A DNA stretch of 64,000 nt from Brucella sp. BE17 (GTDB lineage Bacteria; Pseudomonadota; Alphaproteobacteria; Rhizobiales; Rhizobiaceae). The notes beneath the pieces are model-generated. The model was given only the letters and a program-made list of their open reading frames with translations. It ran no database searches and had not been told where the DNA came from. Positions within the stretch are counted from its first letter, which is position 1; every line of letters starts with the position of its first letter. The translations under genes and the position numbers were made by a program. The stretch is from NCBI RefSeq assembly GCF_039545455.1, contig NZ_CP154468.1:434001-498000 (forward strand), given 5' to 3'. Below, one piece after another: positions 1 through 64,000 of the stretch.

Positions 1-260
1 ATGCAGACACGGTCGCCAACTTTCAGATGGGTGACATTGGCCCCCACTTCGCTCACCGTTCCTGCGGCTTCATGGCCGAGCACCATCGGCTCGTTGACCA
101 CGAAATCGCCGATACGACCATGGGTGTAATAGTGCACGTCACTGCCGCAAACGCCGACCGTGTGCAGTTTGATGCGCACATCGTCCGCGCCCATTTGAGT
201 GGGCAGATCGATATCGCGCAGATTGAGTTCGCCGACGCGCTCCAGAACAAGTGCTTTCAT
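1..260 (-). CDS. Zinc-dependent alcohol dehydrogenase, xylitol/sorbitol dehydrogenase type (3' part beyond window)
   Basis: Reading the minus strand from the ATG at 260 gives about 86 codons that run off the window edge. The N-terminus has the GroES-like fold signature of medium-chain dehydrogenases: [10 protein letters not shown], with the catalytic zinc ligand Cys38, then GHEAAG with His63-Glu64. The run Cys-Gly-Ser-Asp-Val-His-Tyr-Tyr is typical of polyol dehydrogenases (xylitol, sorbitol, L-iditol), which oxidise a sugar alcohol to a ketose with NAD+. It starts only 4 bp after the permease gene upstream, so it is the last visible gene of the sugar ABC operon and hints at a polyol substrate. 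The C-terminal NAD-binding half is not visible, so the exact substrate class is inferred. Confidence 0.85.
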
Positions 261-264
261 GTGA

Positions 265-1083
265 TCAGTCCTGATTTTGTTTTTTTGAGAAGGCGGCATT
301 GAGACCACCGGCCAGCAATCCGAGAAGGATGAGCGGCGGCAGCGACAGCAAGACCACGGCGGCGTTCAGAATGCCCCAGGGCACATTCATGCCAAGCTGC
401 GACATTTCCGAAGCGATGATCGGCAGGGTTTTCGCATTAGACGTTGTCAGCATCATCGCCAGCAGAAATTCGTTCCAGACCAGCACAAAAGCAAAGGCGA
501 TGGCCCCGAATATCTGAAAACGCGCGATAGGCAGCGACATGCGAAAGAATGTGGCGTAGCGTCCCAATCCATCAACCCGCGCCGCTTCCTCGACATGCAG
601 GCTGACCCGTTCGAATGCCGGGACCGAGAGCCAGATCGTGATCGAGGCGGTGGTGATGAAGTAGGTTACGATCAGCGACAAGCGCGTATCGTAAAGACCA
701 AGCCCCAGCCAGATGACCAGCATCGGAATGGCAACGGCGACGGGCGGCAGAAAGCGCAGCGACAACACGAAGAACTGTGCTTCAGCCGTCAGCCGGTTTT
801 TGTAACGCGCAATCACATAAGCCGCTGGAACGCCCAGAAGTGCTCCGAAGACCACCGCAGCCGAACAGATGATGACGGAGTTCGTCAAAGCGCGGGCCAC
901 GGAACGACGGTTGAGCACATAGCTCATATTGTCCCATACCGGCTGAAACAACAATTTCGGCGTGCTGACCAGAAGGTCGGCATTGGTTTTGAAGGCGTTC
1001 AGAAGCGTCCACAGAAGCGGTAACACCACCAGAGCCGACGCTATCAGCAGGATAGCACGAAGAAACAGGGTGGAAGCCTTCAT
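265..1083 (-). CDS. Carbohydrate ABC transporter permease, MalG/UgpE type
   Basis: A 272-residue inner-membrane protein with about six hydrophobic segments. It carries the inner-membrane permease (EAA) loop, here [20 protein letters not shown], which contacts the ATPase. The chosen start is the ATG at 1083, which overlaps the stop of the preceding permease gene (ATGA); an open frame continues upstream to 1101 but would intrude on that gene. The protein forms a heterodimeric channel with the product of 1080-1943 and imports the ligand of the binding protein at 2103-3353. No ATPase gene is visible in this operon; it may lie past the left edge of the window. Confidence 0.9.
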
Positions 1084-1943
1084 CGGTTCAGCCTCTTCCA
1101 TGCAACGGTGAAGATTATGATCGTCAGGACCATCATGATGACGGCCATGGATGAGGCGTAGGATATCTTTCCGGCCTCGATGAAGCCTTGCGAATAGGCA
1201 TACATATCGAGCGTTTCAGTCGAAATGCCTGGGCCGCCCCGTGTCATCACATAGACGAGGTCGAAGGAGCGTAGGCTTTCGATTGCCTTGACCAGCAGAA
1301 GACTTGTCAATGGCAGTTTAAGCATCGGCAAGGTGATGTATCGATGAATCTCCCACCGCGTCGCCTTATCGATCCGCGCGGCCTCTATGGGGTGCGCTGG
1401 CAGGGCTTCAAGCAGTTTCAAAATGATGACTGAGAAAAACAGCCCCCATTGCCAGACATCGACAAAGGCCACGCTCAAAAGAGCGCCCCACGGAGTGGAG
1501 AGGAGGTCGGGGGTGGTGCCGGTCAGTTCACGCACTGGCCACGTCAACGCGCCATATAGCGGATGAAATGCGAATTTCCACACGAACGCCGCGCAGACAC
1601 GAGGCAGCAGCACAGGAATGATGAACAAAAGACAAAGTATATTGCGCCAACGTGTATTTGCTGCCTCAAACATGGCAATACCCAACCCCACGCCGACCAG
1701 CATGGTCGACGACACGGTCAGGATTTCCCATTTGAGCGATACCCATAAAGCGTTGAGAAAACGCGGATCGCTGAAAAGCGTCACATAGTTCTGAAACCAG
1801 ACATAATGCACATCGCCTTGCGACAAAGTGCGGTTCTGGAACGAAATATTGACGGCATAAAGGGCTGGCACGAGGGCCAGCAGCATCAGGATGATCAGTG
1901 TCGGCCCCAGAAACACATAGGGCAAAGATCGTCCGCGTTTCAT
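1080..1943 (-). CDS. Carbohydrate ABC transporter permease, MalF/UgpA type
   Basis: A 287-residue membrane permease with an N-terminal hydrophobic segment (YVFLGPTLIILMLLALVP) and the usual EAA loop (PIEAARIDKATRWEIHRYITLP). The start at 1943 is set by an AAGGAG ribosome-binding site six bases upstream; the frame is open back to 2063, but that extension is rich in Cys, His and Arg and not membrane-like. It lies between the binding-protein gene and the MalG-type partner, with an ATGA overlap to the latter, so the three are surely cotranscribed. Substrate is unknown; a sugar or polyol is inferred from the dehydrogenase at the end of the operon. Confidence 0.9.
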   Translation of the reverse strand: MKRGRSLPYVFLGPTLIILMLLALVPALYAVNISFQNRTLSQGDVHYVWFQNYVTLFSDPRFLNALWVSLKWEILTVSSTMLVGVGLGIAMFEAANTRWRNILCLLFIIPVLLPRVCAAFVWKFAFHPLYGALTWPVRELTGTTPDLLSTPWGALLSVAFVDVWQWGLFFSVIILKLLEALPAHPIEAARIDKATRWEIHRYITLPMLKLPLTSLLLVKAIESLRSFDLVYVMTRGGPGISTETLDMYAYSQGFIEAGKISYASSMAVIMMVLTIIIFTVAWKRLNR

Positions 1944-2102
1944 GAAACGCTCCTTGATCGAAGAGTCCAGGCCGTTAACCGCACGATGCGCGCCCGGAAT
2001 TGCATAACAATAAAATGCTCTTGCGCAACGGACATGCCAGCGCGCATCGGACATGTCGGGCATGGCGTTTGAGCCTGCCCGACATGGAGTTGTAAAAAGC
2101 GA

Positions 2103-3353
2103 TCAGAGTTTGCCGGCGAAGGCCTCGAGTTCGTTGAGGGCTTCCTTGATGTCTTTACGATTGCCGGTGATCAGCTCCTCGAGCAGGATACCCCATTGAT
2201 TGCCCAGTTCCTGCCAGCGCTTGTCTTGCCAGAAGGTCACTTGCGTTTTTGCGCCGGTAGCGGCCATGGCGTCGGCAAGATTTTGGCCGAAGGTCTTGGC
2301 ATATTCAGGGCTTTGGAAGGTGCTCGTGCGTGTCAGTTCGCCCGGCTGTCCCGCTGCAAGACGACGCGCTTCCTGTTCCTTGGAAGTCGCCCAGGCAATG
2401 AACAAGCCAGCGCACGCTTTTTCGGCATCCGTTGCATTTGCCTTGGAAGCGATGGCAAAGCCATGCGCATATCCAGCACCGGGCAGTGGGGTCGGTGGAA
2501 CAGCAAAAGCCACTTTATCGGCAACCTGACTTTGCGCCTTGTCGACAGACATGCCGCCTAACGGAGCCGATTCGATGATGATCGCCACTTTTCCTGCACG
2601 GAAAGCGCCAGTAGACTCATCCCACGAGCCGGTCTGTGTGCCAGGGGCGGAATATTTGAAAAGATCGAGATATTGCTGCGTAGCATCGACCGTCGCATCG
2701 GAATTGAAAGCCGGTTTGCCGTCCTTGAACCACTCGCCGCCGTCCGCCTTGAACAACGGCATCCAACGCCAGACATTGGCACCCGATCCACGCTGTCCGC
2801 GCAATGCCGTACCATAGACGCCGTTTTTCGGATCATGAAGTTTAGCGACAGCGGCCTTGTATTCATCCCAGGTTTTGGGCGGCTCTATACCGGCCTTCTC
2901 CAAGAGATCCGTGCGATAAACCATCAGGTCGCCGCCGCCTTGAATAGGTGCGAACCACTGCTTTCCGTCATAGGTGGCGGCGGCGCGCATACCGGCATCA
3001 AAATCGTCGTAATCATAGTCTTTCGGATAAAAGCCTTCGAGCGGGACGATCCAGTCCGAAGACGCGAAGAGTGCCAGATTGGCCTCATCGACATAATAGA
3101 CATTATAGCTGCCGACCGTCGAGGCATCGGCCTGCGATTTGGCGCGCCGGTCGTTTTCATTGAGATAGCTGATCTCGAAGCCTGCTCCTGACAGTTCCTC
3201 GAATTCATCAACTTCCTGCTCCAAAAGCGTCAGACCATCGCGAGGCTGCGCGAGAATGCGCAGATCGTTTTCACATACGGCTGCGGCAAAACTATTGGAA
3301 GCAGCGGTGAGCGCAGCAAGTGCGACACCTGCCCGAAAAATGGCATTCAACAT
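2103..3353 (-). CDS. Extracellular solute-binding protein, family 1 (sugar ABC transporter)
   Basis: A 416-residue periplasmic binding protein. The N-terminus is a signal peptide (hydrophobic run, then SNSFAAAVCEN with an Ala-X-Ala cleavage site). The body has family features such as MVYRTDLLEKAGIEPPKTWDEY and an AFAVPPTPLPG region near the hinge. The start at 3353 is preceded by GGGAGG; the frame extends to 3368 through an ATG lying in the ribosome-binding region. It is the first gene of the operon and is divergent from the AraC regulator at 3491, which probably controls it. The ligand is not determinable from sequence; polyol or monosaccharide is a guess from the neighbouring dehydrogenase. 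Confidence 0.9.
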   Translation of the reverse strand: MLNAIFRAGVALAALTAASNSFAAAVCENDLRILAQPRDGLTLLEQEVDEFEELSGAGFEISYLNENDRRAKSQADASTVGSYNVYYVDEANLALFASSDWIVPLEGFYPKDYDYDDFDAGMRAAATYDGKQWFAPIQGGGDLMVYRTDLLEKAGIEPPKTWDEYKAAVAKLHDPKNGVYGTALRGQRGSGANVWRWMPLFKADGGEWFKDGKPAFNSDATVDATQQYLDLFKYSAPGTQTGSWDESTGAFRAGKVAIIIESAPLGGMSVDKAQSQVADKVAFAVPPTPLPGAGYAHGFAIASKANATDAEKACAGLFIAWATSKEQEARRLAAGQPGELTRTSTFQSPEYAKTFGQNLADAMAATGAKTQVTFWQDKRWQELGNQWGILLEELITGNRKDIKEALNELEAFAGKL

Positions 3354-3370
3354 GATTATCCTCCCCATGA

Positions 3371-3387
3371 ACGCTTTCTATAAGCGT
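3371..3387. promoter_or_regulatory. Inverted repeat in the binding-protein/AraC divergent promoter region
   Basis: ACGCTT and AAGCGT face each other across five bases (3371-3376 and 3382-3387). The repeat lies 18 bases upstream of the binding-protein start and within the 137-base divergent region shared with the AraC gene. It may be a regulator site or part of the leader. A six-base arm is short, so chance is not excluded. Confidence 0.35.
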
Positions 3388-3490
3388 CTAACAGGCGGAC
3401 TTTCGGAGAATAGCCGCAAAAGCACTAGATTGCTTTTTAACACCAACTGATACTATTATGACATAATTGAGGAGAATATAGCAAACAACC

Positions 3491-4444
3491 ATGCCAATTC
3501 CATCGGAAGTTCCCCTGTCGAAGCCTGCGCCAACGCAGAGCGCCTATTCTGCCATACGGGAGAGGATCAAGTTGCCGGATGGGCAATCCTACCTCATCCG
3601 CCGCGATGACTATCCGATTGCGATCTGCATCTGGAACTATCACCCGGAATGGGAACTTCATTATATTCCCGAGGCAAACGGCCTCGCTTATGTGGGTGAT
3701 TATGTCGGCTCCTTTGCTCCGGGTCATCTGGTGCTCACAGGAACCAATCTGCCGCATAACTGGATTACACCGGGCGCGACCAGCCTGCCGGGGCGTGACC
3801 TCGTTCTGCAATTCGACGCCGACGCGCTCGTGGGGGCGCGCACCGCCTGTCCTGAATTCGACATATTGCATCGGCTGAAGCCACTTTCCCTGCAAGGGAT
3901 CGAGATCACGGGGCGGGCTGCGGCGCGGATCGGAAGGATGATGGTCGATCTGCATCGCAAGGGCAACGCCAGCGGACTGGGCCTGTTCATCGATATTCTG
4001 AAGGCCATTGAGGCGACGTCCGAAAAACGCCTGTTGGCCAGTTCGCATTTCGTCTCGCTCTACAATGAAAAATCGGACCGGCGCCACAGGCGCATCGATG
4101 AGGCAATCCAGTTGCTGCAATCGACGCCATCCATGCAGATGCAGGAAGTTGCAGCGGCAATCGGTCTGGGATCGTCTGCTTTTTCACGCGCCTTCAAACG
4201 GCTGACGGGACTTGATTTTTCAGCTTATAGCCGTTCGGTGCGCGTTTGGCGCGCTCGCACCCTCCTGACTGAAACGGATATGTCTATAACCGATATATGT
4301 TTTGAAGCCGGTTTCAATAATCTGTCAAATTTCAATCGCTATTTCCGGATGGAAACTGGCCTGACGCCCCGCTCTTACCGTCAGGTTTCGCATATTCGCG
4401 CAAGTTCCATCGATGCCGCTCATGCTCATCCGCTTTCAATCTAA
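3491..4444 (+). CDS. AraC family transcriptional regulator
   Basis: A 317-residue regulator. The N-terminal half (about residues 30-130) reads as a cupin-like effector domain, with WNYHPEWELHYIPEANG and PHNWITPG motifs as in sugar-responsive AraC proteins. The C-terminal 100 residues hold the two helix-turn-helix motifs: MQEVAAAIGLGSSAFSRAFK and SITDICFEAGFNNLSNFNRY, then FRMETGLTPRSYR. A stop codon lies four codons before the ATG, so the start is fixed; the best ribosome-binding match (GGAG at 3471) is 16 bases away, longer than usual. It is divergent from the sugar ABC operon and is its likely activator, with the transported sugar or polyol as probable effector. Confidence 0.9.
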   Translation: MPIPSEVPLSKPAPTQSAYSAIRERIKLPDGQSYLIRRDDYPIAICIWNYHPEWELHYIPEANGLAYVGDYVGSFAPGHLVLTGTNLPHNWITPGATSLPGRDLVLQFDADALVGARTACPEFDILHRLKPLSLQGIEITGRAAARIGRMMVDLHRKGNASGLGLFIDILKAIEATSEKRLLASSHFVSLYNEKSDRRHRRIDEAIQLLQSTPSMQMQEVAAAIGLGSSAFSRAFKRLTGLDFSAYSRSVRVWRARTLLTETDMSITDICFEAGFNNLSNFNRYFRMETGLTPRSYRQVSHIRASSIDAAHAHPLSI

Positions 4445-4509
4445 CGCATATCTCTTAAAGTGGGGCCCGTTTTCAGGATAATATATGATTAAAAACAGAA
4501 TCTTAAAGC

Positions 4510-4539
4510 GCGTCTTCTGAATACACTAGAATGCGACGC
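4510..4539. repeat. Imperfect palindrome in the intergenic region
   Basis: GCGTC-TTCT and AGAA-tgc-GACGC face each other across nine bases in the 256-base gap between the AraC gene and the binding-protein gene. The motif AAAGCGCGTC with a matching GACGC arm resembles small intergenic palindromes common in Hyphomicrobiales; that resemblance is from memory. Also visible in the gap are an AGCC-T6-GGCT mini-hairpin (4553-4566) and a CGACCA/TGGTCG repeat (4659-4682). Confidence 0.4.
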
Positions 4540-4597
4540 AATACTGTGGGAGCCTTTTTTGGCTGATCGCCCGAGCCATGTGCGCATTCACGAAAGC

Positions 4598-4627
4598 TTC
4601 AAGCTACTGTTAAAGTCCTGTTATACT
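4598..4627 (+). promoter_or_regulatory. Possible sigma-70-like promoter for the oligopeptide-type ABC operon
   Basis: TTCAAG at 4598-4603 and TATACT at 4622-4627, 18 bases apart, lie about 75 bases before the binding-protein start at 4701. The -10 match is good and the -35 only fair. No operator was recognised. Confidence 0.35.
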
Positions 4628-4700
4628 AGCAGCCTATTCCCCGTGCAGTTTTTAAGATCGACCATTTGATTTTCTTTGGTCGTCACTGTCGGGGAAAGTT

Positions 4701-6329
4701 ATGCTTATCAATCGTCGTCACGCATTGGGCCTTATGGGCGCCACAGCCAGCACGTTCATCATGCCGGGTATCGTCCGCGCCGATCAACGACGCTCGATCA
4801 CGGTCGCTGTGCAGAAGATCACCAACAACAATACGCTCGATATCTGGAACGAACAGTCCAATGTCGGTGAGCGCATCTTCTTCCCCAATCTGTGGGAAGG
4901 CCTGATTCTGCGTGACTGGATGGGTAATCAAGGGCCTGTTCCCGGTCTCGCCACCGGATGGAACCGTCTTGATGACAAGACTATCGAATTAAAGCTTCGC
5001 CAGGGCGTAAAATTCCACAATGGCGACGAGTTGACCGCCGAAGACGTGGTGTTTTCCTTCTCCGATGAGCGTCTCTTTGCGGGCACCGAGCCTGCGGGTG
5101 GCAAGACGCTTTATGAAGCAAATTTCAAGCCGCAGACCGAAAAGGAGCTGCCGGCAGCAATTCCGGGTGTTTCGCGCCGTCTGTGGCCCGCACTGCGCGG
5201 CGTTGAAGCGGTCGATAAATATACTGTCCGCTTCCACAATGCGACGCCTGACGTGACACTCGAGGGCCGCCTTTACGCCTTCGGGTCGCAGATCGCCAAC
5301 AAGCGTGCCTGGGATGAAGCCAAATCCTACACTGAATGGGCGCGCAAGCCCGTGACCACCGGACCTTACAAGGTCGTCGAATTCAAGCCGGATGTGGAAC
5401 TCGTGCTTGAGGCCCATGACGACTATTGGGGCGCACGTCCGCCTTTGCAGCGTATTCGCTTCGTCGAGGTGCCGGAAGTCTCAAGCCGCGTCAACGGTCT
5501 CATTTCCGGGCAATATGATTTTGCCTGCGATCTGCCGCCGGACCAGATTGCCAACGTGGCGAACAATCCGGGACTTGAAATTCAAAGCTCGACGATCTGG
5601 AACCACCGTACAACGATCTTCAACACCCAGAACGAAATCCTGAGCAATCCGCTGGTGCGTCGCGCCATGACGCATTCGGTTGATCGTCAGGCGATCGTCG
5701 AAGCTTTGTGGGGCGGTCAGACCGTGGTGCCAGCCGGTTTGCAGTTTGAAAGTTTTCGCGCGTCCGACATGTTTATCGATGACTGGCAGCCACCAGAATT
5801 CGATCAGGAGCTTGCGCGCGATCTGCTCAAGCAGGCGGGTTACAAGGGCGACGCCATCCCTTACCGCCTGCTCAACAACTATTACACCAACCAGACATCC
5901 ACCGCGCAGGTGATGGTCGAGATGTGGAATCAGGTCGGACTCAATGTCGAGATAGAGATGAAGGAAAACTGGGACCAGATTCACAATCCCGAAGGCGTCA
6001 AAGGCGTTCGCGACTGGTCGGCTTCCAATAACATCAACGACCCCATCACCCCGATGGTCGTTCAGTTCGGCCCCAATGGCGAAGTGCAGCAGAAAAAGGA
6101 CTGGGCAAATGACGAGGTCAACAAGTTGTCAGTCGTCATGGAAACGTCGACGGATCGCGAAGAGCGCAAAAAGGCGATCCGTCGTATGCTTGAAATCTGC
6201 GAACGCGAAGACCCGGTCTATAATGTGCTGCATCAGAATGCCGTCTTCACCGGCATGAAGAAGGAATTGAACTGGAAGGCCGCACCGGCCTTTGCCATGG
6301 ATTTCCGCGCAGAAAACTGGAAAGTCTAA
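4701..6329 (+). CDS. ABC transporter substrate-binding protein, family 5 (oligopeptide/dipeptide type)
   Basis: A 542-residue exported binding protein. The N-terminus (INRRHALGLMGATASTFIMP) has twin arginines before a hydrophobic stretch and an Ala-X-Ala-like site (IVRADQ), so Tat export is possible. The family 5 signature is clear: GWNRLDDKTIELKLRQGVKF, then FHNGDELTAEDVVFSF and later RRAMTHSVDRQAIVEALWGG. Family members bind peptides, nickel, opines, glycosides or other solutes. It is the first gene of a six-gene set, separated from the ATPase gene by a terminator-like hairpin (6341). The phosphodiesterase at the end of the set suggests a phospho-headgroup ligand, which is inference. Confidence 0.92.
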   Translation: MLINRRHALGLMGATASTFIMPGIVRADQRRSITVAVQKITNNNTLDIWNEQSNVGERIFFPNLWEGLILRDWMGNQGPVPGLATGWNRLDDKTIELKLRQGVKFHNGDELTAEDVVFSFSDERLFAGTEPAGGKTLYEANFKPQTEKELPAAIPGVSRRLWPALRGVEAVDKYTVRFHNATPDVTLEGRLYAFGSQIANKRAWDEAKSYTEWARKPVTTGPYKVVEFKPDVELVLEAHDDYWGARPPLQRIRFVEVPEVSSRVNGLISGQYDFACDLPPDQIANVANNPGLEIQSSTIWNHRTTIFNTQNEILSNPLVRRAMTHSVDRQAIVEALWGGQTVVPAGLQFESFRASDMFIDDWQPPEFDQELARDLLKQAGYKGDAIPYRLLNNYYTNQTSTAQVMVEMWNQVGLNVEIEMKENWDQIHNPEGVKGVRDWSASNNINDPITPMVVQFGPNGEVQQKKDWANDEVNKLSVVMETSTDREERKKAIRRMLEICEREDPVYNVLHQNAVFTGMKKELNWKAAPAFAMDFRAENWKV

Positions 6330-6340
6330 TTTTTTTATCC

Positions 6341-6372
6341 ATGGCTGGCGTACTTGCGTCAGCCATTTTTAT
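6341..6372 (+). terminator. Rho-independent terminator or attenuator after the binding-protein gene
   Basis: ATGGCTGGCG and CGTCAGCCAT pair over ten positions (one G-U) around a TACTTG loop, followed directly by TTTTTATT. It starts 12 bases after the binding-protein stop codon. It can reduce read-through into the ATPase and permease genes, giving an excess of binding protein. Confidence 0.75.
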
Positions 6373-6418
6373 TGGGCGAAACGGTATCGACAGTTCAGCT
6401 GTTGCCATAGAGCGCCGT

Positions 6419-6445
6419 GCGTCCTTTCGGACACACAAAGGACGC
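6419..6445. repeat. Perfect nine-base-pair hairpin in the leader of the ATPase gene
   Basis: GCGTCCTTT and AAAGGACGC face each other across nine bases. There is no T-run after it, so it is not a standard terminator; an RNA-stability element or palindrome-type repeat is more likely. It lies just before the 61-bp dispersed repeat. Confidence 0.5.
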
Positions 6446-6452
6446 TCTAAAC

Positions 6453-6513
6453 TATTGAATCTACGCATCGTGCTTTCCAAAAATCGATTCCGATTTTTGG
6501 GCCGATACTGTAG
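6453..6513 (+). repeat. Dispersed intergenic palindromic repeat, copy 1
   Basis: A 61-base element starting TATTGAATCTACGCATCG and ending in TAG, containing a perfect hairpin: CCAAAAATCG and CGATTTTTGG around the loop ATTC (6477-6500). A second copy of the same length lies at 30403-30463, with about 48 of 61 bases identical by hand count. Both copies sit in the same orientation shortly before a start codon. Confidence 0.7.
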
Positions 6514-6531
6514 CCTTACGAGGAGAAGACG

Positions 6532-7541
<1,010 letters not shown>

Positions 7542-7545
<4 letters not shown>

Positions 7546-8516
7546 GCTTTCTTCTCGAAGCACGCAATCTCGTGCGCACCTATGAGGGCGGCGGCATGTT
7601 TCGCAAGAGCGATCCGGTCAAAGCCGTCGATGGGGTCAGCCTTGCCGTCAAACCCGGCGAGACGCTCGGCATTGTGGGTGAATCGGGTTGCGGCAAGTCT
7701 ACACTCGGGCGCATGCTGCTCGGCATTGATGATGCGACTGAAGGCGAAGTGCTTTTTGAGGGAAAGCTGCTGCCGCCGCGCAATACGCAGGCGTGGCGCA
7801 AACTGCGTGCCCAGATGCAGCTGGTTTTTCAGGACCCGCTCGCGGCCCTTGATCGTCGTCTGACTATTGCCGCGCAGATCGGCGAGCCTTTGCGCATCCA
7901 CGGCATCGCTAAGGGCCGGGACGTGAAGGACCGTGTCGAGGAATTGATGATGTCGGTCGGTTTGCGCCGCGATCAGGGTGAGCGCTATCCACATGAATTG
8001 TCAGGCGGCCAGCGCCAGCGCGTCATCATCGCACGCGCGCTGGCGACAAACCCGCGCCTGCTCGTTTGCGACGAGCCGGTTTCAGCGCTCGATGTTTCCA
8101 TTCAGGCGCAGATCGTCAATCTGCTGCGCGATTTGCAGGAGCGCCATGGCGTCGCCATGGTTTTCATCAGCCACGATCTCAAGGTGGTGCGCAATATCTG
8201 CGACCGTGTGGCGGTGATGTATCTGGGCAAGATCGTCGACGAAGCGGGTTCCGGTTTGATATTCGAAACACCGCAGCATCCTTATACGAAGGCGCTGGTT
8301 TCGTCCGTGCCGGTTCCGGGAAAGCGGCTCGAACACCGCATGATCCTCAAGGGAGAGCCGCCCAATCCGGCCAACCGTCCGGATGGATGCGTGTTTCACC
8401 CTCGTTGCCCCATGGCAGGCTTTCAATGTCCCACAGTCATGCCCGATCTTGAAGTGACCGGATACGACCGGCGCACCGCCTGCCATTTTGTCGATCCCCG
8501 CAAAACGGCGGCATGA
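7542..8516 (+). CDS. Oligopeptide-type ABC transporter ATP-binding protein, DppF/OppF type
   Basis: A 324-residue second ATPase of the heterodimeric pair. Walker [12 protein letters not shown], the family-typical [15 protein letters not shown], signature [15 protein letters not shown], Walker [13 protein letters not shown] and FISHDLKVV are all intact, as is the C-terminal [12 protein letters not shown] extension with [14 protein letters not shown]. It overlaps the upstream ATPase gene by ATGA and is followed seven bases later by the first permease gene. Confidence 0.92.
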
Positions 8517-8523
8517 GGCTTTC

Positions 8524-9453
8524 ATGATCACCTATATCACATCCCGTCTGCTGCGCGCCCTTGTCACCGTCTTCCTGGTCATGACGTTTGCTTTCGTCGT
8601 GCTGCGCATGTCCGGCGATCCGGCACAGATCATGCTCGGCCCCGATGCGCCGCAGCAATCGGTTGATGCCTTTCGCAAGGCATGGGGGCTCGATGATCCT
8701 TTATGGCTGCAATATCTCTCTTATCTCAGAGGGATATTGAGCTTCGATTTCGGCGTCTCCATGCGTGACAAGGCACCGGCACTCGATCTCGTCTTGCAGC
8801 GCGTGCCTGCAACGCTTCAGATTACGATACCGGCGCTTATCATAAAGCTGGCTCTGGGGATTCCGGCCGGCGTTTATGCAGCACTACACCGGCAGGGCTT
8901 TGCGGATCGCGGTGTTATCACGCTGTCCATTTTAGGCTTTACTATTCCGTCCTTCGTGCTCGGGCTTGTGCTGGTGCTGATTTTTTCGATCCAGCTTGGC
9001 GTTCTGCCGTCGGGTGGCAGCGACACATGGGTCCATGGCATCCTGCCCACCATCACGATTGCCATCGGCGGCACGGCCATTCTGGCGCGCTTTTCCCGCT
9101 CCGCAATGATCGAGGTGCTCGGTCAGCCCTATATCCGCACCGCCTCGGCCAAAGGTGTGAGCTGGAACGATGTCATCTGGAAACACGCTCTGCCCAACGC
9201 CTCGGTGCCGATCGTTACCATTGCCGGATTGCTGGTCGGGGGCGTACTGATCGTCGGCGCGGTCGTGGTGGAATCGATTTTTTCGTGGCCCGGCATCGGC
9301 AGGCTTCTGGTCGTCTCTGTCGCCAATCGCGATCTGGCCGTCGTGCAATGCCTCCTGCTGGTCATTGCAAGCTGCATGGTCGTGGCCAATCTCGTGGTCG
9401 ATGTGCTCTACGGCGTTCTTGATCCCCGCCTGCGGGCAAAATCCGCGCATTAA
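8524..9453 (+). CDS. Oligopeptide-type ABC transporter permease, DppB/OppB type
   Basis: A 309-residue permease with a first membrane helix right at the N-terminus (RLLRALVTVFLVMTFAFVVL), the conserved RMSGDPAQIMLGPDA segment after it, and the C-terminal VVESIFSWPGIGRL and DPRLR motifs. The start at 8524 follows the upstream stop by seven bases; a longer frame to 8488 would overlap the ATPase gene. It forms the channel together with the next gene product. Confidence 0.92.
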   Translation: MITYITSRLLRALVTVFLVMTFAFVVLRMSGDPAQIMLGPDAPQQSVDAFRKAWGLDDPLWLQYLSYLRGILSFDFGVSMRDKAPALDLVLQRVPATLQITIPALIIKLALGIPAGVYAALHRQGFADRGVITLSILGFTIPSFVLGLVLVLIFSIQLGVLPSGGSDTWVHGILPTITIAIGGTAILARFSRSAMIEVLGQPYIRTASAKGVSWNDVIWKHALPNASVPIVTIAGLLVGGVLIVGAVVVESIFSWPGIGRLLVVSVANRDLAVVQCLLLVIASCMVVANLVVDVLYGVLDPRLRAKSAH

Positions 9454-9465
9454 GGAGATCACCCC

Positions 9466-10356
9466 ATGACAGACACAACGATCTCTCCGCTCATTCAGGC
9501 CCGTGCGTCTGAGAAACGCGCGCCCGGCTTCATAACGCGCCTGCGCGCGGCCATGCCGGTGAGTATAATTTTTGCAGCACTCTGGCTCGCCCTTATGGTG
9601 TTCGTGGTGTTCTTTGCCGATCTTATCCGTCCCTATTCGATTACCAAAATGGACCTGATGGCACGGCTTGTTCCTTATGGCACGCCCGGTCACTGGCTTG
9701 GTACGGATGAGCTTGGCCGCGATGTCTATTCGCGCCTGATCCAGTCGATCCGCGTGACGATGATCATTGCTTTTGGTGCCACGATCCTCTCGGCTTTTTT
9801 CGGAACGCTGCTGGGTTTTCTCGCCGCGCGATTTCGCGGATGGGTCGAGCATCTCGTGGTGATGATGGCTGATTTTCAGGCCGCCCTTCCTTTCATGATC
9901 CTGGCCCTCGCGGTGCTTGCCTTCTTCGGCAATTCGATGGCGCTCCTCATTTGCCTGATGGGCTTTTATGGCTGGGAACGCTATGCGCGCATCGCACGCG
10001 GGCTTGCGATTTCGGCTGGCGCGCAAGGCTATGCCAATGCCGTGGTGCAATTGGGTGCCACGCCGTTCCGGGTCTATTTCCATCACATCCTGCCCAATGT
10101 CGCCTCAACGCTGATCGTATCGATGACGCTCATTTTTCCGGAAATTATCCTGATGGAATCAAGCCTTTCCTTTCTCGGGCTGGGTGTCCAGCCACCGGCC
10201 ACCTCTCTGGGAAATATGGTTGGGTTTGCGCGTGAATATCTGACCCAGGCACCCTGGATCATGCTGGCACCTGCGCTTGTGATCGTACTGACCACCCTTT
10301 CAATTTCCCTCCTCGGCGACTGGCTGCGCGACAAGCTTGACCCGACCCTGCAATAG
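9466..10356 (+). CDS. Oligopeptide-type ABC transporter permease, DppC/OppC type
   Basis: A 296-residue permease with the DppC hallmarks: HWLGTDELGRDVYSRLI after the first helix, the EAA-like loop (GATPFRVYFHHILPN) and SSLSFLGLGVQPPATSLGNM near the C-terminus, ending GDWLRDKLDPTL. An AAGGAG ribosome-binding site lies before the ATG. It is second partner of the DppB-type permease and is followed ten bases later by the phosphodiesterase gene, implying co-expression of uptake and breakdown. Confidence 0.92.
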   Translation: MTDTTISPLIQARASEKRAPGFITRLRAAMPVSIIFAALWLALMVFVVFFADLIRPYSITKMDLMARLVPYGTPGHWLGTDELGRDVYSRLIQSIRVTMIIAFGATILSAFFGTLLGFLAARFRGWVEHLVVMMADFQAALPFMILALAVLAFFGNSMALLICLMGFYGWERYARIARGLAISAGAQGYANAVVQLGATPFRVYFHHILPNVASTLIVSMTLIFPEIILMESSLSFLGLGVQPPATSLGNMVGFAREYLTQAPWIMLAPALVIVLTTLSISLLGDWLRDKLDPTLQ

Positions 10357-10366
10357 GAACATCGCA

Positions 10367-11125
10367 ATGATAGAGATCATGGCGCACCGCGGTGCGCGCA
10401 ATCTGTGGGCTGAAAACTCCTTGGCCGGCTTTCGCAACGTGCTTGATCTTGAGGTGGAAGGCGTGGAATTCGACCTGCACCTGACGGATGCGGGACAGAT
10501 ACTGGTTATCCATGATGCAACGCTCGATCGCACGACGGATGGCCACGGCGAGGTTCGCGTTCTCGACGATGAGACGCGTCGTTCCATTCACCTCAAGGAC
10601 GAGCAGGGAAATGTCGCCGCAGATCACATTGCGACCTTCGAAGAAGTTCTGGATGTTCTTGCCGCAAGGCCAGACCTCAAACTCTATGTCGAACTGAAAT
10701 CAGGCACGGACGGCAAACCTTATGAAGGACTGGTCGAGAAAACAGTCGAAGTCATCAAGTCCCGCAAGATCGAAGACCACGTTGTCCTGCATTCCTTCGA
10801 CCGCAACGTTGTCGAGCGGTGTGCCGAGGTTGCGCCGGAAATCAATCGCTTGATGTCGCTCAACGAGGAATGGGTGGAGCGTAATGGCGGACTTGAGAAT
10901 TTCTTTGCGAGCGTCGAGCCGCTGGTCCGCTATGTAGGCGTTCACTATGCGCTGTTTGAAGCGGAATTCGAACGTATCATGGCGTTGTTTCCCAAAGAGC
11001 GACTGGGCGTATGGACGCTTAATGAGCGCGAGTTGATCGACCGTTGGATGAAGCGCGACATTGCCTATATCACATCCGACAGCCCCGATCTGGTTATCGC
11101 CGCGCGCCATGATTTTGTATTGTAA
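10367..11125 (+). CDS. Glycerophosphodiester phosphodiesterase family protein
   Basis: A 252-residue GDPD-family enzyme. The metal and catalytic residues of the family are visible: His7-Arg8 in AHRGA, then Glu34 and Asp36 in GVEFDLHLT, and His49 in VIHDATLDRTTDG. Such enzymes hydrolyse glycerophosphodiesters to glycerol-3-phosphate and an alcohol. No signal peptide is evident, so it is probably cytoplasmic and acts on imported substrate. The start is the ATG at 10367 (the frame is open to 10337 inside the permease gene). Being the last gene of an oligopeptide-type transporter operon, it suggests that the transporter takes up glycerophosphodiesters; this link is inferred from context. Confidence 0.9.
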   Translation: MIEIMAHRGARNLWAENSLAGFRNVLDLEVEGVEFDLHLTDAGQILVIHDATLDRTTDGHGEVRVLDDETRRSIHLKDEQGNVAADHIATFEEVLDVLAARPDLKLYVELKSGTDGKPYEGLVEKTVEVIKSRKIEDHVVLHSFDRNVVERCAEVAPEINRLMSLNEEWVERNGGLENFFASVEPLVRYVGVHYALFEAEFERIMALFPKERLGVWTLNERELIDRWMKRDIAYITSDSPDLVIAARHDFVL

Positions 11126-11253
11126 ACCCTATAACCAGTCTTGCTTGGACGTTGATCGACACGATAAGTGCGCTCGAAGAGGCGCAGGCCCACCGAGAAA
11201 ATAGCACCGTCCCACGGGACTTGAGACGATCATGGTTCGTTGGGTCTGTTAAA

Positions 11254-12177
11254 TCAGGAAGCGTTTTCCTGTAAGAGTTGCAATGTCTTGATAGCTGCCG
11301 CTGCACGGTTTTCTACACCGAGCTTGATATAAACTTGCTCCAGATGTTTGTTGACTGTTCGCGCGCTCAATCCCAGAATTTCGCCAATATCACGGTTGGA
11401 CTTTCCGCGCGCGATCCAGTGCAGAACATCGCTCTCGCGGGCTGTAAGGCCAAAGTGAAGCCGTAGCATATCAGCTTCGCCCGCCGCATTGACGGCAGTC
11501 AGACGGAACAGGAATTCATCCGCATTTGTTGCTCCGAGATATTGGATCTGAAGCGAGGCTGGTCCATTGACGGCGACTGTCGCCGGGCTTTGCCCCGTCT
11601 TCTCAGGCCTGTCAGGGGTTTGAAACCAGGCCTTGCATGTATCCTCAAGCACGGCCTGTCCATTGCCTGCATCAAGGACGCTTTCCACCAGGCGCATGGC
11701 CTGCGGTGTAGACCATAGAATTCGCCCTGCGCGATTGACGGCGAGAAGATGACGACCGCTTGCGTCGAGCGCGACACGAGCGCTTTGCACTGAGCGTGCA
11801 TTGGTAAGATGCACCTTTATGCGCGCGCGCAATTCATCGATATTGATGGGCTTGGTCAGATAATCGACGCCTCCCGCCTCAAGCGCCTGAACGATATGTT
11901 CCGTTTCAGTAAGGCCTGTCATGAAAATGATAGGTACCAGCGAGACTGCGGGATTGGCCTTCAGTTGGCGACAGGTCTCGAAACCATCCATGCCGGGCAT
12001 CACGGCGTCCATCAATATCATGTCGGGAGTGATGCGCTCGGCAATTCCGAGTGCTGCATTGCCCGATGTTGCAATCAGCACCGAATAATTGGCCAGTTCC
12101 AGCGCTTCGGTCAAAAAGCCGAGTGTCTGAGGTGAATCATCAACGATCAGAACCGTATCGCGTGAAATCCCGCTCAT
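11254..12177 (-). CDS. LuxR-type response regulator (REC-PAS-HTH)
   Basis: A 307-residue response regulator. The receiver domain occupies residues 8-120, with the acidic pair Asp13-Asp14, the phosphoacceptor Asp57 in MILMDAVMPGMDG and the lysine in YLTKPI. A PAS-like middle section (about 135-230; ALDASGRHLLAVNRAGRILW) links it to a C-terminal LuxR helix-turn-helix (243-300; LTARESDVLHWIARGKSNRD, then LSARTVNKHLEQVY). Its ATG overlaps the stop of the hybrid kinase gene (ATGA), so the two are a cognate pair. The pair is divergent from urtA and probably regulates urea uptake and urease. The middle PAS may bind a ligand or serve in dimerisation. Confidence 0.92.
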   Translation of the reverse strand: MSGISRDTVLIVDDSPQTLGFLTEALELANYSVLIATSGNAALGIAERITPDMILMDAVMPGMDGFETCRQLKANPAVSLVPIIFMTGLTETEHIVQALEAGGVDYLTKPINIDELRARIKVHLTNARSVQSARVALDASGRHLLAVNRAGRILWSTPQAMRLVESVLDAGNGQAVLEDTCKAWFQTPDRPEKTGQSPATVAVNGPASLQIQYLGATNADEFLFRLTAVNAAGEADMLRLHFGLTARESDVLHWIARGKSNRDIGEILGLSARTVNKHLEQVYIKLGVENRAAAAIKTLQLLQENAS

Positions 12178-15100
12178 GGCCGGATGCCCGCTTCGGCTTC
12201 GAGTTGACGCAGAAACATATCGAATCCTGACATATTGAAGGCACGAATATAATCGCGCGCGCTTTCGACAAAGGGAACGAGCTGCTCGTCCTGTGCAAGA
12301 ACGGCGAGCCTCGCCTCGATGCCACGCACATAGCCGATTTCGCTAAGGCGGATCAGGTCCTGCAAATCCGACAATGCCGGACTTTTGATGAATCTTGCCT
12401 TTTCTGTCGTCTTTTTTTCAACATTCTTATCGTAAATCCACTTCAGCCCAAGATGAAGCGCGAGTTTGGTGTGCAATTGCCTGAGATCGAAAGGTTTGCC
12501 CAGCGTGCCATTATGCGCATTGTCGGGCAATGGGTCGGACGGTGTTGCGTCGCCTATGTTGGCGGAGAGCATGATGATCGGAGCTTTCTCGCCTTTTTCG
12601 CGGAGCTTTGCCACCAGCTCCCAGCCATTCATCTGCGGCATGCGGATATCGATAAAATAAACGTCGGGTCGGATGCCGTCGACGAGTGTGAGGCATTCGG
12701 CACCGTTTTTGGCGGTCAACACGATGAAATCGAGCGGAGCCAGGATTTCGCGCATCAATGAGCAATGATCATCATTGTCGTCAACGATGATGATGGTACG
12801 GCGCGGTCCGCTATAGGCGATGATCTTTTGCGTGGGGGCTGCGAGATTGACCGGGCGATCGATGGCGCTGAGCATAAGGCGAACCTGAAAACGCGATCCT
12901 TTGCCATAGTGGCTTGTCAGCGACAGGTCGCCGCCCAGCGTATTGGTCAGCAATTTGGTGATGGTCAGGCCCAGGCCAAGGCCCGGCAGATGGCGCACAT
13001 ATTCGCCCTCACCGCGCTCGAATGGCTCGAATACGCGTTCTATGTCCTCATCCTTTATACCGCGTCCCGTATCCGTGATGCTGAAAGTCGCAACCTGATT
13101 GCGGTAGGCAACATCCAGCGCGACTTCGCCTTTTTCGGTGAACTTGATCGCATTGGAAAGAAGGTTGACCAGAATCTGCCGCAGGCGTTTCTCGTCGGTA
13201 CGCACATATTGCGGCAGACTTTTCGTCTTCTGATAGAGAAAGGCAATGCCCTTGGCTTCCGCCTGAGGCTTCAACATATCGACGATCTGATCGAGAAAAT
13301 CATGCAGGTTTATTTCGTTGGAATAAACCTGAAGATGCCCCGTTTCGATGCGGGAAATATCGAGCAGACCGTCAATCAGCCCTGAAAGATGATCAGCGCT
13401 GCGCCGGATGAGCTTTATCGATGGCTGGCGTGCTGGCGGAATGGTTTCGTCGCGCTCCAGTATCTGCGCATAGCCCAAAACTGCATTAAGCGGAGTGCGC
13501 AACTCATGGCTGAGGCCGACCACATAGCGGCTTTTGGCGCGGTTAGCGGCCTCCGCATTGTCCTTTGCTTTTTGCAGTGCCGCATCGGTCTGTCTGTGCG
13601 CGGCTATTTCCTTGAGCAAAAGCGTTGTCTGGCGCGAGGATTCCTCTTCCGCCACGATGCGGCTATCATGGGCCAGCACATAAAACCAGCACACGATGAC
13701 GGCAATTAGCGCCAGCACGAAGAACACGATGAGAATGGTGCGGTTGACGACCTGCGCTGTGTCCGGCGAAGAAGCGCCGGCATGATAGGCGACAATGGCG
13801 AGGATTGCGCCGAGAGCGGCCACCGAAAGACAGGCTGTTACGGCATAGCGGCCCAATCGTGTCGAGAGCTTTTTGATGAGAGCTGGTGGAAGCAGCGCCT
13901 CTACGACTTTTGCACCTTGTGCTTTGAGATTGGCTTTCGGTTTGCAGAGGTCGTGGCAGCGGCTGTCGAGCGAGCAGCAAAGCGAACAGATCGGTGCTGC
14001 ATAGGCCGGACACCACGCCATATCCTCCGGCTCGAACGCATGTTCGCAGACCGAGCAGGTAATAGTGCCTTTGCCTTGCCATGCGCGGCGGGGTTTACGC
14101 GCAAGATAATAGCGGCCTTTCGTCTTCCATGCGATAAGCGGTGAGACGAGGATGGCTACAAGTAACGCAATATAGGGTGCGAGTGCCGATGCCATGGAAC
14201 CGAATGCGCCGAAATGCGCCGAAAGCGCTGCAATGGACGATATGGCCATCGTGCCTGTCCCGACGGGATTGATGTCATAAAGATGGGCACGTTTGAATTC
14301 GATGCCGGGCGGTGACAGACCAAGACGCTTGTTGATGAAGAGATCGGCAGAAATCGTAGACAACCATGCCATGGCAACGAGCGAAAAAATACCGAGTGCC
14401 TGTTCGAGCACCTGATAGACGCCAAGCTGCATCAAGAGAAGGCCGATTGCGACATTGAACACCAGCCAGACCACGCGGCCAGGATGGCTATGGGTGATAC
14501 GCGAGAAGAAATTCGACCATGCCAATGACCCCGCATAGGCGTTCATCACATTGATCTTGAGCTGCGATACCACCACGAAGGCAGCGGTCAGAAGAAGGGC
14601 GACCGTAGGTGAGGAGATCATATAGCCAAAGGCAGTGAGATACATATGCGCCGGATCGGCGGCAACATCGGTTGAAACACCGGCGCTTAATGTCAGCACG
14701 ACCAGAAACGATCCCGCAAGCAGTTTTGGCGCGCCAAGCACCACCCAGCCGGGGCCTGCGAGAAAGACGGCAATCCTGTGACGCAATTTTGACTGACCTT
14801 GAGGGGGCAGAAACCGCAGGAAATCGACTTGCTCGCCGATCTGAGCCATCAGTGCCAGAATGACAGCCGAAGCCGCGCCGAACTGCGCCAGCACGAAAGG
14901 CGCGCGCTCGCCATCGGTAAAGCCGCCCGTGATACCAGTAAATGTGCGCCAGAGGTGAAATTTCTCCCAGTCGATCAGTGCGATGAAAATGAAGGGCAGG
15001 ATATTGAGCGCGATCCAGAAGGGCTGGGTTATGATCTGAAAGCGGCTGATCATGCGCACGCCATAAGTGACGAGCGGGATGACGACCACAGCACTGATGA

Positions 15101-15560
15101 CATAGCCCATCCACATGGGAATGCCGAAAGCGAGCTTGAGCGCACCCGACATGATGGAGGCTTCGATGGCAAACAGCAGAAAGGTGAAAGTCGCATAGAT
15201 CAGCGAGGTCACCGTTGATCCGATATAGCCAAAACTTGCGCCGCGCGTCAGAAGGTCGATGTCCACACCGTGGCGGATGGCGTAGCGGCTGATCGGTAGA
15301 CCGATGCCCAGCATGACCATGCTTGCAACGAGGATCGCGGCAATCGCATTGCTCGTACCATAGGAAAACGTGATCGCACCGCCGATAGCCTCCAACGCCA
15401 GAAAGGAAATCGCACCGATTGCCGTATGGGCGATGCGGTTGGATGAGAAACGGCGCGCGCTTTTGGCGGTGAAACGCAGTGCGTAATCCTCGAGCGTTTC
15501 ATCCGCGACCCAGCGGTTATAGTCCCGTCTTACAGGGATGATGCGTTGTCGCGCTGTCAT
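12174..15560 (-). CDS. NCS1-type permease fused to hybrid sensor histidine kinase
   Basis: An 1128-residue multi-domain membrane protein. Residues 25-480 form an NCS1 (nucleobase/allantoin/hydantoin symporter) domain with about 12 hydrophobic segments and hallmarks such as TRGASFGYIGS and QVDFLRFLPP. A cysteine-rich segment follows (Cys502, 505, 517, 525, 528, 529, 535, 539), then two further membrane helices (572-594, 607-629). The kinase has HisKA with His685 in SHELRTP, an HATPase with Asn803 and the glycine boxes DTGRGI and GLGLGL, a receiver with Asp971 in DIRMPQMNG, and a helical C-terminus. The transporter domain probably serves as sensor, as in the SLC5-type kinase CbrA. The ligand may be urea or a purine breakdown product; the adjacent urt-ure genes favour this but do not prove it. 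Confidence 0.93.
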   Translation of the reverse strand: MTARQRIIPVRRDYNRWVADETLEDYALRFTAKSARRFSSNRIAHTAIGAISFLALEAIGGAITFSYGTSNAIAAILVASMVMLGIGLPISRYAIRHGVDIDLLTRGASFGYIGSTVTSLIYATFTFLLFAIEASIMSGALKLAFGIPMWMGYVISAVVVIPLVTYGVRMISRFQIITQPFWIALNILPFIFIALIDWEKFHLWRTFTGITGGFTDGERAPFVLAQFGAASAVILALMAQIGEQVDFLRFLPPQGQSKLRHRIAVFLAGPGWVVLGAPKLLAGSFLVVLTLSAGVSTDVAADPAHMYLTAFGYMISSPTVALLLTAAFVVVSQLKINVMNAYAGSLAWSNFFSRITHSHPGRVVWLVFNVAIGLLLMQLGVYQVLEQALGIFSLVAMAWLSTISADLFINKRLGLSPPGIEFKRAHLYDINPVGTGTMAISSIAALSAHFGAFGSMASALAPYIALLVAILVSPLIAWKTKGRYYLARKPRRAWQGKGTITCSVCEHAFEPEDMAWCPAYAAPICSLCCSLDSRCHDLCKPKANLKAQGAKVVEALLPPALIKKLSTRLGRYAVTACLSVAALGAILAIVAYHAGASSPDTAQVVNRTILIVFFVLALIAVIVCWFYVLAHDSRIVAEEESSRQTTLLLKEIAAHRQTDAALQKAKDNAEAANRAKSRYVVGLSHELRTPLNAVLGYAQILERDETIPPARQPSIKLIRRSADHLSGLIDGLLDISRIETGHLQVYSNEINLHDFLDQIVDMLKPQAEAKGIAFLYQKTKSLPQYVRTDEKRLRQILVNLLSNAIKFTEKGEVALDVAYRNQVATFSITDTGRGIKDEDIERVFEPFERGEGEYVRHLPGLGLGLTITKLLTNTLGGDLSLTSHYGKGSRFQVRLMLSAIDRPVNLAAPTQKIIAYSGPRRTIIIVDDNDDHCSLMREILAPLDFIVLTAKNGAECLTLVDGIRPDVYFIDIRMPQMNGWELVAKLREKGEKAPIIMLSANIGDATPSDPLPDNAHNGTLGKPFDLRQLHTKLALHLGLKWIYDKNVEKKTTEKARFIKSPALSDLQDLIRLSEIGYVRGIEARLAVLAQDEQLVPFVESARDYIRAFNMSGFDMFLRQLEAEAGIRP

Positions 15561-15647
15561 GCCGTTTCATTTCCCCACCGGCGTTTTCTGGCCTCTGCAA
15601 AGAGAGATAACAGGAAAATTCAATAATGCATATTTCACCCCGGTAAC

Positions 15648-15663
15648 TACGTCATTTGACGTA
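15648..15663. promoter_or_regulatory. Inverted repeat between the kinase gene and urtA, candidate operator
   Basis: TACGTCA and TGACGTA, perfect seven-base arms separated by TT, lie in the 178-base divergent region, about 75 bases before urtA and 88 bases before the kinase start. Symmetric sites of this size suit a dimeric LuxR-type regulator. A small CCCG-GAAAA-CGGG repeat follows at 15701-15713. Binding by the response regulator at 11254 is inference. Confidence 0.5.
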
Positions 15664-15738
15664 TAAGCGAATGGCGTCCTCTCCCTGATAGTTGGGATAA
15701 CCCGGAAAACGGGATCAGTTGAACAGAGGGGACACGCA

Positions 15739-17034
15739 ATGACATTCCGGTCGCAGATGCTTGCCGCACTTTTTGCAAGTGCGCTCACCATTCCGAGCTT
15801 TACCAGCGCGTTGGCCGAAGAAGAGACGATCAAGGTCGGCATTCTTCATTCGCTGTCGGGCACGATGGCAATTTCAGAGACGACTCTCAAAGACGCCATG
15901 CTGATGCTCATCGAAGAGCAGAACAAGAAGGGCGGCATTCTGGGCAGGAAGCTCGAAGCCGTGGTCGTGGACCCAGCCTCCGACTGGCCGCTTTTTGCTG
16001 AAAAAGCGCGTCAGTTGATCTCACAGGACAAGGTTGCTGCCGTCTTCGGCTGCTGGACATCCGTCTCGCGTAAATCGGTGCTGCCGGTTTTCAAGGAATT
16101 GAACAATATATTGTTCTATCCGGTGCAATATGAGGGCGAAGAATCCGAGCGCAACGTCTTTTATACAGGTGCAGCACCAAACCAGCAGGCTATTCCCGCC
16201 GTCGACTACCTGATGGAAAATGAAGGTGTCGAGCGCTGGGTTCTGGAAGGCACAGACTATGTTTATCCGCGCACGACCAACAAGATTTTGGAAGCCTATC
16301 TGATTTCCAAGGGGGTAAAACCTGAAGATATCCGCGTCAATTATACGCCGTTCGGCTTCTCCGACTGGCAGACGGAAGTCGCAGCCATCAAGAGTTTTGG
16401 TGCGGCAGGCAAGAAGACCGCTGTAGTCTCGACCGTCAATGGCGACGCCAATGTCCCTTTCTATAAGGAGCTCGCCAATCAGGGTGTGAAGGCCGAGGAT
16501 ATTCCGGTCGTCGCCTTCTCGGTCGGCGAGGAAGAACTGGCCGGTATCGATACGGCACCGCTGGTCGGCCATCTTGCGGCATGGAACTATTTCCAGTCGG
16601 TGGATAATCCCGTCAATGCACAGTTTCTCGAAACCTGGCGTGCTTACACCAAGGATGACAAGCGCGTCACCAACGATCCGATGGAAGCCTCCTATATCGG
16701 CTTCAATATGTGGCTGAAGGCCGTGGAAAAAGCCGGAACCACCGATCCCGATGCGGTGATCGACGCGCTGGTCGGCGTCTCGGTTCCTAACCTTTCCGGG
16801 GGCTTCTCGGCAATGATGCCGAACCATCACATCACCAAGCCGGTGCTGATCGGTGAAATCCAGACGAATGGCCAGTTTGAAATCGTCAGCCAGACACCGG
16901 GGCTGATCGTCGGAGACGAATGGTCGGATTATCTGCCTGATTCAAAGAACCTGATTTCCGATTGGCGCGCGCCTATGTCCTGCGGCAATTTCAATGTCGA
17001 AACCGGCAAATGCGGCGGGCAAGGTGGCTCGTAA
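15739..17034 (+). CDS. urtA: Urea ABC transporter substrate-binding protein
   Basis: A 431-residue periplasmic protein with a signal peptide (FRSQMLAALFASALTIPSF, cleavage near SALAEE). The mature part starts TIKVGILHSLSGTMAISETT, and AVFGCWTSVSRKSVLPVFKE with FYPVQYEGEE is diagnostic of UrtA against other branched-chain amino acid type binding proteins. The C-terminus ends with a cysteine-containing MSCGNFNVETGKCGG. It captures urea for the UrtBC channel. First gene of the urt operon, divergent from the permease-kinase gene. It is followed by a GC-rich hairpin (17061) before urtB. Confidence 0.96.
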   Translation: MTFRSQMLAALFASALTIPSFTSALAEEETIKVGILHSLSGTMAISETTLKDAMLMLIEEQNKKGGILGRKLEAVVVDPASDWPLFAEKARQLISQDKVAAVFGCWTSVSRKSVLPVFKELNNILFYPVQYEGEESERNVFYTGAAPNQQAIPAVDYLMENEGVERWVLEGTDYVYPRTTNKILEAYLISKGVKPEDIRVNYTPFGFSDWQTEVAAIKSFGAAGKKTAVVSTVNGDANVPFYKELANQGVKAEDIPVVAFSVGEEELAGIDTAPLVGHLAAWNYFQSVDNPVNAQFLETWRAYTKDDKRVTNDPMEASYIGFNMWLKAVEKAGTTDPDAVIDALVGVSVPNLSGGFSAMMPNHHITKPVLIGEIQTNGQFEIVSQTPGLIVGDEWSDYLPDSKNLISDWRAPMSCGNFNVETGKCGGQGGS

Positions 17035-17060
17035 GGGCGGCTCTTGATCTCTTCCAGGTT

Positions 17061-17093
17061 CGGGCGGGCTGATCGCTCGCCCGGGGCTTTTAT
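17061..17093 (+). terminator. GC-rich hairpin after urtA
   Basis: CGGGCG and CGCCCG pair around an 11-base loop, followed by GGGC and then TTTTAT. It lies 26 bases past the urtA stop and before urtB. It could act as a partial terminator or a 3'-end stabiliser that keeps urtA mRNA more abundant than urtBCDE. Confidence 0.55.
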
Positions 17094-17126
17094 CTGATAA
17101 ATGCAACAGCTTTAAGGGTGCCACCT

Positions 17127-18743
17127 ATGGGACACCAAATCCGCGCAACATTTGTGCTTTTCTGCGTGATGTTCGCAAGCTTCATGGGGGCTGCCCGCGC
17201 TGCCGATGATTTTCAGGGGCTGGTCGATGCTGTGGGAAAAGCGAATTTTGTTCAGATGCAGGAGCGGATTTCAGCATTGGCAGCAACCGCTGACGCGCGT
17301 GCCGTTTCGGTGCTGAATGCGCTTGGCAGCGGCGATCTTTATATGCGTAAATCCGATGGTCGCGTCTTCATCAGCAGGGCATCGGGTGCAAATCTCAGCC
17401 TCATCGATCCGCTCAGTGGGGAGGCGGCAGGCATAGCCCCCAAGGGTGGTCTGGAGAAAGTCAAAGTCAACAATGCCGTTCGCCGTATCGTGCGCACGGC
17501 CTTGGGCGGCTTGACGCTGATGAGCCCCAACCGCGCAGAGCGGCTTCGCGCCGCGCAAACCGTGGCCGCAAACCCTGACCCCGACGCATTGCCATTGATC
17601 GAGGCAGCGCTTGAAAAAGAACAGGATGCCTCAATTAGGATATTGCTTGAAAAGGCGCAGGCCGCTTTGCTGCTTGTCTCCTCTCGACCGCTTGAAGCAA
17701 AACTCAAGGCAGCGCAATTTCTGACCGATCATGGCGACCGTTCCACACTATCCCTGTTGAATGCCGTACGCGCCAATGCGGAGCCAAAACTTGCCGCGGC
17801 ACTTGATGCTGCGATTGCCCATATCGAGCAAAGGCAGGCTTTCTGGGATGCTGGCCAGAACGTCTGGTATGGCCTGTCGCTCGGCTCGGTCCTGTTGCTG
17901 GCTGCTATCGGCCTTGCTATCACCTTTGGCGTCATGGGCATCATCAATATGGCGCATGGCGAGATGGTCATGCTCGGTGCCTATGTGACTTTCGTCGTCC
18001 AGGATGTAATCCGCAGCCATTATCCGGGTATCTTCGATTGGTCGCTTGCCATTGCGCTGCCGCTGGCCTTTCTTTTCACCGCCCTTGTAGGGCTGGTGAT
18101 CGAACGCGGCGTCATTCGCTTTCTTTATGGGCGTCCGCTTGAAACATTGCTTGCGACATGGGGGATTTCGCTGATCCTGCAACAGGGTGTGCGCTCGACC
18201 TTCGGGCCGACCAACCGTGAAGTCGGCAATCCATCATGGATGTCGGGTGCTTTTGAACTCGGTGGCATGACGATCACCTGGAACCGGCTCTGGATCATCG
18301 TGTTTTCATTGGCGGTATTTTTCACACTTCTGACGCTTTTGAAAAAATCGAATTTCGGCCTGCAAATGCGCGCCGTCACGCAAAATCGCCGCATGGCCTC
18401 CTCCATGGGCATCCGCACGCCTTATGTCGATGCGCTGACTTTTGCGCTCGGGTCCGGCATTGCCGGAATGGCCGGTGTGGCGCTGTCGCAGATCGACAAT
18501 GTCTCGCCCAATCTCGGACAAGGCTACATCATCGACAGCTTCATGGTGGTGGTGTTTGGCGGTGTCGGCAATCTCTGGGGCACGCTGGTCGGCGCCTTCT
18601 CGCTCGGCATTCTCAACAAGTTCCTTGAACCTTATGCGGGCGCGGTGCTGGGCAAGATTTTCGTGCTCGTGCTCATCATCCTTTTCATTCAAAGACGTCC
18701 GCGTGGTCTTTTCGCGCTCAAAGGCAGGGCGGTGGAAGCATGA
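17127..18743 (+). CDS. urtB: Urea ABC transporter permease UrtB
   Basis: A 538-residue protein of the long UrtB type. A signal-anchor (FVLFCVMFASFMGAARA) is followed by an extra N-terminal domain of about 220 residues rich in Ala and Leu with HEAT-like helices (residues 30-245). The branched-chain-type permease proper follows from about 250 (GLSLGSVLLLAAIGLAITFG, INMAHGEMVMLGAYV, FGGVGNLWGTLVGA). The ATG at 17127 was chosen because AAGGG lies eight bases upstream; a GTG at 17118 is in frame but overlaps that site. It forms the urea channel with UrtC, with which it overlaps by ATGA. Confidence 0.95.
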   Translation: MGHQIRATFVLFCVMFASFMGAARAADDFQGLVDAVGKANFVQMQERISALAATADARAVSVLNALGSGDLYMRKSDGRVFISRASGANLSLIDPLSGEAAGIAPKGGLEKVKVNNAVRRIVRTALGGLTLMSPNRAERLRAAQTVAANPDPDALPLIEAALEKEQDASIRILLEKAQAALLLVSSRPLEAKLKAAQFLTDHGDRSTLSLLNAVRANAEPKLAAALDAAIAHIEQRQAFWDAGQNVWYGLSLGSVLLLAAIGLAITFGVMGIINMAHGEMVMLGAYVTFVVQDVIRSHYPGIFDWSLAIALPLAFLFTALVGLVIERGVIRFLYGRPLETLLATWGISLILQQGVRSTFGPTNREVGNPSWMSGAFELGGMTITWNRLWIIVFSLAVFFTLLTLLKKSNFGLQMRAVTQNRRMASSMGIRTPYVDALTFALGSGIAGMAGVALSQIDNVSPNLGQGYIIDSFMVVVFGGVGNLWGTLVGAFSLGILNKFLEPYAGAVLGKIFVLVLIILFIQRRPRGLFALKGRAVEA

Positions 18744-19888
18744 TGACGGCTTTGTTTTTTCGCAGACTCGACCGCGGTGTCTTCATCTGTGTTGCCATGC
18801 TGATGGCCGTTGCCTTGATCGTGCCTGCTCTCAATCTGATGACATCATCTGATCATCCGCTGCATGTGCCGACCTATGTGGTGTCGCTGATGGGTAAATA
18901 TCTGACCTATGCCATCCTGGCCTTGGCGCTCGATCTGGTATGGGGTTTTTGTGGTATTCTTTCGCTCGGACATGCCGCCTTTTTCGCACTCGGCGGCTAT
19001 GCAATGGGCATGTATCTGGTGCGCCAGATCGGTGCACGCGGCGTTTATGGCAACCCAAATCTTCCGGATTTCATGGTTTTTCTTAACTGGAAGGAACTGC
19101 CTTGGTATTGGTTCGGCTTCGATCATTTCTGGTTTGCCGCCCTCATGGTGCTGCTGGTTCCTGGCCTGCTCGCTTTCATCTTCGGCTGGTTTGCCTTTCG
19201 CTCACGCGTGACCGGTGTTTATCTCTCCATCATCACGCAGGCCATGACCTACGCGCTGATGCTCGCCTTCTTCCGTAATGAGATGGGCTTTGGCGGCAAT
19301 AACGGCCTGACCGATTTCAAGGATATTCTGGGCTTCAACATCCAGTCATCCGGCACGCGTACAGCACTTTTTGCGGCTTCCGCGCTTCTGCTGGCGCTCG
19401 CGCTGATTTTAAGTTCTGCAATCGTCAAATCGAAATTCGGCAAGGTGCTGGTCAGTGTGCGCGATGCCGAAAGCCGCACGCGCTTTCTGGGTTACAGGCC
19501 GGAAAACTACAAGCTCTTCATTTTTACGCTTTCGGCGATGATGGCGGCGGTGGCAGGCGCACTTTATGTGCCGCAGGTCGGTATCATCAATCCGGGCGAA
19601 TTTGCGCCTGCCAATTCGATTGAAGTCGTCATATGGACGGCGGTAGGCGGGCGCGCGACACTGGTTGGGCCGGTCATTGGTGCCATTCTGGTCAATTTCG
19701 GCAAGAGCATTTTTACCACTGCCTTCCCGGAGATCTGGCTGTTTGCGCTGGGCGCATTGTTTGTGGCCGTAACACTTTTTCTGCCAAAAGGCATTGTCGG
19801 AACCTTTCGCTCCCTCATGGCTTCGCGCAGGTTCTTGAAGAAATCAGCTGCAGATGAACGGCAATTGCAAACGGCAGCGGCGGAGTGA
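18740..19888 (+). CDS. urtC: Urea ABC transporter permease UrtC
   Basis: A 382-residue LivM-type permease. Features include LALDLVWGFCGILSLGHAAF, a long insertion with YGNPNLPDFMVFLNWKELPW typical of UrtC, the EAA-like DAESRTRFLGYRPENYKLF and the C-terminal ETVIWTAVGGR-like segment (EVVIWTAVGGRATLVGPVIG). About nine hydrophobic segments. The start overlaps urtB (ATGATG, so 18740 or 18743), and the gene ends two bases before urtD. Partner of UrtB in the membrane channel. Confidence 0.95.
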   Translation: MMTALFFRRLDRGVFICVAMLMAVALIVPALNLMTSSDHPLHVPTYVVSLMGKYLTYAILALALDLVWGFCGILSLGHAAFFALGGYAMGMYLVRQIGARGVYGNPNLPDFMVFLNWKELPWYWFGFDHFWFAALMVLLVPGLLAFIFGWFAFRSRVTGVYLSIITQAMTYALMLAFFRNEMGFGGNNGLTDFKDILGFNIQSSGTRTALFAASALLLALALILSSAIVKSKFGKVLVSVRDAESRTRFLGYRPENYKLFIFTLSAMMAAVAGALYVPQVGIINPGEFAPANSIEVVIWTAVGGRATLVGPVIGAILVNFGKSIFTTAFPEIWLFALGALFVAVTLFLPKGIVGTFRSLMASRRFLKKSAADERQLQTAAAE

Positions 19889-19889
19889 A

Positions 19890-20642
19890 ATGATGAGCGA
19901 AAGCAACCCTAGCCTACTTTATCTCAACGGTGTTTCCGTTTCCTTCGACGGCTTCAAGGCGTTGAATTCATTGTCCTTCGTTATTCAGCCGGGAGAGCTT
20001 CGCGCGATCATCGGCCCGAACGGTGCAGGTAAGACCACCATGATGGACATCATCACCGGCAAGACAAGGCCGGACGAAGGCGAAGTGTTTTTTGAAGGCG
20101 ATATCGATCTGACCAAAAAGGACGAGGCCGATATTGCGCAAATCGGCATCGGGCGCAAATTCCAGAAGCCGACAGTGTTTGAAAGCCATAGCGTCTGGGA
20201 CAATATCGAACTGGCGCTCAATCGTAAGCGCAATGTGTTTGCCACTTTGTTTTACAGCCAATCGGAAGCGGATCGGGATCGCATCGAGGAATTACTGAAA
20301 ACCGTTCGGCTGTGGGCGCGACGTGACGAACTGGCTTCTGCTCTTTCGCATGGTCAGAAGCAATGGCTCGAAATCGGCATGCTTTTGGCACAGGAGCCGA
20401 AATTGTTGCTGGTCGATGAGCCGGTCGCAGGCATGACCGATGCCGAAACCACCGAAACAGCTATTCTTCTCAAGGAAATTGCCAAGACGCGTTCGGTCGT
20501 CGTGGTCGAACACGATATGGGTTTCATTCGCGATCTTGGCGTGAAGGTTACATGCCTTGCTGAAGGTTCGGTGCTGGCTGAAGGATCGATCGATTTTGTG
20601 AGTTCCGATCCAAAGGTGATCGAAAATTATCTGGGGCGCTGA
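19890..20642 (+). CDS. urtD: Urea ABC transporter ATP-binding protein UrtD
   Basis: A 250-residue LivG-type ATPase: Walker A GPNGAGKTT, the Q-loop region GRKFQKPTVFESHSVWDNIE, a signature degenerate to LSHGQKQWLEIGMLLA (as is usual in UrtD), Walker B LLLVDEPVAGMT and VVVEHDMGFI. Adjacent ATGs at 19890 and 19893 both fit the GGAG at 19882; the second has the better spacing. An in-frame start further upstream (19854) lies inside urtC and was not used. It pairs with UrtE to drive urea import. Confidence 0.95.
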   Translation: MMSESNPSLLYLNGVSVSFDGFKALNSLSFVIQPGELRAIIGPNGAGKTTMMDIITGKTRPDEGEVFFEGDIDLTKKDEADIAQIGIGRKFQKPTVFESHSVWDNIELALNRKRNVFATLFYSQSEADRDRIEELLKTVRLWARRDELASALSHGQKQWLEIGMLLAQEPKLLLVDEPVAGMTDAETTETAILLKEIAKTRSVVVVEHDMGFIRDLGVKVTCLAEGSVLAEGSIDFVSSDPKVIENYLGR

Positions 20643-20647
20643 GGGAA

Positions 20648-21343
20648 ATGCTGACAATTGAAAATCTGAGCCTTCATTATGGTGCAGCACAGGCGCTGCG
20701 CGGCGTGTCTCTCAAAGCGGAAGCAGGAAAGATCACCTGCGTTCTGGGGCGTAACGGCGTCGGCAAAACCAGCCTTTTGCGTGCGGTCACCGGGCAGCAA
20801 AACCCAAGCGGCGGAAACGTTATTTTCGATAATCAGGATTTGAAAGGCCTGCCGCCCTATGCGCGCGCCATGCGCGGCATGGGTTATGTGCCGCAAGGGC
20901 GGGAAATCTTTCCGCTTTTAAGCGTCAAGGAAAATCTCGAAACCGGCTATGCCTCGATCAAGCGTTCGAACCGTTCCATTCCTGACGAGATATTCACCCT
21001 GTTTCCGGTGCTCAAAAACATGCTGTCGCGGCGCGGCGGCGATCTTTCCGGTGGCCAGCAGCAGCAACTGGCAATCGGCCGTGCCATGGTTTTGAGGCCT
21101 CGTATTCTGGTGCTGGATGAGCCGACCGAAGGCATTCAACCCTCTATCATCAAGGATATCGGTCGCGCCATCCGTTATCTACGCGATTCGACCGGCATGG
21201 CCATTCTTCTGGTCGAACAATATCTCGATTTCTGCCGCGAGCTTGCCGATCAAATTTATATCATGGATCGCGGCGAGATTGTTCTCGATGGCCCGGCTGA
21301 AATACTCGATACGGAAAGGGCACGCAGCCATTTGACGGTTTGA
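20648..21343 (+). CDS. urtE: Urea ABC transporter ATP-binding protein UrtE
   Basis: A 231-residue LivF-type ATPase. Walker A GRNGVGKTSLL, Q-loop GYVPQGREIFPLLSVKENLE, signature LSGGQQQQLAIGRAM, Walker B ILVLDEPTEGIQP and LLVEQYLDF are all intact. The GIQPSIIKDIGRAIRYL stretch is characteristic of UrtE. It starts five bases after the urtD stop, with GAGGG as ribosome-binding site. It closes the transporter part of the operon; ureD follows 50 bases downstream, so uptake and hydrolysis genes are likely co-transcribed. Confidence 0.95.
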   Translation: MLTIENLSLHYGAAQALRGVSLKAEAGKITCVLGRNGVGKTSLLRAVTGQQNPSGGNVIFDNQDLKGLPPYARAMRGMGYVPQGREIFPLLSVKENLETGYASIKRSNRSIPDEIFTLFPVLKNMLSRRGGDLSGGQQQQLAIGRAMVLRPRILVLDEPTEGIQPSIIKDIGRAIRYLRDSTGMAILLVEQYLDFCRELADQIYIMDRGEIVLDGPAEILDTERARSHLTV

Positions 21344-21393
21344 TTGATGCTTGGCATCATCGAAAAGGAAATCAGCAAAATCGGTCCACATGA

Positions 21394-22233
21394 ATGAAAA
21401 ATGATGAAAGCAGTCAGGCCGCTCTGTCTTCTCAGCGCGTCAACGGCTTTGGCCGCCTGTCGGTTCATTTCAAGGAGGGTCGCACTCGCCTTGACCGGCT
21501 TTATCAGGAGGGCGCAGCAAAACTGCGCATGCCGCGCAATGGTGGCGATCCGCTTGAAGCCATATTGATCAATACGGCGGGCGGACTGACAGGCGGCGAC
21601 CGTCTGCAATGGGAGTTGGAGTTACAGGAGGCCGCGCGCGCTCTTGTCACGACACAGGCCTGCGAACGCATTTATCGCACCAGTGGCGGCGAGGCGCGCA
21701 TTGCAACACGGTTGAAAGCTGCAAAAGGCACGTATCTTGCTTGGCTTCCACAGGAGACAATTCTGTTTGATCAATCGGCACTGTCACGCTCGCTGGATGT
21801 GGAACTGGAAGAAGGAGCACAAGCCCTGCTGGTGGAGGCAACCGTATTCGGACGTCTGGCCATGGGAGAACAAATCGATGAGGCCTCTTTCAAGGACCGC
21901 TGGCGCATCAGGGTCGGGGGGCATCTTGTTCATGCGGAGCAGTTCCGTATAGGCCCGGATGTGGCCGGTCAGCTTAGCGCGAGCGCGGTAACAAAGGGGG
22001 CTGCGGCGATTGCCACGGTCCTTCTTGTTTCCGAGCGCGCCGAAAGCCTTCTCGATGATGCAAGGCGGGCTATCGGTGAGGATAGCGGTGCGAGTGTCTG
22101 GCAGGTCGGTGCAACGTCGAAGCTCGTGGCGCGGCTCCATGCGCGCGACAGTTATAGCTTGCGCAAGCGCCTCGACGCTTTGCTGGCTCTGCTCAACGAA
22201 AAGGCAGGACTGCCGAAAATTTGGTCAAATTGA
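21394..22233 (+). CDS. ureD: Urease accessory protein UreD
   Basis: A 279-residue UreD (UreH) protein. Family motifs are present: [20 protein letters not shown] start ([20 protein letters not shown]), [26 protein letters not shown] and [20 protein letters not shown]. UreD forms a scaffold with UreF and UreG on the urease apoprotein and provides the path for nickel delivery. It is the first ure gene, as in the ureDABCEFG order of many alphaproteobacteria. No strong ribosome-binding site is seen before the ATG at 21394; another possible start was not evident. Confidence 0.95.
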
Positions 22234-22278
22234 ACGCGATTTGCCCACCTTGATGAAACGGACAACTGGAATGCAATC

Positions 22279-22581
22279 ATGAACCTGACGCCGAGGGAAA
22301 AAGACAAGCTTTTGATAGCCATGGCAGCCATGGTGGCGCGTCGCCGTCTGGAACGTGGCGTAAAACTCAATCATCCGGAAGCAATCGCCCTTATCAGCGA
22401 TTTCGTTGTCGAGGGCGCACGCGATGGGCGCACGGTCGCGGATCTGATGGAAGCGGGAGCGCATGTGATTACCCGGGAACAGGTTATGGAGGGCGTTGCC
22501 GAGATGATCCACGATATTCAGGTCGAAGCTACGTTCCCGGACGGCACCAAGCTTGTCACAGTGCATGAACCAATCCGCTAA
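22279..22581 (+). CDS. ureA: Urease subunit gamma
   Basis: A 100-residue protein matching the normal gamma subunit length. It begins [20 protein letters not shown], followed by [40 protein letters not shown] and a C-terminal [20 protein letters not shown], all diagnostic. Gamma is the small structural subunit that packs on the alpha subunit in the (alpha-beta-gamma)3 urease. It is separated from ureB by the hupE/ureJ gene, an arrangement found in several rhizobia. Confidence 0.97.
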
Positions 22582-22593
22582 TCTCCAGAGGAA

Positions 22594-23187
22594 ATGAAAA
22601 TGAAAAAATTGATGGCCTTGACGATGACAGCTCTGGTGCTTGGCGCAAGTCCGGCTTTCGCCCATCTCAACCCGGCCGAGCACGGATCTTTTGCGGCGGG
22701 TTTCACGCATCCCCTTTCAGGTCTTGATCATATTCTCGCGATGATCGCAGTTGGTCTCTGGGCAACCATGCTCGGCGGGCGCGCACTTTTCATTGTGCCG
22801 ACTTCGTTTGTCGGCGTGATGCTGCTTGGCTTTATCGCCTCGATGCTCGGCCTGCCATTGCCTTTCGTCGAGCCGGTTATTCTCACCTCCGTCGTCGTGC
22901 TTGGTCTTGTGGTGGCGCTGGCGCTGCCAGTATCACCGGTGCTTGGTGCACTCGTCGTCGGCTTTTTCGCCTTTTTCCACGGTCATGCTCACGGCGGTGA
23001 AATCGGTACGGCGACACTTTTTGCCTATGGTGCAGGTTTTGCGCTGGCAACGGCTCTTTTGCATATTGCCAGTATTGGCCTTGGGCTTGGCGTCGGCACT
23101 TTGCTCAAAGGCGCCAAGGGCCAGATAGTGCTGCGCGCGGCAGGCGGTGCGACTGCGCTTGGTGGCCTTATGCTGATGGTTGGATGA
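22594..23187 (+). CDS. ureJ: HupE/UreJ family protein, probable nickel permease
   Basis: A 197-residue membrane protein. A signal peptide (LMALTMTALVLGASPAFAHL) with a mature N-terminal histidine is followed by FTHPLSGLDHILAMIAVGLW, the HupE/UreJ signature with HPxxGxDH, and about six membrane segments; FAFFHGHAHGGEIG in the middle supplies more metal-binding histidines. HupE/UreJ proteins mediate nickel entry for hydrogenase or urease. Its location between ureA and ureB supports nickel supply to urease. GAGGA precedes the ATG. Symbol ureJ is used because of the urease context. Confidence 0.9.
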   Translation: MKMKKLMALTMTALVLGASPAFAHLNPAEHGSFAAGFTHPLSGLDHILAMIAVGLWATMLGGRALFIVPTSFVGVMLLGFIASMLGLPLPFVEPVILTSVVVLGLVVALALPVSPVLGALVVGFFAFFHGHAHGGEIGTATLFAYGAGFALATALLHIASIGLGLGVGTLLKGAKGQIVLRAAGGATALGGLMLMVG

Positions 23188-23192
23188 GGTGA

Positions 23193-23501
23193 ATGATGAT
23201 CCCCGGTGAAATTTTCACATTAGACGGCGATATCGAACTGAATTCAGGCCAGCCTGTCGTTACGCTCAAGGTTGCCAATAAAGGCGACCGGCCCATTCAG
23301 GTTGGAAGCCACTATCATTTTTATGAAGTGAATGCGGCGCTTGCCTTCGACCGCGATCAGGCGCGCGGCATGCGGCTTGATATTGCTGCTGGCACAGCAA
23401 TACGCTTTGAGCCGGGGCAGGAGCGAGACGTGATGCTGGTTCCCTATCAAGGGAAAAGGCAAGTCTACGGCTTTCGCCAGATGATCATGGGCAAACTTTG
23501 A
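23193..23501 (+). CDS. ureB: Urease subunit beta
   Basis: A 102-residue protein starting [20 protein letters not shown], with [54 protein letters not shown] and a C-terminal [12 protein letters not shown], all characteristic of UreB. Two ATG codons are adjacent (23193, 23196). It is a structural subunit of urease without catalytic residues of its own. The gene starts five bases after hupE/ureJ and ends 21 bases before ureC. Confidence 0.97.
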
Positions 23502-23522
23502 GCCTGCCGGAAAGGGTGTTTC

Positions 23523-25235
23523 ATGCCAGCCAGAATTAGCCGCGCCACCTATGCGCAGATGTTCGGCCCCACAACCGGCGACAAAGTGCGTCTTGCCGAT
23601 ACCGAGCTTATCATCGAAGTCGAGCGCGACCTCACGACTTATGGTGAGGAAGTGAAATTTGGCGGCGGCAAGGTCATCCGCGACGGCATGGGCCAGAGCC
23701 AGTTGTCACGCGCTGAAGGTGCGGTGGATACCGTCATCACCAATGCGCTGATCGTTGATCATAGCGGTATCTACAAGGCCGATGTCGGGCTTTTGGACGG
23801 GCGCATTGCAGGCATTGGCAAGGCAGGCAACCCCGACACACAACCGGGTGTGACGATCATCATCGGTCCCGGCACCGAAGTGATCGCCGGTGAAGGCCGT
23901 ATTCTGACTGCTGGCGGCATCGATTCCCATATTCATTTCATCTCGCCGCAGCAGGTGGAAGAAGCGCTCAATTCCGGTGTTACCTGCATGATCGGCGGCG
24001 GAACGGGACCGGCGCATGGCACGCTTGCGACCACTTGCACGCCGGGGCCGTGGAATATTGCGCGACTTATCCAGTCCTTTGACGGTATGGCGATGAATTT
24101 CGGCGTGTTCGGCAAGGGCAATGCCTCGCTTCCCGGAGCACTCGAAGAAATGGTGCTGGCGGGGGCTTGCGGGCTAAAACTGCATGAAGACTGGGGCATA
24201 ACGCCCGCGGCAATCGATAACTGCCTGTCCGTTGCCGATCATTTCGATGTGCAGGTGGCAATTCATACCGATACGTTGAATGAATCGGGCTTTGTCGAGG
24301 ATACGCTTGCAGCCTTCAAGGGCCGCACTATCCATTCCTTCCACACCGAAGGCGCTGGCGGAGGGCACGCGCCGGATATCATCCGTGTTTGCCAGTATCC
24401 CAATGTACTTCCCGCTTCGACCAATCCAACCCGACCGTATACGGTCAACACGGTCGCAGAACATCTCGACATGCTGATGGTCTGTCATCATCTTTCGCCT
24501 GCTATTCGTGAGGATATTGCCTTTGCCGAAAGCCGTATCCGCAAGGAAACCATTGCGGCAGAAGATATTCTGCACGACATGGGTGCCTTCTCGATCATTT
24601 CTTCCGACAGTCAGGCCATGGGCCGCGTCGGCGAGATGATTATTCGCTGCTGGCAGACAGCGGATAAGATGAAGCGCCAGCGTGGGAGCCTTCCCGACGA
24701 TGTGCCGGGCAATGATAATTATCGTGCGCGGCGGTATGTCGCCAAATATACCATCAATCCGGCCATTGCGCATGGCATCTCGCATGAGATCGGTTCGGTG
24801 GAGGTTGGAAAACGCGCCGATCTTGTCTTGTGGAACCCGGCCTTCTTTGGCGTCAAACCGGATTTCGTGCTGCTTGGCGGCTGGATTGCAACAGCACCGA
24901 TGGGTGATCCCAACGCGTCTATCCCGACACCGCAGCCGATGCATTACCGGCCGATGTTCGGCGCGTTCGGCAAGGCGCGGACCAATTCATCCGTCACTTT
25001 CGTTTCAAAGGCCGCGATGGACCATGGATTGCGTGAGAAGATCGGGGTCGACAAGCAGATGGTGGCTGTCCGCAATACCCGTGGCGGGATCGGCAAGCAC
25101 TCGATGGTCTTGAACGATGCCATGCCGCAGATGGAGGTCGATCCTGAAACCTATGAAGTGCGGGCGGATGGTGAGCTTCTCACCTGCGAGCCGGTCGACA
25201 TTGTGCCGATGGCGCAACGTTATTTTCTATTTTAG
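23523..25235 (+). CDS. ureC: Urease subunit alpha (catalytic)
   Basis: A 570-residue catalytic subunit of standard length; hydrolyses urea to ammonia and carbamate at a di-nickel centre. The nickel ligands are visible: His136 and His138 (DSHIHFISP), carbamylated Lys219 (GLKLHEDWG), His248 (AIHTD), His274 ([14 protein letters not shown]) and Asp362 (SSDSQAMGR). The mobile flap has Cys321-His322 in [10 protein letters not shown]. Cytoplasmic. All key residues are intact, so the enzyme should be active when matured by UreDEFG. Confidence 0.98.
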
Positions 25236-25246
25236 CGAGATCAAAA

Positions 25247-25732
25247 ATGTTTGCAGTGAAGTCGATCATCCGTGCGCCTGAAGTCAACGATGCAGTGCCA
25301 GCGGGCCACGCATTACTAGATCGTGACGAACGCCATCTGCGCCGCAAGACCATCACGCTTGAAAATGGCGAGAAGATTTTCTGCGATTTTGCCGAAGCGG
25401 TGGTTCTGGAACATGGCGACAGGCTACTTCTCGATGATGGGCGCGAGATCGAAATTCGCGCCTTGCGTGAAGAGCTTTATGAAATTCGTGGTCGTGATCT
25501 TCTCCATCTCACCGAACTTGCTTGGCATATTGGCAATCGCCACCTGGCTGCACAGATCGAAGCCGACCGCATTTTTATTGCGCGCGATCATGTCATCAAG
25601 GCGATGCTTGAAGGGCTTGGTGCAAAGGTGAACGAGATCACGGAAATATTCAGCCCCTTACGCGGAGCTTATTCGGGCGGTCATCACGCGCATGGTCACG
25701 ACCATCACGGCCACCATGACCATCACGACTGA
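25247..25732 (+). CDS. ureE: Urease accessory protein UreE (nickel chaperone)
   Basis: A 161-residue nickel metallochaperone. The N-terminal peptide-binding domain is followed by the metal-binding domain with the conserved [20 protein letters not shown] and [16 protein letters not shown] segments. The C-terminus is a histidine-rich tail (ten His in the last 16 residues or so, alternating with Gly and Asp) that can bind several Ni ions. The 3' end overlaps the start of ureF, where the CAC/CAT codons of the tail are read in another frame. It delivers nickel to the UreDFG-urease complex. Confidence 0.96.
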
Positions 25733-26390
25733 GCATGACATTGCACTTTTGCGGCTGATGGGCTGGCTGTCGCCGGTTTTTCCGGTCGGCTCTTTCAGCT
25801 ATAGCCACGGGCTGGAACGCGCCGTCCATGACGGGCTGGTCCGTAATGTGCGTGAGCTTGAGGACTGGCTCGGATGGCTCATCAGCCATGGCTCCGGCTG
25901 GAACGATGCCGTTTTATGTGCGCAAAGCTGGCGCAAGGCGGGTGACGGTGCCGCTCTGGTTGAACTGGCCATATTGGCCGAGGCTTTGGCCGGTTCAAAA
26001 GAACGGCATATGGAAACCATGCTACAAGGCGAGGCTTTTATGAAAGCTGCTCAAAGCTGGCCGCATGATATTTTCGAGCGCCTGTCAAAGCATTGCGCTT
26101 ATCCGGTTGCGGTGGGGGCTGTTGCAGGCGCACATGGCGTGCCGCTTGGGCTGGTCTTGCCAGCTTTTTTACAGGCGTTTTCGATCAATCTGCTTCAGGC
26201 GGCAATCCGCCTTTCCGTCACCGGGCAAAGCGGTGTCACAACCATTATGGCAGCGCTTGAGCCGGTTCTGTCGCAGACGGCAAAACGAGCCGGTCAGTCC
26301 ACACTCGATGATCTTGGCTCGATGACGATCATGTCCGACATCATGGCCATGAAACATGAAACCCAGCATTCGAGGCTTTTTCGCTCATGA
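25716..26390 (+). CDS. ureF: Urease accessory protein UreF
   Basis: A 224-residue helical accessory protein. [23 protein letters not shown] at the N-terminus is diagnostic, and [20 protein letters not shown] closes the protein as in other UreF. UreF bridges UreD and UreG in the nickel-insertion complex. The ATG at 25716 ([12 protein letters not shown]) is preferred since the frame back to 25692 only adds codons inside the His tail of ureE; neither start has a clear ribosome-binding site, so translational coupling to ureE is likely. It overlaps ureG by ATGA. Confidence 0.93.
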
Positions 26391-27013
26391 CACAGAAGAA
26401 TGGACCCTTGCGCGTCGGTATTGGCGGCCCTGTCGGCTCCGGCAAGACAACGCTCACCGAAAAGCTCTGCAAGGCATTTCGTGATACATACTCCATCGCA
26501 GTCGTTACCAACGACATCTATACCCGTGAAGATGCGCTGATTCTGGCGCGTCATCAGGCGCTGTCTGAAGACCGGATCATGGGGGTTGAAACCGGCGGCT
26601 GTCCGCATACGGCAATCCGCGAAGATGCCTCGATCAACCTTCAGGCGATTGCAGCCATGAACGCGCGGTTTCCCGATCTCGATATTGTTTTCATCGAATC
26701 CGGTGGCGACAATCTGGCGGCGACATTCTCGCCCGATCTCGCTGATCTGACGCTTTATGTCATTTCGGTCTGTCAGGGCGGGGATATTCCGCGCAAGGGT
26801 GGGCCCGGCATCACAAAATCGGATTTTCTCGTCATCAACAAGAGCGATCTGGCACCGCATGTGCATGTTGATCTTGTTGAGATGGAAGCCGACACAGTAC
26901 GCGCACGCGGAAAACGCCCCTATGGTTTTACCGATCTTTATCGCGGCAAGGGTGTTGAGGAAATAGTTGATTTTCTCGTGGAAAATGGCGGGCTGGTTTC
27001 GTCCTCCGCCTGA
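26387..27013 (+). CDS. ureG: Urease accessory GTPase UreG
   Basis: A 208-residue SIMIBI GTPase. The P-loop [13 protein letters not shown], the metal-binding CPH motif in [15 protein letters not shown], the [15 protein letters not shown] segment and the guanine-specificity motif [10 protein letters not shown] are all present. GTP hydrolysis by UreG drives nickel insertion into urease. It is the last gene of the ure set; the next gene lies 143 bases downstream on the same strand and belongs to an unrelated cluster. Confidence 0.97.
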
Positions 27014-27156
27014 TGGATTGCCGGGTTTTAAGGCAGTCTTTCTCCATTTATGTGGCACAGGAATAAATATTAAGCAGCTCTCTGAAAGTGCAAATCTGCG
27101 CACTTGCATTTCCCTGAAATGACGCCGACTATCAAAGAAAAAATAAGGGGAAACAT

Positions 27157-28572
27157 GTGAAGCCATTCGATGAAATGCTCCATGCTGAAGAGGCTGGCGT
27201 TCGCGCGCCATACCGCTTTATCAAGCAGTGGCTCGACGGGCAGGATGCGAACAATCTTTTACAGAAGGCACAGGATGCGGAAAACGTTTTTCGCAAAACG
27301 GGCATAACATTTGCCGTCTACGGCGATGAAGAAGCAGCCGAGAGGCTCATTCCATTCGATATCATTCCGCGCATCATTTCAGGTCAGGAATGGCGAAAAC
27401 TCTCACAGGGTATCGAGCAGCGGGTCATGGCGCTCAATGCCTTTCTCGATGATATTTATCATCGGCAAGAGATCGTCCGCGCTGGACGTATTCCAAAAGA
27501 ACTGATCACCAATAACGAAGCCTTTTTGCCCGAAATGATTGGCTTTCGACCTCCGGGCAATGTCTATACCCATATTATCGGTGTGGATATCGTGCGCACG
27601 GCTGAAAACCAGTTCTATGTGCTCGAAGACAATGCGCGCACACCTTCCGGCGTTTCCTATATGCTGGAAAACCGTGAGACGATGATGCAGCTTTTTCCAG
27701 AGCTGTTTCAGAAGGTCAAGGTGCGCCCGGTCGAGAACTATCCGCAATTGCTGCGCCAGTCGTTGGCGCGTGTTGCACCGGCATCGGCAAACGGCACGCC
27801 GACAGTCGCTGTGCTGACGCCCGGCATTTATAATTCGGCCTATTTCGAGCATGCCTTTCTGGCTGATCAGATGGGTGTGGAACTGGTCGAAGGTAGCGAT
27901 CTGCGCGTGGTCGATGGCCGTGTCGCCATGCGCACCACGCAAGGTTATCGGGCAATCGATGTTCTTTACCGCCGTGTCGACGATGCCTATCTTGATCCGC
28001 TCACATTTCACCCGGATTCAACCCTTGGCGTTGCGGGTATCATGGATGTCTATCGCGCCGGCAATATCACCATCGCCAATGCACCGGGAACAGGCATTGC
28101 CGATGACAAGGCGATCTATTCCTATATGCCGGAGATTGTCGAATTCTATACCGGTCGCAAGGCCATCCTTGAAAATGTACCGACTTGGCGTTGCTCGGAG
28201 GCCGACAGTCTTGCCTATGTGCTCGACAATCTGGCCGATCTGGTTGTCAAGGAAGTACATGGCTCGGGTGGCTATGGCATGCTGGTCGGGCCTGCGGCGA
28301 CCAAGGCGGAGCGCGATACCTTTGCGCTCAAGCTCAAGGCACGTCCCGGCAATTATATCGCGCAACCGACACTGGCGCTTTCGACGACCCCCATATTCAC
28401 AGAAAAAGGGCTTGCGCCGCGCCATGTCGATCTCAGGCCCTTTGTGCTGGTGTCCGATCACATCCGCATCACACCGGGAGGCCTTACCCGCGTGGCGCTG
28501 AAAGAGGGATCGCTTGTCGTCAATTCCAGTCAAGGCGGCGGCACCAAGGACACCTGGGTTCTGGACGACTGA
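27157..28572 (+). CDS. Circularly permuted ATP-grasp type 2 protein (COG2308-like)
   Basis: A 471-residue protein of the family formerly called DUF404/DUF407. Conserved stretches include GITFAVYGDEEAAERLIPFD, IIPRIISGQEWRKLSQGIEQ, VYTHIIGVDIVRTAENQFYV, LEDNARTPSGVSYMLENRE and, near the end, VKEVHGSGGYGMLVGP, the ATP-binding loop. Members are predicted amide-bond-forming ligases. The start is a GTG at 27157 with AAGGGG six bases upstream. It opens a conserved four-gene set with an alpha-E protein, a transglutaminase-like protein and Anbu, proposed in the literature on amidoligases to make or modify a peptide. The real substrate is unknown. Confidence 0.9.
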   Translation: MKPFDEMLHAEEAGVRAPYRFIKQWLDGQDANNLLQKAQDAENVFRKTGITFAVYGDEEAAERLIPFDIIPRIISGQEWRKLSQGIEQRVMALNAFLDDIYHRQEIVRAGRIPKELITNNEAFLPEMIGFRPPGNVYTHIIGVDIVRTAENQFYVLEDNARTPSGVSYMLENRETMMQLFPELFQKVKVRPVENYPQLLRQSLARVAPASANGTPTVAVLTPGIYNSAYFEHAFLADQMGVELVEGSDLRVVDGRVAMRTTQGYRAIDVLYRRVDDAYLDPLTFHPDSTLGVAGIMDVYRAGNITIANAPGTGIADDKAIYSYMPEIVEFYTGRKAILENVPTWRCSEADSLAYVLDNLADLVVKEVHGSGGYGMLVGPAATKAERDTFALKLKARPGNYIAQPTLALSTTPIFTEKGLAPRHVDLRPFVLVSDHIRITPGGLTRVALKEGSLVVNSSQGGGTKDTWVLDD

Positions 28573-28638
28573 AGTTAACAACGAAGCAGCTTGTTGCAAC
28601 AGGCGCCAGAATTGGGCACGAAAAAGGGGAATGAATTC

Positions 28639-29580
28639 ATGCTTCTTGGCCGCACGGCAAATGGGCTTTACTGGATGTTTCGTTATATTGAGCGCGCGGA
28701 AAACATGGCGCGGCTTGTCGATGCGGGATTACGCATGGCGCTGACAAAAACCTCGGATGCGCCGGAAGAATGGTCGTCGGTCGTGGTGTCGGCTGGAGCA
28801 AGTCGGACATTTTCTGCCAAGTATGATGCTTATAATGCAGCCAATGTTGCGGATTTTCTGCTGCGGGACATGGAAAACCCCTCAAGCGTTATGTCCTGTT
28901 TCGAGAATGCGCGCTCTAATGGCCGCATGGTGCGCACCGCATTGACGCGGGAGGCCTGGGAAAGCATCAATGAATCATGGATGATTTTGAAAAAAGTGCT
29001 ACGCAAACCGCTTAACGAAGCTGATCTTCCAGCACTTCTCAATCATATCAAGCGCGAGACGGCGCTGATCTGCGGTGCCTTTCATGGCACCATGCTGCGC
29101 AATGAGATTTTTGATTTTGCAGGCCTTGGTACTTTCATCGAGCGGGCCGACAATACGGCGCGTATTCTCGATGTAAAATATTATGTCCTCCTGCCGTCCA
29201 TCTCCTATGTTGGAACGTCGATGGACAATTATCAATGGGAGTCTATCCTGCGTTCGGTCTCAGCCCATCGCTCTTATCGCTGGGTCTATGACGGCGATTA
29301 TCGTCCGGCACAGGTCGCAGATTATCTCATCCTCAATGAGCGCATGCCGCGCTCGCTCAATTTCTGCTATTCCAGCATCAATGCGCATCTCGGCTATCTG
29401 TCACGGGATTATGGGGCGAGCGCTATTTGCCACGACACCGCAGGCAAGACCTATGCGCTCCTCAAAGATCAGGACATCAATTCGGTGTTCGATATTGGCC
29501 TGCATGAGTTTCTCACTGACTTCATCGCTTGCAACAACCGCCTCGGAAACGAGATTGCTGAAACCTATAATTTTTATTGA
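28639..29580 (+). CDS. Alpha-E domain-containing protein (COG2307-like)
   Basis: A 313-residue, mostly helical protein. It starts LLGRTANGLYWMFRYIERAE and contains NMARLVDAGLRMALTKTSD, HGTMLRNEIFDFAGLGTFIE, RADNTARILDVKYYVLLPS and YRWVYDGDYRPAQVADYLIL, hallmarks of the alpha-E family (formerly DUF403). The start at 28639 follows an AGGGGA site; the frame upstream to 28591 is not family-like. No catalytic function is established. It always travels with the ATP-grasp and transglutaminase-like genes, as here, which suggests that it is a structural or carrier partner. Confidence 0.9.
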   Translation: MLLGRTANGLYWMFRYIERAENMARLVDAGLRMALTKTSDAPEEWSSVVVSAGASRTFSAKYDAYNAANVADFLLRDMENPSSVMSCFENARSNGRMVRTALTREAWESINESWMILKKVLRKPLNEADLPALLNHIKRETALICGAFHGTMLRNEIFDFAGLGTFIERADNTARILDVKYYVLLPSISYVGTSMDNYQWESILRSVSAHRSYRWVYDGDYRPAQVADYLILNERMPRSLNFCYSSINAHLGYLSRDYGASAICHDTAGKTYALLKDQDINSVFDIGLHEFLTDFIACNNRLGNEIAETYNFY

Positions 29581-29589
29581 GGGTCTCGT

Positions 29590-30387
29590 TTGCTGCTCAC
29601 CATATCTCACATTTCGCAATACGCTTATGATCAGCCGGTTGCTTATGCGCTGCAACGCCTGCGCCTGTTTCCTCAAAATGTGCCGGGCCAGACGGTCAGG
29701 CATTGGGAGGTCAGGATTGAGGGTGGTGAGCGTGAGGTCAGCTATGTGGACGGTTTCGGCAATCGCACGGAACTGGTACAGCATGCGCGCAATGCCAGCG
29801 AAATTATCATCACGGCAAGTGGCAGCGTTGAGGTGGAGGACCGCGCAGGTGTTCTCGGCCCTGTGTATAGTCAGGCACCTTTGTGGCTATTCGAGCGCGA
29901 AACAGCCTTGACCGCTCCGGGCGAACTTATTCGCGCTCTTGCCGATAAATGTGCGTCGCTTAATGAGCCGCTGGAGAAAATGCACACTCTTATGAATGCG
30001 GTTCATGAGGCCGTCACCTATATGCCGGGGGCAACGGATGTTTTCACCGATGCCGAAAGCGCATTGGCTGCCGGGCAGGGCGTGTGTCAGGATCACAGCC
30101 ATGTTTTCCTTGCGGCTGCGCGGCTTCTCAATATTCCGGCGCGTTATGTTTCCGGCTATCTGATGATGGAAGGTATTGAAGAACAGACGGCAAGCCATGC
30201 CTGGGCGGAAGCGCATGTAAGCGGACTTGGATGGGTGGGGTTTGATGCGGCCAATAATATCTGTCCCAATGATCGCTATGTTCGCATGGCGACAGGGCTT
30301 GATTATCGCGATGCGGCACCCGTTTCAGGTGTGCGTCTTGGCCAAGCATCGGAAATGCTTGCAGTTCAGATCAATGTCGGGCAGTGA
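29590..30387 (+). CDS. Transglutaminase-like family protein (COG1305 type)
   Basis: A 265-residue protein. The N-terminal domain (about 1-130) has the ISQYAYDQPVAYALQRLRLF pattern; the transglutaminase core follows with the catalytic Cys in AGQGVCQDHSHVFLAAARLL, His in TASHAWAEAHVSGLGWVGFD and an Asp in FDAANNICPNDRYVRMA. The Cys-His-Asp triad is therefore intact, so a protease or amide-transfer activity is possible. The start is a TTG at 29590 with GAGGG seven bases upstream. Third gene of the Anbu cluster; a 61-bp palindromic repeat separates it from anbu. Confidence 0.9.
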   Translation: MLLTISHISQYAYDQPVAYALQRLRLFPQNVPGQTVRHWEVRIEGGEREVSYVDGFGNRTELVQHARNASEIIITASGSVEVEDRAGVLGPVYSQAPLWLFERETALTAPGELIRALADKCASLNEPLEKMHTLMNAVHEAVTYMPGATDVFTDAESALAAGQGVCQDHSHVFLAAARLLNIPARYVSGYLMMEGIEEQTASHAWAEAHVSGLGWVGFDAANNICPNDRYVRMATGLDYRDAAPVSGVRLGQASEMLAVQINVGQ

Positions 30388-30402
30388 CTGGTGCCGATAA
30401 CA

Positions 30403-30463
30403 TATTGAATCCACGCATCGTAGCTTCCAAAATTCAATTCCGCTTTTCGGGGCGATGTAATAG
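30403..30463 (+). repeat. Dispersed intergenic palindromic repeat, copy 2
   Basis: A 61-base element from TATTGAATCCACGCATCG to TAG that matches the copy at 6453-6513 in length, orientation and about 48 of 61 bases by hand count. The central hairpin is weaker here: TCCAAAATT and CCGCTTTTCGGGG keep only part of the pairing. It lies 34 bases before the anbu start. Confidence 0.65.
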
Positions 30464-30497
30464 AAATGATTGAGAATTTGACTGCTGGATATTGCCG

Positions 30498-31229
30498 ATG
30501 ACCTATTGCGTGGGAATGAAGATCGATCAGGGCATTGTGTTTATGTCCGATACCAGGACGAATGCCGGTCTTGATAATATTTCTACATTTTCCAAAATGC
30601 GCAGATGGTCCAGAGCAGGCGAACGTGTCATTGTCCTGCTCTCGGCGGGTAATCTTGCAACGACACAAGCAGTTGCTAGTCTTTTGGAAGAACGCATGAA
30701 AGCTCCGGCTGAGCGGAATCCGTCGATTTTCGACGCGGTTTCCATGTTTCAGGTGGCACAAATGATCGGTGATACGGTCAAGGAAGTGATTGCGAATTCC
30801 GCAACCGGTGGCCAGAACGCGGATGCATTCGGCGCTTCTTTCATTCTGGGCGGCCAGATAAAGGGCGGCGCTACGCGCCTATTTTATATTTATCCCGAAG
30901 GTAATTTCATCGAAAGTTCGCTCGATACACCTTTTTTCCAGATCGGCGAGATCAAATATGGCAAGCCTATACTGGTACGCGCCTATCAGCCTGATATGAG
31001 TTTCGAGGAAGCGATAAAATTGCTGCTGGTGTCTTTCGATTCCACATTGAAAGCCAATCTTTCGGTTGGCTTGCCACTCGATATGCAGCTTTACGAAGCT
31101 GATAGCCTGAAGCCCGGGACATATCGGCGCTTTGAGGCAAATGACGCTTATTACCAGACCGTATCGGCGCATTGGTCGCAGGCGCTGAAAGCAGCATTGG
31201 AGCAATTGCCGCCATTTCGCTTTGACTAA
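30498..31229 (+). CDS. Proteasome-type protease Anbu (COG3484)
   Basis: A 243-residue Ntn-hydrolase of the Anbu (ancestral beta subunit) family. The ATG at 30498 gives Met-Thr-Tyr-Cys-Val-Gly, so Met removal would expose Thr1, the expected nucleophile; an in-frame TTG at 30492 would bury it and was rejected. Asp17 in MSDTRTNAG and Lys32 in STFSKM match the proteasome-like catalytic set. FGASFILGGQIKGGATRLFY is also typical. Family members assemble into helical or spiral oligomers, and peptidase activity has been hard to show. It belongs with the upstream ATP-grasp, alpha-E and transglutaminase genes. Confidence 0.93.
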   Translation: MTYCVGMKIDQGIVFMSDTRTNAGLDNISTFSKMRRWSRAGERVIVLLSAGNLATTQAVASLLEERMKAPAERNPSIFDAVSMFQVAQMIGDTVKEVIANSATGGQNADAFGASFILGGQIKGGATRLFYIYPEGNFIESSLDTPFFQIGEIKYGKPILVRAYQPDMSFEEAIKLLLVSFDSTLKANLSVGLPLDMQLYEADSLKPGTYRRFEANDAYYQTVSAHWSQALKAALEQLPPFRFD

Positions 31230-31317
31230 TCATTACTACTGCGTTCAGATTACTTTCCCAGCGCGTGTAGCTTCACCACCAAGTTTTATGCCCGATTGAA
31301 AAAGCCACTTTCTGAAA

Positions 31318-32391
31318 TCAAAGTGCCAATCCACTGGACCGGTCAAAAACATGAACACGTTGATGATCGATCATCGCTGAAAACGGTGTCTGCACCTTAA
31401 CCTGCTGCTCCCCGTCGACAACTGCAGTTAACTGATTGTCGCCGAGCTCAAAAACCACATGTGTCTGTGCGCCTGTTGGTTCCACCAGAATTGTCCTGCC
31501 TTCAAGGCGAATATCTCCATGTTTTGCTAAACCAATATGTTCTGGCCGCACGCCAATGGTGACCTCTTGTCCGCGCCTCACGCTCTTGTCGGATGAGATG
31601 CGGATTGCTGTTCCGTCTTTCAGACGAGCCGCAGGTCCATCGTCAATACCGTCAATGACACCTTCAATAAGGTTCATGGCAGGCGAGCCGATAAAGGCTG
31701 CAACAAAGATATTTGCCGGTGCTTTGTAAAGTTCGAGCGGCGTTCCCTGTTGTTCGATACGGCCATGGTTGAGAACAACAACCCGGTCTGCCAGTGTCAT
31801 CGCTTCTATCTGGTCATGCGTCACATATATAGAAGTCGTGCCAACTTTCTGATGCAGGTTTTTAATTTCGCTGCGCATCTGAACGCGAAGTTTGGCATCG
31901 AGATTTGATAAGGGTTCATCAAACAGGAAAACGGACGGATTTCGCACCACCGCTCGTCCCATTGCCACGCGTTGGCGCTGGCCACCCGAAAGCTGTGATG
32001 GTTTCCGGTCCATCAGTGTTGCGAGGTCCAACATGCGCGCAGCCTCGGTAACGCGCTCATCGATTACATGCTTAGGCTGCCCCGCGAGCTTGAGGTTAAA
32101 TCCCATGTTCTGCGCAACCGTCATATGCGGATAGAGCGCATAAGACTGGAACACCATAGCGATGTTACGTTCGCGTGGCGTCATGCCGTTCACGACCTGA
32201 CTGCCTATGGCAATTTCCCCGTCGGTTATTTCTTCAAGCCCCGCAACCATGCGTAAAAGCGTGGATTTACCGCAGCCCGATGGTCCCACCAGTGCAACAA
32301 ACTCGCCGTCATTGATTGATAAAGATATGCCATGAATGACGTCGAGAGAGGCGTAGGATTTATGAATATCAATCAGCTCTACTGAAGCCAT
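31318..32391 (-). CDS. Sugar ABC transporter ATP-binding protein, UgpC/MalK type
   Basis: A 357-residue ATPase: Walker [13 protein letters not shown]-loop FQSYALYPHMTVAQNM, signature [14 protein letters not shown], Walker B FLFDEPLSNLDAKLR and YVTHDQIEAMTLADR. The C-terminal OB-fold regulatory part starts near FIGSPAMNLIEG (about residue 235) and includes IGVRPEHIGL. Last gene of the ROK-linked transport operon (34186 down to 31318). It may also serve transporters that lack their own ATPase, such as the one at 265-3353, as MalK-type ATPases often do; that is inference. Confidence 0.94.
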   Translation of the reverse strand: MASVELIDIHKSYASLDVIHGISLSINDGEFVALVGPSGCGKSTLLRMVAGLEEITDGEIAIGSQVVNGMTPRERNIAMVFQSYALYPHMTVAQNMGFNLKLAGQPKHVIDERVTEAARMLDLATLMDRKPSQLSGGQRQRVAMGRAVVRNPSVFLFDEPLSNLDAKLRVQMRSEIKNLHQKVGTTSIYVTHDQIEAMTLADRVVVLNHGRIEQQGTPLELYKAPANIFVAAFIGSPAMNLIEGVIDGIDDGPAARLKDGTAIRISSDKSVRRGQEVTIGVRPEHIGLAKHGDIRLEGRTILVEPTGAQTHVVFELGDNQLTAVVDGEQQVKVQTPFSAMIDHQRVHVFDRSSGLAL

Positions 32392-32406
32392 GATTAAATC
32401 TCCCGA

Positions 32407-33255
32407 TCAGGATTTGACTGCACCTGCGGTCAAGCCGGCGATGATGTGTTTTTGTGCGACGAAGAACACGATGATGGTTGGCAAAATCGTCAGCGTTATA
32501 AACGCAAGGACGAGATGCCATTCGGTGCCGAATTCACCGCGATATACCATGATGCCAAGGGGCCATGGATATTTCGATTCCGAGTTGAGCATAATCAGCG
32601 GCAGAAGATAACTATTCCAACTTCCGACAAACGAAACAATTCCCACCGTCGCCAGGATAGGGCGGGAGAGAGGTAGGGAAATGTGCCAGAAGAAACGAAG
32701 ATAACCACAGCCATCGACGAATGCCGCGTGAAACAGTTCTTCTGGTAAGTTACGGAAATAATTGCGAAAAAGCAAAATGCTCATGCCGAGGCCAAATGCG
32801 ACTTGTGGCAGCACGACGCCCCAATATGTATCCAGCAAACCAAGGTCGCGTATGCGGATAAACAAGGGAAGTATTGCCGTTGCGGCGGGAAACATCAGAC
32901 CAAGAAGAAAATAATTGAGCAGAAAGGAAGAGCCGAAGAACTTTACATGCGCGAATGTAAAAGCGGCCATAGCCGATACGACCAGTGTCAGGAAAACAGT
33001 CAGCGCCGCGATAATCAGCGAATTGAATATTTGCAGCCAGTAACGATCACCAAGCAGAATATCTCCATAATTCTTCCATTGCCAATTTTCCGGAAGACCA
33101 AACGGATTGACCCGTAAATCACCCAGGGTCTTGAAACCACCGAGAGCTGCGGTCAGAAGTGGGACGAGAACGATAGCTGCAATGAATCCGAGCGAAATAT
33201 AGAGATAGAGTTTGGTCTCTATTCTCGTGTGGACAGTGTTGGATGTATCAGTCAT
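32407..33255 (-). CDS. Carbohydrate ABC transporter permease, MalG type
   Basis: A 282-residue permease with six predicted helices; the first lies at YLYISLGFIAAIVLVPLLTA, and the EAA loop reads LFHAAFVDGCGYLRFFWHIS. The start at 33255 overlaps the upstream permease by eight bases; an ATG farther upstream (33282) would extend deep into that gene. It pairs with the MalF-type protein at 33248-34186. Confidence 0.9.
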   Translation of the reverse strand: MTDTSNTVHTRIETKLYLYISLGFIAAIVLVPLLTAALGGFKTLGDLRVNPFGLPENWQWKNYGDILLGDRYWLQIFNSLIIAALTVFLTLVVSAMAAFTFAHVKFFGSSFLLNYFLLGLMFPAATAILPLFIRIRDLGLLDTYWGVVLPQVAFGLGMSILLFRNYFRNLPEELFHAAFVDGCGYLRFFWHISLPLSRPILATVGIVSFVGSWNSYLLPLIMLNSESKYPWPLGIMVYRGEFGTEWHLVLAFITLTILPTIIVFFVAQKHIIAGLTAGAVKS

Positions 33256-34186
33256 GGCGCATGAATATCCTTTTATAGCCAAAGGCGAGCGTCACGCAGA
33301 TCACGAACAAAACCACACCAACTGCGCTGCCAAGGCCCACTTGCATACGCATGACGCCATAGGTGTAGAGGAATGTCACCATGGTTTGGGTCGAATTGGA
33401 CGGTCCACCGCCCGTCAATGGCATGATCATGTCGAAGAGCTGCAAGGAGCCGATAACGGCAAAAAAGACCGATAAGCGAACAGTCGACCCAAGCATGGGA
33501 AGCGTGACATAGCGAAACTTTTGCCAGCCACTGGCGCCGTCAATTTCCGCAGCTTCAAGAACGGCCTTGTCGACGGACTGAAGCCCCGCAATGAACAGCA
33601 TCATGTGGAAACCGAAATATTTCCAGACAATGACGGCGAGCACGGCATAAATTGCGACATCCTTGTCTGCCAGGACATAAGGATTGGCAAAGCCGAAGAA
33701 ATTTGACGCTGCAGCAAACAAACCATAGTCGCCGTCATAGACAAAACGCCAGATCAGCCCCGCGGCAACGTCTGCCAGAACGTAAGGCAAAAAGAAAATC
33801 AGTCTGAACGCCACAACGCCGGGAATCCGGTGAGCCAGCATCATGGCAAGCCAGATCGCCAACGGAATCTGCACAAGAACGGAAATAAAGATAATCAGGC
33901 CATTGTTGAACAACGCCTGCGAGAAAGCCGCATTGCGGAAAAGGACCTGAAAATTTCTCAGTCCCACAAACTCGGTTGGCGTCCCGTAGCCGTTCCAGCG
34001 ATAGAGGCTGTACCAAGCCGCTTCACCCATAGGCAGGATGACAAAGATCGTAAACAGCAGCAGTGCTGGGGGCAAAAAGACCAACAGGGTCAGTGTGCGG
34101 TCATGGGCAACAGAGCTGTGCTTTTTCCTGGCTGCGGCTGTTCTGTTCGAGGGTGAGGACGCCGAAGTCATAGCCGTGTTCGCCAT
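33248..34186 (-). CDS. Carbohydrate ABC transporter permease, MalF type
   Basis: A 312-residue permease. An N-terminal basic region (SNRTAAARKKHSS) precedes the first helix (LLVFLPPALLLFTIFVIL); the EAA loop is VLEAAEIDGASGWQKFRYVT. The start at 34186 (MANTAMTS) is the likeliest of several; the ribosome-binding site is poor (purine-rich AGAAAAG only), and an ATG at 34171 is an alternative. It follows the binding-protein gene after 74 bases. Confidence 0.88.
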   Translation of the reverse strand: MANTAMTSASSPSNRTAAARKKHSSVAHDRTLTLLVFLPPALLLFTIFVILPMGEAAWYSLYRWNGYGTPTEFVGLRNFQVLFRNAAFSQALFNNGLIIFISVLVQIPLAIWLAMMLAHRIPGVVAFRLIFFLPYVLADVAAGLIWRFVYDGDYGLFAAASNFFGFANPYVLADKDVAIYAVLAVIVWKYFGFHMMLFIAGLQSVDKAVLEAAEIDGASGWQKFRYVTLPMLGSTVRLSVFFAVIGSLQLFDMIMPLTGGGPSNSTQTMVTFLYTYGVMRMQVGLGSAVGVVLFVICVTLAFGYKRIFMRHD

Positions 34187-34260
34187 CTTTTCTGCTTTCT
34201 TACGCAAATTATGAAGATGCAAAGCGCGCCCCGTATCTTTGAGGCGCGCCTTAACCGCGC

Positions 34261-35562
34261 TTAGCGCAGCTCAAATGCATCCTGAATTTGTTGGGCAGCT
34301 TCTTCTGAACTCATTTGACCGGATACAATTTCGACAGATACGTCATTAACGACGCGTCCGACGGCGGCCCCCAATGTCTGATCAAAAAAGTTCTGGTGCC
34401 ATGTTGACGTAGCCAACTGTCTGGCAGATTCGGCAAGAAGAGGATCTTTGACCGCGCTATCGGCACCCGTTGCGACCGGCAGGATCATGCCCGCAGCAGC
34501 CATTTTTTCTTCATTCGCTTTATTGGTCAGGAAAAGTGCGAAGTCGATAGCTTCCTTGGATGCGTTTTTCGTGACAGCCCAGCCGTTCAAGCCGCCCAAA
34601 GTGTCGGTCGCTTTGCCGGGGCCACCTTCTACGACAGGAAATGCAAACCGTCCTATATTGTCAGAGGCAAGTCCTTTTCCGTCACCTGCATGCTTGCTTT
34701 GATTGGCTTCTGTATTGTCAAATCCGAGGATCATTGCCGCCTTTCCATCGCCGAAGACCCCGAGTGCCTGCGGCCAGGACGCACCAAGATAGCCGGGCTG
34801 AAATGGTTCGAGCTTGCCAAACTCTGCCAATTGCTCACCGGCTTTGATGATGGCAGGATCCATGAACCCTTCGCCTTCACCCTTGCTTGCAGCTTCGAAC
34901 ACGGCCTGCCCGCCATTACGCATGACAAGATAGCTCCAGTAAAAATGAATAGGCCATTTTTCCCCGCCGCCACCGGCAATCGGCACAATACCGGCGCTTT
35001 TTATTTTTGTTACCGCTGCGCTCAAATCATCCCAGGTTTGGATGCCGCCAGCGTCTACACCGGCTTTAGAGAAGAGCTCCTTGTTATAGAAAAAGCTGAC
35101 GAGACTGACTTTATAAGGAATAGCCCAGATTTTTCCGTCGAAAGACAGGCTGTCAATGGCAGAGCTGTTATATGCCTGCCGGAATTTTCCGCCGTCTGCG
35201 TCGAAATCCTCTGTCAGATCTTTGAGCGCGCCCGTCTTTGACTGCTCTTCAAGAACGCCGCCGCCCCAGCTGTAGAAAAAATCGGGTACATCATTGGATT
35301 GCAACAATGTTGGCAGCTTGGCTTTGAAGGCCTCATTCTCGAGAAATTGTAATTGTATCCGAACATCTGGATGCTGGCTTTCATAATCTCTTGCGATCTC
35401 TTCCCATACCGCCACAGCTTTAGGGTCGAGCTCGACATGCATCCATTTAACAACTGTCGCAGCTGACGCGCCGACAGTCGCCAGCATCAATGTTATGCCT
35501 GTTGATGCGGCATAAGACATCAGCTTGCCGCTCAGGCTTGCGCGTGCGTGCCAATAATTCAT
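34261..35562 (-). CDS. Extracellular solute-binding protein, family 1 (sugar ABC transporter)
   Basis: A 433-residue periplasmic binding protein with a signal peptide (YAASTGITLMLATVGASA). The mature part begins TVVKWMHVELDPKAVAVWEE and has the family pattern IPYKVSLVSFFYNKELFSKA and WDDLSAAVTKIKSAGIVPIA with GGLNGWAVTKNASKEAIDFA toward the end. GGGAGG precedes the ATG. It is divergent from the ROK regulator, first in its operon. The neighbouring dehydrogenase and ThuA genes suggest a disaccharide or glycoside substrate processed through a 3-keto sugar. Confidence 0.92.
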   Translation of the reverse strand: MNYWHARASLSGKLMSYAASTGITLMLATVGASAATVVKWMHVELDPKAVAVWEEIARDYESQHPDVRIQLQFLENEAFKAKLPTLLQSNDVPDFFYSWGGGVLEEQSKTGALKDLTEDFDADGGKFRQAYNSSAIDSLSFDGKIWAIPYKVSLVSFFYNKELFSKAGVDAGGIQTWDDLSAAVTKIKSAGIVPIAGGGGEKWPIHFYWSYLVMRNGGQAVFEAASKGEGEGFMDPAIIKAGEQLAEFGKLEPFQPGYLGASWPQALGVFGDGKAAMILGFDNTEANQSKHAGDGKGLASDNIGRFAFPVVEGGPGKATDTLGGLNGWAVTKNASKEAIDFALFLTNKANEEKMAAAGMILPVATGADSAVKDPLLAESARQLATSTWHQNFFDQTLGAAVGRVVNDVSVEIVSGQMSSEEAAQQIQDAFELR

Positions 35563-35672
35563 GTTCGTGATCCTCCCGTGGGATTTTTCTTAATTTATTC
35601 CCTTATGTGGATTAATTCATCCGACATATTGGCCGATGTCAAGACTATTCCCCCAATTTTTCAGAGATTGGC

Positions 35673-35702
35673 TTGACATGATTGACCAAAGCGACGTTAT
35701 TT
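35673..35702 (+). promoter_or_regulatory. Probable promoter of the ROK regulator gene
   Basis: TTGACA at 35673-35678 and TTATTT at 35697-35702, 18 bases apart, lie 71 bases before the ROK start. The -35 box is a perfect consensus and the -10 box a fair one. The region is AT-rich. Confidence 0.45.
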
Positions 35703-35717
35703 AATCCGTGCTCCGAC

Positions 35718-35742
35718 ATAAATAAGACCGAAATAAATAAGA
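35718..35742 (+). promoter_or_regulatory. Direct repeats before the ROK gene, candidate regulatory site
   Basis: ATAAATAAGA occurs twice, at 35718-35727 and 35733-35742, with five bases between (15 bases from start to start). They lie just downstream of the proposed promoter and 30 bases before the ROK start, so an autoregulatory role is possible. An imperfect symmetric segment (GGATTAATTCATCC, 35609-35622) lies nearer to the binding-protein gene. Confidence 0.4.
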
Positions 35743-35772
35743 AATGATCAGCGATGATCGCAACAGGATACC

Positions 35773-36972
35773 ATGAAGACTGCAGACCCCGAACTGATGC
35801 GTGCGATCAACAGGCTGAGCGTATTGGATACGATCCGTCGTTGCGGTGCTATTTCCCGTGTTGAGATCAGCCAAAGAACAGAACTGTCTACGACCACGGT
35901 GTCCGCAATAACCGCGTCGCTTCTCGACGATGGGTTGATACTGACGCGGCACGAAGGTGATATCCGCAATGAAGCCACGCGGGGACGACCCCGGGTAATG
36001 CTGGAACTTAATCCGCAAGCAGCACGTGTGGTTGGTGCCAAGATAGCTGCCAATCGCATGATCTTCGCCGTCACAGATTTTTGTGGTGAAATTCTTGCGA
36101 GCCTGTCTCTCCCCATCCGCGTGGATCGGCAACCTATAGGCGTCATCGCCGACCTTATCGAAGATGGTGTGCGCAGATGTGTCGTGGATGCTGGATTGGC
36201 GCTGGAAGACATCGATAAGATCTGCCTTGGAATTCCCGGCGTTATCGAACATCGCACAGGCATAATTCGCAGCACGCCCATTTTGCGGGAAAGCAACGTC
36301 AATTTTGCTGCTGAAATGACATCACGCCTGAATGCGCCAACGCTTATAGAAAGCGACACACACGCGATAACGCTGGCTCACCATTGGTTTGGTCATGCAC
36401 GCGAATTCGCAGACATGGTCCTTGTGTCACTCGAGCAAACACTGGGCCTTGGAGTCCTGCACAGAAATCAGTTGTTTCGCGGTGCCGACGGACTTAGCCA
36501 GAACCTTGGTGATCTCGTATTGGGATACGCCGATAATGCCATTGTTCGGCTGGCAAACCATGCAGGGGAAAGCGCAATTCTGGGCACTTGTCCCTCTGAC
36601 GGACGTTTTGCTGAAGCAACACGTCTTGGACGGGGTATGCAGTATGCAAGCTCGCTCATTGAGGCTTCAGATGAAGAGTTGAAAAATGCTGCCAAGCGCG
36701 CAGGTGCAGCAGTTGGCCTTGCACTTGCAAATATAGTCACCTTGTTTGGCCCACCGCGGGTCATCATTACGGGCACCAGTCTGGAACTTGGTGAGACGTT
36801 CATCAGCAGTATTCGTGACAGTTATAATGTTGCCGTACCGCAATCTTTGACGGGTGTCGCAGAACTGGTGTTCGACATTGCCAGCGACGAATTATGGGCG
36901 CAGGGCGCAGCCGCTGTTGCGCTGCAAGAACTTTACGAATCGCCGTGGAGCACCACAGGCCCGGCAATTTAG
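35773..36972 (+). CDS. ROK family transcriptional regulator
   Basis: A 399-residue NagC/XylR-type repressor. An N-terminal winged helix-turn-helix (residues 10-65; DTIRRCGAISRVEISQRTEL, STTTVSAITASLLDDGLI) precedes a ROK sugar-kinase-like domain with VVGAKIAANRMIFAVTD and KICLGIPGVIEHRTG. The zinc-binding region of ROK proteins seems incomplete: only one Cys is visible near LANHAGESAILGTCPSDGRF. It is divergent from the sugar ABC operon and followed by the dehydrogenase and ThuA genes, so it probably regulates both with the transported sugar as effector. Confidence 0.9.
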   Translation: MKTADPELMRAINRLSVLDTIRRCGAISRVEISQRTELSTTTVSAITASLLDDGLILTRHEGDIRNEATRGRPRVMLELNPQAARVVGAKIAANRMIFAVTDFCGEILASLSLPIRVDRQPIGVIADLIEDGVRRCVVDAGLALEDIDKICLGIPGVIEHRTGIIRSTPILRESNVNFAAEMTSRLNAPTLIESDTHAITLAHHWFGHAREFADMVLVSLEQTLGLGVLHRNQLFRGADGLSQNLGDLVLGYADNAIVRLANHAGESAILGTCPSDGRFAEATRLGRGMQYASSLIEASDEELKNAAKRAGAAVGLALANIVTLFGPPRVIITGTSLELGETFISSIRDSYNVAVPQSLTGVAELVFDIASDELWAQGAAAVALQELYESPWSTTGPAI

Positions 36973-37006
36973 CTCAATTTAAACAATGGATTTCTGGGAG
37001 GAAAAA

Positions 37007-38107
37007 ATGGACAAGGTCGGCATCGGCATCATTGGTTGCGGAAATATTTCCAGCGCATATCTCAAGGCAATGGCCGCATTTCCCATTCTCGATATTCGCG
37101 GCGTTGCTGACGTGAATGCGGAAATTGCCCAAAAGCGGGCCGACGAATTCCAGTTGCAGGCCCGAACGGTGGATGAATTGCTCGCCGATTCCCAGGTTGA
37201 GATCATCGTTAATCTTACAATTCCAAAGGCGCATGTTGCCGTGGGCTTGAGCGCGTTGGAGGCGGGAAAACACGTCTATTCTGAAAAGCCGCTGGGGATA
37301 AATTTTGCAGAAGGAAAAGCGCTGTTCGACGCAGCGAAGGCGAAGAAACTTCGCATAGGCTCTGCACCAGATACGTTTCTGGGTGGAAGCCATCAAGCCG
37401 CACGCGCCCTTATTGATGAGTGTGTTTTGGGTGCGCCTGTTGGTGGAACGGCAACATTCATGTGTCCCGGCCACGAGCGCTGGCATCCAAACCCTGCTTT
37501 CTATTATGAGGTGGGCGGTGGACCTATGCTTGACATGGGCCCGTATTATATCACGGAACTTGTCAACCTCTTAGGACCTGTTGAAAAAGTAGCAAGCTTT
37601 GCAACGGCCCCCCGCAAGGAGCGGATAGTTACGAGCGCTGAGAGGAATGGCGAACGCATCCCAGTTCATGTTTCCACGCATGTTGCGGGAGTTCTGGCAT
37701 TCAAAAACGGCGCAGTCGTCCAGGTTGCCATGAGTTTTGATGTTGCTGGCCACAAGCATGTGCCTATGGAAATTTATGGCACTGAAGGAACATTGATTGT
37801 GCCGGATCCCAATCACTTCGGCGGGGATGTGCTGCTTCTAAGAAAAGGTGGCGAATTCGAACAGCAGGACGTTGCTCTCCCTTATGCCGATGGCAACTAT
37901 CGCTCGCTTGGGATTGCAGACATGGCGCATGCGCTTCGAAGCAATCGACCACATCGTGCCAACGGTGAACTGGCACTTCATGTGCTTGAAGTCATGGAAG
38001 CATTTCAGACAGCTTCGGACAGTGGAACGACAATATCGATTACGACCGGGGTTGAACGCCCAGCAAGGCTTGAAACATCTCTGGTTGATGGGCGGATAGC
38101 CAAATAA
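37007..38107 (+). CDS. Gfo/Idh/MocA family oxidoreductase (ThuB-like)
   Basis: A 366-residue NAD(P)-dependent dehydrogenase. The Rossmann motif is GIGIIGCGNISSAY at the N-terminus, and the family lysine lies in KHVYSEKPLGINF; the catalytic-site region reads GGGPMLDMGPYYITELVNLL. The start at 37007 has GGGAGGA seven bases upstream; the frame to 36986 was not used. It is followed 16 bases later by a ThuA gene. In rhizobia ThuB-type dehydrogenases oxidise disaccharides or polyols at C3, and ThuA acts with them; the same pairing is seen here, but the substrate is not proven. Confidence 0.9.
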   Translation: MDKVGIGIIGCGNISSAYLKAMAAFPILDIRGVADVNAEIAQKRADEFQLQARTVDELLADSQVEIIVNLTIPKAHVAVGLSALEAGKHVYSEKPLGINFAEGKALFDAAKAKKLRIGSAPDTFLGGSHQAARALIDECVLGAPVGGTATFMCPGHERWHPNPAFYYEVGGGPMLDMGPYYITELVNLLGPVEKVASFATAPRKERIVTSAERNGERIPVHVSTHVAGVLAFKNGAVVQVAMSFDVAGHKHVPMEIYGTEGTLIVPDPNHFGGDVLLLRKGGEFEQQDVALPYADGNYRSLGIADMAHALRSNRPHRANGELALHVLEVMEAFQTASDSGTTISITTGVERPARLETSLVDGRIAK

Positions 38108-38123
38108 TTGTGAGGAGAAAACA

Positions 38124-38765
38124 ATGAAAGAAGCACTTATCGTATGGGGCGGCTGGAGCGGCCATGAGCCGGAGGAATGCTCGGTAATTGTCAAAGACAT
38201 TCTGGAGGAAGAAGGTTTCAAGGTCTATGTCGAGAATAGTACCGAGGCTTTTGCCGATCCTTCGATACATGATCTAAACCTCATTGTACCGATCGTCACA
38301 ATGTCAAAAATTGAGAAGGAAGAAATAAAGAATCTAACCAAAGCCGTTGAAAATGGCGTTGGCATTGCCGGATTTCATGGTGGAGCAGGCGACAGTTTTC
38401 GCGAGTGTGTCGAATATCAATTTATGATTGGCGGCCAGTGGGTCGCTCATCCGGGTAATATTATTGATTATCGCGTCAACATCACACGTCCTGATGATCC
38501 CTTGATGGAGGGTATCTCAGATTTTGCTTACACGTCCGAACAATATTATATGCATGTCGATCCTTCCAACGAAGTCCTGGCGACGACAACGTTCACGGGT
38601 GATCATGCGTGGTGGATTGACGGCGTGGTAATGCCGGTTGTGTGGAAACGCAAATATGGCAAAGGCCGCGTATTCTATTCAGCGCTTGGTCATCAGGCCA
38701 AAGAATTCTCTGTTCCGCAGATGCAGACAATTTTTCGACGGGGCGCCAATTGGGCAACCCGTTAA
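38124..38765 (+). CDS. ThuA domain-containing protein
   Basis: A 213-residue protein of the ThuA (trehalose utilisation) family with a class I amidotransferase-like fold. It starts EALIVWGGWSGHEPEECSVI and contains GIAGFHGGAGDSFRECVEYQ, WVAHPGNIIDY, TSEQYYMHVDPSNEVLATT and KRKYGKGRVFYSALGHQAKE. AGGAG precedes the ATG. ThuA proteins act beside a ThuB-type dehydrogenase in the handling of 3-keto sugars. It closes the ROK-linked gene group; the following 550 bases hold only a decayed regulator. Confidence 0.9.
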   Translation: MKEALIVWGGWSGHEPEECSVIVKDILEEEGFKVYVENSTEAFADPSIHDLNLIVPIVTMSKIEKEEIKNLTKAVENGVGIAGFHGGAGDSFRECVEYQFMIGGQWVAHPGNIIDYRVNITRPDDPLMEGISDFAYTSEQYYMHVDPSNEVLATTTFTGDHAWWIDGVVMPVVWKRKYGKGRVFYSALGHQAKEFSVPQMQTIFRRGANWATR

Positions 38766-38815
38766 GGCGATAGCGTCCCTCTGCGTTTTATCGCTGACCA
38801 CGTTGCTATATATTT

Positions 38816-39150
38816 CTGCCGCGAGACCCGTGCCGCGGCGGAAGTCCGAGGCGGTATGCGAGCTGTTAACCGAAATCTTTTGTTGAGGTATCTGATCGGG
38901 CCGAACCCGCTTTCGATAGTGAGCTGAAGAAGACTGTTATCACTGTGCATCACTTTGGCTTGTCGTGTGAAAGTCTGAGTAAAGGTAAGGTGTTGATCAG
39001 CGCCATGGCTGTCGGCAGCGCCGGCATGAGAAGCCGATGGCCAACCCAGAACAGGCACATTTGTCTGGCGGAAAGTTTCAGGCCAAATCCATACATCCGG
39101 TAATGAAGATGGCCGCGCATAATATCGTTGATTTCAACTACATGTGCCAA
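38816..39150 (-). pseudogene. Decayed AraC-family regulator fragment (C-terminal HTH part)
   Basis: The minus strand carries what looks like the DNA-binding end of an AraC/GlxA-type regulator, split by a frameshift. From 39150 one frame reads MAHVVEINDIMRGH and LKLSARQMCLFWVG, resembling the first HTH (LSxRQLxRLF). A second frame then reads RQAKVMHSDNSLLQL and TIESGFGPIRYLNKRFRL, resembling the second HTH (GFxSxSxFxRxFR). The effector domain is absent and the match is imperfect, so this is a remnant. This explains most of the 547-base gap between the ThuA gene and the next dehydrogenase; nothing else was recognised in it. Confidence 0.5.
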
Positions 39151-39312
39151 CTTGGCCTGAGCATGACCCGCGGGTGATCATGGTCGAATTGTAGTATGGT
39201 CGGCAAACCTCAATACTGCTGGCTACCGGATTGATAGAGTGCGGTTTCGAAGGTCGACATCTTCGCTGACATGATCCGTTCATCTCACGAGATCGACCAA
39301 AAAGGATACGCC

Positions 39313-41319
39313 ATGAATGCTATGAAAAAACTGCGCTGGGGCATTATCGGACCTGGTGCCATCGCAACAACCTTCGCAGAAGGCATTGCAGCCTCATCAA
39401 CGGGTGAACTTATCGCCATTGCCAGCCGTAACCCCGGCAGGGCGGGCTTGCGTGAAGGGTTTGCGGGTGCGCGTATCGTCGATGGCTATGAAGAATTGCT
39501 TTCGGAAGCGGATATCGACGCCGTCTATATTGCAACTCCGCATACAGCCCATGCGCAATGGGCAATCAAGGCTGCGCGAGCCGGAAAACACGTTCTGGTC
39601 GAAAAGCCGATTGCACTTTCGGCCTTTGATGCGGACGTGATTTTTTATGAGGCGAAAAAGGCGGGCGTGTTTGTCGGTGAAGCCTATATGTATCTTTTTC
39701 ACCCGCAAACGGCCCGTCTCATTGATTTGGTAAAACAGGGTGTTATTGGCGATGTCAGGCTTATCCGCTCCAGCTTCGGTTTTGATATGGGGGATATCCG
39801 GCCGCAACACAGGTTATTCTCGAACGACCTCGCCGGTGGCGGTATTCTCGATGTCGGCGGATATCCGGTATCAATGGTGCGACTGCTGGCTGGTGCCGCT
39901 ACCGGCACGACCTATGCTGAGCCGGTGGATGTCGCAGGTGTTGCCCATATCGGAAAAACAGGCGTTGATGAATGGGCATCAGCCGTTTTGAAGTTCATCA
40001 ATGGTATCGTTGCGGAAGTTTCATGTTCGATCATGGCGCAGCAGGATAACACGTTGCGTATCATCGGCTCCAAAGGTCGTATTGAGGTGAAGGATTTCTG
40101 GTTTGCCGGCGGTCGCAAAGGTGGCACCGGCAGGATTGAGATTTTCAGGAAGGATGAGAAGGAGGTCATTGAGGTTATTGAAAACCGTCACCTCTATTCC
40201 TTCGAGGTTGACGCTGTCGCTGACGCCATTTGGAGAAGAGAAACGGCCTTTGCCTATCCCGGTATGAATGCGGTGCAGACGGTGTCCAATATGCGGGTTC
40301 TCGACCGTTGGCGTGCTTCTGTCGGATTGGAATATGGTGTTGAAAAAGCCGAGAAGCGCAACCGGAACATCGTCGACGCACCCATTGTTGCAGGGAATAA
40401 CGTGCCTAAGCGGAACATTCCAGGGGTAGCTAAACCGGCATCTATTGTTGCTCTTGGCTTTGAATATTTTCCCAACTTCGCCTCGGCATCGCTGACACTT
40501 GATGCGTTTTTCGAGGCTGGCGGCAACGTGTTCGACACAGCCTTTATTTATGGTGAGGGGAAAACGGAAACAATCTTTGGTGACTGGCACACCAGCCGCA
40601 ATATACCGCGTGAAGAGATCGTACTTATAGGCAAGGGCGCACATTCACCACTCTGCTATCCTGACGTGATCGCCAAGCAATTGGACCAGACGCTGCAACG
40701 GCTGCGGACCGATTATCTCGATGTTTATTTTATGCACCGGGACAATCCCGATATCCCGGTCGGTGAATTTGTCGAGGCGATTGATGCTGAGGTCAGGCGG
40801 GGGCGTATCCGTGGCATTTATGGTGGCTCGAACTGGACACGCGAGCGTCTGGATGCAGCCATAGACTTTGCCGAGAAGAACGACAGGACGCCGCCTGCGG
40901 CACTTTCCAATAATTTCTCTCTGGCAGAAATGATCGATCCGATCTGGGCAGGCTGCGTTTCTTCTTCCACCGGTGATTGGAAACAGTGGCTGGAGGCTCG
41001 CCAGATCCCCAACTTCGCATGGTCCAGCCAAGGCCGTGGTTTCTTCACTGACAGGGCCGGCCGCGAAAAGCATGACGATGAGGAAATTGTCCGTTGCTGG
41101 TATTCTGGTCGTAATTTTGAAAGGCGTGACAGGGCTGTCGCGCTGGCAAAAAAATATGGTTGCAGCCCCATCCACATCGCGCTCGCCTATGTGATCGCGC
41201 AACCGTTTCCGGTCGTTCCGCTGATCGGACCGCGAACGGTCGGCGAACTGGAGGACAGCTTGTCGGCACTCACGATTAAGATGTCTGCGCATGATCGCGA
41301 CTGGTTGCAAACCGGTTAG
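39313..41319 (+). CDS. Fusion protein: Gfo/Idh/MocA dehydrogenase + aldo/keto reductase
   Basis: A 668-residue two-domain protein. Residues 1-340 form a Gfo/Idh/MocA dehydrogenase (Rossmann motif LRWGIIGPGAIATTFAEG, the EKP motif at 97-99, GGGILDVGGYPVSM). A linker (345-375) leads to an aldo/keto reductase barrel (376-668) with the full tetrad Asp408, Tyr413 (FDTAFIYGEG), Lys441 (LIGKGAH) and His475 (YFMHRDN). The start at 39313 has AAAGGA six bases upstream. Both active sites look intact, so one domain may oxidise a sugar and the other reduce the keto product, giving net epimerisation. It stands alone between a decayed regulator and the LacI gene (convergent). Confidence 0.9.
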   Translation: MNAMKKLRWGIIGPGAIATTFAEGIAASSTGELIAIASRNPGRAGLREGFAGARIVDGYEELLSEADIDAVYIATPHTAHAQWAIKAARAGKHVLVEKPIALSAFDADVIFYEAKKAGVFVGEAYMYLFHPQTARLIDLVKQGVIGDVRLIRSSFGFDMGDIRPQHRLFSNDLAGGGILDVGGYPVSMVRLLAGAATGTTYAEPVDVAGVAHIGKTGVDEWASAVLKFINGIVAEVSCSIMAQQDNTLRIIGSKGRIEVKDFWFAGGRKGGTGRIEIFRKDEKEVIEVIENRHLYSFEVDAVADAIWRRETAFAYPGMNAVQTVSNMRVLDRWRASVGLEYGVEKAEKRNRNIVDAPIVAGNNVPKRNIPGVAKPASIVALGFEYFPNFASASLTLDAFFEAGGNVFDTAFIYGEGKTETIFGDWHTSRNIPREEIVLIGKGAHSPLCYPDVIAKQLDQTLQRLRTDYLDVYFMHRDNPDIPVGEFVEAIDAEVRRGRIRGIYGGSNWTRERLDAAIDFAEKNDRTPPAALSNNFSLAEMIDPIWAGCVSSSTGDWKQWLEARQIPNFAWSSQGRGFFTDRAGREKHDDEEIVRCWYSGRNFERRDRAVALAKKYGCSPIHIALAYVIAQPFPVVPLIGPRTVGELEDSLSALTIKMSAHDRDWLQTG

Positions 41320-41387
41320 ATGCCCGTCACGAGGGTATCTGGCGGTATTTCTGATTGAAGGTTCTTGTTTACCCGATAATTCTGGTA

Positions 41388-42407
41388 CTATCCGCTTTCT
41401 CCGGGAACGAGCACCATGGGCCAGATCACGTGCTTCTCGCGATCAGGGTAACAGTTCTGGTATGCTGGCATGGTGGAAAGCAGCAACTCTCCAACCGATA
41501 CACCAAGTTCTCCCAATGAAAGACGGAAACTGGTGAGGCGCGGCTGTAGAAAACGGCCTCTCGGCTCCTCACGAAAACCGATGACGCCGATGTCTTTTCC
41601 TGCGGTTAATCCAGCTTCTTCAAGCCTTCTGTAAAGCCCAAGTGCCATCAACTCGTAAATGAGTATGATTGCGGTTGGGCGGGGCTGCATTTGAAGCAAC
41701 TCACTCCCTGCATGATATCCACCTTGCTCGCTCGATTTTGCGCGAATGACAACTGATGGATCAAATGTGATGCCGTGATCTGCAAGACCGGCCTTGTAAC
41801 CATCCATGAAAAGATAGCTGAGATTGATATCGTTATCCGGGATTGCGATCGCTATATGCTGATGCCCACCGGATACCAGTCGCTTGACCGCATCGCGAGC
41901 CACGCCTTCAAAATCGAGGTCTATCCAGGCGTGCGAACCGCCTGACTGTGAGCGCCCAAGTGAAACAAACGGCAAACGTGCCCGAAGAAGCAGATCGATA
42001 CGTCGATCAATACGTTTGGTTGATGAAATGATCATGGCATCAACCATGCGGCGTGAGACCATGCGTTTGAGATAGTCCTCACTATCTTCGCCCTCGGGGC
42101 AGGGGAGAAGAATGAGGTCGAGGCTATGTCGTGACAATACGCTCTGCAGTCCATCCGTCAGGCCCATGAAAAAGTTGTCCGAGTTTTCCACGGTATCAGG
42201 CGTACTGCCTGTCATGAGCCCGATGACATTGGTGGTACCTTGCCGAAGACTACGCCCGGACTGGTTCGCAACATAGCCCAGTGCGTCGGCAGCCTCGAGA
42301 ACGCGTTTGCGTGTCGTTTCGTTGACGTCCGGCTTTCCATTCAAAGCTCTCGAAACGGTTCCAATAGAGATGCCCAGATGCTCGGCAAGCTGGCGTATTC
42401 CCCTCAT
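41388..42407 (-). CDS. LacI family transcriptional regulator
   Basis: A 339-residue repressor. The N-terminal LacI helix-turn-helix reads RGIRQLAEHLGISIGTVSRA and LNGKPDVNETTRKRVLEAAD with the hinge GYVANQSGRSLRQG. A periplasmic-binding-protein-like effector domain follows (TNVIGLMTGSTPDTVE; IGVIGFREEPRGRFLQPRLT). GGAG lies six bases before the ATG. It is divergent from the sugar operon that starts at 42541; a perfect LacI-type palindrome lies in the 133-base region between them, so it probably represses that operon and relieves repression on binding a sugar. Confidence 0.93.
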   Translation of the reverse strand: MRGIRQLAEHLGISIGTVSRALNGKPDVNETTRKRVLEAADALGYVANQSGRSLRQGTTNVIGLMTGSTPDTVENSDNFFMGLTDGLQSVLSRHSLDLILLPCPEGEDSEDYLKRMVSRRMVDAMIISSTKRIDRRIDLLLRARLPFVSLGRSQSGGSHAWIDLDFEGVARDAVKRLVSGGHQHIAIAIPDNDINLSYLFMDGYKAGLADHGITFDPSVVIRAKSSEQGGYHAGSELLQMQPRPTAIILIYELMALGLYRRLEEAGLTAGKDIGVIGFREEPRGRFLQPRLTSFRLSLGELGVSVGELLLSTMPAYQNCYPDREKHVIWPMVLVPGESG

Positions 42408-42451
42408 TCATTTCTCCACTGGGCATTTTCATCTTCTGCTTTTGAGAAGTC

Positions 42452-42495
42452 TTGACACATGTAACATGAATAGCCTAACGTCGTAAACGTTTACG
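42452..42495 (+). promoter_or_regulatory. Promoter with LacI-type operator
   Basis: TTGACA (42452-42457) is followed by a weak -10 box (CTAACG, 42475-42480, 17-base spacer), directly abutting the perfect 14-base palindrome CGTAAACGTTTACG at 42482-42495. The palindrome has the central CG and A/T arms of LacI-family operators. Occupancy there would block transcription of the operon at 42541. The adjacent LacI gene is the likely ligand. Confidence 0.75.
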
Positions 42496-42540
42496 GCAAT
42501 GTGCATTGAGGAGAATGCGCACTGTAGACTGGAGGAAATC

Positions 42541-43575
42541 GTGACATTGAATGCCGTTATTTGCGGTTGCGGAGCTATGGCTAAAGGATGGCTGCGGGCT
42601 ATTAAATCCTCTGCGCAATTGTCGTCCGCAATCCATATTGCCGGTCTGGTGGACCTGCGACCAGAGACAGCTCAGGCTCTTGCCCAGGAGTTCGGTCTTT
42701 CTGATGTTATGATCGATAGCGATCTTGAAAAAGTTCTCGCAGCAACGAAAGCCGATATTCTTTTTGATATTGTTGTGCCTGCTGCGCGCTTTTCCGTTGT
42801 CTCGGCAGGGCTTGCTGCCGGGTGCCATGTTCTTAGTGAAAAGCCGATGGCGTCCTGTCTTAATGAGGCACGGCAATTGATCGCTTTGGCGCAGAAAGCC
42901 GAAAAAATTCATGCTGTTGTTCAAAACAGACGGTTTGTTTCCGGGATCCGGCGCTTGCGCCGTGCCGTTGAGGAGGGGCTGATCGGCGACCTTTCCGCCA
43001 TCCATTGCGACTTTTTCATAGGGCCTCACTTTGGTGGTTTCCGCGAAGAAATGCACAATGTGTTGCTCCTCGACATGGCGATCCATACATTTGACGCGGC
43101 CCGGTTCGTCTCAGGCGAAAAACCCGAAGCTGTCTATTGTCTCGAGAGTAACCCCGCGGGATCGTGGTATGCCCATGGAGCTGCCGCAAACGCGGTTTTC
43201 GAGTTTTCTAATAATGTGGCTTTCACCTATCGCGGCTCGTGGTGTGCTGAAGGAGAGCGAACCAGTTGGGAAAGTTGTTGGCGTCTCGTCGGGTCCAGGG
43301 GAATGATCACCTGGGATGGTGACGAAGACATGCAGGCCACTATCGCGGGACAGAATGCAGGTCTTCTGCGTGGGGCCAAATCCGTAAACGTTTTAGAACC
43401 GCGAGATGAACGGGAGACGCATGGTCACGCCAGTGTCATATCGTCTTTTCTAAATGCCATACGCTCCGGTCAGCCGCCGGAAACAGCGTCTTTTGACAAT
43501 ATCAAAAGTCTGGCGATGGTTGTTGGCGCGATCGAAAGCGCTCATCTTCGCCAGCGTGTCCCCATTGCAGCATGA
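42541..43575 (+). CDS. Gfo/Idh/MocA family oxidoreductase
   Basis: A 344-residue NAD(P)-dependent sugar or inositol dehydrogenase. The N-terminus is LNAVICGCGAMAKGWLRAI, with GLVDLRPETAQALAQEFGL after the first Rossmann strands; the lysine motif reads CHVLSEKPMASCLNEA and the catalytic-site region MHNVLLLDMAIHTFDAARFV. The GTG at 42541 is chosen because GGAGGA lies just upstream; the frame from 42499 would start within the operator region. It is the first gene of the LacI-controlled operon. A second operator-like sequence lies within it at 43383. Confidence 0.9.
   Translation: MTLNAVICGCGAMAKGWLRAIKSSAQLSSAIHIAGLVDLRPETAQALAQEFGLSDVMIDSDLEKVLAATKADILFDIVVPAARFSVVSAGLAAGCHVLSEKPMASCLNEARQLIALAQKAEKIHAVVQNRRFVSGIRRLRRAVEEGLIGDLSAIHCDFFIGPHFGGFREEMHNVLLLDMAIHTFDAARFVSGEKPEAVYCLESNPAGSWYAHGAAANAVFEFSNNVAFTYRGSWCAEGERTSWESCWRLVGSRGMITWDGDEDMQATIAGQNAGLLRGAKSVNVLEPRDERETHGHASVISSFLNAIRSGQPPETASFDNIKSLAMVVGAIESAHLRQRVPIAA
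43383..43396 (+). promoter_or_regulatory. Intragenic LacI-operator-like sequence
   Basis: CGTAAACGTTTTAG shares ten consecutive bases and more with the palindrome at 42482 (CGTAAACGTTTACG). It lies 901 bases downstream, inside the dehydrogenase gene. Auxiliary operators within coding sequence are known for LacI-type repressors. Chance occurrence is possible. Confidence 0.35.
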
Positions 43576-43585
43576 GGTATTAACA

Positions 43586-44488
43586 GTGAGTAATCCGGCA
43601 AAATCCATCCGCATCGGTACAATGGTTCGTGGCACCAAAGGTGATGCAGCCGAACGTATTGCAAAGATTGCCGATCTGGGCTTTGAAAGTTTCGAGCCTT
43701 TCTTCTGGCAGACGACGAACGGACAAGACCTTGCAGACCTTGGCAAGCGTTGTCTGGAGGCAATTGGCGATCGTGATATCACGATTTCAACGCTCGGAAT
43801 GTTCGGTAATCCGCTTGAAGAAACCGATATTGATCTTGAAACTCTGCAGGGCTGGAAAGATTGTATCGATAATGCACATCATTTCGGCGCAAGTTGCGTC
43901 GCAGGCTTTACCGGGCGCGTACGCGGCAAGCCTTTGACTGACAGTCTACCCCGCTACAGGGAGATCTGGAGCGAGCTGGCCAAGCGTGCGGCAGACAAGG
44001 GTGTAAAAATCGCGTTTGAAAACTGTGCCATGGATGGCAACTGGGCAACTGGTGACTGGAATATAGCCCATAACCCTGACGCGTGGGAACTTATGTTTAA
44101 TGAAACGCCGCATGATCATATCGGCATCGAGTGGGAGCCCTGTCATCAGATGGTTTATCTGATCGACCCCTTGCCGCAGATCCGAAAATGGGCGAGCAAG
44201 ATTTTTCATGTCCATGGAAAGGACGCCACCATCCGCTGGGATGTTATTCGCGAACATGGCGTTTTTGGTAAAGAACCCTTTGTTTTCATGCGAACGCCGG
44301 GCTTCGGCGACACCAACTGGACGGATGTCATCTCAGAATTGCGTCTTGCAGGCTGGTCGGGTTCAATTGACATCGAAGGCTGGCATGACCCTGTCTATTG
44401 CGGAGAGCTGGAAATGACAGGACAGGTACACGGCCTAAACTACCTCAAAAGCTGTCGTGGCGGTGAGTTCGTTAACGACCCGGTTTGA
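43586..44488 (+). CDS. Sugar phosphate isomerase/epimerase family protein (xylose isomerase-like TIM barrel)
   Basis: A 300-residue AP-endonuclease-2-like TIM barrel. Likely metal ligands are spread as in the family: Glu in KIAFENCAMDGNW, Asp/His region in HIGIEWEPCHQMVY, His in KIFHVHGKDATIRWD and Glu in SGSIDIEGWHDPVY. The start is the GTG at 43586 with GAGG eight bases upstream; an open frame before it overlaps the dehydrogenase gene. With the upstream Gfo/Idh/MocA enzyme it may isomerise or epimerise a keto sugar taken up by the transporter encoded downstream. Confidence 0.88.
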   Translation: MSNPAKSIRIGTMVRGTKGDAAERIAKIADLGFESFEPFFWQTTNGQDLADLGKRCLEAIGDRDITISTLGMFGNPLEETDIDLETLQGWKDCIDNAHHFGASCVAGFTGRVRGKPLTDSLPRYREIWSELAKRAADKGVKIAFENCAMDGNWATGDWNIAHNPDAWELMFNETPHDHIGIEWEPCHQMVYLIDPLPQIRKWASKIFHVHGKDATIRWDVIREHGVFGKEPFVFMRTPGFGDTNWTDVISELRLAGWSGSIDIEGWHDPVYCGELEMTGQVHGLNYLKSCRGGEFVNDPV

Positions 44489-44564
44489 AGATGGCGGAAA
44501 AGCTCTCAATGGAGCGACGACTTACCCGTAAGAACGCAATGCGATAACCAAAGAGGAGGAGACT

Positions 44565-45797
44565 ATGGGGATCGTAAAATACTTGAGTATTGGTGCATTG
44601 GCACTCGCAGGAGGGTCATTGCAGACCTTTGCAGTGCAAGCTCAGGACGTGACCATCAACGTGTGGGCTGTCGACAGGGAAATTCAACCGGCACCCAACC
44701 TGATCAAGGAATTCAATAAGCTCAACAATGGTATCAGGGTTGAATACCGGCAGATTCAGTTTGACGATGTCGTCAGTGAGGCAATGCGCGCCTATTCCAC
44801 CGGAAATGCGCCTGATATTATCGCAATCGACAATCCCAACCATTCCATGTTTGCCTCGCGCAACGCTTTTCTCGATCTGACGGACAAAATTGCTGCATCA
44901 CAGGTTGTGAAGACGGAGAATTATTTTCCCGGCCCTCTGAAATCGACAATGTGGGATGAAAAATATTACGGTGTCCCCAAGGCGACCAATACGATTGCGC
45001 TTTATTTTAACAAGGATTTGTTCAAGGAAGCCGGGCTTGATCCTCAAAATCCGCCAAAGACATGGGACGAACTGGTAGAAACAGCGCGAAAACTGACCGA
45101 TTCTTCGAAAAATGTTTATGGACTGGCTTTTTCGGCCAAAGCCAACGAGGAAGGAACCTTCCAGTTTTTGCCGTGGGTGCAGATGGCCGGTGGTTCTTAC
45201 CAGAGTCTTAATACCGATGGTGCCGTAAAGGCACTGGAGACGTGGAAGACTATTCTCAACGAGAAACTGGCGTCTCCCGATACGCTTACGCGCAGCCAGT
45301 GGGATGCAACGGCTACCTTTAATGCTGGCAATGCAGCCATGGCAATTTCCGGTCCCTGGGAAATCGACCGCATGGTTACGGATGCTAAATTCGACTGGGG
45401 GGTGGGCTTATTGCCTGTACCAAGTGTCGATGCCCCTCGCTCTTCGGCAATGGGCGATTATAACTGGGCGATATTTTCGAGCACGAAACACCCGGATGAG
45501 GCTTTCAAGGTGCTCGAATATTTTGTGTCGCAGGACAAGGATATGTTCAAGAACTTTGGACAATTGCCCGCCCGTTCCGACATAGCGGCTCCGTCAACCG
45601 GCAATCCAGCAAAAGATGATGCACTCAAAGTCTTTGTCGAACAGCTGCAATATGCACAACCACGTGGGCCATCGCCGGAATGGCCAAAGATTTCCAAGGC
45701 CATACAGGATGCAATTCAGGCCGCGTTGACAGGTCAGATGTCGCCGAAGGAAGCGCTCGATCAGGCCGCCCAAAAGATCAAGCTTATTGAAGGTTGA
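44565..45797 (+). CDS. Extracellular solute-binding protein, family 1 (sugar ABC transporter)
   Basis: A 410-residue periplasmic binding protein. The signal peptide ([20 protein letters not shown]) ends near VQAQDV. The mature domain has [51 protein letters not shown] and [20 protein letters not shown], a typical family 1 arrangement. AGGAGGAG stands before the ATG, a very strong ribosome-binding site. It is followed by a strong hairpin (45862) before the permease genes, consistent with higher expression of the binding protein. Confidence 0.93.
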
Positions 45798-45861
45798 TTT
45801 TGAAAACTGGCTCTGACATGCGTGTCAGCCCGGCGATAAAACGACCATGATCCTCCCGGAC

Positions 45862-45892
45862 GGGCTGTCTGCCATATGGTGGCAGGCAGCCC
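45862..45892 (+). terminator. Strong hairpin between binding-protein and permease genes
   Basis: GGGCTGTCTGCCA and TGGCAGGCAGCCC pair over 13 positions (one G-U) around the loop TATGG. No T-run follows (CAAACGG), so it is less likely a terminator than an mRNA-stabilising element protecting the upstream binding-protein transcript. Confidence 0.6.
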
Positions 45893-45913
45893 AAACGGAA
45901 AAAGGGGTACTTG

Positions 45914-46816
45914 ATGAAAAGCATCTTTTCCAGTTTACGTGATGGGCGCGGTTTCGATATCACATTGGTCGCTGTGCCGTTCATATTTTTGTTCTTACTG
46001 GCCGGGTTACCGCTTCTTTATAATGTTGTGATGAGCTTCCAGGAAGTCGACATGTTCAGTCTCGGCACATTTGCCAGACCGTTTGTGGGCTTGAAGAATT
46101 ATACCGATCTCTTCAGTCAGCCTGAAACATTGCCGATCCTGACCAATACAGCTGTTTTTGTTATCGCGTCCATTGCTGGCCAGTTTCTGATCGGTTTCGG
46201 GCTTGCTCTCTTTTTCTGGACGAACTTTCCTGGCTCGACCTGGCTGCGTGGCCTTTTTCTCGTATCCTGGGTTATGCCGGGGCTTGTGGTTGGCGCGATC
46301 TGGAACTGGATTCTGTCCGGCGATTTTGGTGTGCTCAATTTCCTGCTTCGTGAAAGTGGCGTCATAGATGGAAATATCTTCTGGCGCTCCGATCCCAATT
46401 TCTCGCTCTGGGCCGTTGTCATCGCAAATGTCTGGCTTGGCACGTCCTTCAACATGATCCTGTTGTCGGTGGGACTGGCAGCGATACCGGCTGATCTTTA
46501 CGAAGCCGCAGAACTGGATGGTGCTAATGCCTGGCAGCGTTTTTATACGATTACCTTGCCGATGATGCGTTCAACGATCGGGGCTATCATCGCCCTTGGG
46601 CTGATCTTTACCCTGCAACAATTCGATCTTTTTGCGGCCATTACCGATGGTGGACCAAACAACACGTCCAATGTTGCACAATACTGGGCATGGGACCTGT
46701 CATTCCGCCAATATGACTTTGGCAAGGGAGCTACCATCTCGGTCATCATGCTCATTTTCGTCATGCTCGCTTCTGTCATCTATGTGCGTTCGACCCGTCA
46801 TGAGGTGCGGGGATGA
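45914..46816 (+). CDS. Carbohydrate ABC transporter permease, MalF/UgpA type
   Basis: A 300-residue permease with six helices; the first lies at DITLVAVPFIFLFLLAGLPL and the EAA loop at LYEAAELDGANAWQRFYTIT. The ATG at 45914 has AAAGGGG seven bases upstream. It overlaps the following permease gene by ATGA. Together they form the channel for the ligand of the protein at 44565-45797. Confidence 0.92.
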   Translation: MKSIFSSLRDGRGFDITLVAVPFIFLFLLAGLPLLYNVVMSFQEVDMFSLGTFARPFVGLKNYTDLFSQPETLPILTNTAVFVIASIAGQFLIGFGLALFFWTNFPGSTWLRGLFLVSWVMPGLVVGAIWNWILSGDFGVLNFLLRESGVIDGNIFWRSDPNFSLWAVVIANVWLGTSFNMILLSVGLAAIPADLYEAAELDGANAWQRFYTITLPMMRSTIGAIIALGLIFTLQQFDLFAAITDGGPNNTSNVAQYWAWDLSFRQYDFGKGATISVIMLIFVMLASVIYVRSTRHEVRG

Positions 46817-47640
46817 ATTTGAAAATCCGTAATTATATCATGCTGCTGGTCGCTCTTGTTCTCGCGGCGATCTATCTGTTTCCTCTTTACTGGATGTATA
46901 TTACGTCTCTCAAAGGTGGCTCGGAAATGTTTGCCAGCCCGCCGACTTTGCTGCCGCATTCAGCACAGTGGGAAACCTATGCCAATGTCTGGCAAAGCCG
47001 GAACATGAGCCGTTATCTGTGGAACTCGATTGTCATCGCAGTCGGTGCGGTCAGTCTCATAACGGTTCTTGGCGTTGGCTGCGCCTATGTTCTGGCGCGC
47101 TATCGCAATGTCTGGGTCGACATTGGGCTCTTTTTGACACTGATGCTTCAGGTCTTGCCTGCGTCGTTGATGATTACGCCGATCTTTGTCGGGTTTTCCC
47201 AACTTGGTCTACTCGACTATCCGCGCTTTGCCGTTATTCTCGCCATTGCTGCAAAGAGCATGCCTTTCTTCGTCATTCTGGTACGCGCAACATTCATGGC
47301 GGTGCCACAGGAGCTGGAAGAAGCTGCACTTGTCGACGGGAATTCCCGAGCGGGGGCATTCTTTCACATCGTTTTACCGCTGGCGCGTAACGGCATCCTC
47401 GTCAGCGCGATTTTGATTTTCATGCAAGCCTTCGGCGAGTTTGTATATTCAAAGTCGCTCATTCAGTCCGTTGAACTTCAGCCGGCCAGTGTCGGACTGA
47501 ATTCCTTCATGGGCCCCAACACAAGCGAGTGGAATTCCATCATGGCTTATGCGGCAATGTATGTGACACCTATTCTCGCCCTGTTCATTCTCTTGCAGCG
47601 CCGTATCGTATCCGGCCTAACTTCGGGAGCGCTGAAATGA
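46813..47640 (+). CDS. Carbohydrate ABC transporter permease, MalG/UgpE type
   Basis: A 275-residue permease: YIMLLVALVLAAIYLFPLYW as first helix, then YITSLKGGSEMF and the EAA loop ELEEAALVDGNSRAGAFFHI. It ends RRIVSGLTSGALK, the conserved C-terminal motif of MalG-type proteins. ATGA overlaps with both neighbours indicate tight translational coupling. Confidence 0.93.
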   Translation: MNLKIRNYIMLLVALVLAAIYLFPLYWMYITSLKGGSEMFASPPTLLPHSAQWETYANVWQSRNMSRYLWNSIVIAVGAVSLITVLGVGCAYVLARYRNVWVDIGLFLTLMLQVLPASLMITPIFVGFSQLGLLDYPRFAVILAIAAKSMPFFVILVRATFMAVPQELEEAALVDGNSRAGAFFHIVLPLARNGILVSAILIFMQAFGEFVYSKSLIQSVELQPASVGLNSFMGPNTSEWNSIMAYAAMYVTPILALFILLQRRIVSGLTSGALK

Positions 47641-48710
47641 CACTTCAGATCGAACTTTCCGACGTCAACAAACATTATGGTAATTTCCATGCGTTGAAGA
47701 ATATCAACCTTTGCATTGAGAAAGGAGCATTTGTCGCGCTGGTCGGGCCATCTGGTTGCGGAAAATCGACATTGTTAAGATCTCTCGCCGGTCTTGAAAG
47801 CATTTCCGGTGGCGACATGCGTATCGGTGGAGCGCTTATGAACAATGTGCCGCCGCGCAAACGCGATGTGGCGATGGTTTTTCAATCCTATGCGCTTTAT
47901 CCCCATATGACAGTTGAGCAGAACCTCACCTATTCCTTGAGGATGCGCGGGGTAAAGAAGGCGGAGGCGCGCAAAGCCGCCGAAGAGGTGGCAGCTACTA
48001 CGGGATTGACCTCTCTCATGAAGCGCTATCCGCGCGAGCTGTCGGGCGGGCAGCGCCAGCGTGTGGCGATGAGCAGAGCGATCATCCGCGACCCACAGGC
48101 CTTCCTGTTTGACGAACCCCTGTCTAATCTCGATGCAGCCTTGCGTGTTCATATGCGCAAGGAAATACGCGCGCTGCATGACCGGCTGAACGCAACGTCG
48201 GTATATGTTACGCATGATCAGATTGAAGCGATGACTATGGCTGATCATGTCGTCGTGATGAAAGACGGTAAGATTGAACAGCAAGGCAGTCCGATCGATC
48301 TTTATGAGAAGCCGGTAAACCGGTTTGTGGCGGGCTTCATCGGCTCACCGGCGATGAATTTCGTTCCGGCAAGCGTTGGTGCAGATGGGCAGGCGCTTAT
48401 GTTGGAACTGGGAAGCGGAACCGCCAAACCGCTACGCTCACCCAAAGCGTTGCAACCCGGTCAACGTGTTGTTGTGGGTATACGCCCGGAACATATTTCT
48501 ATAGCGTACACTGGCGAGAGACGCCTTGATCTGGACGTTTCAACAGTTGAAACGACCGGTTCCGCCACGTTCGTTTCGCTTAAGACTGAACCAGATATTT
48601 TGATTGTCGTCCAGGGAAGGACAGAGATAAAGTCCGGCGATCGGGTCGGCTTGTCGTTTGAATTGTCCATGATGCATTTATTTGATGAAGACACTGGCAT
48701 GCGCCTTTGA
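47637..48710 (+). CDS. Sugar ABC transporter ATP-binding protein, UgpC/MalK type
   Basis: A 357-residue ATPase: Walker [28 protein letters not shown], signature [15 protein letters not shown], Walker B FLFDEPLSNLDAALR and YVTHDQIEAMTMADH. The C-terminal regulatory part begins near FIGSPAMNFVPA and carries VGIRPEHISI. The start at 47637 overlaps the permease stop (ATGA). Last gene of the LacI-controlled operon. Confidence 0.94.
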   Translation: MTLQIELSDVNKHYGNFHALKNINLCIEKGAFVALVGPSGCGKSTLLRSLAGLESISGGDMRIGGALMNNVPPRKRDVAMVFQSYALYPHMTVEQNLTYSLRMRGVKKAEARKAAEEVAATTGLTSLMKRYPRELSGGQRQRVAMSRAIIRDPQAFLFDEPLSNLDAALRVHMRKEIRALHDRLNATSVYVTHDQIEAMTMADHVVVMKDGKIEQQGSPIDLYEKPVNRFVAGFIGSPAMNFVPASVGADGQALMLELGSGTAKPLRSPKALQPGQRVVVGIRPEHISIAYTGERRLDLDVSTVETTGSATFVSLKTEPDILIVVQGRTEIKSGDRVGLSFELSMMHLFDEDTGMRL

Positions 48711-48734
48711 ACAGTCGAAGTGAGGCACGTGAGC

Positions 48735-48785
48735 GTTGAACATTGGACTTGCCCCGGGTTCAACCATCGCTTTTTAACTACAATT
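48735..48785 (+). terminator. Possible terminator after the LacI-controlled operon
   Basis: GTTGAAC (48735-48741) and GTTCAAC (48768-48774) form a perfect seven-base stem with a 26-base loop, and TTTTT follows at 48781. The loop is long, so this is weak evidence. It is 25 bases past the ATPase stop. Confidence 0.35.
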
Positions 48786-49042
48786 AACCTCGTGGAGGTC
48801 GTTGGCGATGTGTCCCGCCATCAGCTTTCCGGCTGATAAAAGCGAAGAGCGTCATCGGCCCTTCTTCGGGCTCGGGGAACAGTCGTCGAACAGGACAGTC
48901 CATGGAATAGCCCGACGGAACAACCTCTTAAGCACGTCTTTTGATCGATACGCACCGTCATTCAAGACCCGTAATAGCCCCCCATGATCTTGCCCGAAAG
49001 CGGTTGGGCGATGCTACATAATAGTTGATCCTTCGTTTATTC
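48786..49042. other. Intergenic stretch without recognised gene
   Basis: This part of the 425-base gap between the sugar operon and the RraA-family gene contains a 61-codon open frame (48802-48987) with no recognisable domain or ribosome-binding site. A small GGCCC-TTCTT-CGGGCT hairpin lies near 48857. No promoter could be named with confidence; the AT-rich end (49020-49120) is the likely promoter region of the next operon. Confidence 0.5.
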
Positions 49043-49057
49043 AGGAATAATATTCCT
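49043..49057. promoter_or_regulatory. Inverted repeat before the RraA-family gene, candidate operator
   Basis: AGGAATA and TATTCCT are perfect seven-base arms with one central base. They sit in AT-rich DNA about 80 bases before the gene at 49136. AT-rich interrupted palindromes of this size are typical LysR-type sites; the LysR gene at the end of the operon (54319) is a candidate binder. Confidence 0.45.
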
Positions 49058-49135
49058 ATTAACTCACGAAATTAAATCGTTTGATCAATTGTGCCGAATT
49101 TTGTTCCTATGTAGCTAGGATAAATGAGGCATGAC

Positions 49136-49816
49136 ATGGATAAAATCGGCTGCAGGGTTTTTGAACGCAACGAACAGCGCACGGAGGCAGAAATTCTTGA
49201 TGCATTCCGCGCTATCGGCGTCGCTCAGGTGAGTGACTGCATGGGACGGCTGTATGGTTCGATTGCGTTGCAGCCGCTTCATGGCCACGGATTGCGCATG
49301 GCCGGTACCGCCCTGACCGTCAAGACGCGCCCAGGCGACAATCTGATGATCCATCGTGCCATCGCTATGGCCGAGCCGGGTGATGTGATCGTTGTCGATG
49401 GCGGCGGCTGTGTGGCAAACGCGCTGGTCGGTGAATTAATGTTGCTCCAGTCGCAAAAGCGCGGTGTCGTCGGTTTCGTTATCGATGGCGCGGTGCGTGA
49501 CGTTGAAGCCTTCGGTCCTGCCGGTTTTGGCTGCTTTGCCCGTGGCGTGTCACATCGTGGCCCCTATAAGGACGGTCCCGGTGAAGTCAATGTCCCCGTC
49601 AGCGTTGGTGGGTTGGTCGTACAGCCTGGCGACATCGTGCTTGGCGACTGTGACGGCGTGGTTGCCATTCCTGCGGCCTATGCAGCTCAGGTTCTGGCAC
49701 TGGCCAACGCAAAAGAAGCTGCGGAAGCACGTGGCATGGAGCGCATAGAGGCGGGCACCTACGAGAAGGTGTGGCTTGCCCCTTCACTGGTCCGCATGGA
49801 GAAAGAATACAAATGA
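49136..49816 (+). CDS. RraA / 4-hydroxy-4-methyl-2-oxoglutarate aldolase family protein
   Basis: A 226-residue protein. The family core is visible: VAQVSDCMGRLYGSIALQPL, MAGTALTVKTRPGDNLMIHR, EPGDVIVVDGGGCVANALVG and the Arg-Asp pair in GFVIDGAVRDVEAF, which in aldolase members binds pyruvate and the metal. It may therefore be an HMG/CHA aldolase releasing pyruvate, rather than an RNase E inhibitor. The ATG at 49136 has GAGG six bases upstream; 49124 is an alternative. The following aminotransferase overlaps by ATGA and amino acid ABC genes follow, pointing to amino acid catabolism. Confidence 0.88.
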   Translation: MDKIGCRVFERNEQRTEAEILDAFRAIGVAQVSDCMGRLYGSIALQPLHGHGLRMAGTALTVKTRPGDNLMIHRAIAMAEPGDVIVVDGGGCVANALVGELMLLQSQKRGVVGFVIDGAVRDVEAFGPAGFGCFARGVSHRGPYKDGPGEVNVPVSVGGLVVQPGDIVLGDCDGVVAIPAAYAAQVLALANAKEAAEARGMERIEAGTYEKVWLAPSLVRMEKEYK

Positions 49817-51027
49817 GCATTGTTTCCGCCCGTATGCGGCAGGTCAAGCTGTCACCCAGCGTTGCAGCCCGTGTCATCCTGAACCGCCTTCGCGAAGAAG
49901 GTCGACGGATCATCGATCTGACGATTGGTGAGCCGGATTTTTCAACGCCTGCGCACATTCGCAAAGCGGCGGTGGAGGCCATGGAGCGCGGCGAAACCAA
50001 ATATCCGCTCTCACAAGGCACGACCGCGCTGCGCAAGGCTGCGGCAGCACGTATTCTCCTCGATACGGGTATCGAATATCCGCTTGCGCAGATCATTGTC
50101 AGCACCGGTGCCAAGCAGGTACTCTACAATGCTCTGACGGCGACGCTCGAAACGGGGGACGAGGTTATTATCCCGGCCCCTTATTGGGTCTCCTATCCCG
50201 ATATGGTGGAACTTGGTGGCGGAAAGCCGGTCACGCTGGTGACGGAATCCGCAACAAACTACAAGATTTCTCCTGCCGCCCTCCGCGCCGCAATTACCCC
50301 CAACACGAAGTGGCTGATGCTCAATGCTCCCAGCAATCCTTCGGGGGCGGTTTATGACGAGGCGCAACTTTTGGCGCTGGCTGAAGTGCTGCGAGAAAGT
50401 CCGCATGTCTGGATAATGACCGACGATATTTACGCACGGCTCACCTTTGAGGGTGGTCCTGCGCCGCATATCCTGCAAGTTGCACCCGATCTTGCCGAGC
50501 GCACGTTAGCAGTCAATGGTGTTTCGAAATGCTATGCGATGACAGGCTGGCGCATCGGCTACGGATCGGGCCCTGCGGATTTGATAAAGGCAATGGCCGT
50601 GGTGCAGTCGCAGAGCACATCGGGCGCATGCTCGATCAGTCAGGCCGCGGCTCTGGCCGCTTTGACCGGACCGCAGGACTGCGTGGAAACCTTCACGCAA
50701 TCCTTCCGCGAGCGCCGCGATCTAGCCATTGAAATTCTGGCGCAAGCTCCCGGCTTGAATGTGATCGTACCCAATGGCGCCTTCTATATTTTCCCGGACT
50801 GCTCGGCTCTTCTGGGACGCGTAGCAGCGGATGGAACCAGAATCGCAACCGATGCCGACCTTGTACAGTATATCTTACGCCAAACGGGCGTGGCCCTTCT
50901 GGACGGTGGCTCCTATGGCGTGCCGGGAACCTTCCGTCTTTCCTTTGCGTCCGCGCCTAGCGAAGTGCGCGAAGGATGCGAAGCGATCAAGTCGATATGC
51001 GAAGAACTGATGTCCACTCCAACTTGA
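49813..51027 (+). CDS. Pyridoxal-phosphate aminotransferase, class I (aspartate aminotransferase-like)
   Basis: A 404-residue fold-type I aminotransferase. LTIGEPDFSTPAHIRKAAVE, GTTALRKAAAARIL, ISTGAKQVLYNALTATLETG-like (IVSTGAKQVLYNAL), NAPSNPSGAVYDEAQLLALA, WIMTDDIYARLTFEG, the PLP lysine in NGVSKCYAMTGWRIGYG and a C-terminal FRLSFASAP are all intact. It likely converts an imported amino acid to its 2-oxo acid, which the upstream aldolase-family enzyme could then cleave. The start overlaps the aldolase stop (ATGA); the frame to 49771 lies inside that gene. Confidence 0.93.
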   Translation: MSIVSARMRQVKLSPSVAARVILNRLREEGRRIIDLTIGEPDFSTPAHIRKAAVEAMERGETKYPLSQGTTALRKAAAARILLDTGIEYPLAQIIVSTGAKQVLYNALTATLETGDEVIIPAPYWVSYPDMVELGGGKPVTLVTESATNYKISPAALRAAITPNTKWLMLNAPSNPSGAVYDEAQLLALAEVLRESPHVWIMTDDIYARLTFEGGPAPHILQVAPDLAERTLAVNGVSKCYAMTGWRIGYGSGPADLIKAMAVVQSQSTSGACSISQAAALAALTGPQDCVETFTQSFRERRDLAIEILAQAPGLNVIVPNGAFYIFPDCSALLGRVAADGTRIATDADLVQYILRQTGVALLDGGSYGVPGTFRLSFASAPSEVREGCEAIKSICEELMSTPT

Positions 51028-51081
51028 ACGGGCCAGCTTGAACAGGTCAACTCGAACAGGCATTTCACACAGGGGAATTCA

Positions 51082-51912
51082 ATGAATATCAACAATATGA
51101 TCTATGCGCTCGCTTTCACTCTGCCATTGAGCGTGACAGCCTTGGATACGGCTCAAGCCGATGCATTAAGCGACATCAAAGAGCGTGGCACCTTGATCTG
51201 CGGCACCTTGGGAACATCCGAGCCGTTCAGCTATCAGGATCAAGCCAAGCGCGAGCTGGTCGGTTATGACGTCGATGTCTGTAAACTTGTTGCTGACAAG
51301 ATCGGTGTCAAGGTTGAGTATAAGCTTCTGGCTGTGGCAGCCCGTATTCCCGAGCTCGATAGCGGTCGCGTCGATGTTCTTGTGGCCAATCTCGGCTGGA
51401 CGGCCGATCGTGCCAAGCAGATCGATTTTAGCCATCAATATTATGTCACGCCGCAGAAATTGCTGGTTCGTTCTAACAGCGATATCAAAACGATCGAAGA
51501 TCTGGAAGGCAAGCGCATTGGCGCAACCAAGGGATCAAGCTCGGAGCGCGTGATTCAGGAGCGCCTGCCACAATCGCGCATCATCGGCTATTCCGACAGC
51601 CCGGCGGCTTTCCTTTCGCTACAACAGCGCAAAGTCGATGCGCAATTCGCCTCCGAACTCGTTCTGGTCCGCCTTGTCAACCAGAGCCCCAGCAGTTCGC
51701 CGACGCGCATTCTTGAAAAGTCTGTCGTGGATGAGCCATGGGGTCTGGGTGTTCGCAAAGGCGAAACCGCACTGTTGGAGCAATTGAATGCCGCCCTCGA
51801 CGAGGCTGAAACCTCGGGAGCAGCAGCTAAACTTTTTCACAAGTGGTTTGGGGCTGAAACGCCTTACCAGCTCACGCGCTCCTTCAAGGTCGAGCCGATT
51901 TCGGCGCAGTAA
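51082..51912 (+). CDS. Amino acid ABC transporter substrate-binding protein, family 3
   Basis: A 276-residue periplasmic protein with a signal peptide (MIYALAFTLPLSVTALDTAQ, then ADALSDI). Family 3 motifs: IKERGTLICGTLGTSEPFSY, RELVGYDVDVCKLVADKIGV, LDSGRVDVLVANLGWTADRA, IDFSHQYYVTPQKLLVR and ALDEAETSGAAAKLFHKWFG. It binds a polar amino acid or analogue. AGGGGA lies before the ATG. Two hairpins (51945-52024) follow before the permease genes. Confidence 0.92.
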   Translation: MNINNMIYALAFTLPLSVTALDTAQADALSDIKERGTLICGTLGTSEPFSYQDQAKRELVGYDVDVCKLVADKIGVKVEYKLLAVAARIPELDSGRVDVLVANLGWTADRAKQIDFSHQYYVTPQKLLVRSNSDIKTIEDLEGKRIGATKGSSSERVIQERLPQSRIIGYSDSPAAFLSLQQRKVDAQFASELVLVRLVNQSPSSSPTRILEKSVVDEPWGLGVRKGETALLEQLNAALDEAETSGAAAKLFHKWFGAETPYQLTRSFKVEPISAQ

Positions 51913-51944
51913 TCGCGGATATTCTCGATTAAATCACTGCGCAA

Positions 51945-51980
51945 CTGCATAGCGCTTTGATTTGAGTGAATGCTATGCAG
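51945..51980. repeat. Hairpin 1 after the amino acid binding-protein gene
   Basis: CTGCATAGC and GCTATGCAG form a perfect nine-base stem with an 18-base loop, 33 bases after the binding-protein stop. No T-run. It probably stabilises the 3' end of the binding-protein mRNA, or is an intergenic palindromic repeat. Confidence 0.5.
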
Positions 51981-51992
51981 CTTATGAACGGG

Positions 51993-52024
51993 AGCATAGT
52001 GCACGGTTTAAGGTGCCCTATGCT
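51993..52024. repeat. Hairpin 2 after the amino acid binding-protein gene
   Basis: AGCATAG-T-GCAC and GTGC-C-CTATGCT pair with one mismatch around an eight-base loop (GGTTTAAG). CGGTTTAAG occurs again at 52030-52038. The remaining 130 bases before the permease gene hold no recognised feature. Confidence 0.55.
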
Positions 52025-52175
52025 TCAACGCGGTTTAAGCCTTAATGCAAAGGTGTAACCGCATATCGCTTTTGTTTTTCGCATTACCACAGGCAAAGCC
52101 GCTCAGCATTCTTGCTGGTAATGCTCCAAAGGGCCGCAGCCAGGCTGAACGCTCCTTTTTGATGTAGAGGTTTGG

Positions 52176-52871
52176 ATGGATTTTTTACTTCCACCGGATC
52201 AGATGGCCCTGCTTTTAACCGGCGTGCGCACGACGATCCTGCTTTTCGCGATTGCCTGGATCGGTGCCTTCCTGCTGGCGTTGCTTCTGGTTGTTGTGCG
52301 CGCGACAGAGTATCGCCTGTGCCGTTGGGTCGTGGATATTTTCATTGCCTATCATCGCAATGTTCCGCTTTTGGTACAGGTGATGTTCTGGTATTTTGGT
52401 ATGCCCGAACTTATCCCCGAGGGTATCCGTTACTGGTTATACGATCACAATGCGGAATTCTGTTTTGCGGCCATAGCACTTGCTTTGGGCAGCTCTGCCT
52501 ATCAGGCCGAAGATATCCGCAGCGGCCTTCGCGCCATTCCCGTAACACAGTTTGAAGCCGCACGTGCGCTCGGCTGCACCTATCTGGAAACGATGCGTTA
52601 TATCGTGGTGCCGCAGGCCTTGCGCATCTCGCTGCCACCTCTTATCGGTCGCGCCTTGCTTTTGTTCAAGAATACGTCGGTCGCCATGGCGATCGGCGTC
52701 GCAGAACTCACTTATCGTGCCCGCGAAGTCGAGAATCTCTCCTTCCAGACCTTTACGGTGTTCGGCATTGCAACTGTTCTCTATCTTGCGGGTACGTTTA
52801 CATTGATGGCGATTGGAGCATGGCTCGAACGGCGTTCAAACCCCGGACGCAAGGATGGCGCCCATGCTTGA
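52176..52871 (+). CDS. Polar amino acid ABC transporter permease, HisM/GlnP type
   Basis: A 231-residue permease of the polar amino acid family: LTGVRTTILLFAIAWIGAFL as first helix, then VDIFIAYHRNVPLLVQVMFW and the EAA loop (QFEAARALGCTYLETMRYIV) with LPQALRISLPPL-like sequence (VPQALRISLPPLIGRALLLF). About five hydrophobic segments. AGAGG precedes the ATG. It is the first of two permeases and overlaps the next gene by eight bases. Confidence 0.92.
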   Translation: MDFLLPPDQMALLLTGVRTTILLFAIAWIGAFLLALLLVVVRATEYRLCRWVVDIFIAYHRNVPLLVQVMFWYFGMPELIPEGIRYWLYDHNAEFCFAAIALALGSSAYQAEDIRSGLRAIPVTQFEAARALGCTYLETMRYIVVPQALRISLPPLIGRALLLFKNTSVAMAIGVAELTYRAREVENLSFQTFTVFGIATVLYLAGTFTLMAIGAWLERRSNPGRKDGAHA

Positions 52872-53553
52872 TATCATTCGCGAATACTGGCTTACCTTTC
52901 TGATCGGACAATATCCCAACGGCCCACTCGGTGGCCTTGCGATGACCCTGATCGTTGCAATGCTGAGCATTGCCATGTCGTTTCCGATCGCCATCGCATT
53001 GTCGGTCGCGAGGCTGTCGCCATGGAAATGGATGCGTTCCCTGAGCGCTGCGCTGTCGAACTTCATTCGCGGTATTCCGCTTTTGATGCTCATCTTCTGG
53101 TGCTATTTCGTCATTCCGATCATGACCGGATACGCGGTCAGCGGTTTCTGGACACTTGTCTGTGCGCTCACACTTTATGAGGCGGCCTACCTCTCGGAAG
53201 TCATCCGTGCCGGCATGGCGTCAGTCCCCAAAGGCCAAACCGAGGCTGCGCGCTCGTTGGGCGGAGGCTATTTCCTCACCCTTCGCAGTGTTGTGTTGCC
53301 GCAGGCACTTTTCAATGTGCTGCCCGGTATTACAAGCCAGTTCATCTCCACCATCAAGGAGACGTCGCTTGGTTATGTCATTGCCGTCAATGAGCTGACG
53401 TTTGCTGCCAATCAGGTCAACAATCTTCTTCTGACGCAACCGCTTCAGGTCTTTACCATATTGGCCGGTATCTACTTCCTGCTGTGCCTTCTCCTGTCGC
53501 GCGGTCTTGCCGTGATCGAAACTTCCATTCGCCGAAAGAGAGGTCTTCTATGA
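52864..53553 (+). CDS. Polar amino acid ABC transporter permease
   Basis: A 229-residue partner permease: GGLAMTLIVAMLSIAMSFPI, NFIRGIPLLMLIFWCYFVIP, and the EAA loop QTEAARSLGGGYFLTLRSVV followed by LPQALFNVLPGITSQFISTI. The start at 52864 is supported by AAGGA at 52851; 52855 is a possible alternative. It overlaps the ATPase gene by ATGA. Confidence 0.92.
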   Translation: MLDIIREYWLTFLIGQYPNGPLGGLAMTLIVAMLSIAMSFPIAIALSVARLSPWKWMRSLSAALSNFIRGIPLLMLIFWCYFVIPIMTGYAVSGFWTLVCALTLYEAAYLSEVIRAGMASVPKGQTEAARSLGGGYFLTLRSVVLPQALFNVLPGITSQFISTIKETSLGYVIAVNELTFAANQVNNLLLTQPLQVFTILAGIYFLLCLLLSRGLAVIETSIRRKRGLL

Positions 53554-54296
53554 CCGCACCTGTTATCGTCAGCTTCGACAAGGTCAATAAGTGGTATGGC
53601 GCGCACCATGTTTTGCGCGATGTTTCGCTGGAGATCAAAAAGGGCGAGGTCGTGGTCGTCTGCGGGCCGTCCGGTTCGGGTAAATCGACGCTGATCCGCA
53701 CCATCAACGCGCTTGAGCCGATCCAGAAGGGCAGCATCCGCCTCGATCACACCGAGGTTCATGCAAAAGGCACTGATCTCAACAAGCTGCGCCAGAGCAT
53801 TGGCTTCGTCTTTCAGCAGTTTAACCTTTTTCCGCATATGAATGTGCTCGATAATGTCACCTTTGCGCCGATCCGCATCCAGAAACGCCCGCGTGCCGAA
53901 GCAGAAAGTTTTGCGCGCGAACTTTTGGCGCGTGTCGGGCTTTCGGAAAAAGCCGACAGCTTTCCCGGCTTCCTGTCAGGTGGCCAGCAGCAGCGCGTTG
54001 CCATTGCAAGAGCGCTTGCTCTTCGTCCACCGCTGATCCTGTTTGATGAGCCGACCAGCGCTCTTGACCCGGAAATGGTGGGCGAGGTTCTGCAAGTCAT
54101 GAAGGCACTGGCCCGTGACGGCATGACGATGATCTGTGTTACCCATGAAATGGGCTTTGCCCGCGAAGTGGGTGATCGCATCATTTTCATGGATCAGGGA
54201 CAGGTTATCGTTGATACGATGCCGGAATTGTTCTTTGATAACCCCGAACATCCCCGGATCAGGCGATTTCTGTCCGATGTGAGGGGAGAGCACTGA
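53550..54296 (+). CDS. Polar amino acid ABC transporter ATP-binding protein, GlnQ/HisP type
   Basis: A 248-residue ATPase with Walker [17 protein letters not shown], the family-typical RQSIGFVFQQFNLFPHMNVL, signature LSGGQQQRVAIARALAL, Walker [15 protein letters not shown] and CVTHEMGFAREVGDR. It drives the two permeases upstream. The true start is 53550 (ATGA overlap); an open frame from 53484 lies inside the permease gene. Confidence 0.94.
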   Translation: MTAPVIVSFDKVNKWYGAHHVLRDVSLEIKKGEVVVVCGPSGSGKSTLIRTINALEPIQKGSIRLDHTEVHAKGTDLNKLRQSIGFVFQQFNLFPHMNVLDNVTFAPIRIQKRPRAEAESFARELLARVGLSEKADSFPGFLSGGQQQRVAIARALALRPPLILFDEPTSALDPEMVGEVLQVMKALARDGMTMICVTHEMGFAREVGDRIIFMDQGQVIVDTMPELFFDNPEHPRIRRFLSDVRGEH

Positions 54297-54318
54297 CTAC
54301 TGATCTCAAAGGCCTTTA

Positions 54319-55209
54319 ATGTACACACTCAAGCAGCTCGAAGCGTTTTGTGCCAGCGCGATGCTCGGCAGTTTTACGGATGCTTCGCGCCAGCTTGTGG
54401 TGACGCAATCCACCATCGCGAAGCGCGTTGCTGAACTTGAGGCCACTGTCGGAACAGACCTGTTTGTGCGGCTTGGCAAGACGCTGCGGCTGACTGCGGC
54501 GGGTGAAAAACTTTTGCCCAGCGCGCAGGAAATGATGCGTTTGCAAGAGCGCATCGCGCATACCATGATGGCAACCTCGCATCTGGAAGGCTATATTCGT
54601 ATTGGCGCAACCGATCTTGTCGGCCTGACATGGCTGCCGACATTGATCCAGACCATGCGGTTACGCTTTCCCAAGATACGCATCATGCCCGAAATCGATG
54701 GCGGCGTTCGCCTTTATGAGCGACTTGAGCGCAACGAACTCGATATAGCAATCATTCCATGGCCTTTTGAAAGTCCATCAGTTGAAACGGTGGCATTAGG
54801 CAGCATCCGCAACGTCTGGATGGCAAGCCCCGATTTTGAATTGCCGCAGGGTGTTCTGACACCAGCGCAGATTTCAGCACTTCCGATTATAGGCCAGCCG
54901 GACAATTCCGCCCTGACAGTTCTTTATCGCAAGTGGTTCACGGAGAACAGCTTTAATCTGAACAATATTCTTTCATGCAACAGTCTTGGCATGGTTGCCA
55001 AACTTACGACTTACGGGCTTGGCGTCAGCTACCTGCCGTTTAATTATTTCCAGCCGCAAGTACAGGCAGGCGAGTTGAAAGTCGTTGAAGCCGCACCCGC
55101 GCTGCCACTGGTGACCTATTTTGCAATACTTCCACGCAGTACTACACCGCTCATCGATAATCTCCTGTCCGTTATTCAAGAAGTGCAGGATTTTGAACCT
55201 GTCCTTTAA
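54319..55209 (+). CDS. LysR family transcriptional regulator
   Basis: A 296-residue regulator. The N-terminal winged HTH reads YTLKQLEAFCASAMLGSFTD, ASRQLVVTQSTIAKRVAELE, followed by a conserved RLTAAGEKLLPSAQEM stretch; the C-terminal two-lobed effector domain starts near IRIGATDLVGLTWLPTLIQT. AAAGG lies seven bases before the ATG. Unlike most LysR genes it is the last gene of the operon it probably controls, not divergent from it. The candidate site at 49043 lies at the head of that operon. The effector may be the transported amino acid or its oxo acid. Confidence 0.92.
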   Translation: MYTLKQLEAFCASAMLGSFTDASRQLVVTQSTIAKRVAELEATVGTDLFVRLGKTLRLTAAGEKLLPSAQEMMRLQERIAHTMMATSHLEGYIRIGATDLVGLTWLPTLIQTMRLRFPKIRIMPEIDGGVRLYERLERNELDIAIIPWPFESPSVETVALGSIRNVWMASPDFELPQGVLTPAQISALPIIGQPDNSALTVLYRKWFTENSFNLNNILSCNSLGMVAKLTTYGLGVSYLPFNYFQPQVQAGELKVVEAAPALPLVTYFAILPRSTTPLIDNLLSVIQEVQDFEPVL

Positions 55210-55282
55210 AGAGATCGGTACATATACAAAACTCTTGCTGAGACATTCAGACTTGATGATTTTATTATTGATAAGGTGGAGG

Positions 55283-56050
55283 TCAGTGGCTGAGCAGAGC
55301 TGCGGCGTCCCTGTCGAGAACCCAATGAACATTGCCATGTGAAGAAAGGTATGATGCCGGGCACGCGTCGTTTGGCAAATCTTCAATACTGCGCCGCACA
55401 GCCTCGGCTTTTGCTGCACCAGTTGCAAGGATAACAATTTCCCGAGTATCGAGAATGTCAGCAATGCCCATTGTGATGGCCTTACACGGAACGTCTTCGA
55501 GTTTAATCAAGGTCGGGCGATTGGCGTTCAGCGTTTCATCGGAGAGTTCGACGACGCGGACCCGGCTATTGGATTTCGAGCCTGGCTCGTTGAACCCGAT
55601 ATGGCCGTTGGTGCCTATTCCCAGAAGTTGCAGGTCGATCCGCTTTGTTGCCAGCAGTCGGGCATAGCGTTGTGCTTCAGCCAGCGCATCCGATGTCGAG
55701 CCGTCCACCAAGTTTATTTTGTCCGGATTGAAGTTCGTGAGGTCAAAAAGTTCCCGCCGCATATAGGCGGCAAAAGAATCGGAATGAGAGGCAGACAGGC
55801 CGCAATATTCGTCCAGATTGAACGTTTCGGTTTCAGAAAACGAAATTTTCCCCGCACGAAAAGCGTCAATCAGTTTCGCATAAACGCGGCGCGGGGTTTG
55901 CCCGGTTGCAAGTCCCAGCACGGCTTTTGGGTTCTGGCCAACGGTTGCGAGGATTTTGCCTGCCACAGCCTCGCTTGCCGCTTGCGCCGTCGCAAATACT
56001 TCGATCTGTGCGTCGTTACGCTGTTCCAGCGAAAGATCATTCATAAGCAC
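55283..56050 (-). CDS. nagB: Glucosamine-6-phosphate deaminase
   Basis: A 255-residue enzyme converting glucosamine-6-phosphate to fructose-6-phosphate and ammonia. Family motifs: GLATGQTPRRVYAKL (phosphate binding), FNLDEYCGL with Asp80, and GIGTNGHIGFNEPG with His150 and Glu155. The position of E. coli Asp141 is Asn here, a variation that I recall in other members. The GTG at 56050 has AAAGG five bases upstream, while an ATG at 56044 gives a protein two residues shorter. It is the last gene of the amino-sugar operon and is convergent with the LysR gene. No nagA deacetylase gene is visible. Confidence 0.93.
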   Translation of the reverse strand: MLMNDLSLEQRNDAQIEVFATAQAASEAVAGKILATVGQNPKAVLGLATGQTPRRVYAKLIDAFRAGKISFSETETFNLDEYCGLSASHSDSFAAYMRRELFDLTNFNPDKINLVDGSTSDALAEAQRYARLLATKRIDLQLLGIGTNGHIGFNEPGSKSNSRVRVVELSDETLNANRPTLIKLEDVPCKAITMGIADILDTREIVILATGAAKAEAVRRSIEDLPNDACPASYLSSHGNVHWVLDRDAAALLSH

Positions 56051-56144
56051 TTATGCCTTTATATGCATCAGTTGCGGTTGGTTCGTTGCAGCCGCAATCA
56101 TTTACTCGTTCGTCAAAAGCCTGAAGGGGGAGGTTGGGCAGGTT

Positions 56145-57125
56145 TTACAGATGTCCTGCTTCCATGGCCTGAAGAAGGGCGGCGATATAGCCATAGCAGA
56201 AGCTGAAGGCGACTCCGACCGGATCACGGCCACTGATGGTCGGCACATGATCGGGCATTATCATGTATTTATATCCGACTTCCTTATAAACTTTCATGGA
56301 CCGGATCATGTCCATGTCGCCTTCATCGGGAAATGTTTCCATGAAGGAAAGTTTGCCGCCGCTGATGTTGCGGTAATGGACATTGAAAATCTTGTCGCGC
56401 GTGCCAAACCAACGAATAATGTCGTCTATCTCCTCGCGTGGATTGTCGAGCATTTCGCCGATTGATCCTTGGCAGAAATTGAGGCCATGATAGGGGTTTT
56501 CGCGCATCAGCACGAATTTCTTCAAGCCTTCGACCGTACCAAGAACCCGGGTGACACCCTTATAGCCTGCGGGGGTATAGGGATCGTGGGGATGACAGGC
56601 GAGACGAACGCGGTTGCTTTCGGCGACCGGAACCACACGCTCGAGGAAATAATCGATCCGCTCCCAGTTCTCATCTTCCGACAGGACACCGGCAAGGCCT
56701 GGCGCTGCCTCGTGATCGGCTTTGCCCCAGCGCCAAGCTTCATTGAGCGAACCGCCGCGCCCACGCTCCATCTCGGTGCGCGGAATGCCGATGATGTTGA
56801 GGTTGTATTTCGCCGCAGGAATGCCCGCCGCCGCAATGCTCTCGATCATCTTGCAGACTTCATCGATCTGGCGATCACGATCAGGCCCAGCCATCAGGAT
56901 ATCGGGATAGGAGGCTTCCTCAATCGGGCGCGAGGACATCGGCAACTGGACCATGTCCAGCACGAGGCCAAAGCTTTCAACTTTTTCGCGGTGACGCTTG
57001 ATGTCGTCAAGCGTCCAGCTGGCAGGGCTTCCTTCCGGGTCGGCACAGATATGTTTGAGGCCAAGCTGCGCCCAGACCCGAAAATCATCGTCCTCGCGAG
57101 CGTCTACTTGCGTACCGATATACAT
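56145..57125 (-). CDS. Mannonate dehydratase-like protein (UxuA family)
   Basis: A 326-residue TIM-barrel protein of the UxuA family, shorter than the E. coli enzyme (394 residues). Conserved segments: KYNLNIIGIPRTEMERGRGG, VRLACHPHDPYTPAGYKGV, LNFCQGSIGEMLDNPREEID, IFNVHYRNISGGKLSFMETF and the C-terminal YMIMPDHVPTISGRDPVGVA. The His and Cys metal ligands appear conserved (CHPHDP, FCQGS, VHYRN, PDHVP). GGGGAG precedes the ATG. Mannonate dehydratase removes water from D-mannonate in hexuronate breakdown; why it sits in an amino-sugar operon is unclear, and a related aldonic or aminated sugar acid is conceivable. Confidence 0.85.
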   Translation of the reverse strand: MYIGTQVDAREDDDFRVWAQLGLKHICADPEGSPASWTLDDIKRHREKVESFGLVLDMVQLPMSSRPIEEASYPDILMAGPDRDRQIDEVCKMIESIAAAGIPAAKYNLNIIGIPRTEMERGRGGSLNEAWRWGKADHEAAPGLAGVLSEDENWERIDYFLERVVPVAESNRVRLACHPHDPYTPAGYKGVTRVLGTVEGLKKFVLMRENPYHGLNFCQGSIGEMLDNPREEIDDIIRWFGTRDKIFNVHYRNISGGKLSFMETFPDEGDMDMIRSMKVYKEVGYKYMIMPDHVPTISGRDPVGVAFSFCYGYIAALLQAMEAGHL

Positions 57126-57169
57126 TGGATTTCTCCCCGATTACCGAAAGATAACATGTTTTGAGATGG

Positions 57170-57910
57170 TCAGAGCGCACTGGCCTGGAATAACATTCGC
57201 GAATACTCGTCATGCGTGCGTCCGTGATAAAGGTCATCCTTGGTCAGTACGTCGACGAAGGCGCCGCCCTTCATGACGAGTACGCGGTCGCACATATGCG
57301 CAATCACGCTGAGATCATGGCTGACGAGGACATAGGTCAGATTACGGCTGTCCTTGAGATCGCTCAGTAGATTGAGCACTTCCGCCTGAACCGAGACGTC
57401 GAGCGCCGAGGTGGGCTCATCAAGCAGGATGATCTCCGGTTCGAGCATCAATGCACGGGCAATGGCGACCCGCTGTCTTTGTCCACCTGAAAGCTGATGC
57501 GGGAAACGTTCGGCGAAGTTCACCGGCAATCCCACCTGGGTCAGTGCATCGCCGACTTTGTCAAAACCTTTCCCAAGCCTCATGGCGCGGATCGGCTCGG
57601 CCAGTACGCGGCCAATACGCTGGCGCGGATGGATCGACCCGTAAGGGTCTTGAAAAACCATTTGTGTCAACAGCATCTGTTCGCGCGTGCGGACTTTGTC
57701 CACATCAGTTCCTGCAAGTCTGATACGTCCATTCCAGTGACGGTCGAGTCCCGCCATCGATCGCAGCACGGTTGACTTGCCACAGCCTGATTCACCGATA
57801 ATACCAAGGGTCTCTCCTTTTTTCGCCTTAAAGGAAACGCCCTTGACGACCTGTTTCGCAGCTTCGCCCGATCCAAAGGAAACGGAGAGGTTTTCGACTT
57901 CAATCATCAC
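57170..57910 (-). CDS. Oligopeptide-type ABC transporter ATP-binding protein, DppF type
   Basis: A 246-residue ATPase: Walker [37 protein letters not shown], signature [17 protein letters not shown], Walker [15 protein letters not shown] and LVSHDLSVI. It ends soon after TKDDLYHGRTHDEYSRMLF, so the usual C-terminal extension of oligopeptide ATPases is missing and the protein is about 70 residues shorter than typical DppF. This may be normal for the subfamily. It overlaps the upstream ATPase gene by ATGA. Confidence 0.9.
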   Translation of the reverse strand: MMIEVENLSVSFGSGEAAKQVVKGVSFKAKKGETLGIIGESGCGKSTVLRSMAGLDRHWNGRIRLAGTDVDKVRTREQMLLTQMVFQDPYGSIHPRQRIGRVLAEPIRAMRLGKGFDKVGDALTQVGLPVNFAERFPHQLSGGQRQRVAIARALMLEPEIILLDEPTSALDVSVQAEVLNLLSDLKDSRNLTYVLVSHDLSVIAHMCDRVLVMKGGAFVDVLTKDDLYHGRTHDEYSRMLFQASAL

Positions 57911-58752
57911 CTTGCCTCCGCCATATCGATTGCTTTTCTGTCAAGTGTCTTGAGACGCCGGACAGGGGAATAAAGATCCGGCATGGCGGCGATCAGGCCG
58001 CATGTATAGGGATGCTCTGCATCTTCCAGCCGGGTCAACGTCTCCACAACCTTTCCCTTATACATGACCATTATACGCTCGCAGAATGCCGCGACCATGC
58101 GGATATCATGGCTGATCAGCATCAACCCGGCATTGTTTTCCTGAACAAGCTCATCAAGCAACTTCAGCACATCGCCGCGAACGCTGACATCGAGCGCCGA
58201 GGTGGGCTCATCGGCAATCACCATGCGTGGCTTGGCCAAAAGCATCATCGCGATCATCACGCGTTGCCCCATACCGCCCGATATCTGGTGCGGATAGAGC
58301 TTCATCGTTCTTTCGATGTCGGAAATCCGCACGCGTTCCAGCATGGTTACAGCCAGATCATGGGCTGCGCGCTTTCCGACTGAAAGATGCAAAATGGCTG
58401 CTTCAGCCACCTGCTTGCCAATCGGCAGGACAGGATTGAGCGAATAGCGCGGATCCTGCATGATTAGCGCCATGCGATTGCCGCGTAGCGCCCGCATCTG
58501 CTTTTCTTGCTTGGCGAGCAGCGTCTCTCCTTCAAACGCAAGTGCATCGGCGCGAACCTGACCGATAGGCGGCAGCAAGCGCATGATTGCTCGTCCCAGC
58601 GTGGATTTTCCTGAGCCGGACTCGCCAACGATGCCCAGCCGTTCGGCCTTCAAGTTGAAGCTCACGTTGTCGACTGCTGGTTTCGCCATCCGTCCAAACT
58701 GTACGGACAGATTCTCGACAGTGAGGATGATGTCTTGATCAGGAGCGTGCAT
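57907..58752 (-). CDS. Oligopeptide-type ABC transporter ATP-binding protein, DppD type
   Basis: A 281-residue ATPase: Walker [40 protein letters not shown], a slightly degenerate signature [16 protein letters not shown], Walker [15 protein letters not shown] and LISHDIRMV, with [20 protein letters not shown] near the C-terminus. The ATG at 58752 is used; it overlaps the permease gene by 14 bases. A longer frame to 58803 lies within the permease gene. Confidence 0.9.
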
Positions 58753-59638
58753 GACGAGGATCCAGAAGATCGCGCAGCGTGTCGCCGACGAGGTTGAAAG
58801 CAAGGCTGGTCACCAGAATTGCCAAGCCGGGCATGACGGCGACCCACCAGTAATCGAGCATGAATTTACGGCCGCTTGAGATCATCGCACCCCATTCGGG
58901 GGCCGGTGGCTGTGCGCCAAGCCCCAGAAACCCGAGAGATGCGGCGGTCAGAATGATGCCAGCCATATTCAGCGTCAGCCGGACGATCACCGAGGGAATA
59001 CACATCGGCGCAATATAAAGGAAAAGCAGCCTTAACGGGGAAGCTCCATAAAGGCGCGCCGCAGCAACATAATCGGTGTTGCGCACAACGAGTGCCTCGG
59101 CACGGGCTAGGCGGGCAATCGCGGGCCAGCTTGTCAGCGAAATGGCGATGATCGCGGTCTGTAGACCCGCACCAAGGGCTGCTGCAAAGGCCAGCGCCAG
59201 AATGAGCGAGGGGAACGACAGCACGATATCGGTAAATCGCATGAGAATTGTATCGGTCCGTCCACCAACGAAGCCGGAAACCACGCCGATGACGAGGCCG
59301 ATCGGCCCGACAATAAGCGTAACCGCCAGAATGGTGGAAATCGTGATACGTGCACCAAAGATCAGGCGCGAGAAAATATCGCGTCCAAACTCGTCGGTAC
59401 CAGCCAGATGCGATAGGCTCGGTGGCAGGAACGTTGCCTGCAGATTTTGTGCCGCTGGATCAAAAGGCGCGATCCACGGGGCAAAAATCGCAAAAACCAA
59501 TAGAATGAAAAGCACCAGAAACCCGCAAAGGCCCAAAGGTTCACGGGACAGCTTTTTCCATAGCGGCGTAAGTGCCGAAAAAACCGTTGCGAGGAATGTG
59601 GAGCGTCCGGTCTCCGGAATGTAATCTTGCGCAGTCAC
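58739..59638 (-). CDS. Oligopeptide-type ABC transporter permease, DppC type
   Basis: A 299-residue permease: GLCGFLVLFILLVFAIFAPW, LAGTDEFGRDIFSRLIFGAR, RFTDIVLSFPSLILALAFAA, the EAA-like RLYGASPLRLLFLYIAPMCI and SLGFLGLGAQPPAPEWGAMI, ending [14 protein letters not shown]. The ATG overlaps the preceding permease stop (ATGA). Part of the amino-sugar operon. Confidence 0.92.
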   Translation of the reverse strand: MTAQDYIPETGRSTFLATVFSALTPLWKKLSREPLGLCGFLVLFILLVFAIFAPWIAPFDPAAQNLQATFLPPSLSHLAGTDEFGRDIFSRLIFGARITISTILAVTLIVGPIGLVIGVVSGFVGGRTDTILMRFTDIVLSFPSLILALAFAAALGAGLQTAIIAISLTSWPAIARLARAEALVVRNTDYVAAARLYGASPLRLLFLYIAPMCIPSVIVRLTLNMAGIILTAASLGFLGLGAQPPAPEWGAMISSGRKFMLDYWWVAVMPGLAILVTSLAFNLVGDTLRDLLDPRHARS

Positions 59639-60663
59639 GCCGTTGCCTCCCGGGTGCGCGGATCAAGCACGAGATAGGCCAGATCCGAAATGAAGTTCAA
59701 AGCCATGAAGATGGCACCGATGATGAGTGTACTGGCGAGAATGGCGTTCATGTCACCTATCATCAGTGCATTGGTCATGTACTGACCGATACCGGGCCAG
59801 GAAAACACGATTTCGGTTACCACGGCGCCTTCAAGCAATGTGCCATAGGAAATGGCAAGCACTGTTACGAGCTGCACGGAAATGTTGGGCAGAAGATGTC
59901 CAATTACGATGCGGCGGCTTGAAGCGCCTTTGGCACGCGCTGCAGTGACATAATCCTGATTGAGTTGTTCGAGTGTAAAGCTGCGCGTCATGCGTGTGAT
60001 GTAGGCCATGGCTGCATAAGCAAGAATGAAGGCCGGGAGAATGATGTGGTGTACGGCATTCCAGAAGGTTTCGGTGTCACCTTCGAGCAGGCTGTCGATC
60101 AGAAGCAGTCCGGTTCGCGGCTCGATCAATCCGTCGAGATAGGTATCGACGCGGCCCGGCCCACCGACCCAGCCAAGCGTCGCATAGAAGATGACGAGGC
60201 CTACCACGCCAAACCAGAATACCGGAATGGAACTGCCGACCAGCGCGATGACCCGGGCGAACTGGTCGATCCAGGTATCGCGATAAAAGGCAGCGAGCAT
60301 GCCAAGTGGTACGCCTATCACGGTCGAAATGATGACGGCGAGAGTCGCAAGCTCCAGCGTTGCGGGAAAGGCCTGCGCCAAATCCTGAGTCACCGGATTT
60401 CCGGTAAGCACGGCCGTGCCCATATCACCTTGCAGCAGCGAGGTAATATAAATCCAGAACTGCTGGTAGAGCGGCAGGTCAAGACCGAGCTTCTGACGCA
60501 TCGCTTCGAATGCCGCGGGGTCGGCAAGTTCGCCAACAATTGCGCCTACCGGATCGGTCGGAAGGACCCGGCCGATCACGAAAGTCACGACCAGCAGGGC
60601 GAACAGGCTGATCAACAACTGTCCGATGCGTTTCATGACTCCCAAAAGGGTGAATTCCTTCAT
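59635..60663 (-). CDS. Oligopeptide-type ABC transporter permease, DppB type
   Basis: A 342-residue permease: an N-terminal helix (QLLISLFALLVVTFVIGRVL) followed by PTDPVGAIVGELADPAA, FPATLELATLAVIISTVIGV, RAKGASSRRIVIGHLLPNIS and GAVVTEIVFSWPGIGQYMTN. It starts 15 bases after the binding-protein stop, so unlike the other transporters in the window there is no hairpin between binding protein and permease. An internal ATG (MKRIGQ) at 60636 is an alternative start. Confidence 0.91.
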   Translation of the reverse strand: MKEFTLLGVMKRIGQLLISLFALLVVTFVIGRVLPTDPVGAIVGELADPAAFEAMRQKLGLDLPLYQQFWIYITSLLQGDMGTAVLTGNPVTQDLAQAFPATLELATLAVIISTVIGVPLGMLAAFYRDTWIDQFARVIALVGSSIPVFWFGVVGLVIFYATLGWVGGPGRVDTYLDGLIEPRTGLLLIDSLLEGDTETFWNAVHHIILPAFILAYAAMAYITRMTRSFTLEQLNQDYVTAARAKGASSRRIVIGHLLPNISVQLVTVLAISYGTLLEGAVVTEIVFSWPGIGQYMTNALMIGDMNAILASTLIIGAIFMALNFISDLAYLVLDPRTREATA

Positions 60664-60678
60664 GATCGGCCGCCTCTC

Positions 60679-62280
60679 TTACTTTGCGTCCGTTTTCGCT
60701 ACCGTCTCAAGCCGGTTGAGCGACCAGAGATTGGGGTTGTAACCCGTAACATTGCCACGCAATACGATCGGAGCGAAGGATTCAAACATCGGCAGAACAG
60801 CTGGCTTCTGTTCGATGAACTTTTCCTGCAATTCCTTGATCATTTCTGAACGCTTCGCCTCGTCGCGCTCGCTACTGGCCTTGTTGCGTAATTCGTTGAG
60901 CTCAGGAATGTCCCATGCCGAGCGCCAGACGAAATTACCCGCATTCTTGGCTTCCAGGCGGTTATCAGGGTTGGTCACGAAATCATTCATTGCGCCAAGC
61001 GCATTCGGCATGATCGCGGTTGCCTGTGGCAGGAGAAGATCGAAGTCGCGTGCACGGTGGGCCGATACGATCTCGGAGCCGTTGCCCTGCCTGATACTCA
61101 CCTTGATGCCGATCTGCGCCAGATTAGCCTGCAGAGCGGTTGCAATATCCACACGTGGCGGTTGGGAAATCGTCTTGAGGCTCAAAGAGAAACCATCAGG
61201 ATAACCGGCTTCTGCCAGAAGCTTTTTGGCTTTCTCAGGCTGGAACGACCAATCGGGATTGGCGATGGCACCTTTCCAGTCTTCGGGCACCGGAACATTG
61301 CGCTGGCGGCCATAAGGGCCGAGGACCGTGTCGGCGATGCCCTTGTAATCAATCCCATAGGCAATCGCTTCACGCACCAGCGGATTGGAAAGCGGCTCAC
61401 GACCGGCATTCATCGCCAGCACGTAGAAACCACCGATCTTGACCTGTTCAATCTTGAAGCCATCCTTGCTGATGAAGGATTTAACGTCCGGTGCGGTCAA
61501 AGCATTGGCGATATCGACATCGCCACGTTCCAGCATCAGGCGCGCGGTCTGGCTTTCCGGCACATGGCGCATCGTGACGCGCTTCATCTTGGCCGCTTCG
61601 CCCCAATAGCTCTTGTTGGCTTCGAGAATGACCGTTTCATTCGGAACCCAGCGGCGCAGCGTAAACGGGCCGGAACCTGCCACATTGGTACGAAGCCACG
61701 CGTTGCCGTAATCGTTGTTGGCAACATGCTGTTCGACCTCGACACTGTCGACAACGCTCGCAATGCCCATGGCGAGGCGATAAAGTAGGTCTTCCGGCGT
61801 CACGCGGTCAGTCAGATCGATGCGGAACGTCTTGTCGTCGACTGCCTTCAAAAGACCGTCGATATTATCGGCATTATAGCCAGCGCTTTTGAAATAGGCA
61901 GACGCCGATTGGTTCAGCTTCAAAAGGCGAGACAATGAGAACATCACGTCTTTTGCAGTAACAGGATTGCCGGAAGAAAACCTGGCATCACGCAGATGAA
62001 ATGTAATGCCGGTGTCATCCACATCCCAGCTTTCGGCCAGTTGGGGCTTGATCGTATTGTTGTCTGCGTCGTCGGAATAGACCAGCCGGTCATAGACCGA
62101 TGCCAGTACTTCCTGTGTCTTTGGTTCTGTTCCCTGTTGTGGGTCGACCGAGAGAACCTGTGCCAGTGACGTTGCAATGACAAGCTGGTTATTTGGTGTC
62201 TCGGCTATGGCCATTGGTGCCATCGAAAGCGCAAGGGCAAAGGCTACGCCTGTCATTAATCTGGAACTGAATTGTTTCAT
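60679..62280 (-). CDS. ABC transporter substrate-binding protein, family 5 (oligopeptide type)
   Basis: A 533-residue periplasmic protein with a signal peptide (SSRLMTGVAFALALSMAPMA, cleaved near AIAETP). Family 5 motifs: DDTGITFHLRDARFSSGNPV, TAKDVMFSLSRLL, VPNETVILEANKSYWGEAAK, NPLVREAIAYGIDYKGIADT. The ATG at 62280 follows GGAGGA. In this operon (kinase upstream, NagB downstream) the ligand is probably an amino sugar or an amino-sugar oligosaccharide rather than a peptide; family 5 members that bind chitobiose and other glycans are known. Confidence 0.92.
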   Translation of the reverse strand: MKQFSSRLMTGVAFALALSMAPMAIAETPNNQLVIATSLAQVLSVDPQQGTEPKTQEVLASVYDRLVYSDDADNNTIKPQLAESWDVDDTGITFHLRDARFSSGNPVTAKDVMFSLSRLLKLNQSASAYFKSAGYNADNIDGLLKAVDDKTFRIDLTDRVTPEDLLYRLAMGIASVVDSVEVEQHVANNDYGNAWLRTNVAGSGPFTLRRWVPNETVILEANKSYWGEAAKMKRVTMRHVPESQTARLMLERGDVDIANALTAPDVKSFISKDGFKIEQVKIGGFYVLAMNAGREPLSNPLVREAIAYGIDYKGIADTVLGPYGRQRNVPVPEDWKGAIANPDWSFQPEKAKKLLAEAGYPDGFSLSLKTISQPPRVDIATALQANLAQIGIKVSIRQGNGSEIVSAHRARDFDLLLPQATAIMPNALGAMNDFVTNPDNRLEAKNAGNFVWRSAWDIPELNELRNKASSERDEAKRSEMIKELQEKFIEQKPAVLPMFESFAPIVLRGNVTGYNPNLWSLNRLETVAKTDAK

Positions 62281-62291
62281 TGTTTCCTCCA

Positions 62292-63305
62292 TTAAATAAG
62301 AATCCGATCTGCTAGCGGCAGTTCGGATTCGATAATTCCCTTTTGTGATGTGGCGTAAAGCTGGCGAGCGCAATTGAGCGCGCCGATAACCGGTGGCTCA
62401 TGCAATAATGCAGTCTTTGTGGTTTCTCCGACCAGCCGGCGAACTTCACGTGTAAAGGCATCAAAAAGCGACGGCTGACTGACGATCACGCCGCCCGCGC
62501 AGACAACAATATCGACATCGCCATTTCTTTGCTGAAGAAGAGCGACCTGTTCGGCGAGCGCCCGCCCATGTCTGTCGATGACGGCTTGTGCGCGCGAAGA
62601 CCCTGCCTGCGCTGCATCGAATACAAGGCTGGCTGCCGTCGCCCAGATGCGTGGTTCGATGGTAGCAAAAATCTGCGCAAGGCCGTGCGGATGTTCAAGA
62701 TCGAAATGGGATAGGAAACAGGTTGAAAAAGTGTCCTGTTCACCCCGGTCGTAAGCCTCGAGAACTTGTTTTGCGGCATCACGGACAATGCCGGTAGCGC
62801 CACCTTCATCGCCCAGAATCCAGCCCCAGCCGCCGACAGTGATCACGCCTTCATCGGACGTTGCCGTAACTGATGAGCCGGTACCTGCAATGACGCCAGT
62901 GCCTGATTGCTTCCCGTAGGCAAGGATCAGGAGATGTGAATCATTGAGGACGCGCACCAGCGGAAAGCGAGCAGCGAGAGGCGCGCGCAAAACGGCTTCC
63001 TGTTCAGGGCTATCATTGCCGTGAACGCCTGCGACGACAACCGCAACATCGCCAAGCGGTGTGGCCACCGTCTCCACCATCGACAGCAAGGCATCAGCGC
63101 GCTGCGCATCATCAAGATTGGTCCATCCGGTACTTTCCAGAATCTTGTCGCCAAGAACGGTGCCGTCATGCGCTGAGGCAACTTTGATATGCGTCTTGCT
63201 GCCTCCTGCATCGATGCCGACGAGAATCTGGTTTGCATTTCTGGCCATTCTTTGGTGGTTGCCCTTCAATCTGGAATCCTGCTTCATTGGAAAGGGGGTT
63301 GCCAT
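62292..63305 (-). CDS. BadF/BadG-type ATPase family sugar kinase, probable GlcNAc or glucosamine kinase
   Basis: A 337-residue ASKHA-fold kinase. The phosphate-1 loop is GIDAGGSKTHIKVASA, the second phosphate motif VIAGTGSSVTATSDEG, and GGWGWILGDEGGATGIVRDA is diagnostic of the GlcNAc kinase branch; the adenosine motif is VVCAGGVIVSQPSL. The start at 63305 has GGGAG five bases upstream; an ATG at 63248 (MARNANQILVGIDAGG) gives a more compact N-terminus and is a strong alternative. First gene of the amino-sugar operon. Since no deacetylase is visible, the product may be glucosamine-6-phosphate, feeding NagB directly. Confidence 0.87.
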   Translation of the reverse strand: MATPFPMKQDSRLKGNHQRMARNANQILVGIDAGGSKTHIKVASAHDGTVLGDKILESTGWTNLDDAQRADALLSMVETVATPLGDVAVVVAGVHGNDSPEQEAVLRAPLAARFPLVRVLNDSHLLILAYGKQSGTGVIAGTGSSVTATSDEGVITVGGWGWILGDEGGATGIVRDAAKQVLEAYDRGEQDTFSTCFLSHFDLEHPHGLAQIFATIEPRIWATAASLVFDAAQAGSSRAQAVIDRHGRALAEQVALLQQRNGDVDIVVCAGGVIVSQPSLFDAFTREVRRLVGETTKTALLHEPPVIGALNCARQLYATSQKGIIESELPLADRILI

Positions 63306-63484
63306 CCCTTCTCCCATTTACTGTTTCAATCTGGCCGGACATTGCGAAATGCTGCGGTAAGCCCTCATGCAGTAAGACTGCTAGGTCCGCCTCCCGCTTC
63401 GGTTTGCGTTCAGGCCGGGTTGAATGGCTTGCCGTATGGCTTCTTGAAATATCAGCTCCTTACAAATTCTTCCGTGTTGTTTGA

Positions 63485-63507
63485 TATTAAAGTTACCGAC
63501 TTTAATA
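63485..63507. promoter_or_regulatory. Inverted repeat between kinase and ROK genes, candidate ROK operator
   Basis: TATTAAAGT (63485-63493) and ACTTTAATA (63499-63507) are perfect nine-base arms around TACCG. The site is AT-rich with a GC centre, as in NagC-type operators, and lies 70 bases before the ROK start and 180 before the kinase start. It is the best candidate for control of both divergent units. Confidence 0.6.
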
Positions 63508-63576
63508 AATAGGTCAAGAGGCTTTTATGGTAATCGTGACTCGGCTACACAAGGTTGTCGTTTTAAGGAGACAGGA

Positions 63577-64000
63577 ATGAAAGCAGAGGAAAAAGTTGCG
63601 CTAAGCGAGGTGGCGCAGGCGGTTTTTGCACGGCTTCTTGCCTTTGGCGAAGCCACGCGAAAACTTCTGGTTGAAAACACCGGCTTCAGCTTTCCGACCG
63701 TTACCGTGGCGCTGAGCGAGCTTTCTTCTGCCGACATGGTTTGCGAGTTGCGCCGCGAACAGGGCCCGCGCGGACGTGCGACTATCATCTATGGCGTGAG
63801 TGACGGCGCAGGCTGGGTTCTGGGGGTCGATATAGGCTCAACGCAGATCAGTTTCATCAGTCGCGAGCTGAACGGTCGCATCATCGATCAGGCCACATTA
63901 AAGCACGACAAGGCAATTGTGTCCGCAGGACAACAGGCGGGTGAATTGGTGAGGCAATCAAAAGCGATCAAATCGTTTCTGACGTCTCCGCTGGCGGTAG
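63577..64000 (+). CDS. ROK family transcriptional regulator, NagC-like (3' part beyond window)
   Basis: About 141 codons are visible before the window ends. The start at 63577 has a perfect AAGGAG six bases upstream. The N-terminus is a winged HTH (VAQAVFARLLAFGEATRKLL, FSFPTVTVALSELSSADMVC), then a wing-like basic RREQGPRGRATIIYG and the start of the ROK fold in WVLGVDIGSTQISFISRELN. The divergent kinase, transporter and nagB genes suggest that it regulates amino-sugar use. The effector-binding and zinc-binding parts are not visible. Confidence 0.88.
   Translation, partial: MKAEEKVALSEVAQAVFARLLAFGEATRKLLVENTGFSFPTVTVALSELSSADMVCELRREQGPRGRATIIYGVSDGAGWVLGVDIGSTQISFISRELNGRIIDQATLKHDKAIVSAGQQAGELVRQSKAIKSFLTSPLAV

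What the first reader, a model, noticed from the sequence alone, without database searches (positions are those of the whole stretch)
12174..15560. NCS1-type permease fused to a hybrid histidine kinase beside the urea uptake and urease genes
Seen: one frame encodes about 12 membrane segments with NCS1 marks (RGASFGYIGS, QVDFLRFLPP), then a kinase with His685, an ATPase domain and a receiver with Asp971. A LuxR-type regulator gene overlaps its end, and urtABCDE-ure is divergent. Known: transporter-kinase fusions exist, such as CbrA with an SLC5 domain. Inferred: the permease part senses, and perhaps transports, urea, allantoin or another purine breakdown product and switches on urt-ure. An NCS1 sensor tied to urea use would be a little-described signalling design.
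Basis: partly seen in the sequence, partly recalled or inferred. Interest (0 to 1): 0.7.

Follow-up and report, generated by a model that had tools for sequence, protein, structure and literature searches.

The report
Permease-like sensor kinase for urea genes
A bacterial sensor kinase whose sensing part is built like a nutrient permease is tied, in many Proteobacteria, to urea and simple-amide uptake genes, and its partner regulator probably switches them on through a conserved DNA site that is described here.

Summary
One 1128-aa frame (12174-15560, -) joins an NCS1-fold permease-like domain, a four-Cys linker, two more helices and a hybrid histidine kinase (His685, Asp971). It overlaps a LuxR-type regulator by 4 nt and is divergent from urtABCDE-ure.

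In 299 genomes of the phylum, 40 of 40 testable sensors (window included) lie by urea (urt/ure) or short-amide (fmdA/amiE/amiS) genes. In one class (that of G193, probably Gammaproteobacteria) it is 9 of 16.

A palindrome (TACGTCA-N2-TGACGTA; 15648-15663) is the likely operator. TACG-N8-CGTA is in 102 of 115 sensor-linked urtA upstream regions versus 2 of 40 controls, sits by urtA even when kilobases separate it from the sensor, and in two genomes lies before urt or ure genes on other contigs.

A sister clade of stand-alone permeases, annotated cytosine or allantoin permeases, sits by urease or amidase genes. All 468 clade sequences have Lys at a CodB sodium-ligand position.

Best reading: an NCS1 transceptor for urea/short amides, paralleling CbrA/CrbS. 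Ligand, transport and sign of control are inferred. Purine products are not supported as ligand.

The parts
12174..15560 (-). hybrid sensor histidine kinase, 1128 aa, NCS1-type N-terminus
14091..15503 (-). NCS1-fold permease-like domain (residues ~20-490)
13941..14063 (-). four-Cys zinc-ribbon-like linker (residues ~500-540; C502, C505, C525, C528), shared with the stand-alone permeases
   Evidence: alignments; metal binding inferred
13641..13859 (-). two further helices, probably transmembrane, leading into the kinase helix (residues ~568-640)
   Evidence: model; membrane placement inferred from the sequence
13338..13535 (-). HisKA with His685 (residues 676-741)
12870..13199 (-). HATPase_c (residues 788-897)
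12462..12794 (-). receiver domain with Asp971 (residues 923-1033)
11254..12177 (-). response regulator: receiver (Asp57) plus LuxR/GerE HTH; start overlaps kinase stop by 4 nt
15648..15663 (.). TACGTCATTTGACGTA inverted repeat: predicted operator of the response regulator
   Evidence: only exact copy in the genome
15739..17034 (+). urtA, urea ABC transporter substrate-binding protein
   Evidence: TIGR03407 553.2 bits, cut-off 492.75
17118..18743 (+). urtB
   Evidence: TIGR03409 430.2 bits, cut-off 250.3
18740..19888 (+). urtC
   Evidence: matches annotated urtC of L001
19854..20642 (+). urtD
   Evidence: matches annotated urtD of L001
20648..21343 (+). urtE
   Evidence: matches annotated urtE of L001
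21394..27013 (+). urease cluster ureD-A-J-B-C-E-F-G
   Evidence: D, A, B, C, E, G match annotated urease genes of L003, F and J named by position and sequence; urease alpha found in own genome

Best explanation
This is a transceptor-type two-component system. The N-terminal domain is an NCS1-fold permease-like module that binds urea (in relatives also formamide or acetamide) and, on binding, changes the state of the attached hybrid histidine kinase through the Cys-rich linker and two extra helices. The kinase (His685, Asp971) phosphorylates its co-encoded LuxR-type regulator, which binds an inverted repeat TACGTCA-N2-TGACGTA before urtA (76 bp in the window; median about 100 bp in relatives) and switches on urea uptake and, through the same operon or a second site, urease. 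Relatives use the same logic for formamidase/amidase operons. Shown by sequence: the fold (by model), domain order, gene pairing, neighbourhood and operator conservation. Inferred: that the regulator is what binds the repeat, which ligand is bound, whether it is also transported, direction of control (activation), and proton rather than sodium dependence (invariant Lys335 in place of a CodB sodium ligand).
For: Neighbourhood: 43 sensor places in 38 of 299 genomes. 33 have a divergent urtA (window included), 5 lie by urease genes and 2 by fmdA/amiS; 2 are cut by contig ends and 1 is a distant stand-alone outlier; so 40 of 40 testable sensors. UrtA over its cut-off occurs in 36 of 38 sensor genomes and 56 of 261 others (p 5e-19; not corrected for kinship). 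In the own genus the same 5 of 24 genomes have both, side by side. Operator: TACG-N8-CGTA in 80 of 93 non-redundant urtA upstream regions versus 0.375 expected in shuffles; 102 of 115 versus 2 of 40 urtA genes not next to a sensor. In 31 of 32 loci with over 1 kb between sensor and urtA, the site is 86-108 bp before urtA. One perfect site in the 3.9-Mb genome, next best 2 mismatches. On other contigs than the sensor: G528 has a perfect site before a porin-like gene and urtABCDE and a 1-mismatch site before ureDABC; G463 has a 2-mismatch site that keeps TACG-N8-CGTA before porin-like gene-urtABCDE-ureDA. In L239 the sensor and operator face a stand-alone permease-fmdA-fmdB-like-amiE operon, so the permease stands in for Urt. 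Precedent: M. [quoted passage not shown]
Against: No binding, transport or expression data. In the class of G193 7 of 16 testable fusions are not beside urt/ure/fmd in the DNA fetched (two of them, L242 and L254, with one side cut short by a contig end). Of their 6 genomes, G472 and G570 have no UrtA at E 1e-60, G371's UrtA contig shows no site within 2 mismatches, and one G472 copy sits by a CbbR-like regulator and RuBisCO-like genes (those names read by eye). 'Other contig' for G528 and G463 does not prove distance. G528 has a third, 1-mismatch site at an unrelated place. The motif is not found in loci of several urease-type sensors (L118, L125, L126, L128; also L007, L122) nor the short fmdA/amiS type (L004, L121, L124). 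The kinase could sense through its linker instead. In S. meliloti the orthologue SMb20609 was seen only as a PhaR-regulated gene of unknown function (PMC12542648, passages).
Confidence: 0.72

Rival explanations
1. The permease-like domain senses a purine breakdown product (allantoin, urate) or a nucleobase, and urea genes are induced because urea is the end product.
For: NCS1 members carry nucleobases and hydantoins (CodB paper PMC9379551, passages); the stand-alone sister clade is annotated allantoin or cytosine permease.
Against: Neighbours are urea and short-amide genes, including formamidase and amidase loci without urease nearby. The NCS1 TM3 aromatic is Trp in 24 of 31 NCS1 sequences (else Phe) but never Trp in 468 clade sequences (Leu or Phe), and the TM6 aromatic is absent under either alignment.
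Confidence: 0.08
2. The domain is no ligand sensor: the kinase reports nitrogen or carbon status, redox or zinc through the Cys-rich linker, and the permease part only anchors it or transports.
For: Four Cys of the linker are invariant or nearly so in 59 aligned sequences; the S. meliloti orthologue is under PhaR control (PMC12542648, passages), and its urt genes fell together with nitrate transport genes in a tolC mutant (PMC2912261, passages).
Against: Permease core residues (E133, E243, Q244, K335, N337, N340) are kept in at least 466 of 468 sequences each, fusions and stand-alones alike, which suits a working binding site. The Cys motif also occurs in stand-alone permeases, so it is not specific to signalling.
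Confidence: 0.12
3. The system primarily transports: it is a urea/amide importer that carries a kinase as a read-out of flux, as may hold for histidine and CbrA. (Overlaps with the best explanation; it differs on whether transport is needed.)
For: CbrA transports histidine and has a Lys in the Na2 site (PMC13022988, passages); here Lys335 replaces Thr278 of CodB; stand-alone relatives sit by urease/amidase genes.
Against: No transport data; an ABC importer for urea lies next door, so transport by the sensor may be vestigial.
Confidence: 0.3
4. Co-localisation only: the pair regulates unrelated genes and travels with urt on mobile DNA.
For: Patchy presence in the genus (5 of 24) and presence on plasmids (527 records match the N-terminal domain); unlinked copies in the class of G193.
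Against: The operator tracks urtA rather than the sensor gene and marks urt/ure operons on other contigs.
Confidence: 0.05

Closest known systems
CbrA (Pseudomonas), SLC5-STAC-PAS histidine kinase
   Same: Transporter fold fused to a histidine kinase; Lys in the place of the Na2 sodium (K196 in CbrA; K335 predicted here); linked to nutrient use (PMC13022988, passages).
   Different: SLC5 fold with STAC and PAS; here NCS1 fold, Cys4 linker plus two helices, no PAS listed by Pfam, and a receiver domain; different ligand class predicted.
CrbS/CrbR and RpuS/RpuR
   Same: Transporter-domain histidine kinase plus regulator controlling uptake/use genes for one small molecule through a repeat in the promoter; CrbR is LuxR-family and its ACTU motif is an imperfect inverted repeat (PMC5715377 passages; PMC9100948 abstract and section 17).
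   Different: SLC5/STAC sensors for acetate and pyruvate; RpuR uses a direct repeat; here NCS1 fold, urea/amide genes and TACGTCA-N2-TGACGTA.
CodB and Mhp1 (NCS1 transporters)
   Same: Best fold matches; significant profile match to an NCS1 set that includes CodB.
   Different: CodB sodium ligands Thr278/Thr279 become Lys335/Ile336; TM6 aromatic lost, TM3 Trp replaced by Leu or Phe; kinase fused.
AmiC/AmiR amidase control; fmdB-type putative regulator
   Same: Control of short-chain amide operons (PMC13209695, passages); AmiC resembles UrtA (the AmiC-like protein of L130 matches UrtA).
   Different: AmiR works by antitermination (PMC13209695, passages), not two-component phosphorelay. The P. 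veronii fmdA-amiE-urt cluster of that paper lacks amiC/amiR.

Membership tests
NCS1 (nucleobase:cation symporter-1) | significant sequence relation to the family | tested here: met
   Not by Pfam PF02133 on this protein, but by hhalign E 2.5e-26 and via P0281 and L130, which pass the PF02133 cut-off
NCS1 (nucleobase:cation symporter-1) | LeuT-type fold closest to CodB/Mhp1 | tested here: met
NCS1 (nucleobase:cation symporter-1) | two aromatic residues that sandwich the base (TM3 Trp, TM6 Phe/Trp) | tested here: not met
   TM3 Leu129 (Leu or Phe in the clade, never Trp); TM6 Leu237 or Ile234
NCS1 (nucleobase:cation symporter-1) | Na2 sodium site with TM8 Thr/Ser hydroxyls | tested here: not met
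   Lys335/Ile336 in 468 of 468 clade sequences (Arg/Ile in the outlier L130); in 31 NCS1 sequences Thr or Ser in 13 at the first position, so not universal there either
NCS1 (nucleobase:cation symporter-1) | transport of nucleobases or related rings | not testable with these tools
   needs uptake or binding assays
SLC5/STAC histidine kinases (CbrA, CrbS, RpuS) | SLC5 (SSS) transporter domain | tested here: not met
SLC5/STAC histidine kinases (CbrA, CrbS, RpuS) | STAC domain between transporter and kinase | tested here: inconclusive
   Pfam to E 10 lists none, but I did not check that a STAC model is in the library; the region holds a Cys4 motif and two helices
Hybrid histidine kinase | HisKA with His, HATPase_c, receiver with Asp in one chain | tested here: met
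LuxR/NarL-type response regulator | receiver plus GerE HTH | tested here: met
Urea ABC transporter Urt | UrtA over NCBIfam cut-off | tested here: met
   553.2 bits against 492.75

The most novel reading that the evidence does not exclude
NCS1 holds an unrecognised urea/short-amide clade, proton-coupled through a Lys in the sodium site. Its stand-alone members are a new kind of urea or amide permease, now filed as cytosine or allantoin permeases and found by urease or amidase genes in Klebsiella, Acinetobacter and Arthrobacter. A single fusion event turned one branch into a widespread sensor kinase that governs urea and amide use through a defined operator.
Probability: 0.5. Interest if true: 0.82.

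Novelty: new variant of a known kind. Interest (0 to 1): 0.7.

Why it matters
Amide operons are known to be induced by formamide and urea; the review passages that I read mention a putative regulator but no sensor (PMC10781810), and a P. veronii fmd-amiE-urt cluster was found without amiC/amiR (PMC13209695, passages). This family offers a sensor, regulator and operator that can be tested in S. meliloti. It would add NCS1 to the short list of transporter folds fused to kinases, with a lysine-for-sodium change like that of CbrA. It also suggests that permeases annotated as cytosine or allantoin carriers beside urease are misnamed and mark a new urea or amide permease clade.

Tried and rejected
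Allantoin, urate or cytosine as ligand: rejected as first choice because of neighbourhood and lost aromatic residues. SLC5 identity: rejected on fold and profile. A link between residue 129 (Leu or Phe) and urea versus amide neighbourhood: amide-linked fusions all have Phe (54 of 54), but urease-linked ones have both (24 Leu, 6 Phe) and Leu follows kinship, so I dropped it. Sequence-profile search of the PDB with the clade alignment reached no transporter, only 8 rows at E 0.1 or worse, mostly zinc-finger proteins matching the Cys part. Sigma-70 promoter and terminator scan of the intergenic region: nothing. Literature: ten full-text searches in the open PMC library listed no paper that, from titles, abstracts and passages seen, describes an NCS1-kinase fusion or this operator; subscription papers are not held, so this is no proof of absence.

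Limits of counts: the operator pattern was picked from many gapped patterns as the most enriched, and its weight matrix was built on the test set. Independent parts are the 40 control regions (1051 bases each, against 218-490 in the test set), the single genomic hit and the sites on other contigs. Of the 2 control regions with the pattern, L204 is a good palindrome in G225, a genome with a urease-type sensor; L231 is a poor match. The 115 regions are 77 from L008-L087, 32 from L118-L159, 5 from plasmids and the window; sources overlap (L017 and L136 lie on contigs of equal length), so they are not 115 independent cases. L008-L087 are the best 80 of 526 relatives found, so biased to near kin. 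Rows were filtered at 33-36% identity and 35-50% coverage in neighbourhood scripts. Identical aligned sequences were dropped before the residue counts, and 111 of the 468 are short or partial fusion proteins. CodB numbering in E. coli was matched to the P. vulgaris paper by motif. The tree was a quick one without bootstrap; the fusion clade has SH-aLRT 91, below the 95 mark.

Full report
WHAT IS THERE. The minus-strand frame 12174-15560 is intact and codes for 1128 residues. Pfam marks HisKA, HATPase_c and a receiver; His685 and Asp971 are confirmed. The next gene (11254-12177, -) is a receiver-GerE regulator and overlaps by 4 nt. On the other side, 178 bp away, urtA starts (15739), followed by urtBCDE and ureD-A-J-B-C-E-F-G.

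RESIDUES. Published CodB sites (PMC9379551, passages): Na+ is held by backbone atoms of TM1 and TM8 and by the hydroxyls of Thr278 and Thr279; cytosine sits between Trp108 (TM3) and Phe204 (TM6). MAFFT and hhalign agree that Thr278 becomes Lys335 and Thr279 Ile336; Asn280 (the Mhp1 Asn318 position, by my reading) is kept as Asn337. Mhp1 Gln121, four residues after the Trp, corresponds to Glu133. Trp108 becomes Leu129 (Phe in many relatives); the TM6 aromatic becomes Leu237 or, with a 3-residue shift between the two alignments, Ile234. Over 468 distinct clade sequences Lys335, Ile336 and Asn337 never vary, and Glu133 varies once; the outlier L130 has Arg-Ile-Asn. CbrA has a Lys (K196) in its Na2 site and is driven by the proton motive force (PMC13022988, passages). 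The parallel is striking but is an inference from alignment; no coordinates were measured here.

NEIGHBOURHOOD. In 299 genomes spread over the phylum, 38 have the domain, in 43 places. I looked at all 43 surroundings (fetched; the window for G000). Divergent urtA: 33, the window included; 27 of these 33 also have fmdA and 14 amiE. Urease genes adjacent, urtA not divergent: 5 (L118, L123, L125, L126, L128). fmdA plus amiS: 2 (L121, L124). Contig ends: 2 (L129, L139). A distant stand-alone outlier: 1 (L130, beside a carbon-nitrogen hydrolase and AmiC/AmiR-like genes). So 40 of 40 testable fusions are tied to urea or short-amide genes. Genomes with two fusions split them: G225, G246 and G158 have one by ure and one by urt-fmdA; G091 has one by urt-fmdA and one by fmdA-amiS. 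Annotated plasmid records agree: S. meliloti pSymB, Klebsiella, Paraburkholderia, Methylobacterium and Paracoccus. Of the 80 loci nearest the window in the genome collection, 77 show urtA; L046 and L054 start at a contig end and L048 has none. In the own genus, 5 of 24 genomes have the sensor and exactly the same 5 have UrtA over the cut-off, side by side. Against this, in 321 genomes of the class of G193 there are 17 fusions: 9 linked (2 of them already in the phylum sample), 7 not linked in the DNA fetched, 1 cut off.

OPERATOR. Counting words in 93 non-redundant urtA upstream regions, the gapped word TACG-N8-CGTA stood out: 80 of 93 against 0.375 expected. The consensus is an inverted repeat like TACGTCA-N2-TGACGTA. 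The window has the perfect form at 15648-15663, between the two divergent genes and 76 bp before urtA; it is the only copy with fewer than 2 mismatches in the 3.9-Mb genome. Over 115 regions 102 hold the pattern; of 40 urtA genes not next to a sensor, 2 do, although the control stretches are longer. In 32 loci with more than 1 kb between sensor and urtA, the site is 86-108 bp before urtA in 31, and before the sensor in only 1, which has both. So the site follows the target, not the sensor. In two genomes whose sensor has no urt neighbour, a site is found at the target on another contig: G528 has a perfect copy before a porin-like gene and urtABCDE and a 1-mismatch copy before ureDABC (and a third, 1-mismatch copy at an unrelated place); G463 has one (2 mismatches, core kept) before a porin-like gene, urtABCDE and ureDA. 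G371 has UrtA without a site; G472 and G570 have no UrtA. Several urease-type and the short fmdA/amiS-type sensors show no such site.

STAND-ALONE RELATIVES. A sister clade of about 535-aa permeases keeps the same core and the four-Cys tail but has no kinase. A quick tree gives fusions as one clade (SH-aLRT 91) and stand-alones as another (98). They lie next to ureEFG-J-DABC on an Acinetobacter plasmid, directly after the urease genes in K. pneumoniae and G606, and next to an aliphatic amidase gene in Arthrobacter. In G592 (L239) the sensor-regulator pair faces a stand-alone permease followed by fmdA, an fmdB-like gene and amiE, with the operator TACGTCGGATGACGTA between: there the permease stands where urtABCDE stands elsewhere. 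This is the best hint that the clade carries urea or short amides; these are five loci, not a survey.

HOW IT PROBABLY WORKS. Ligand in the permease-like site changes the domain's conformation; linker and extra helices pass this to the kinase; phosphate goes His685 to Asp971 and to the regulator; the regulator binds the palindrome and activates urt and ure. The order of phosphotransfer and the sign of control are taken from related systems (CrbS/R, RpuS/R: PMC5715377 passages and PMC9100948 abstract and section 17) and general knowledge, not shown here.

PRIOR ART. In S. meliloti 1021 the orthologue is SMb20609: the PhaR site that PMC12542648 reports at pSymB 1622073 for this gene (passages) lies just upstream of the orthologue in the record, and the operator TACGTCATTCTACGTA lies before urtA there. 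That paper calls SMb20609 functionally uncharacterised. SMb20602-20605 were strongly lowered in a tolC mutant along with nitrate transport genes (PMC2912261, passages), and SMb20605 was seen at pH 7.0 but not 6.1 (PMC4941405, passages). None of the passages tests urea. Taking SMb20602-20605 as urt genes and SMb20610 as the regulator rests on position and the papers' labels.

VERDICT. A real, widespread system. The design (transporter-like sensor plus LuxR-type regulator plus repeat operator) is known from SLC5/STAC kinases, so this is a new variant: NCS1 instead of SLC5, a different linker, and urea/amides instead of carbon acids or histidine. The surprising parts are the NCS1 urea/amide clade and the clean operator, which make the question directly testable.

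Noticed in passing
L160:9001-10608; L003:11950-13557; L161:7941-9617; L240 ~9.1 kb: Stand-alone NCS1-like permeases, annotated cytosine permease or hypothetical protein where annotated, sit by urease or amidase genes; probable misannotation and candidate urea/amide permeases.
   Followed up: partly
L130:9449-10942: A more distant NCS1 member (26-28% identity, passes PF02133) with Arg in place of Lys335 lies beside a carbon-nitrogen hydrolase, an AmiC-like binding protein and an AmiR-like ANTAR protein.
   Followed up: partly
L241:6849-10520: A sensor copy next to a CbbR-like regulator and RuBisCO-like genes rather than urea genes (names read by eye); a second copy in the same genome (L245) also has no urt/ure/fmd neighbour.
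   Followed up: no
L272:7527-8717 and L275:6983-8143: A porin-like gene of about 390 aa (read by eye) precedes urtA in two genomes, with the operator in front of it; compare the amide/urea porin reported for the Methylophilus fmd cluster (PMC10781810, passages).
   Followed up: no
L123:15072 and L204:316: A variant palindrome, TACGCC...CGTA-like, lies before urtA in two genomes with urease-type sensors; may be the operator of that sub-class.
   Followed up: no
window 27157-30387: Downstream of ureG lie ORFs of 471 aa (27157-28572), 329 aa (28591-29580) and 265 aa (29590-30387) that look like an ATP-grasp / alpha-E / transglutaminase-like trio (recalled from memory, no call).
   Followed up: no
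plasmids collection; L002: 342 Klebsiella plasmid records match the N-terminal domain (those listed at about 53% identity); in the one read (L002) the sensor faces urtABCDE and a formamidase gene.
   Followed up: partly
G000:C1:432697-432843: A second, weak urease-alpha match with an internal stop lies elsewhere in the own genome.
   Followed up: no
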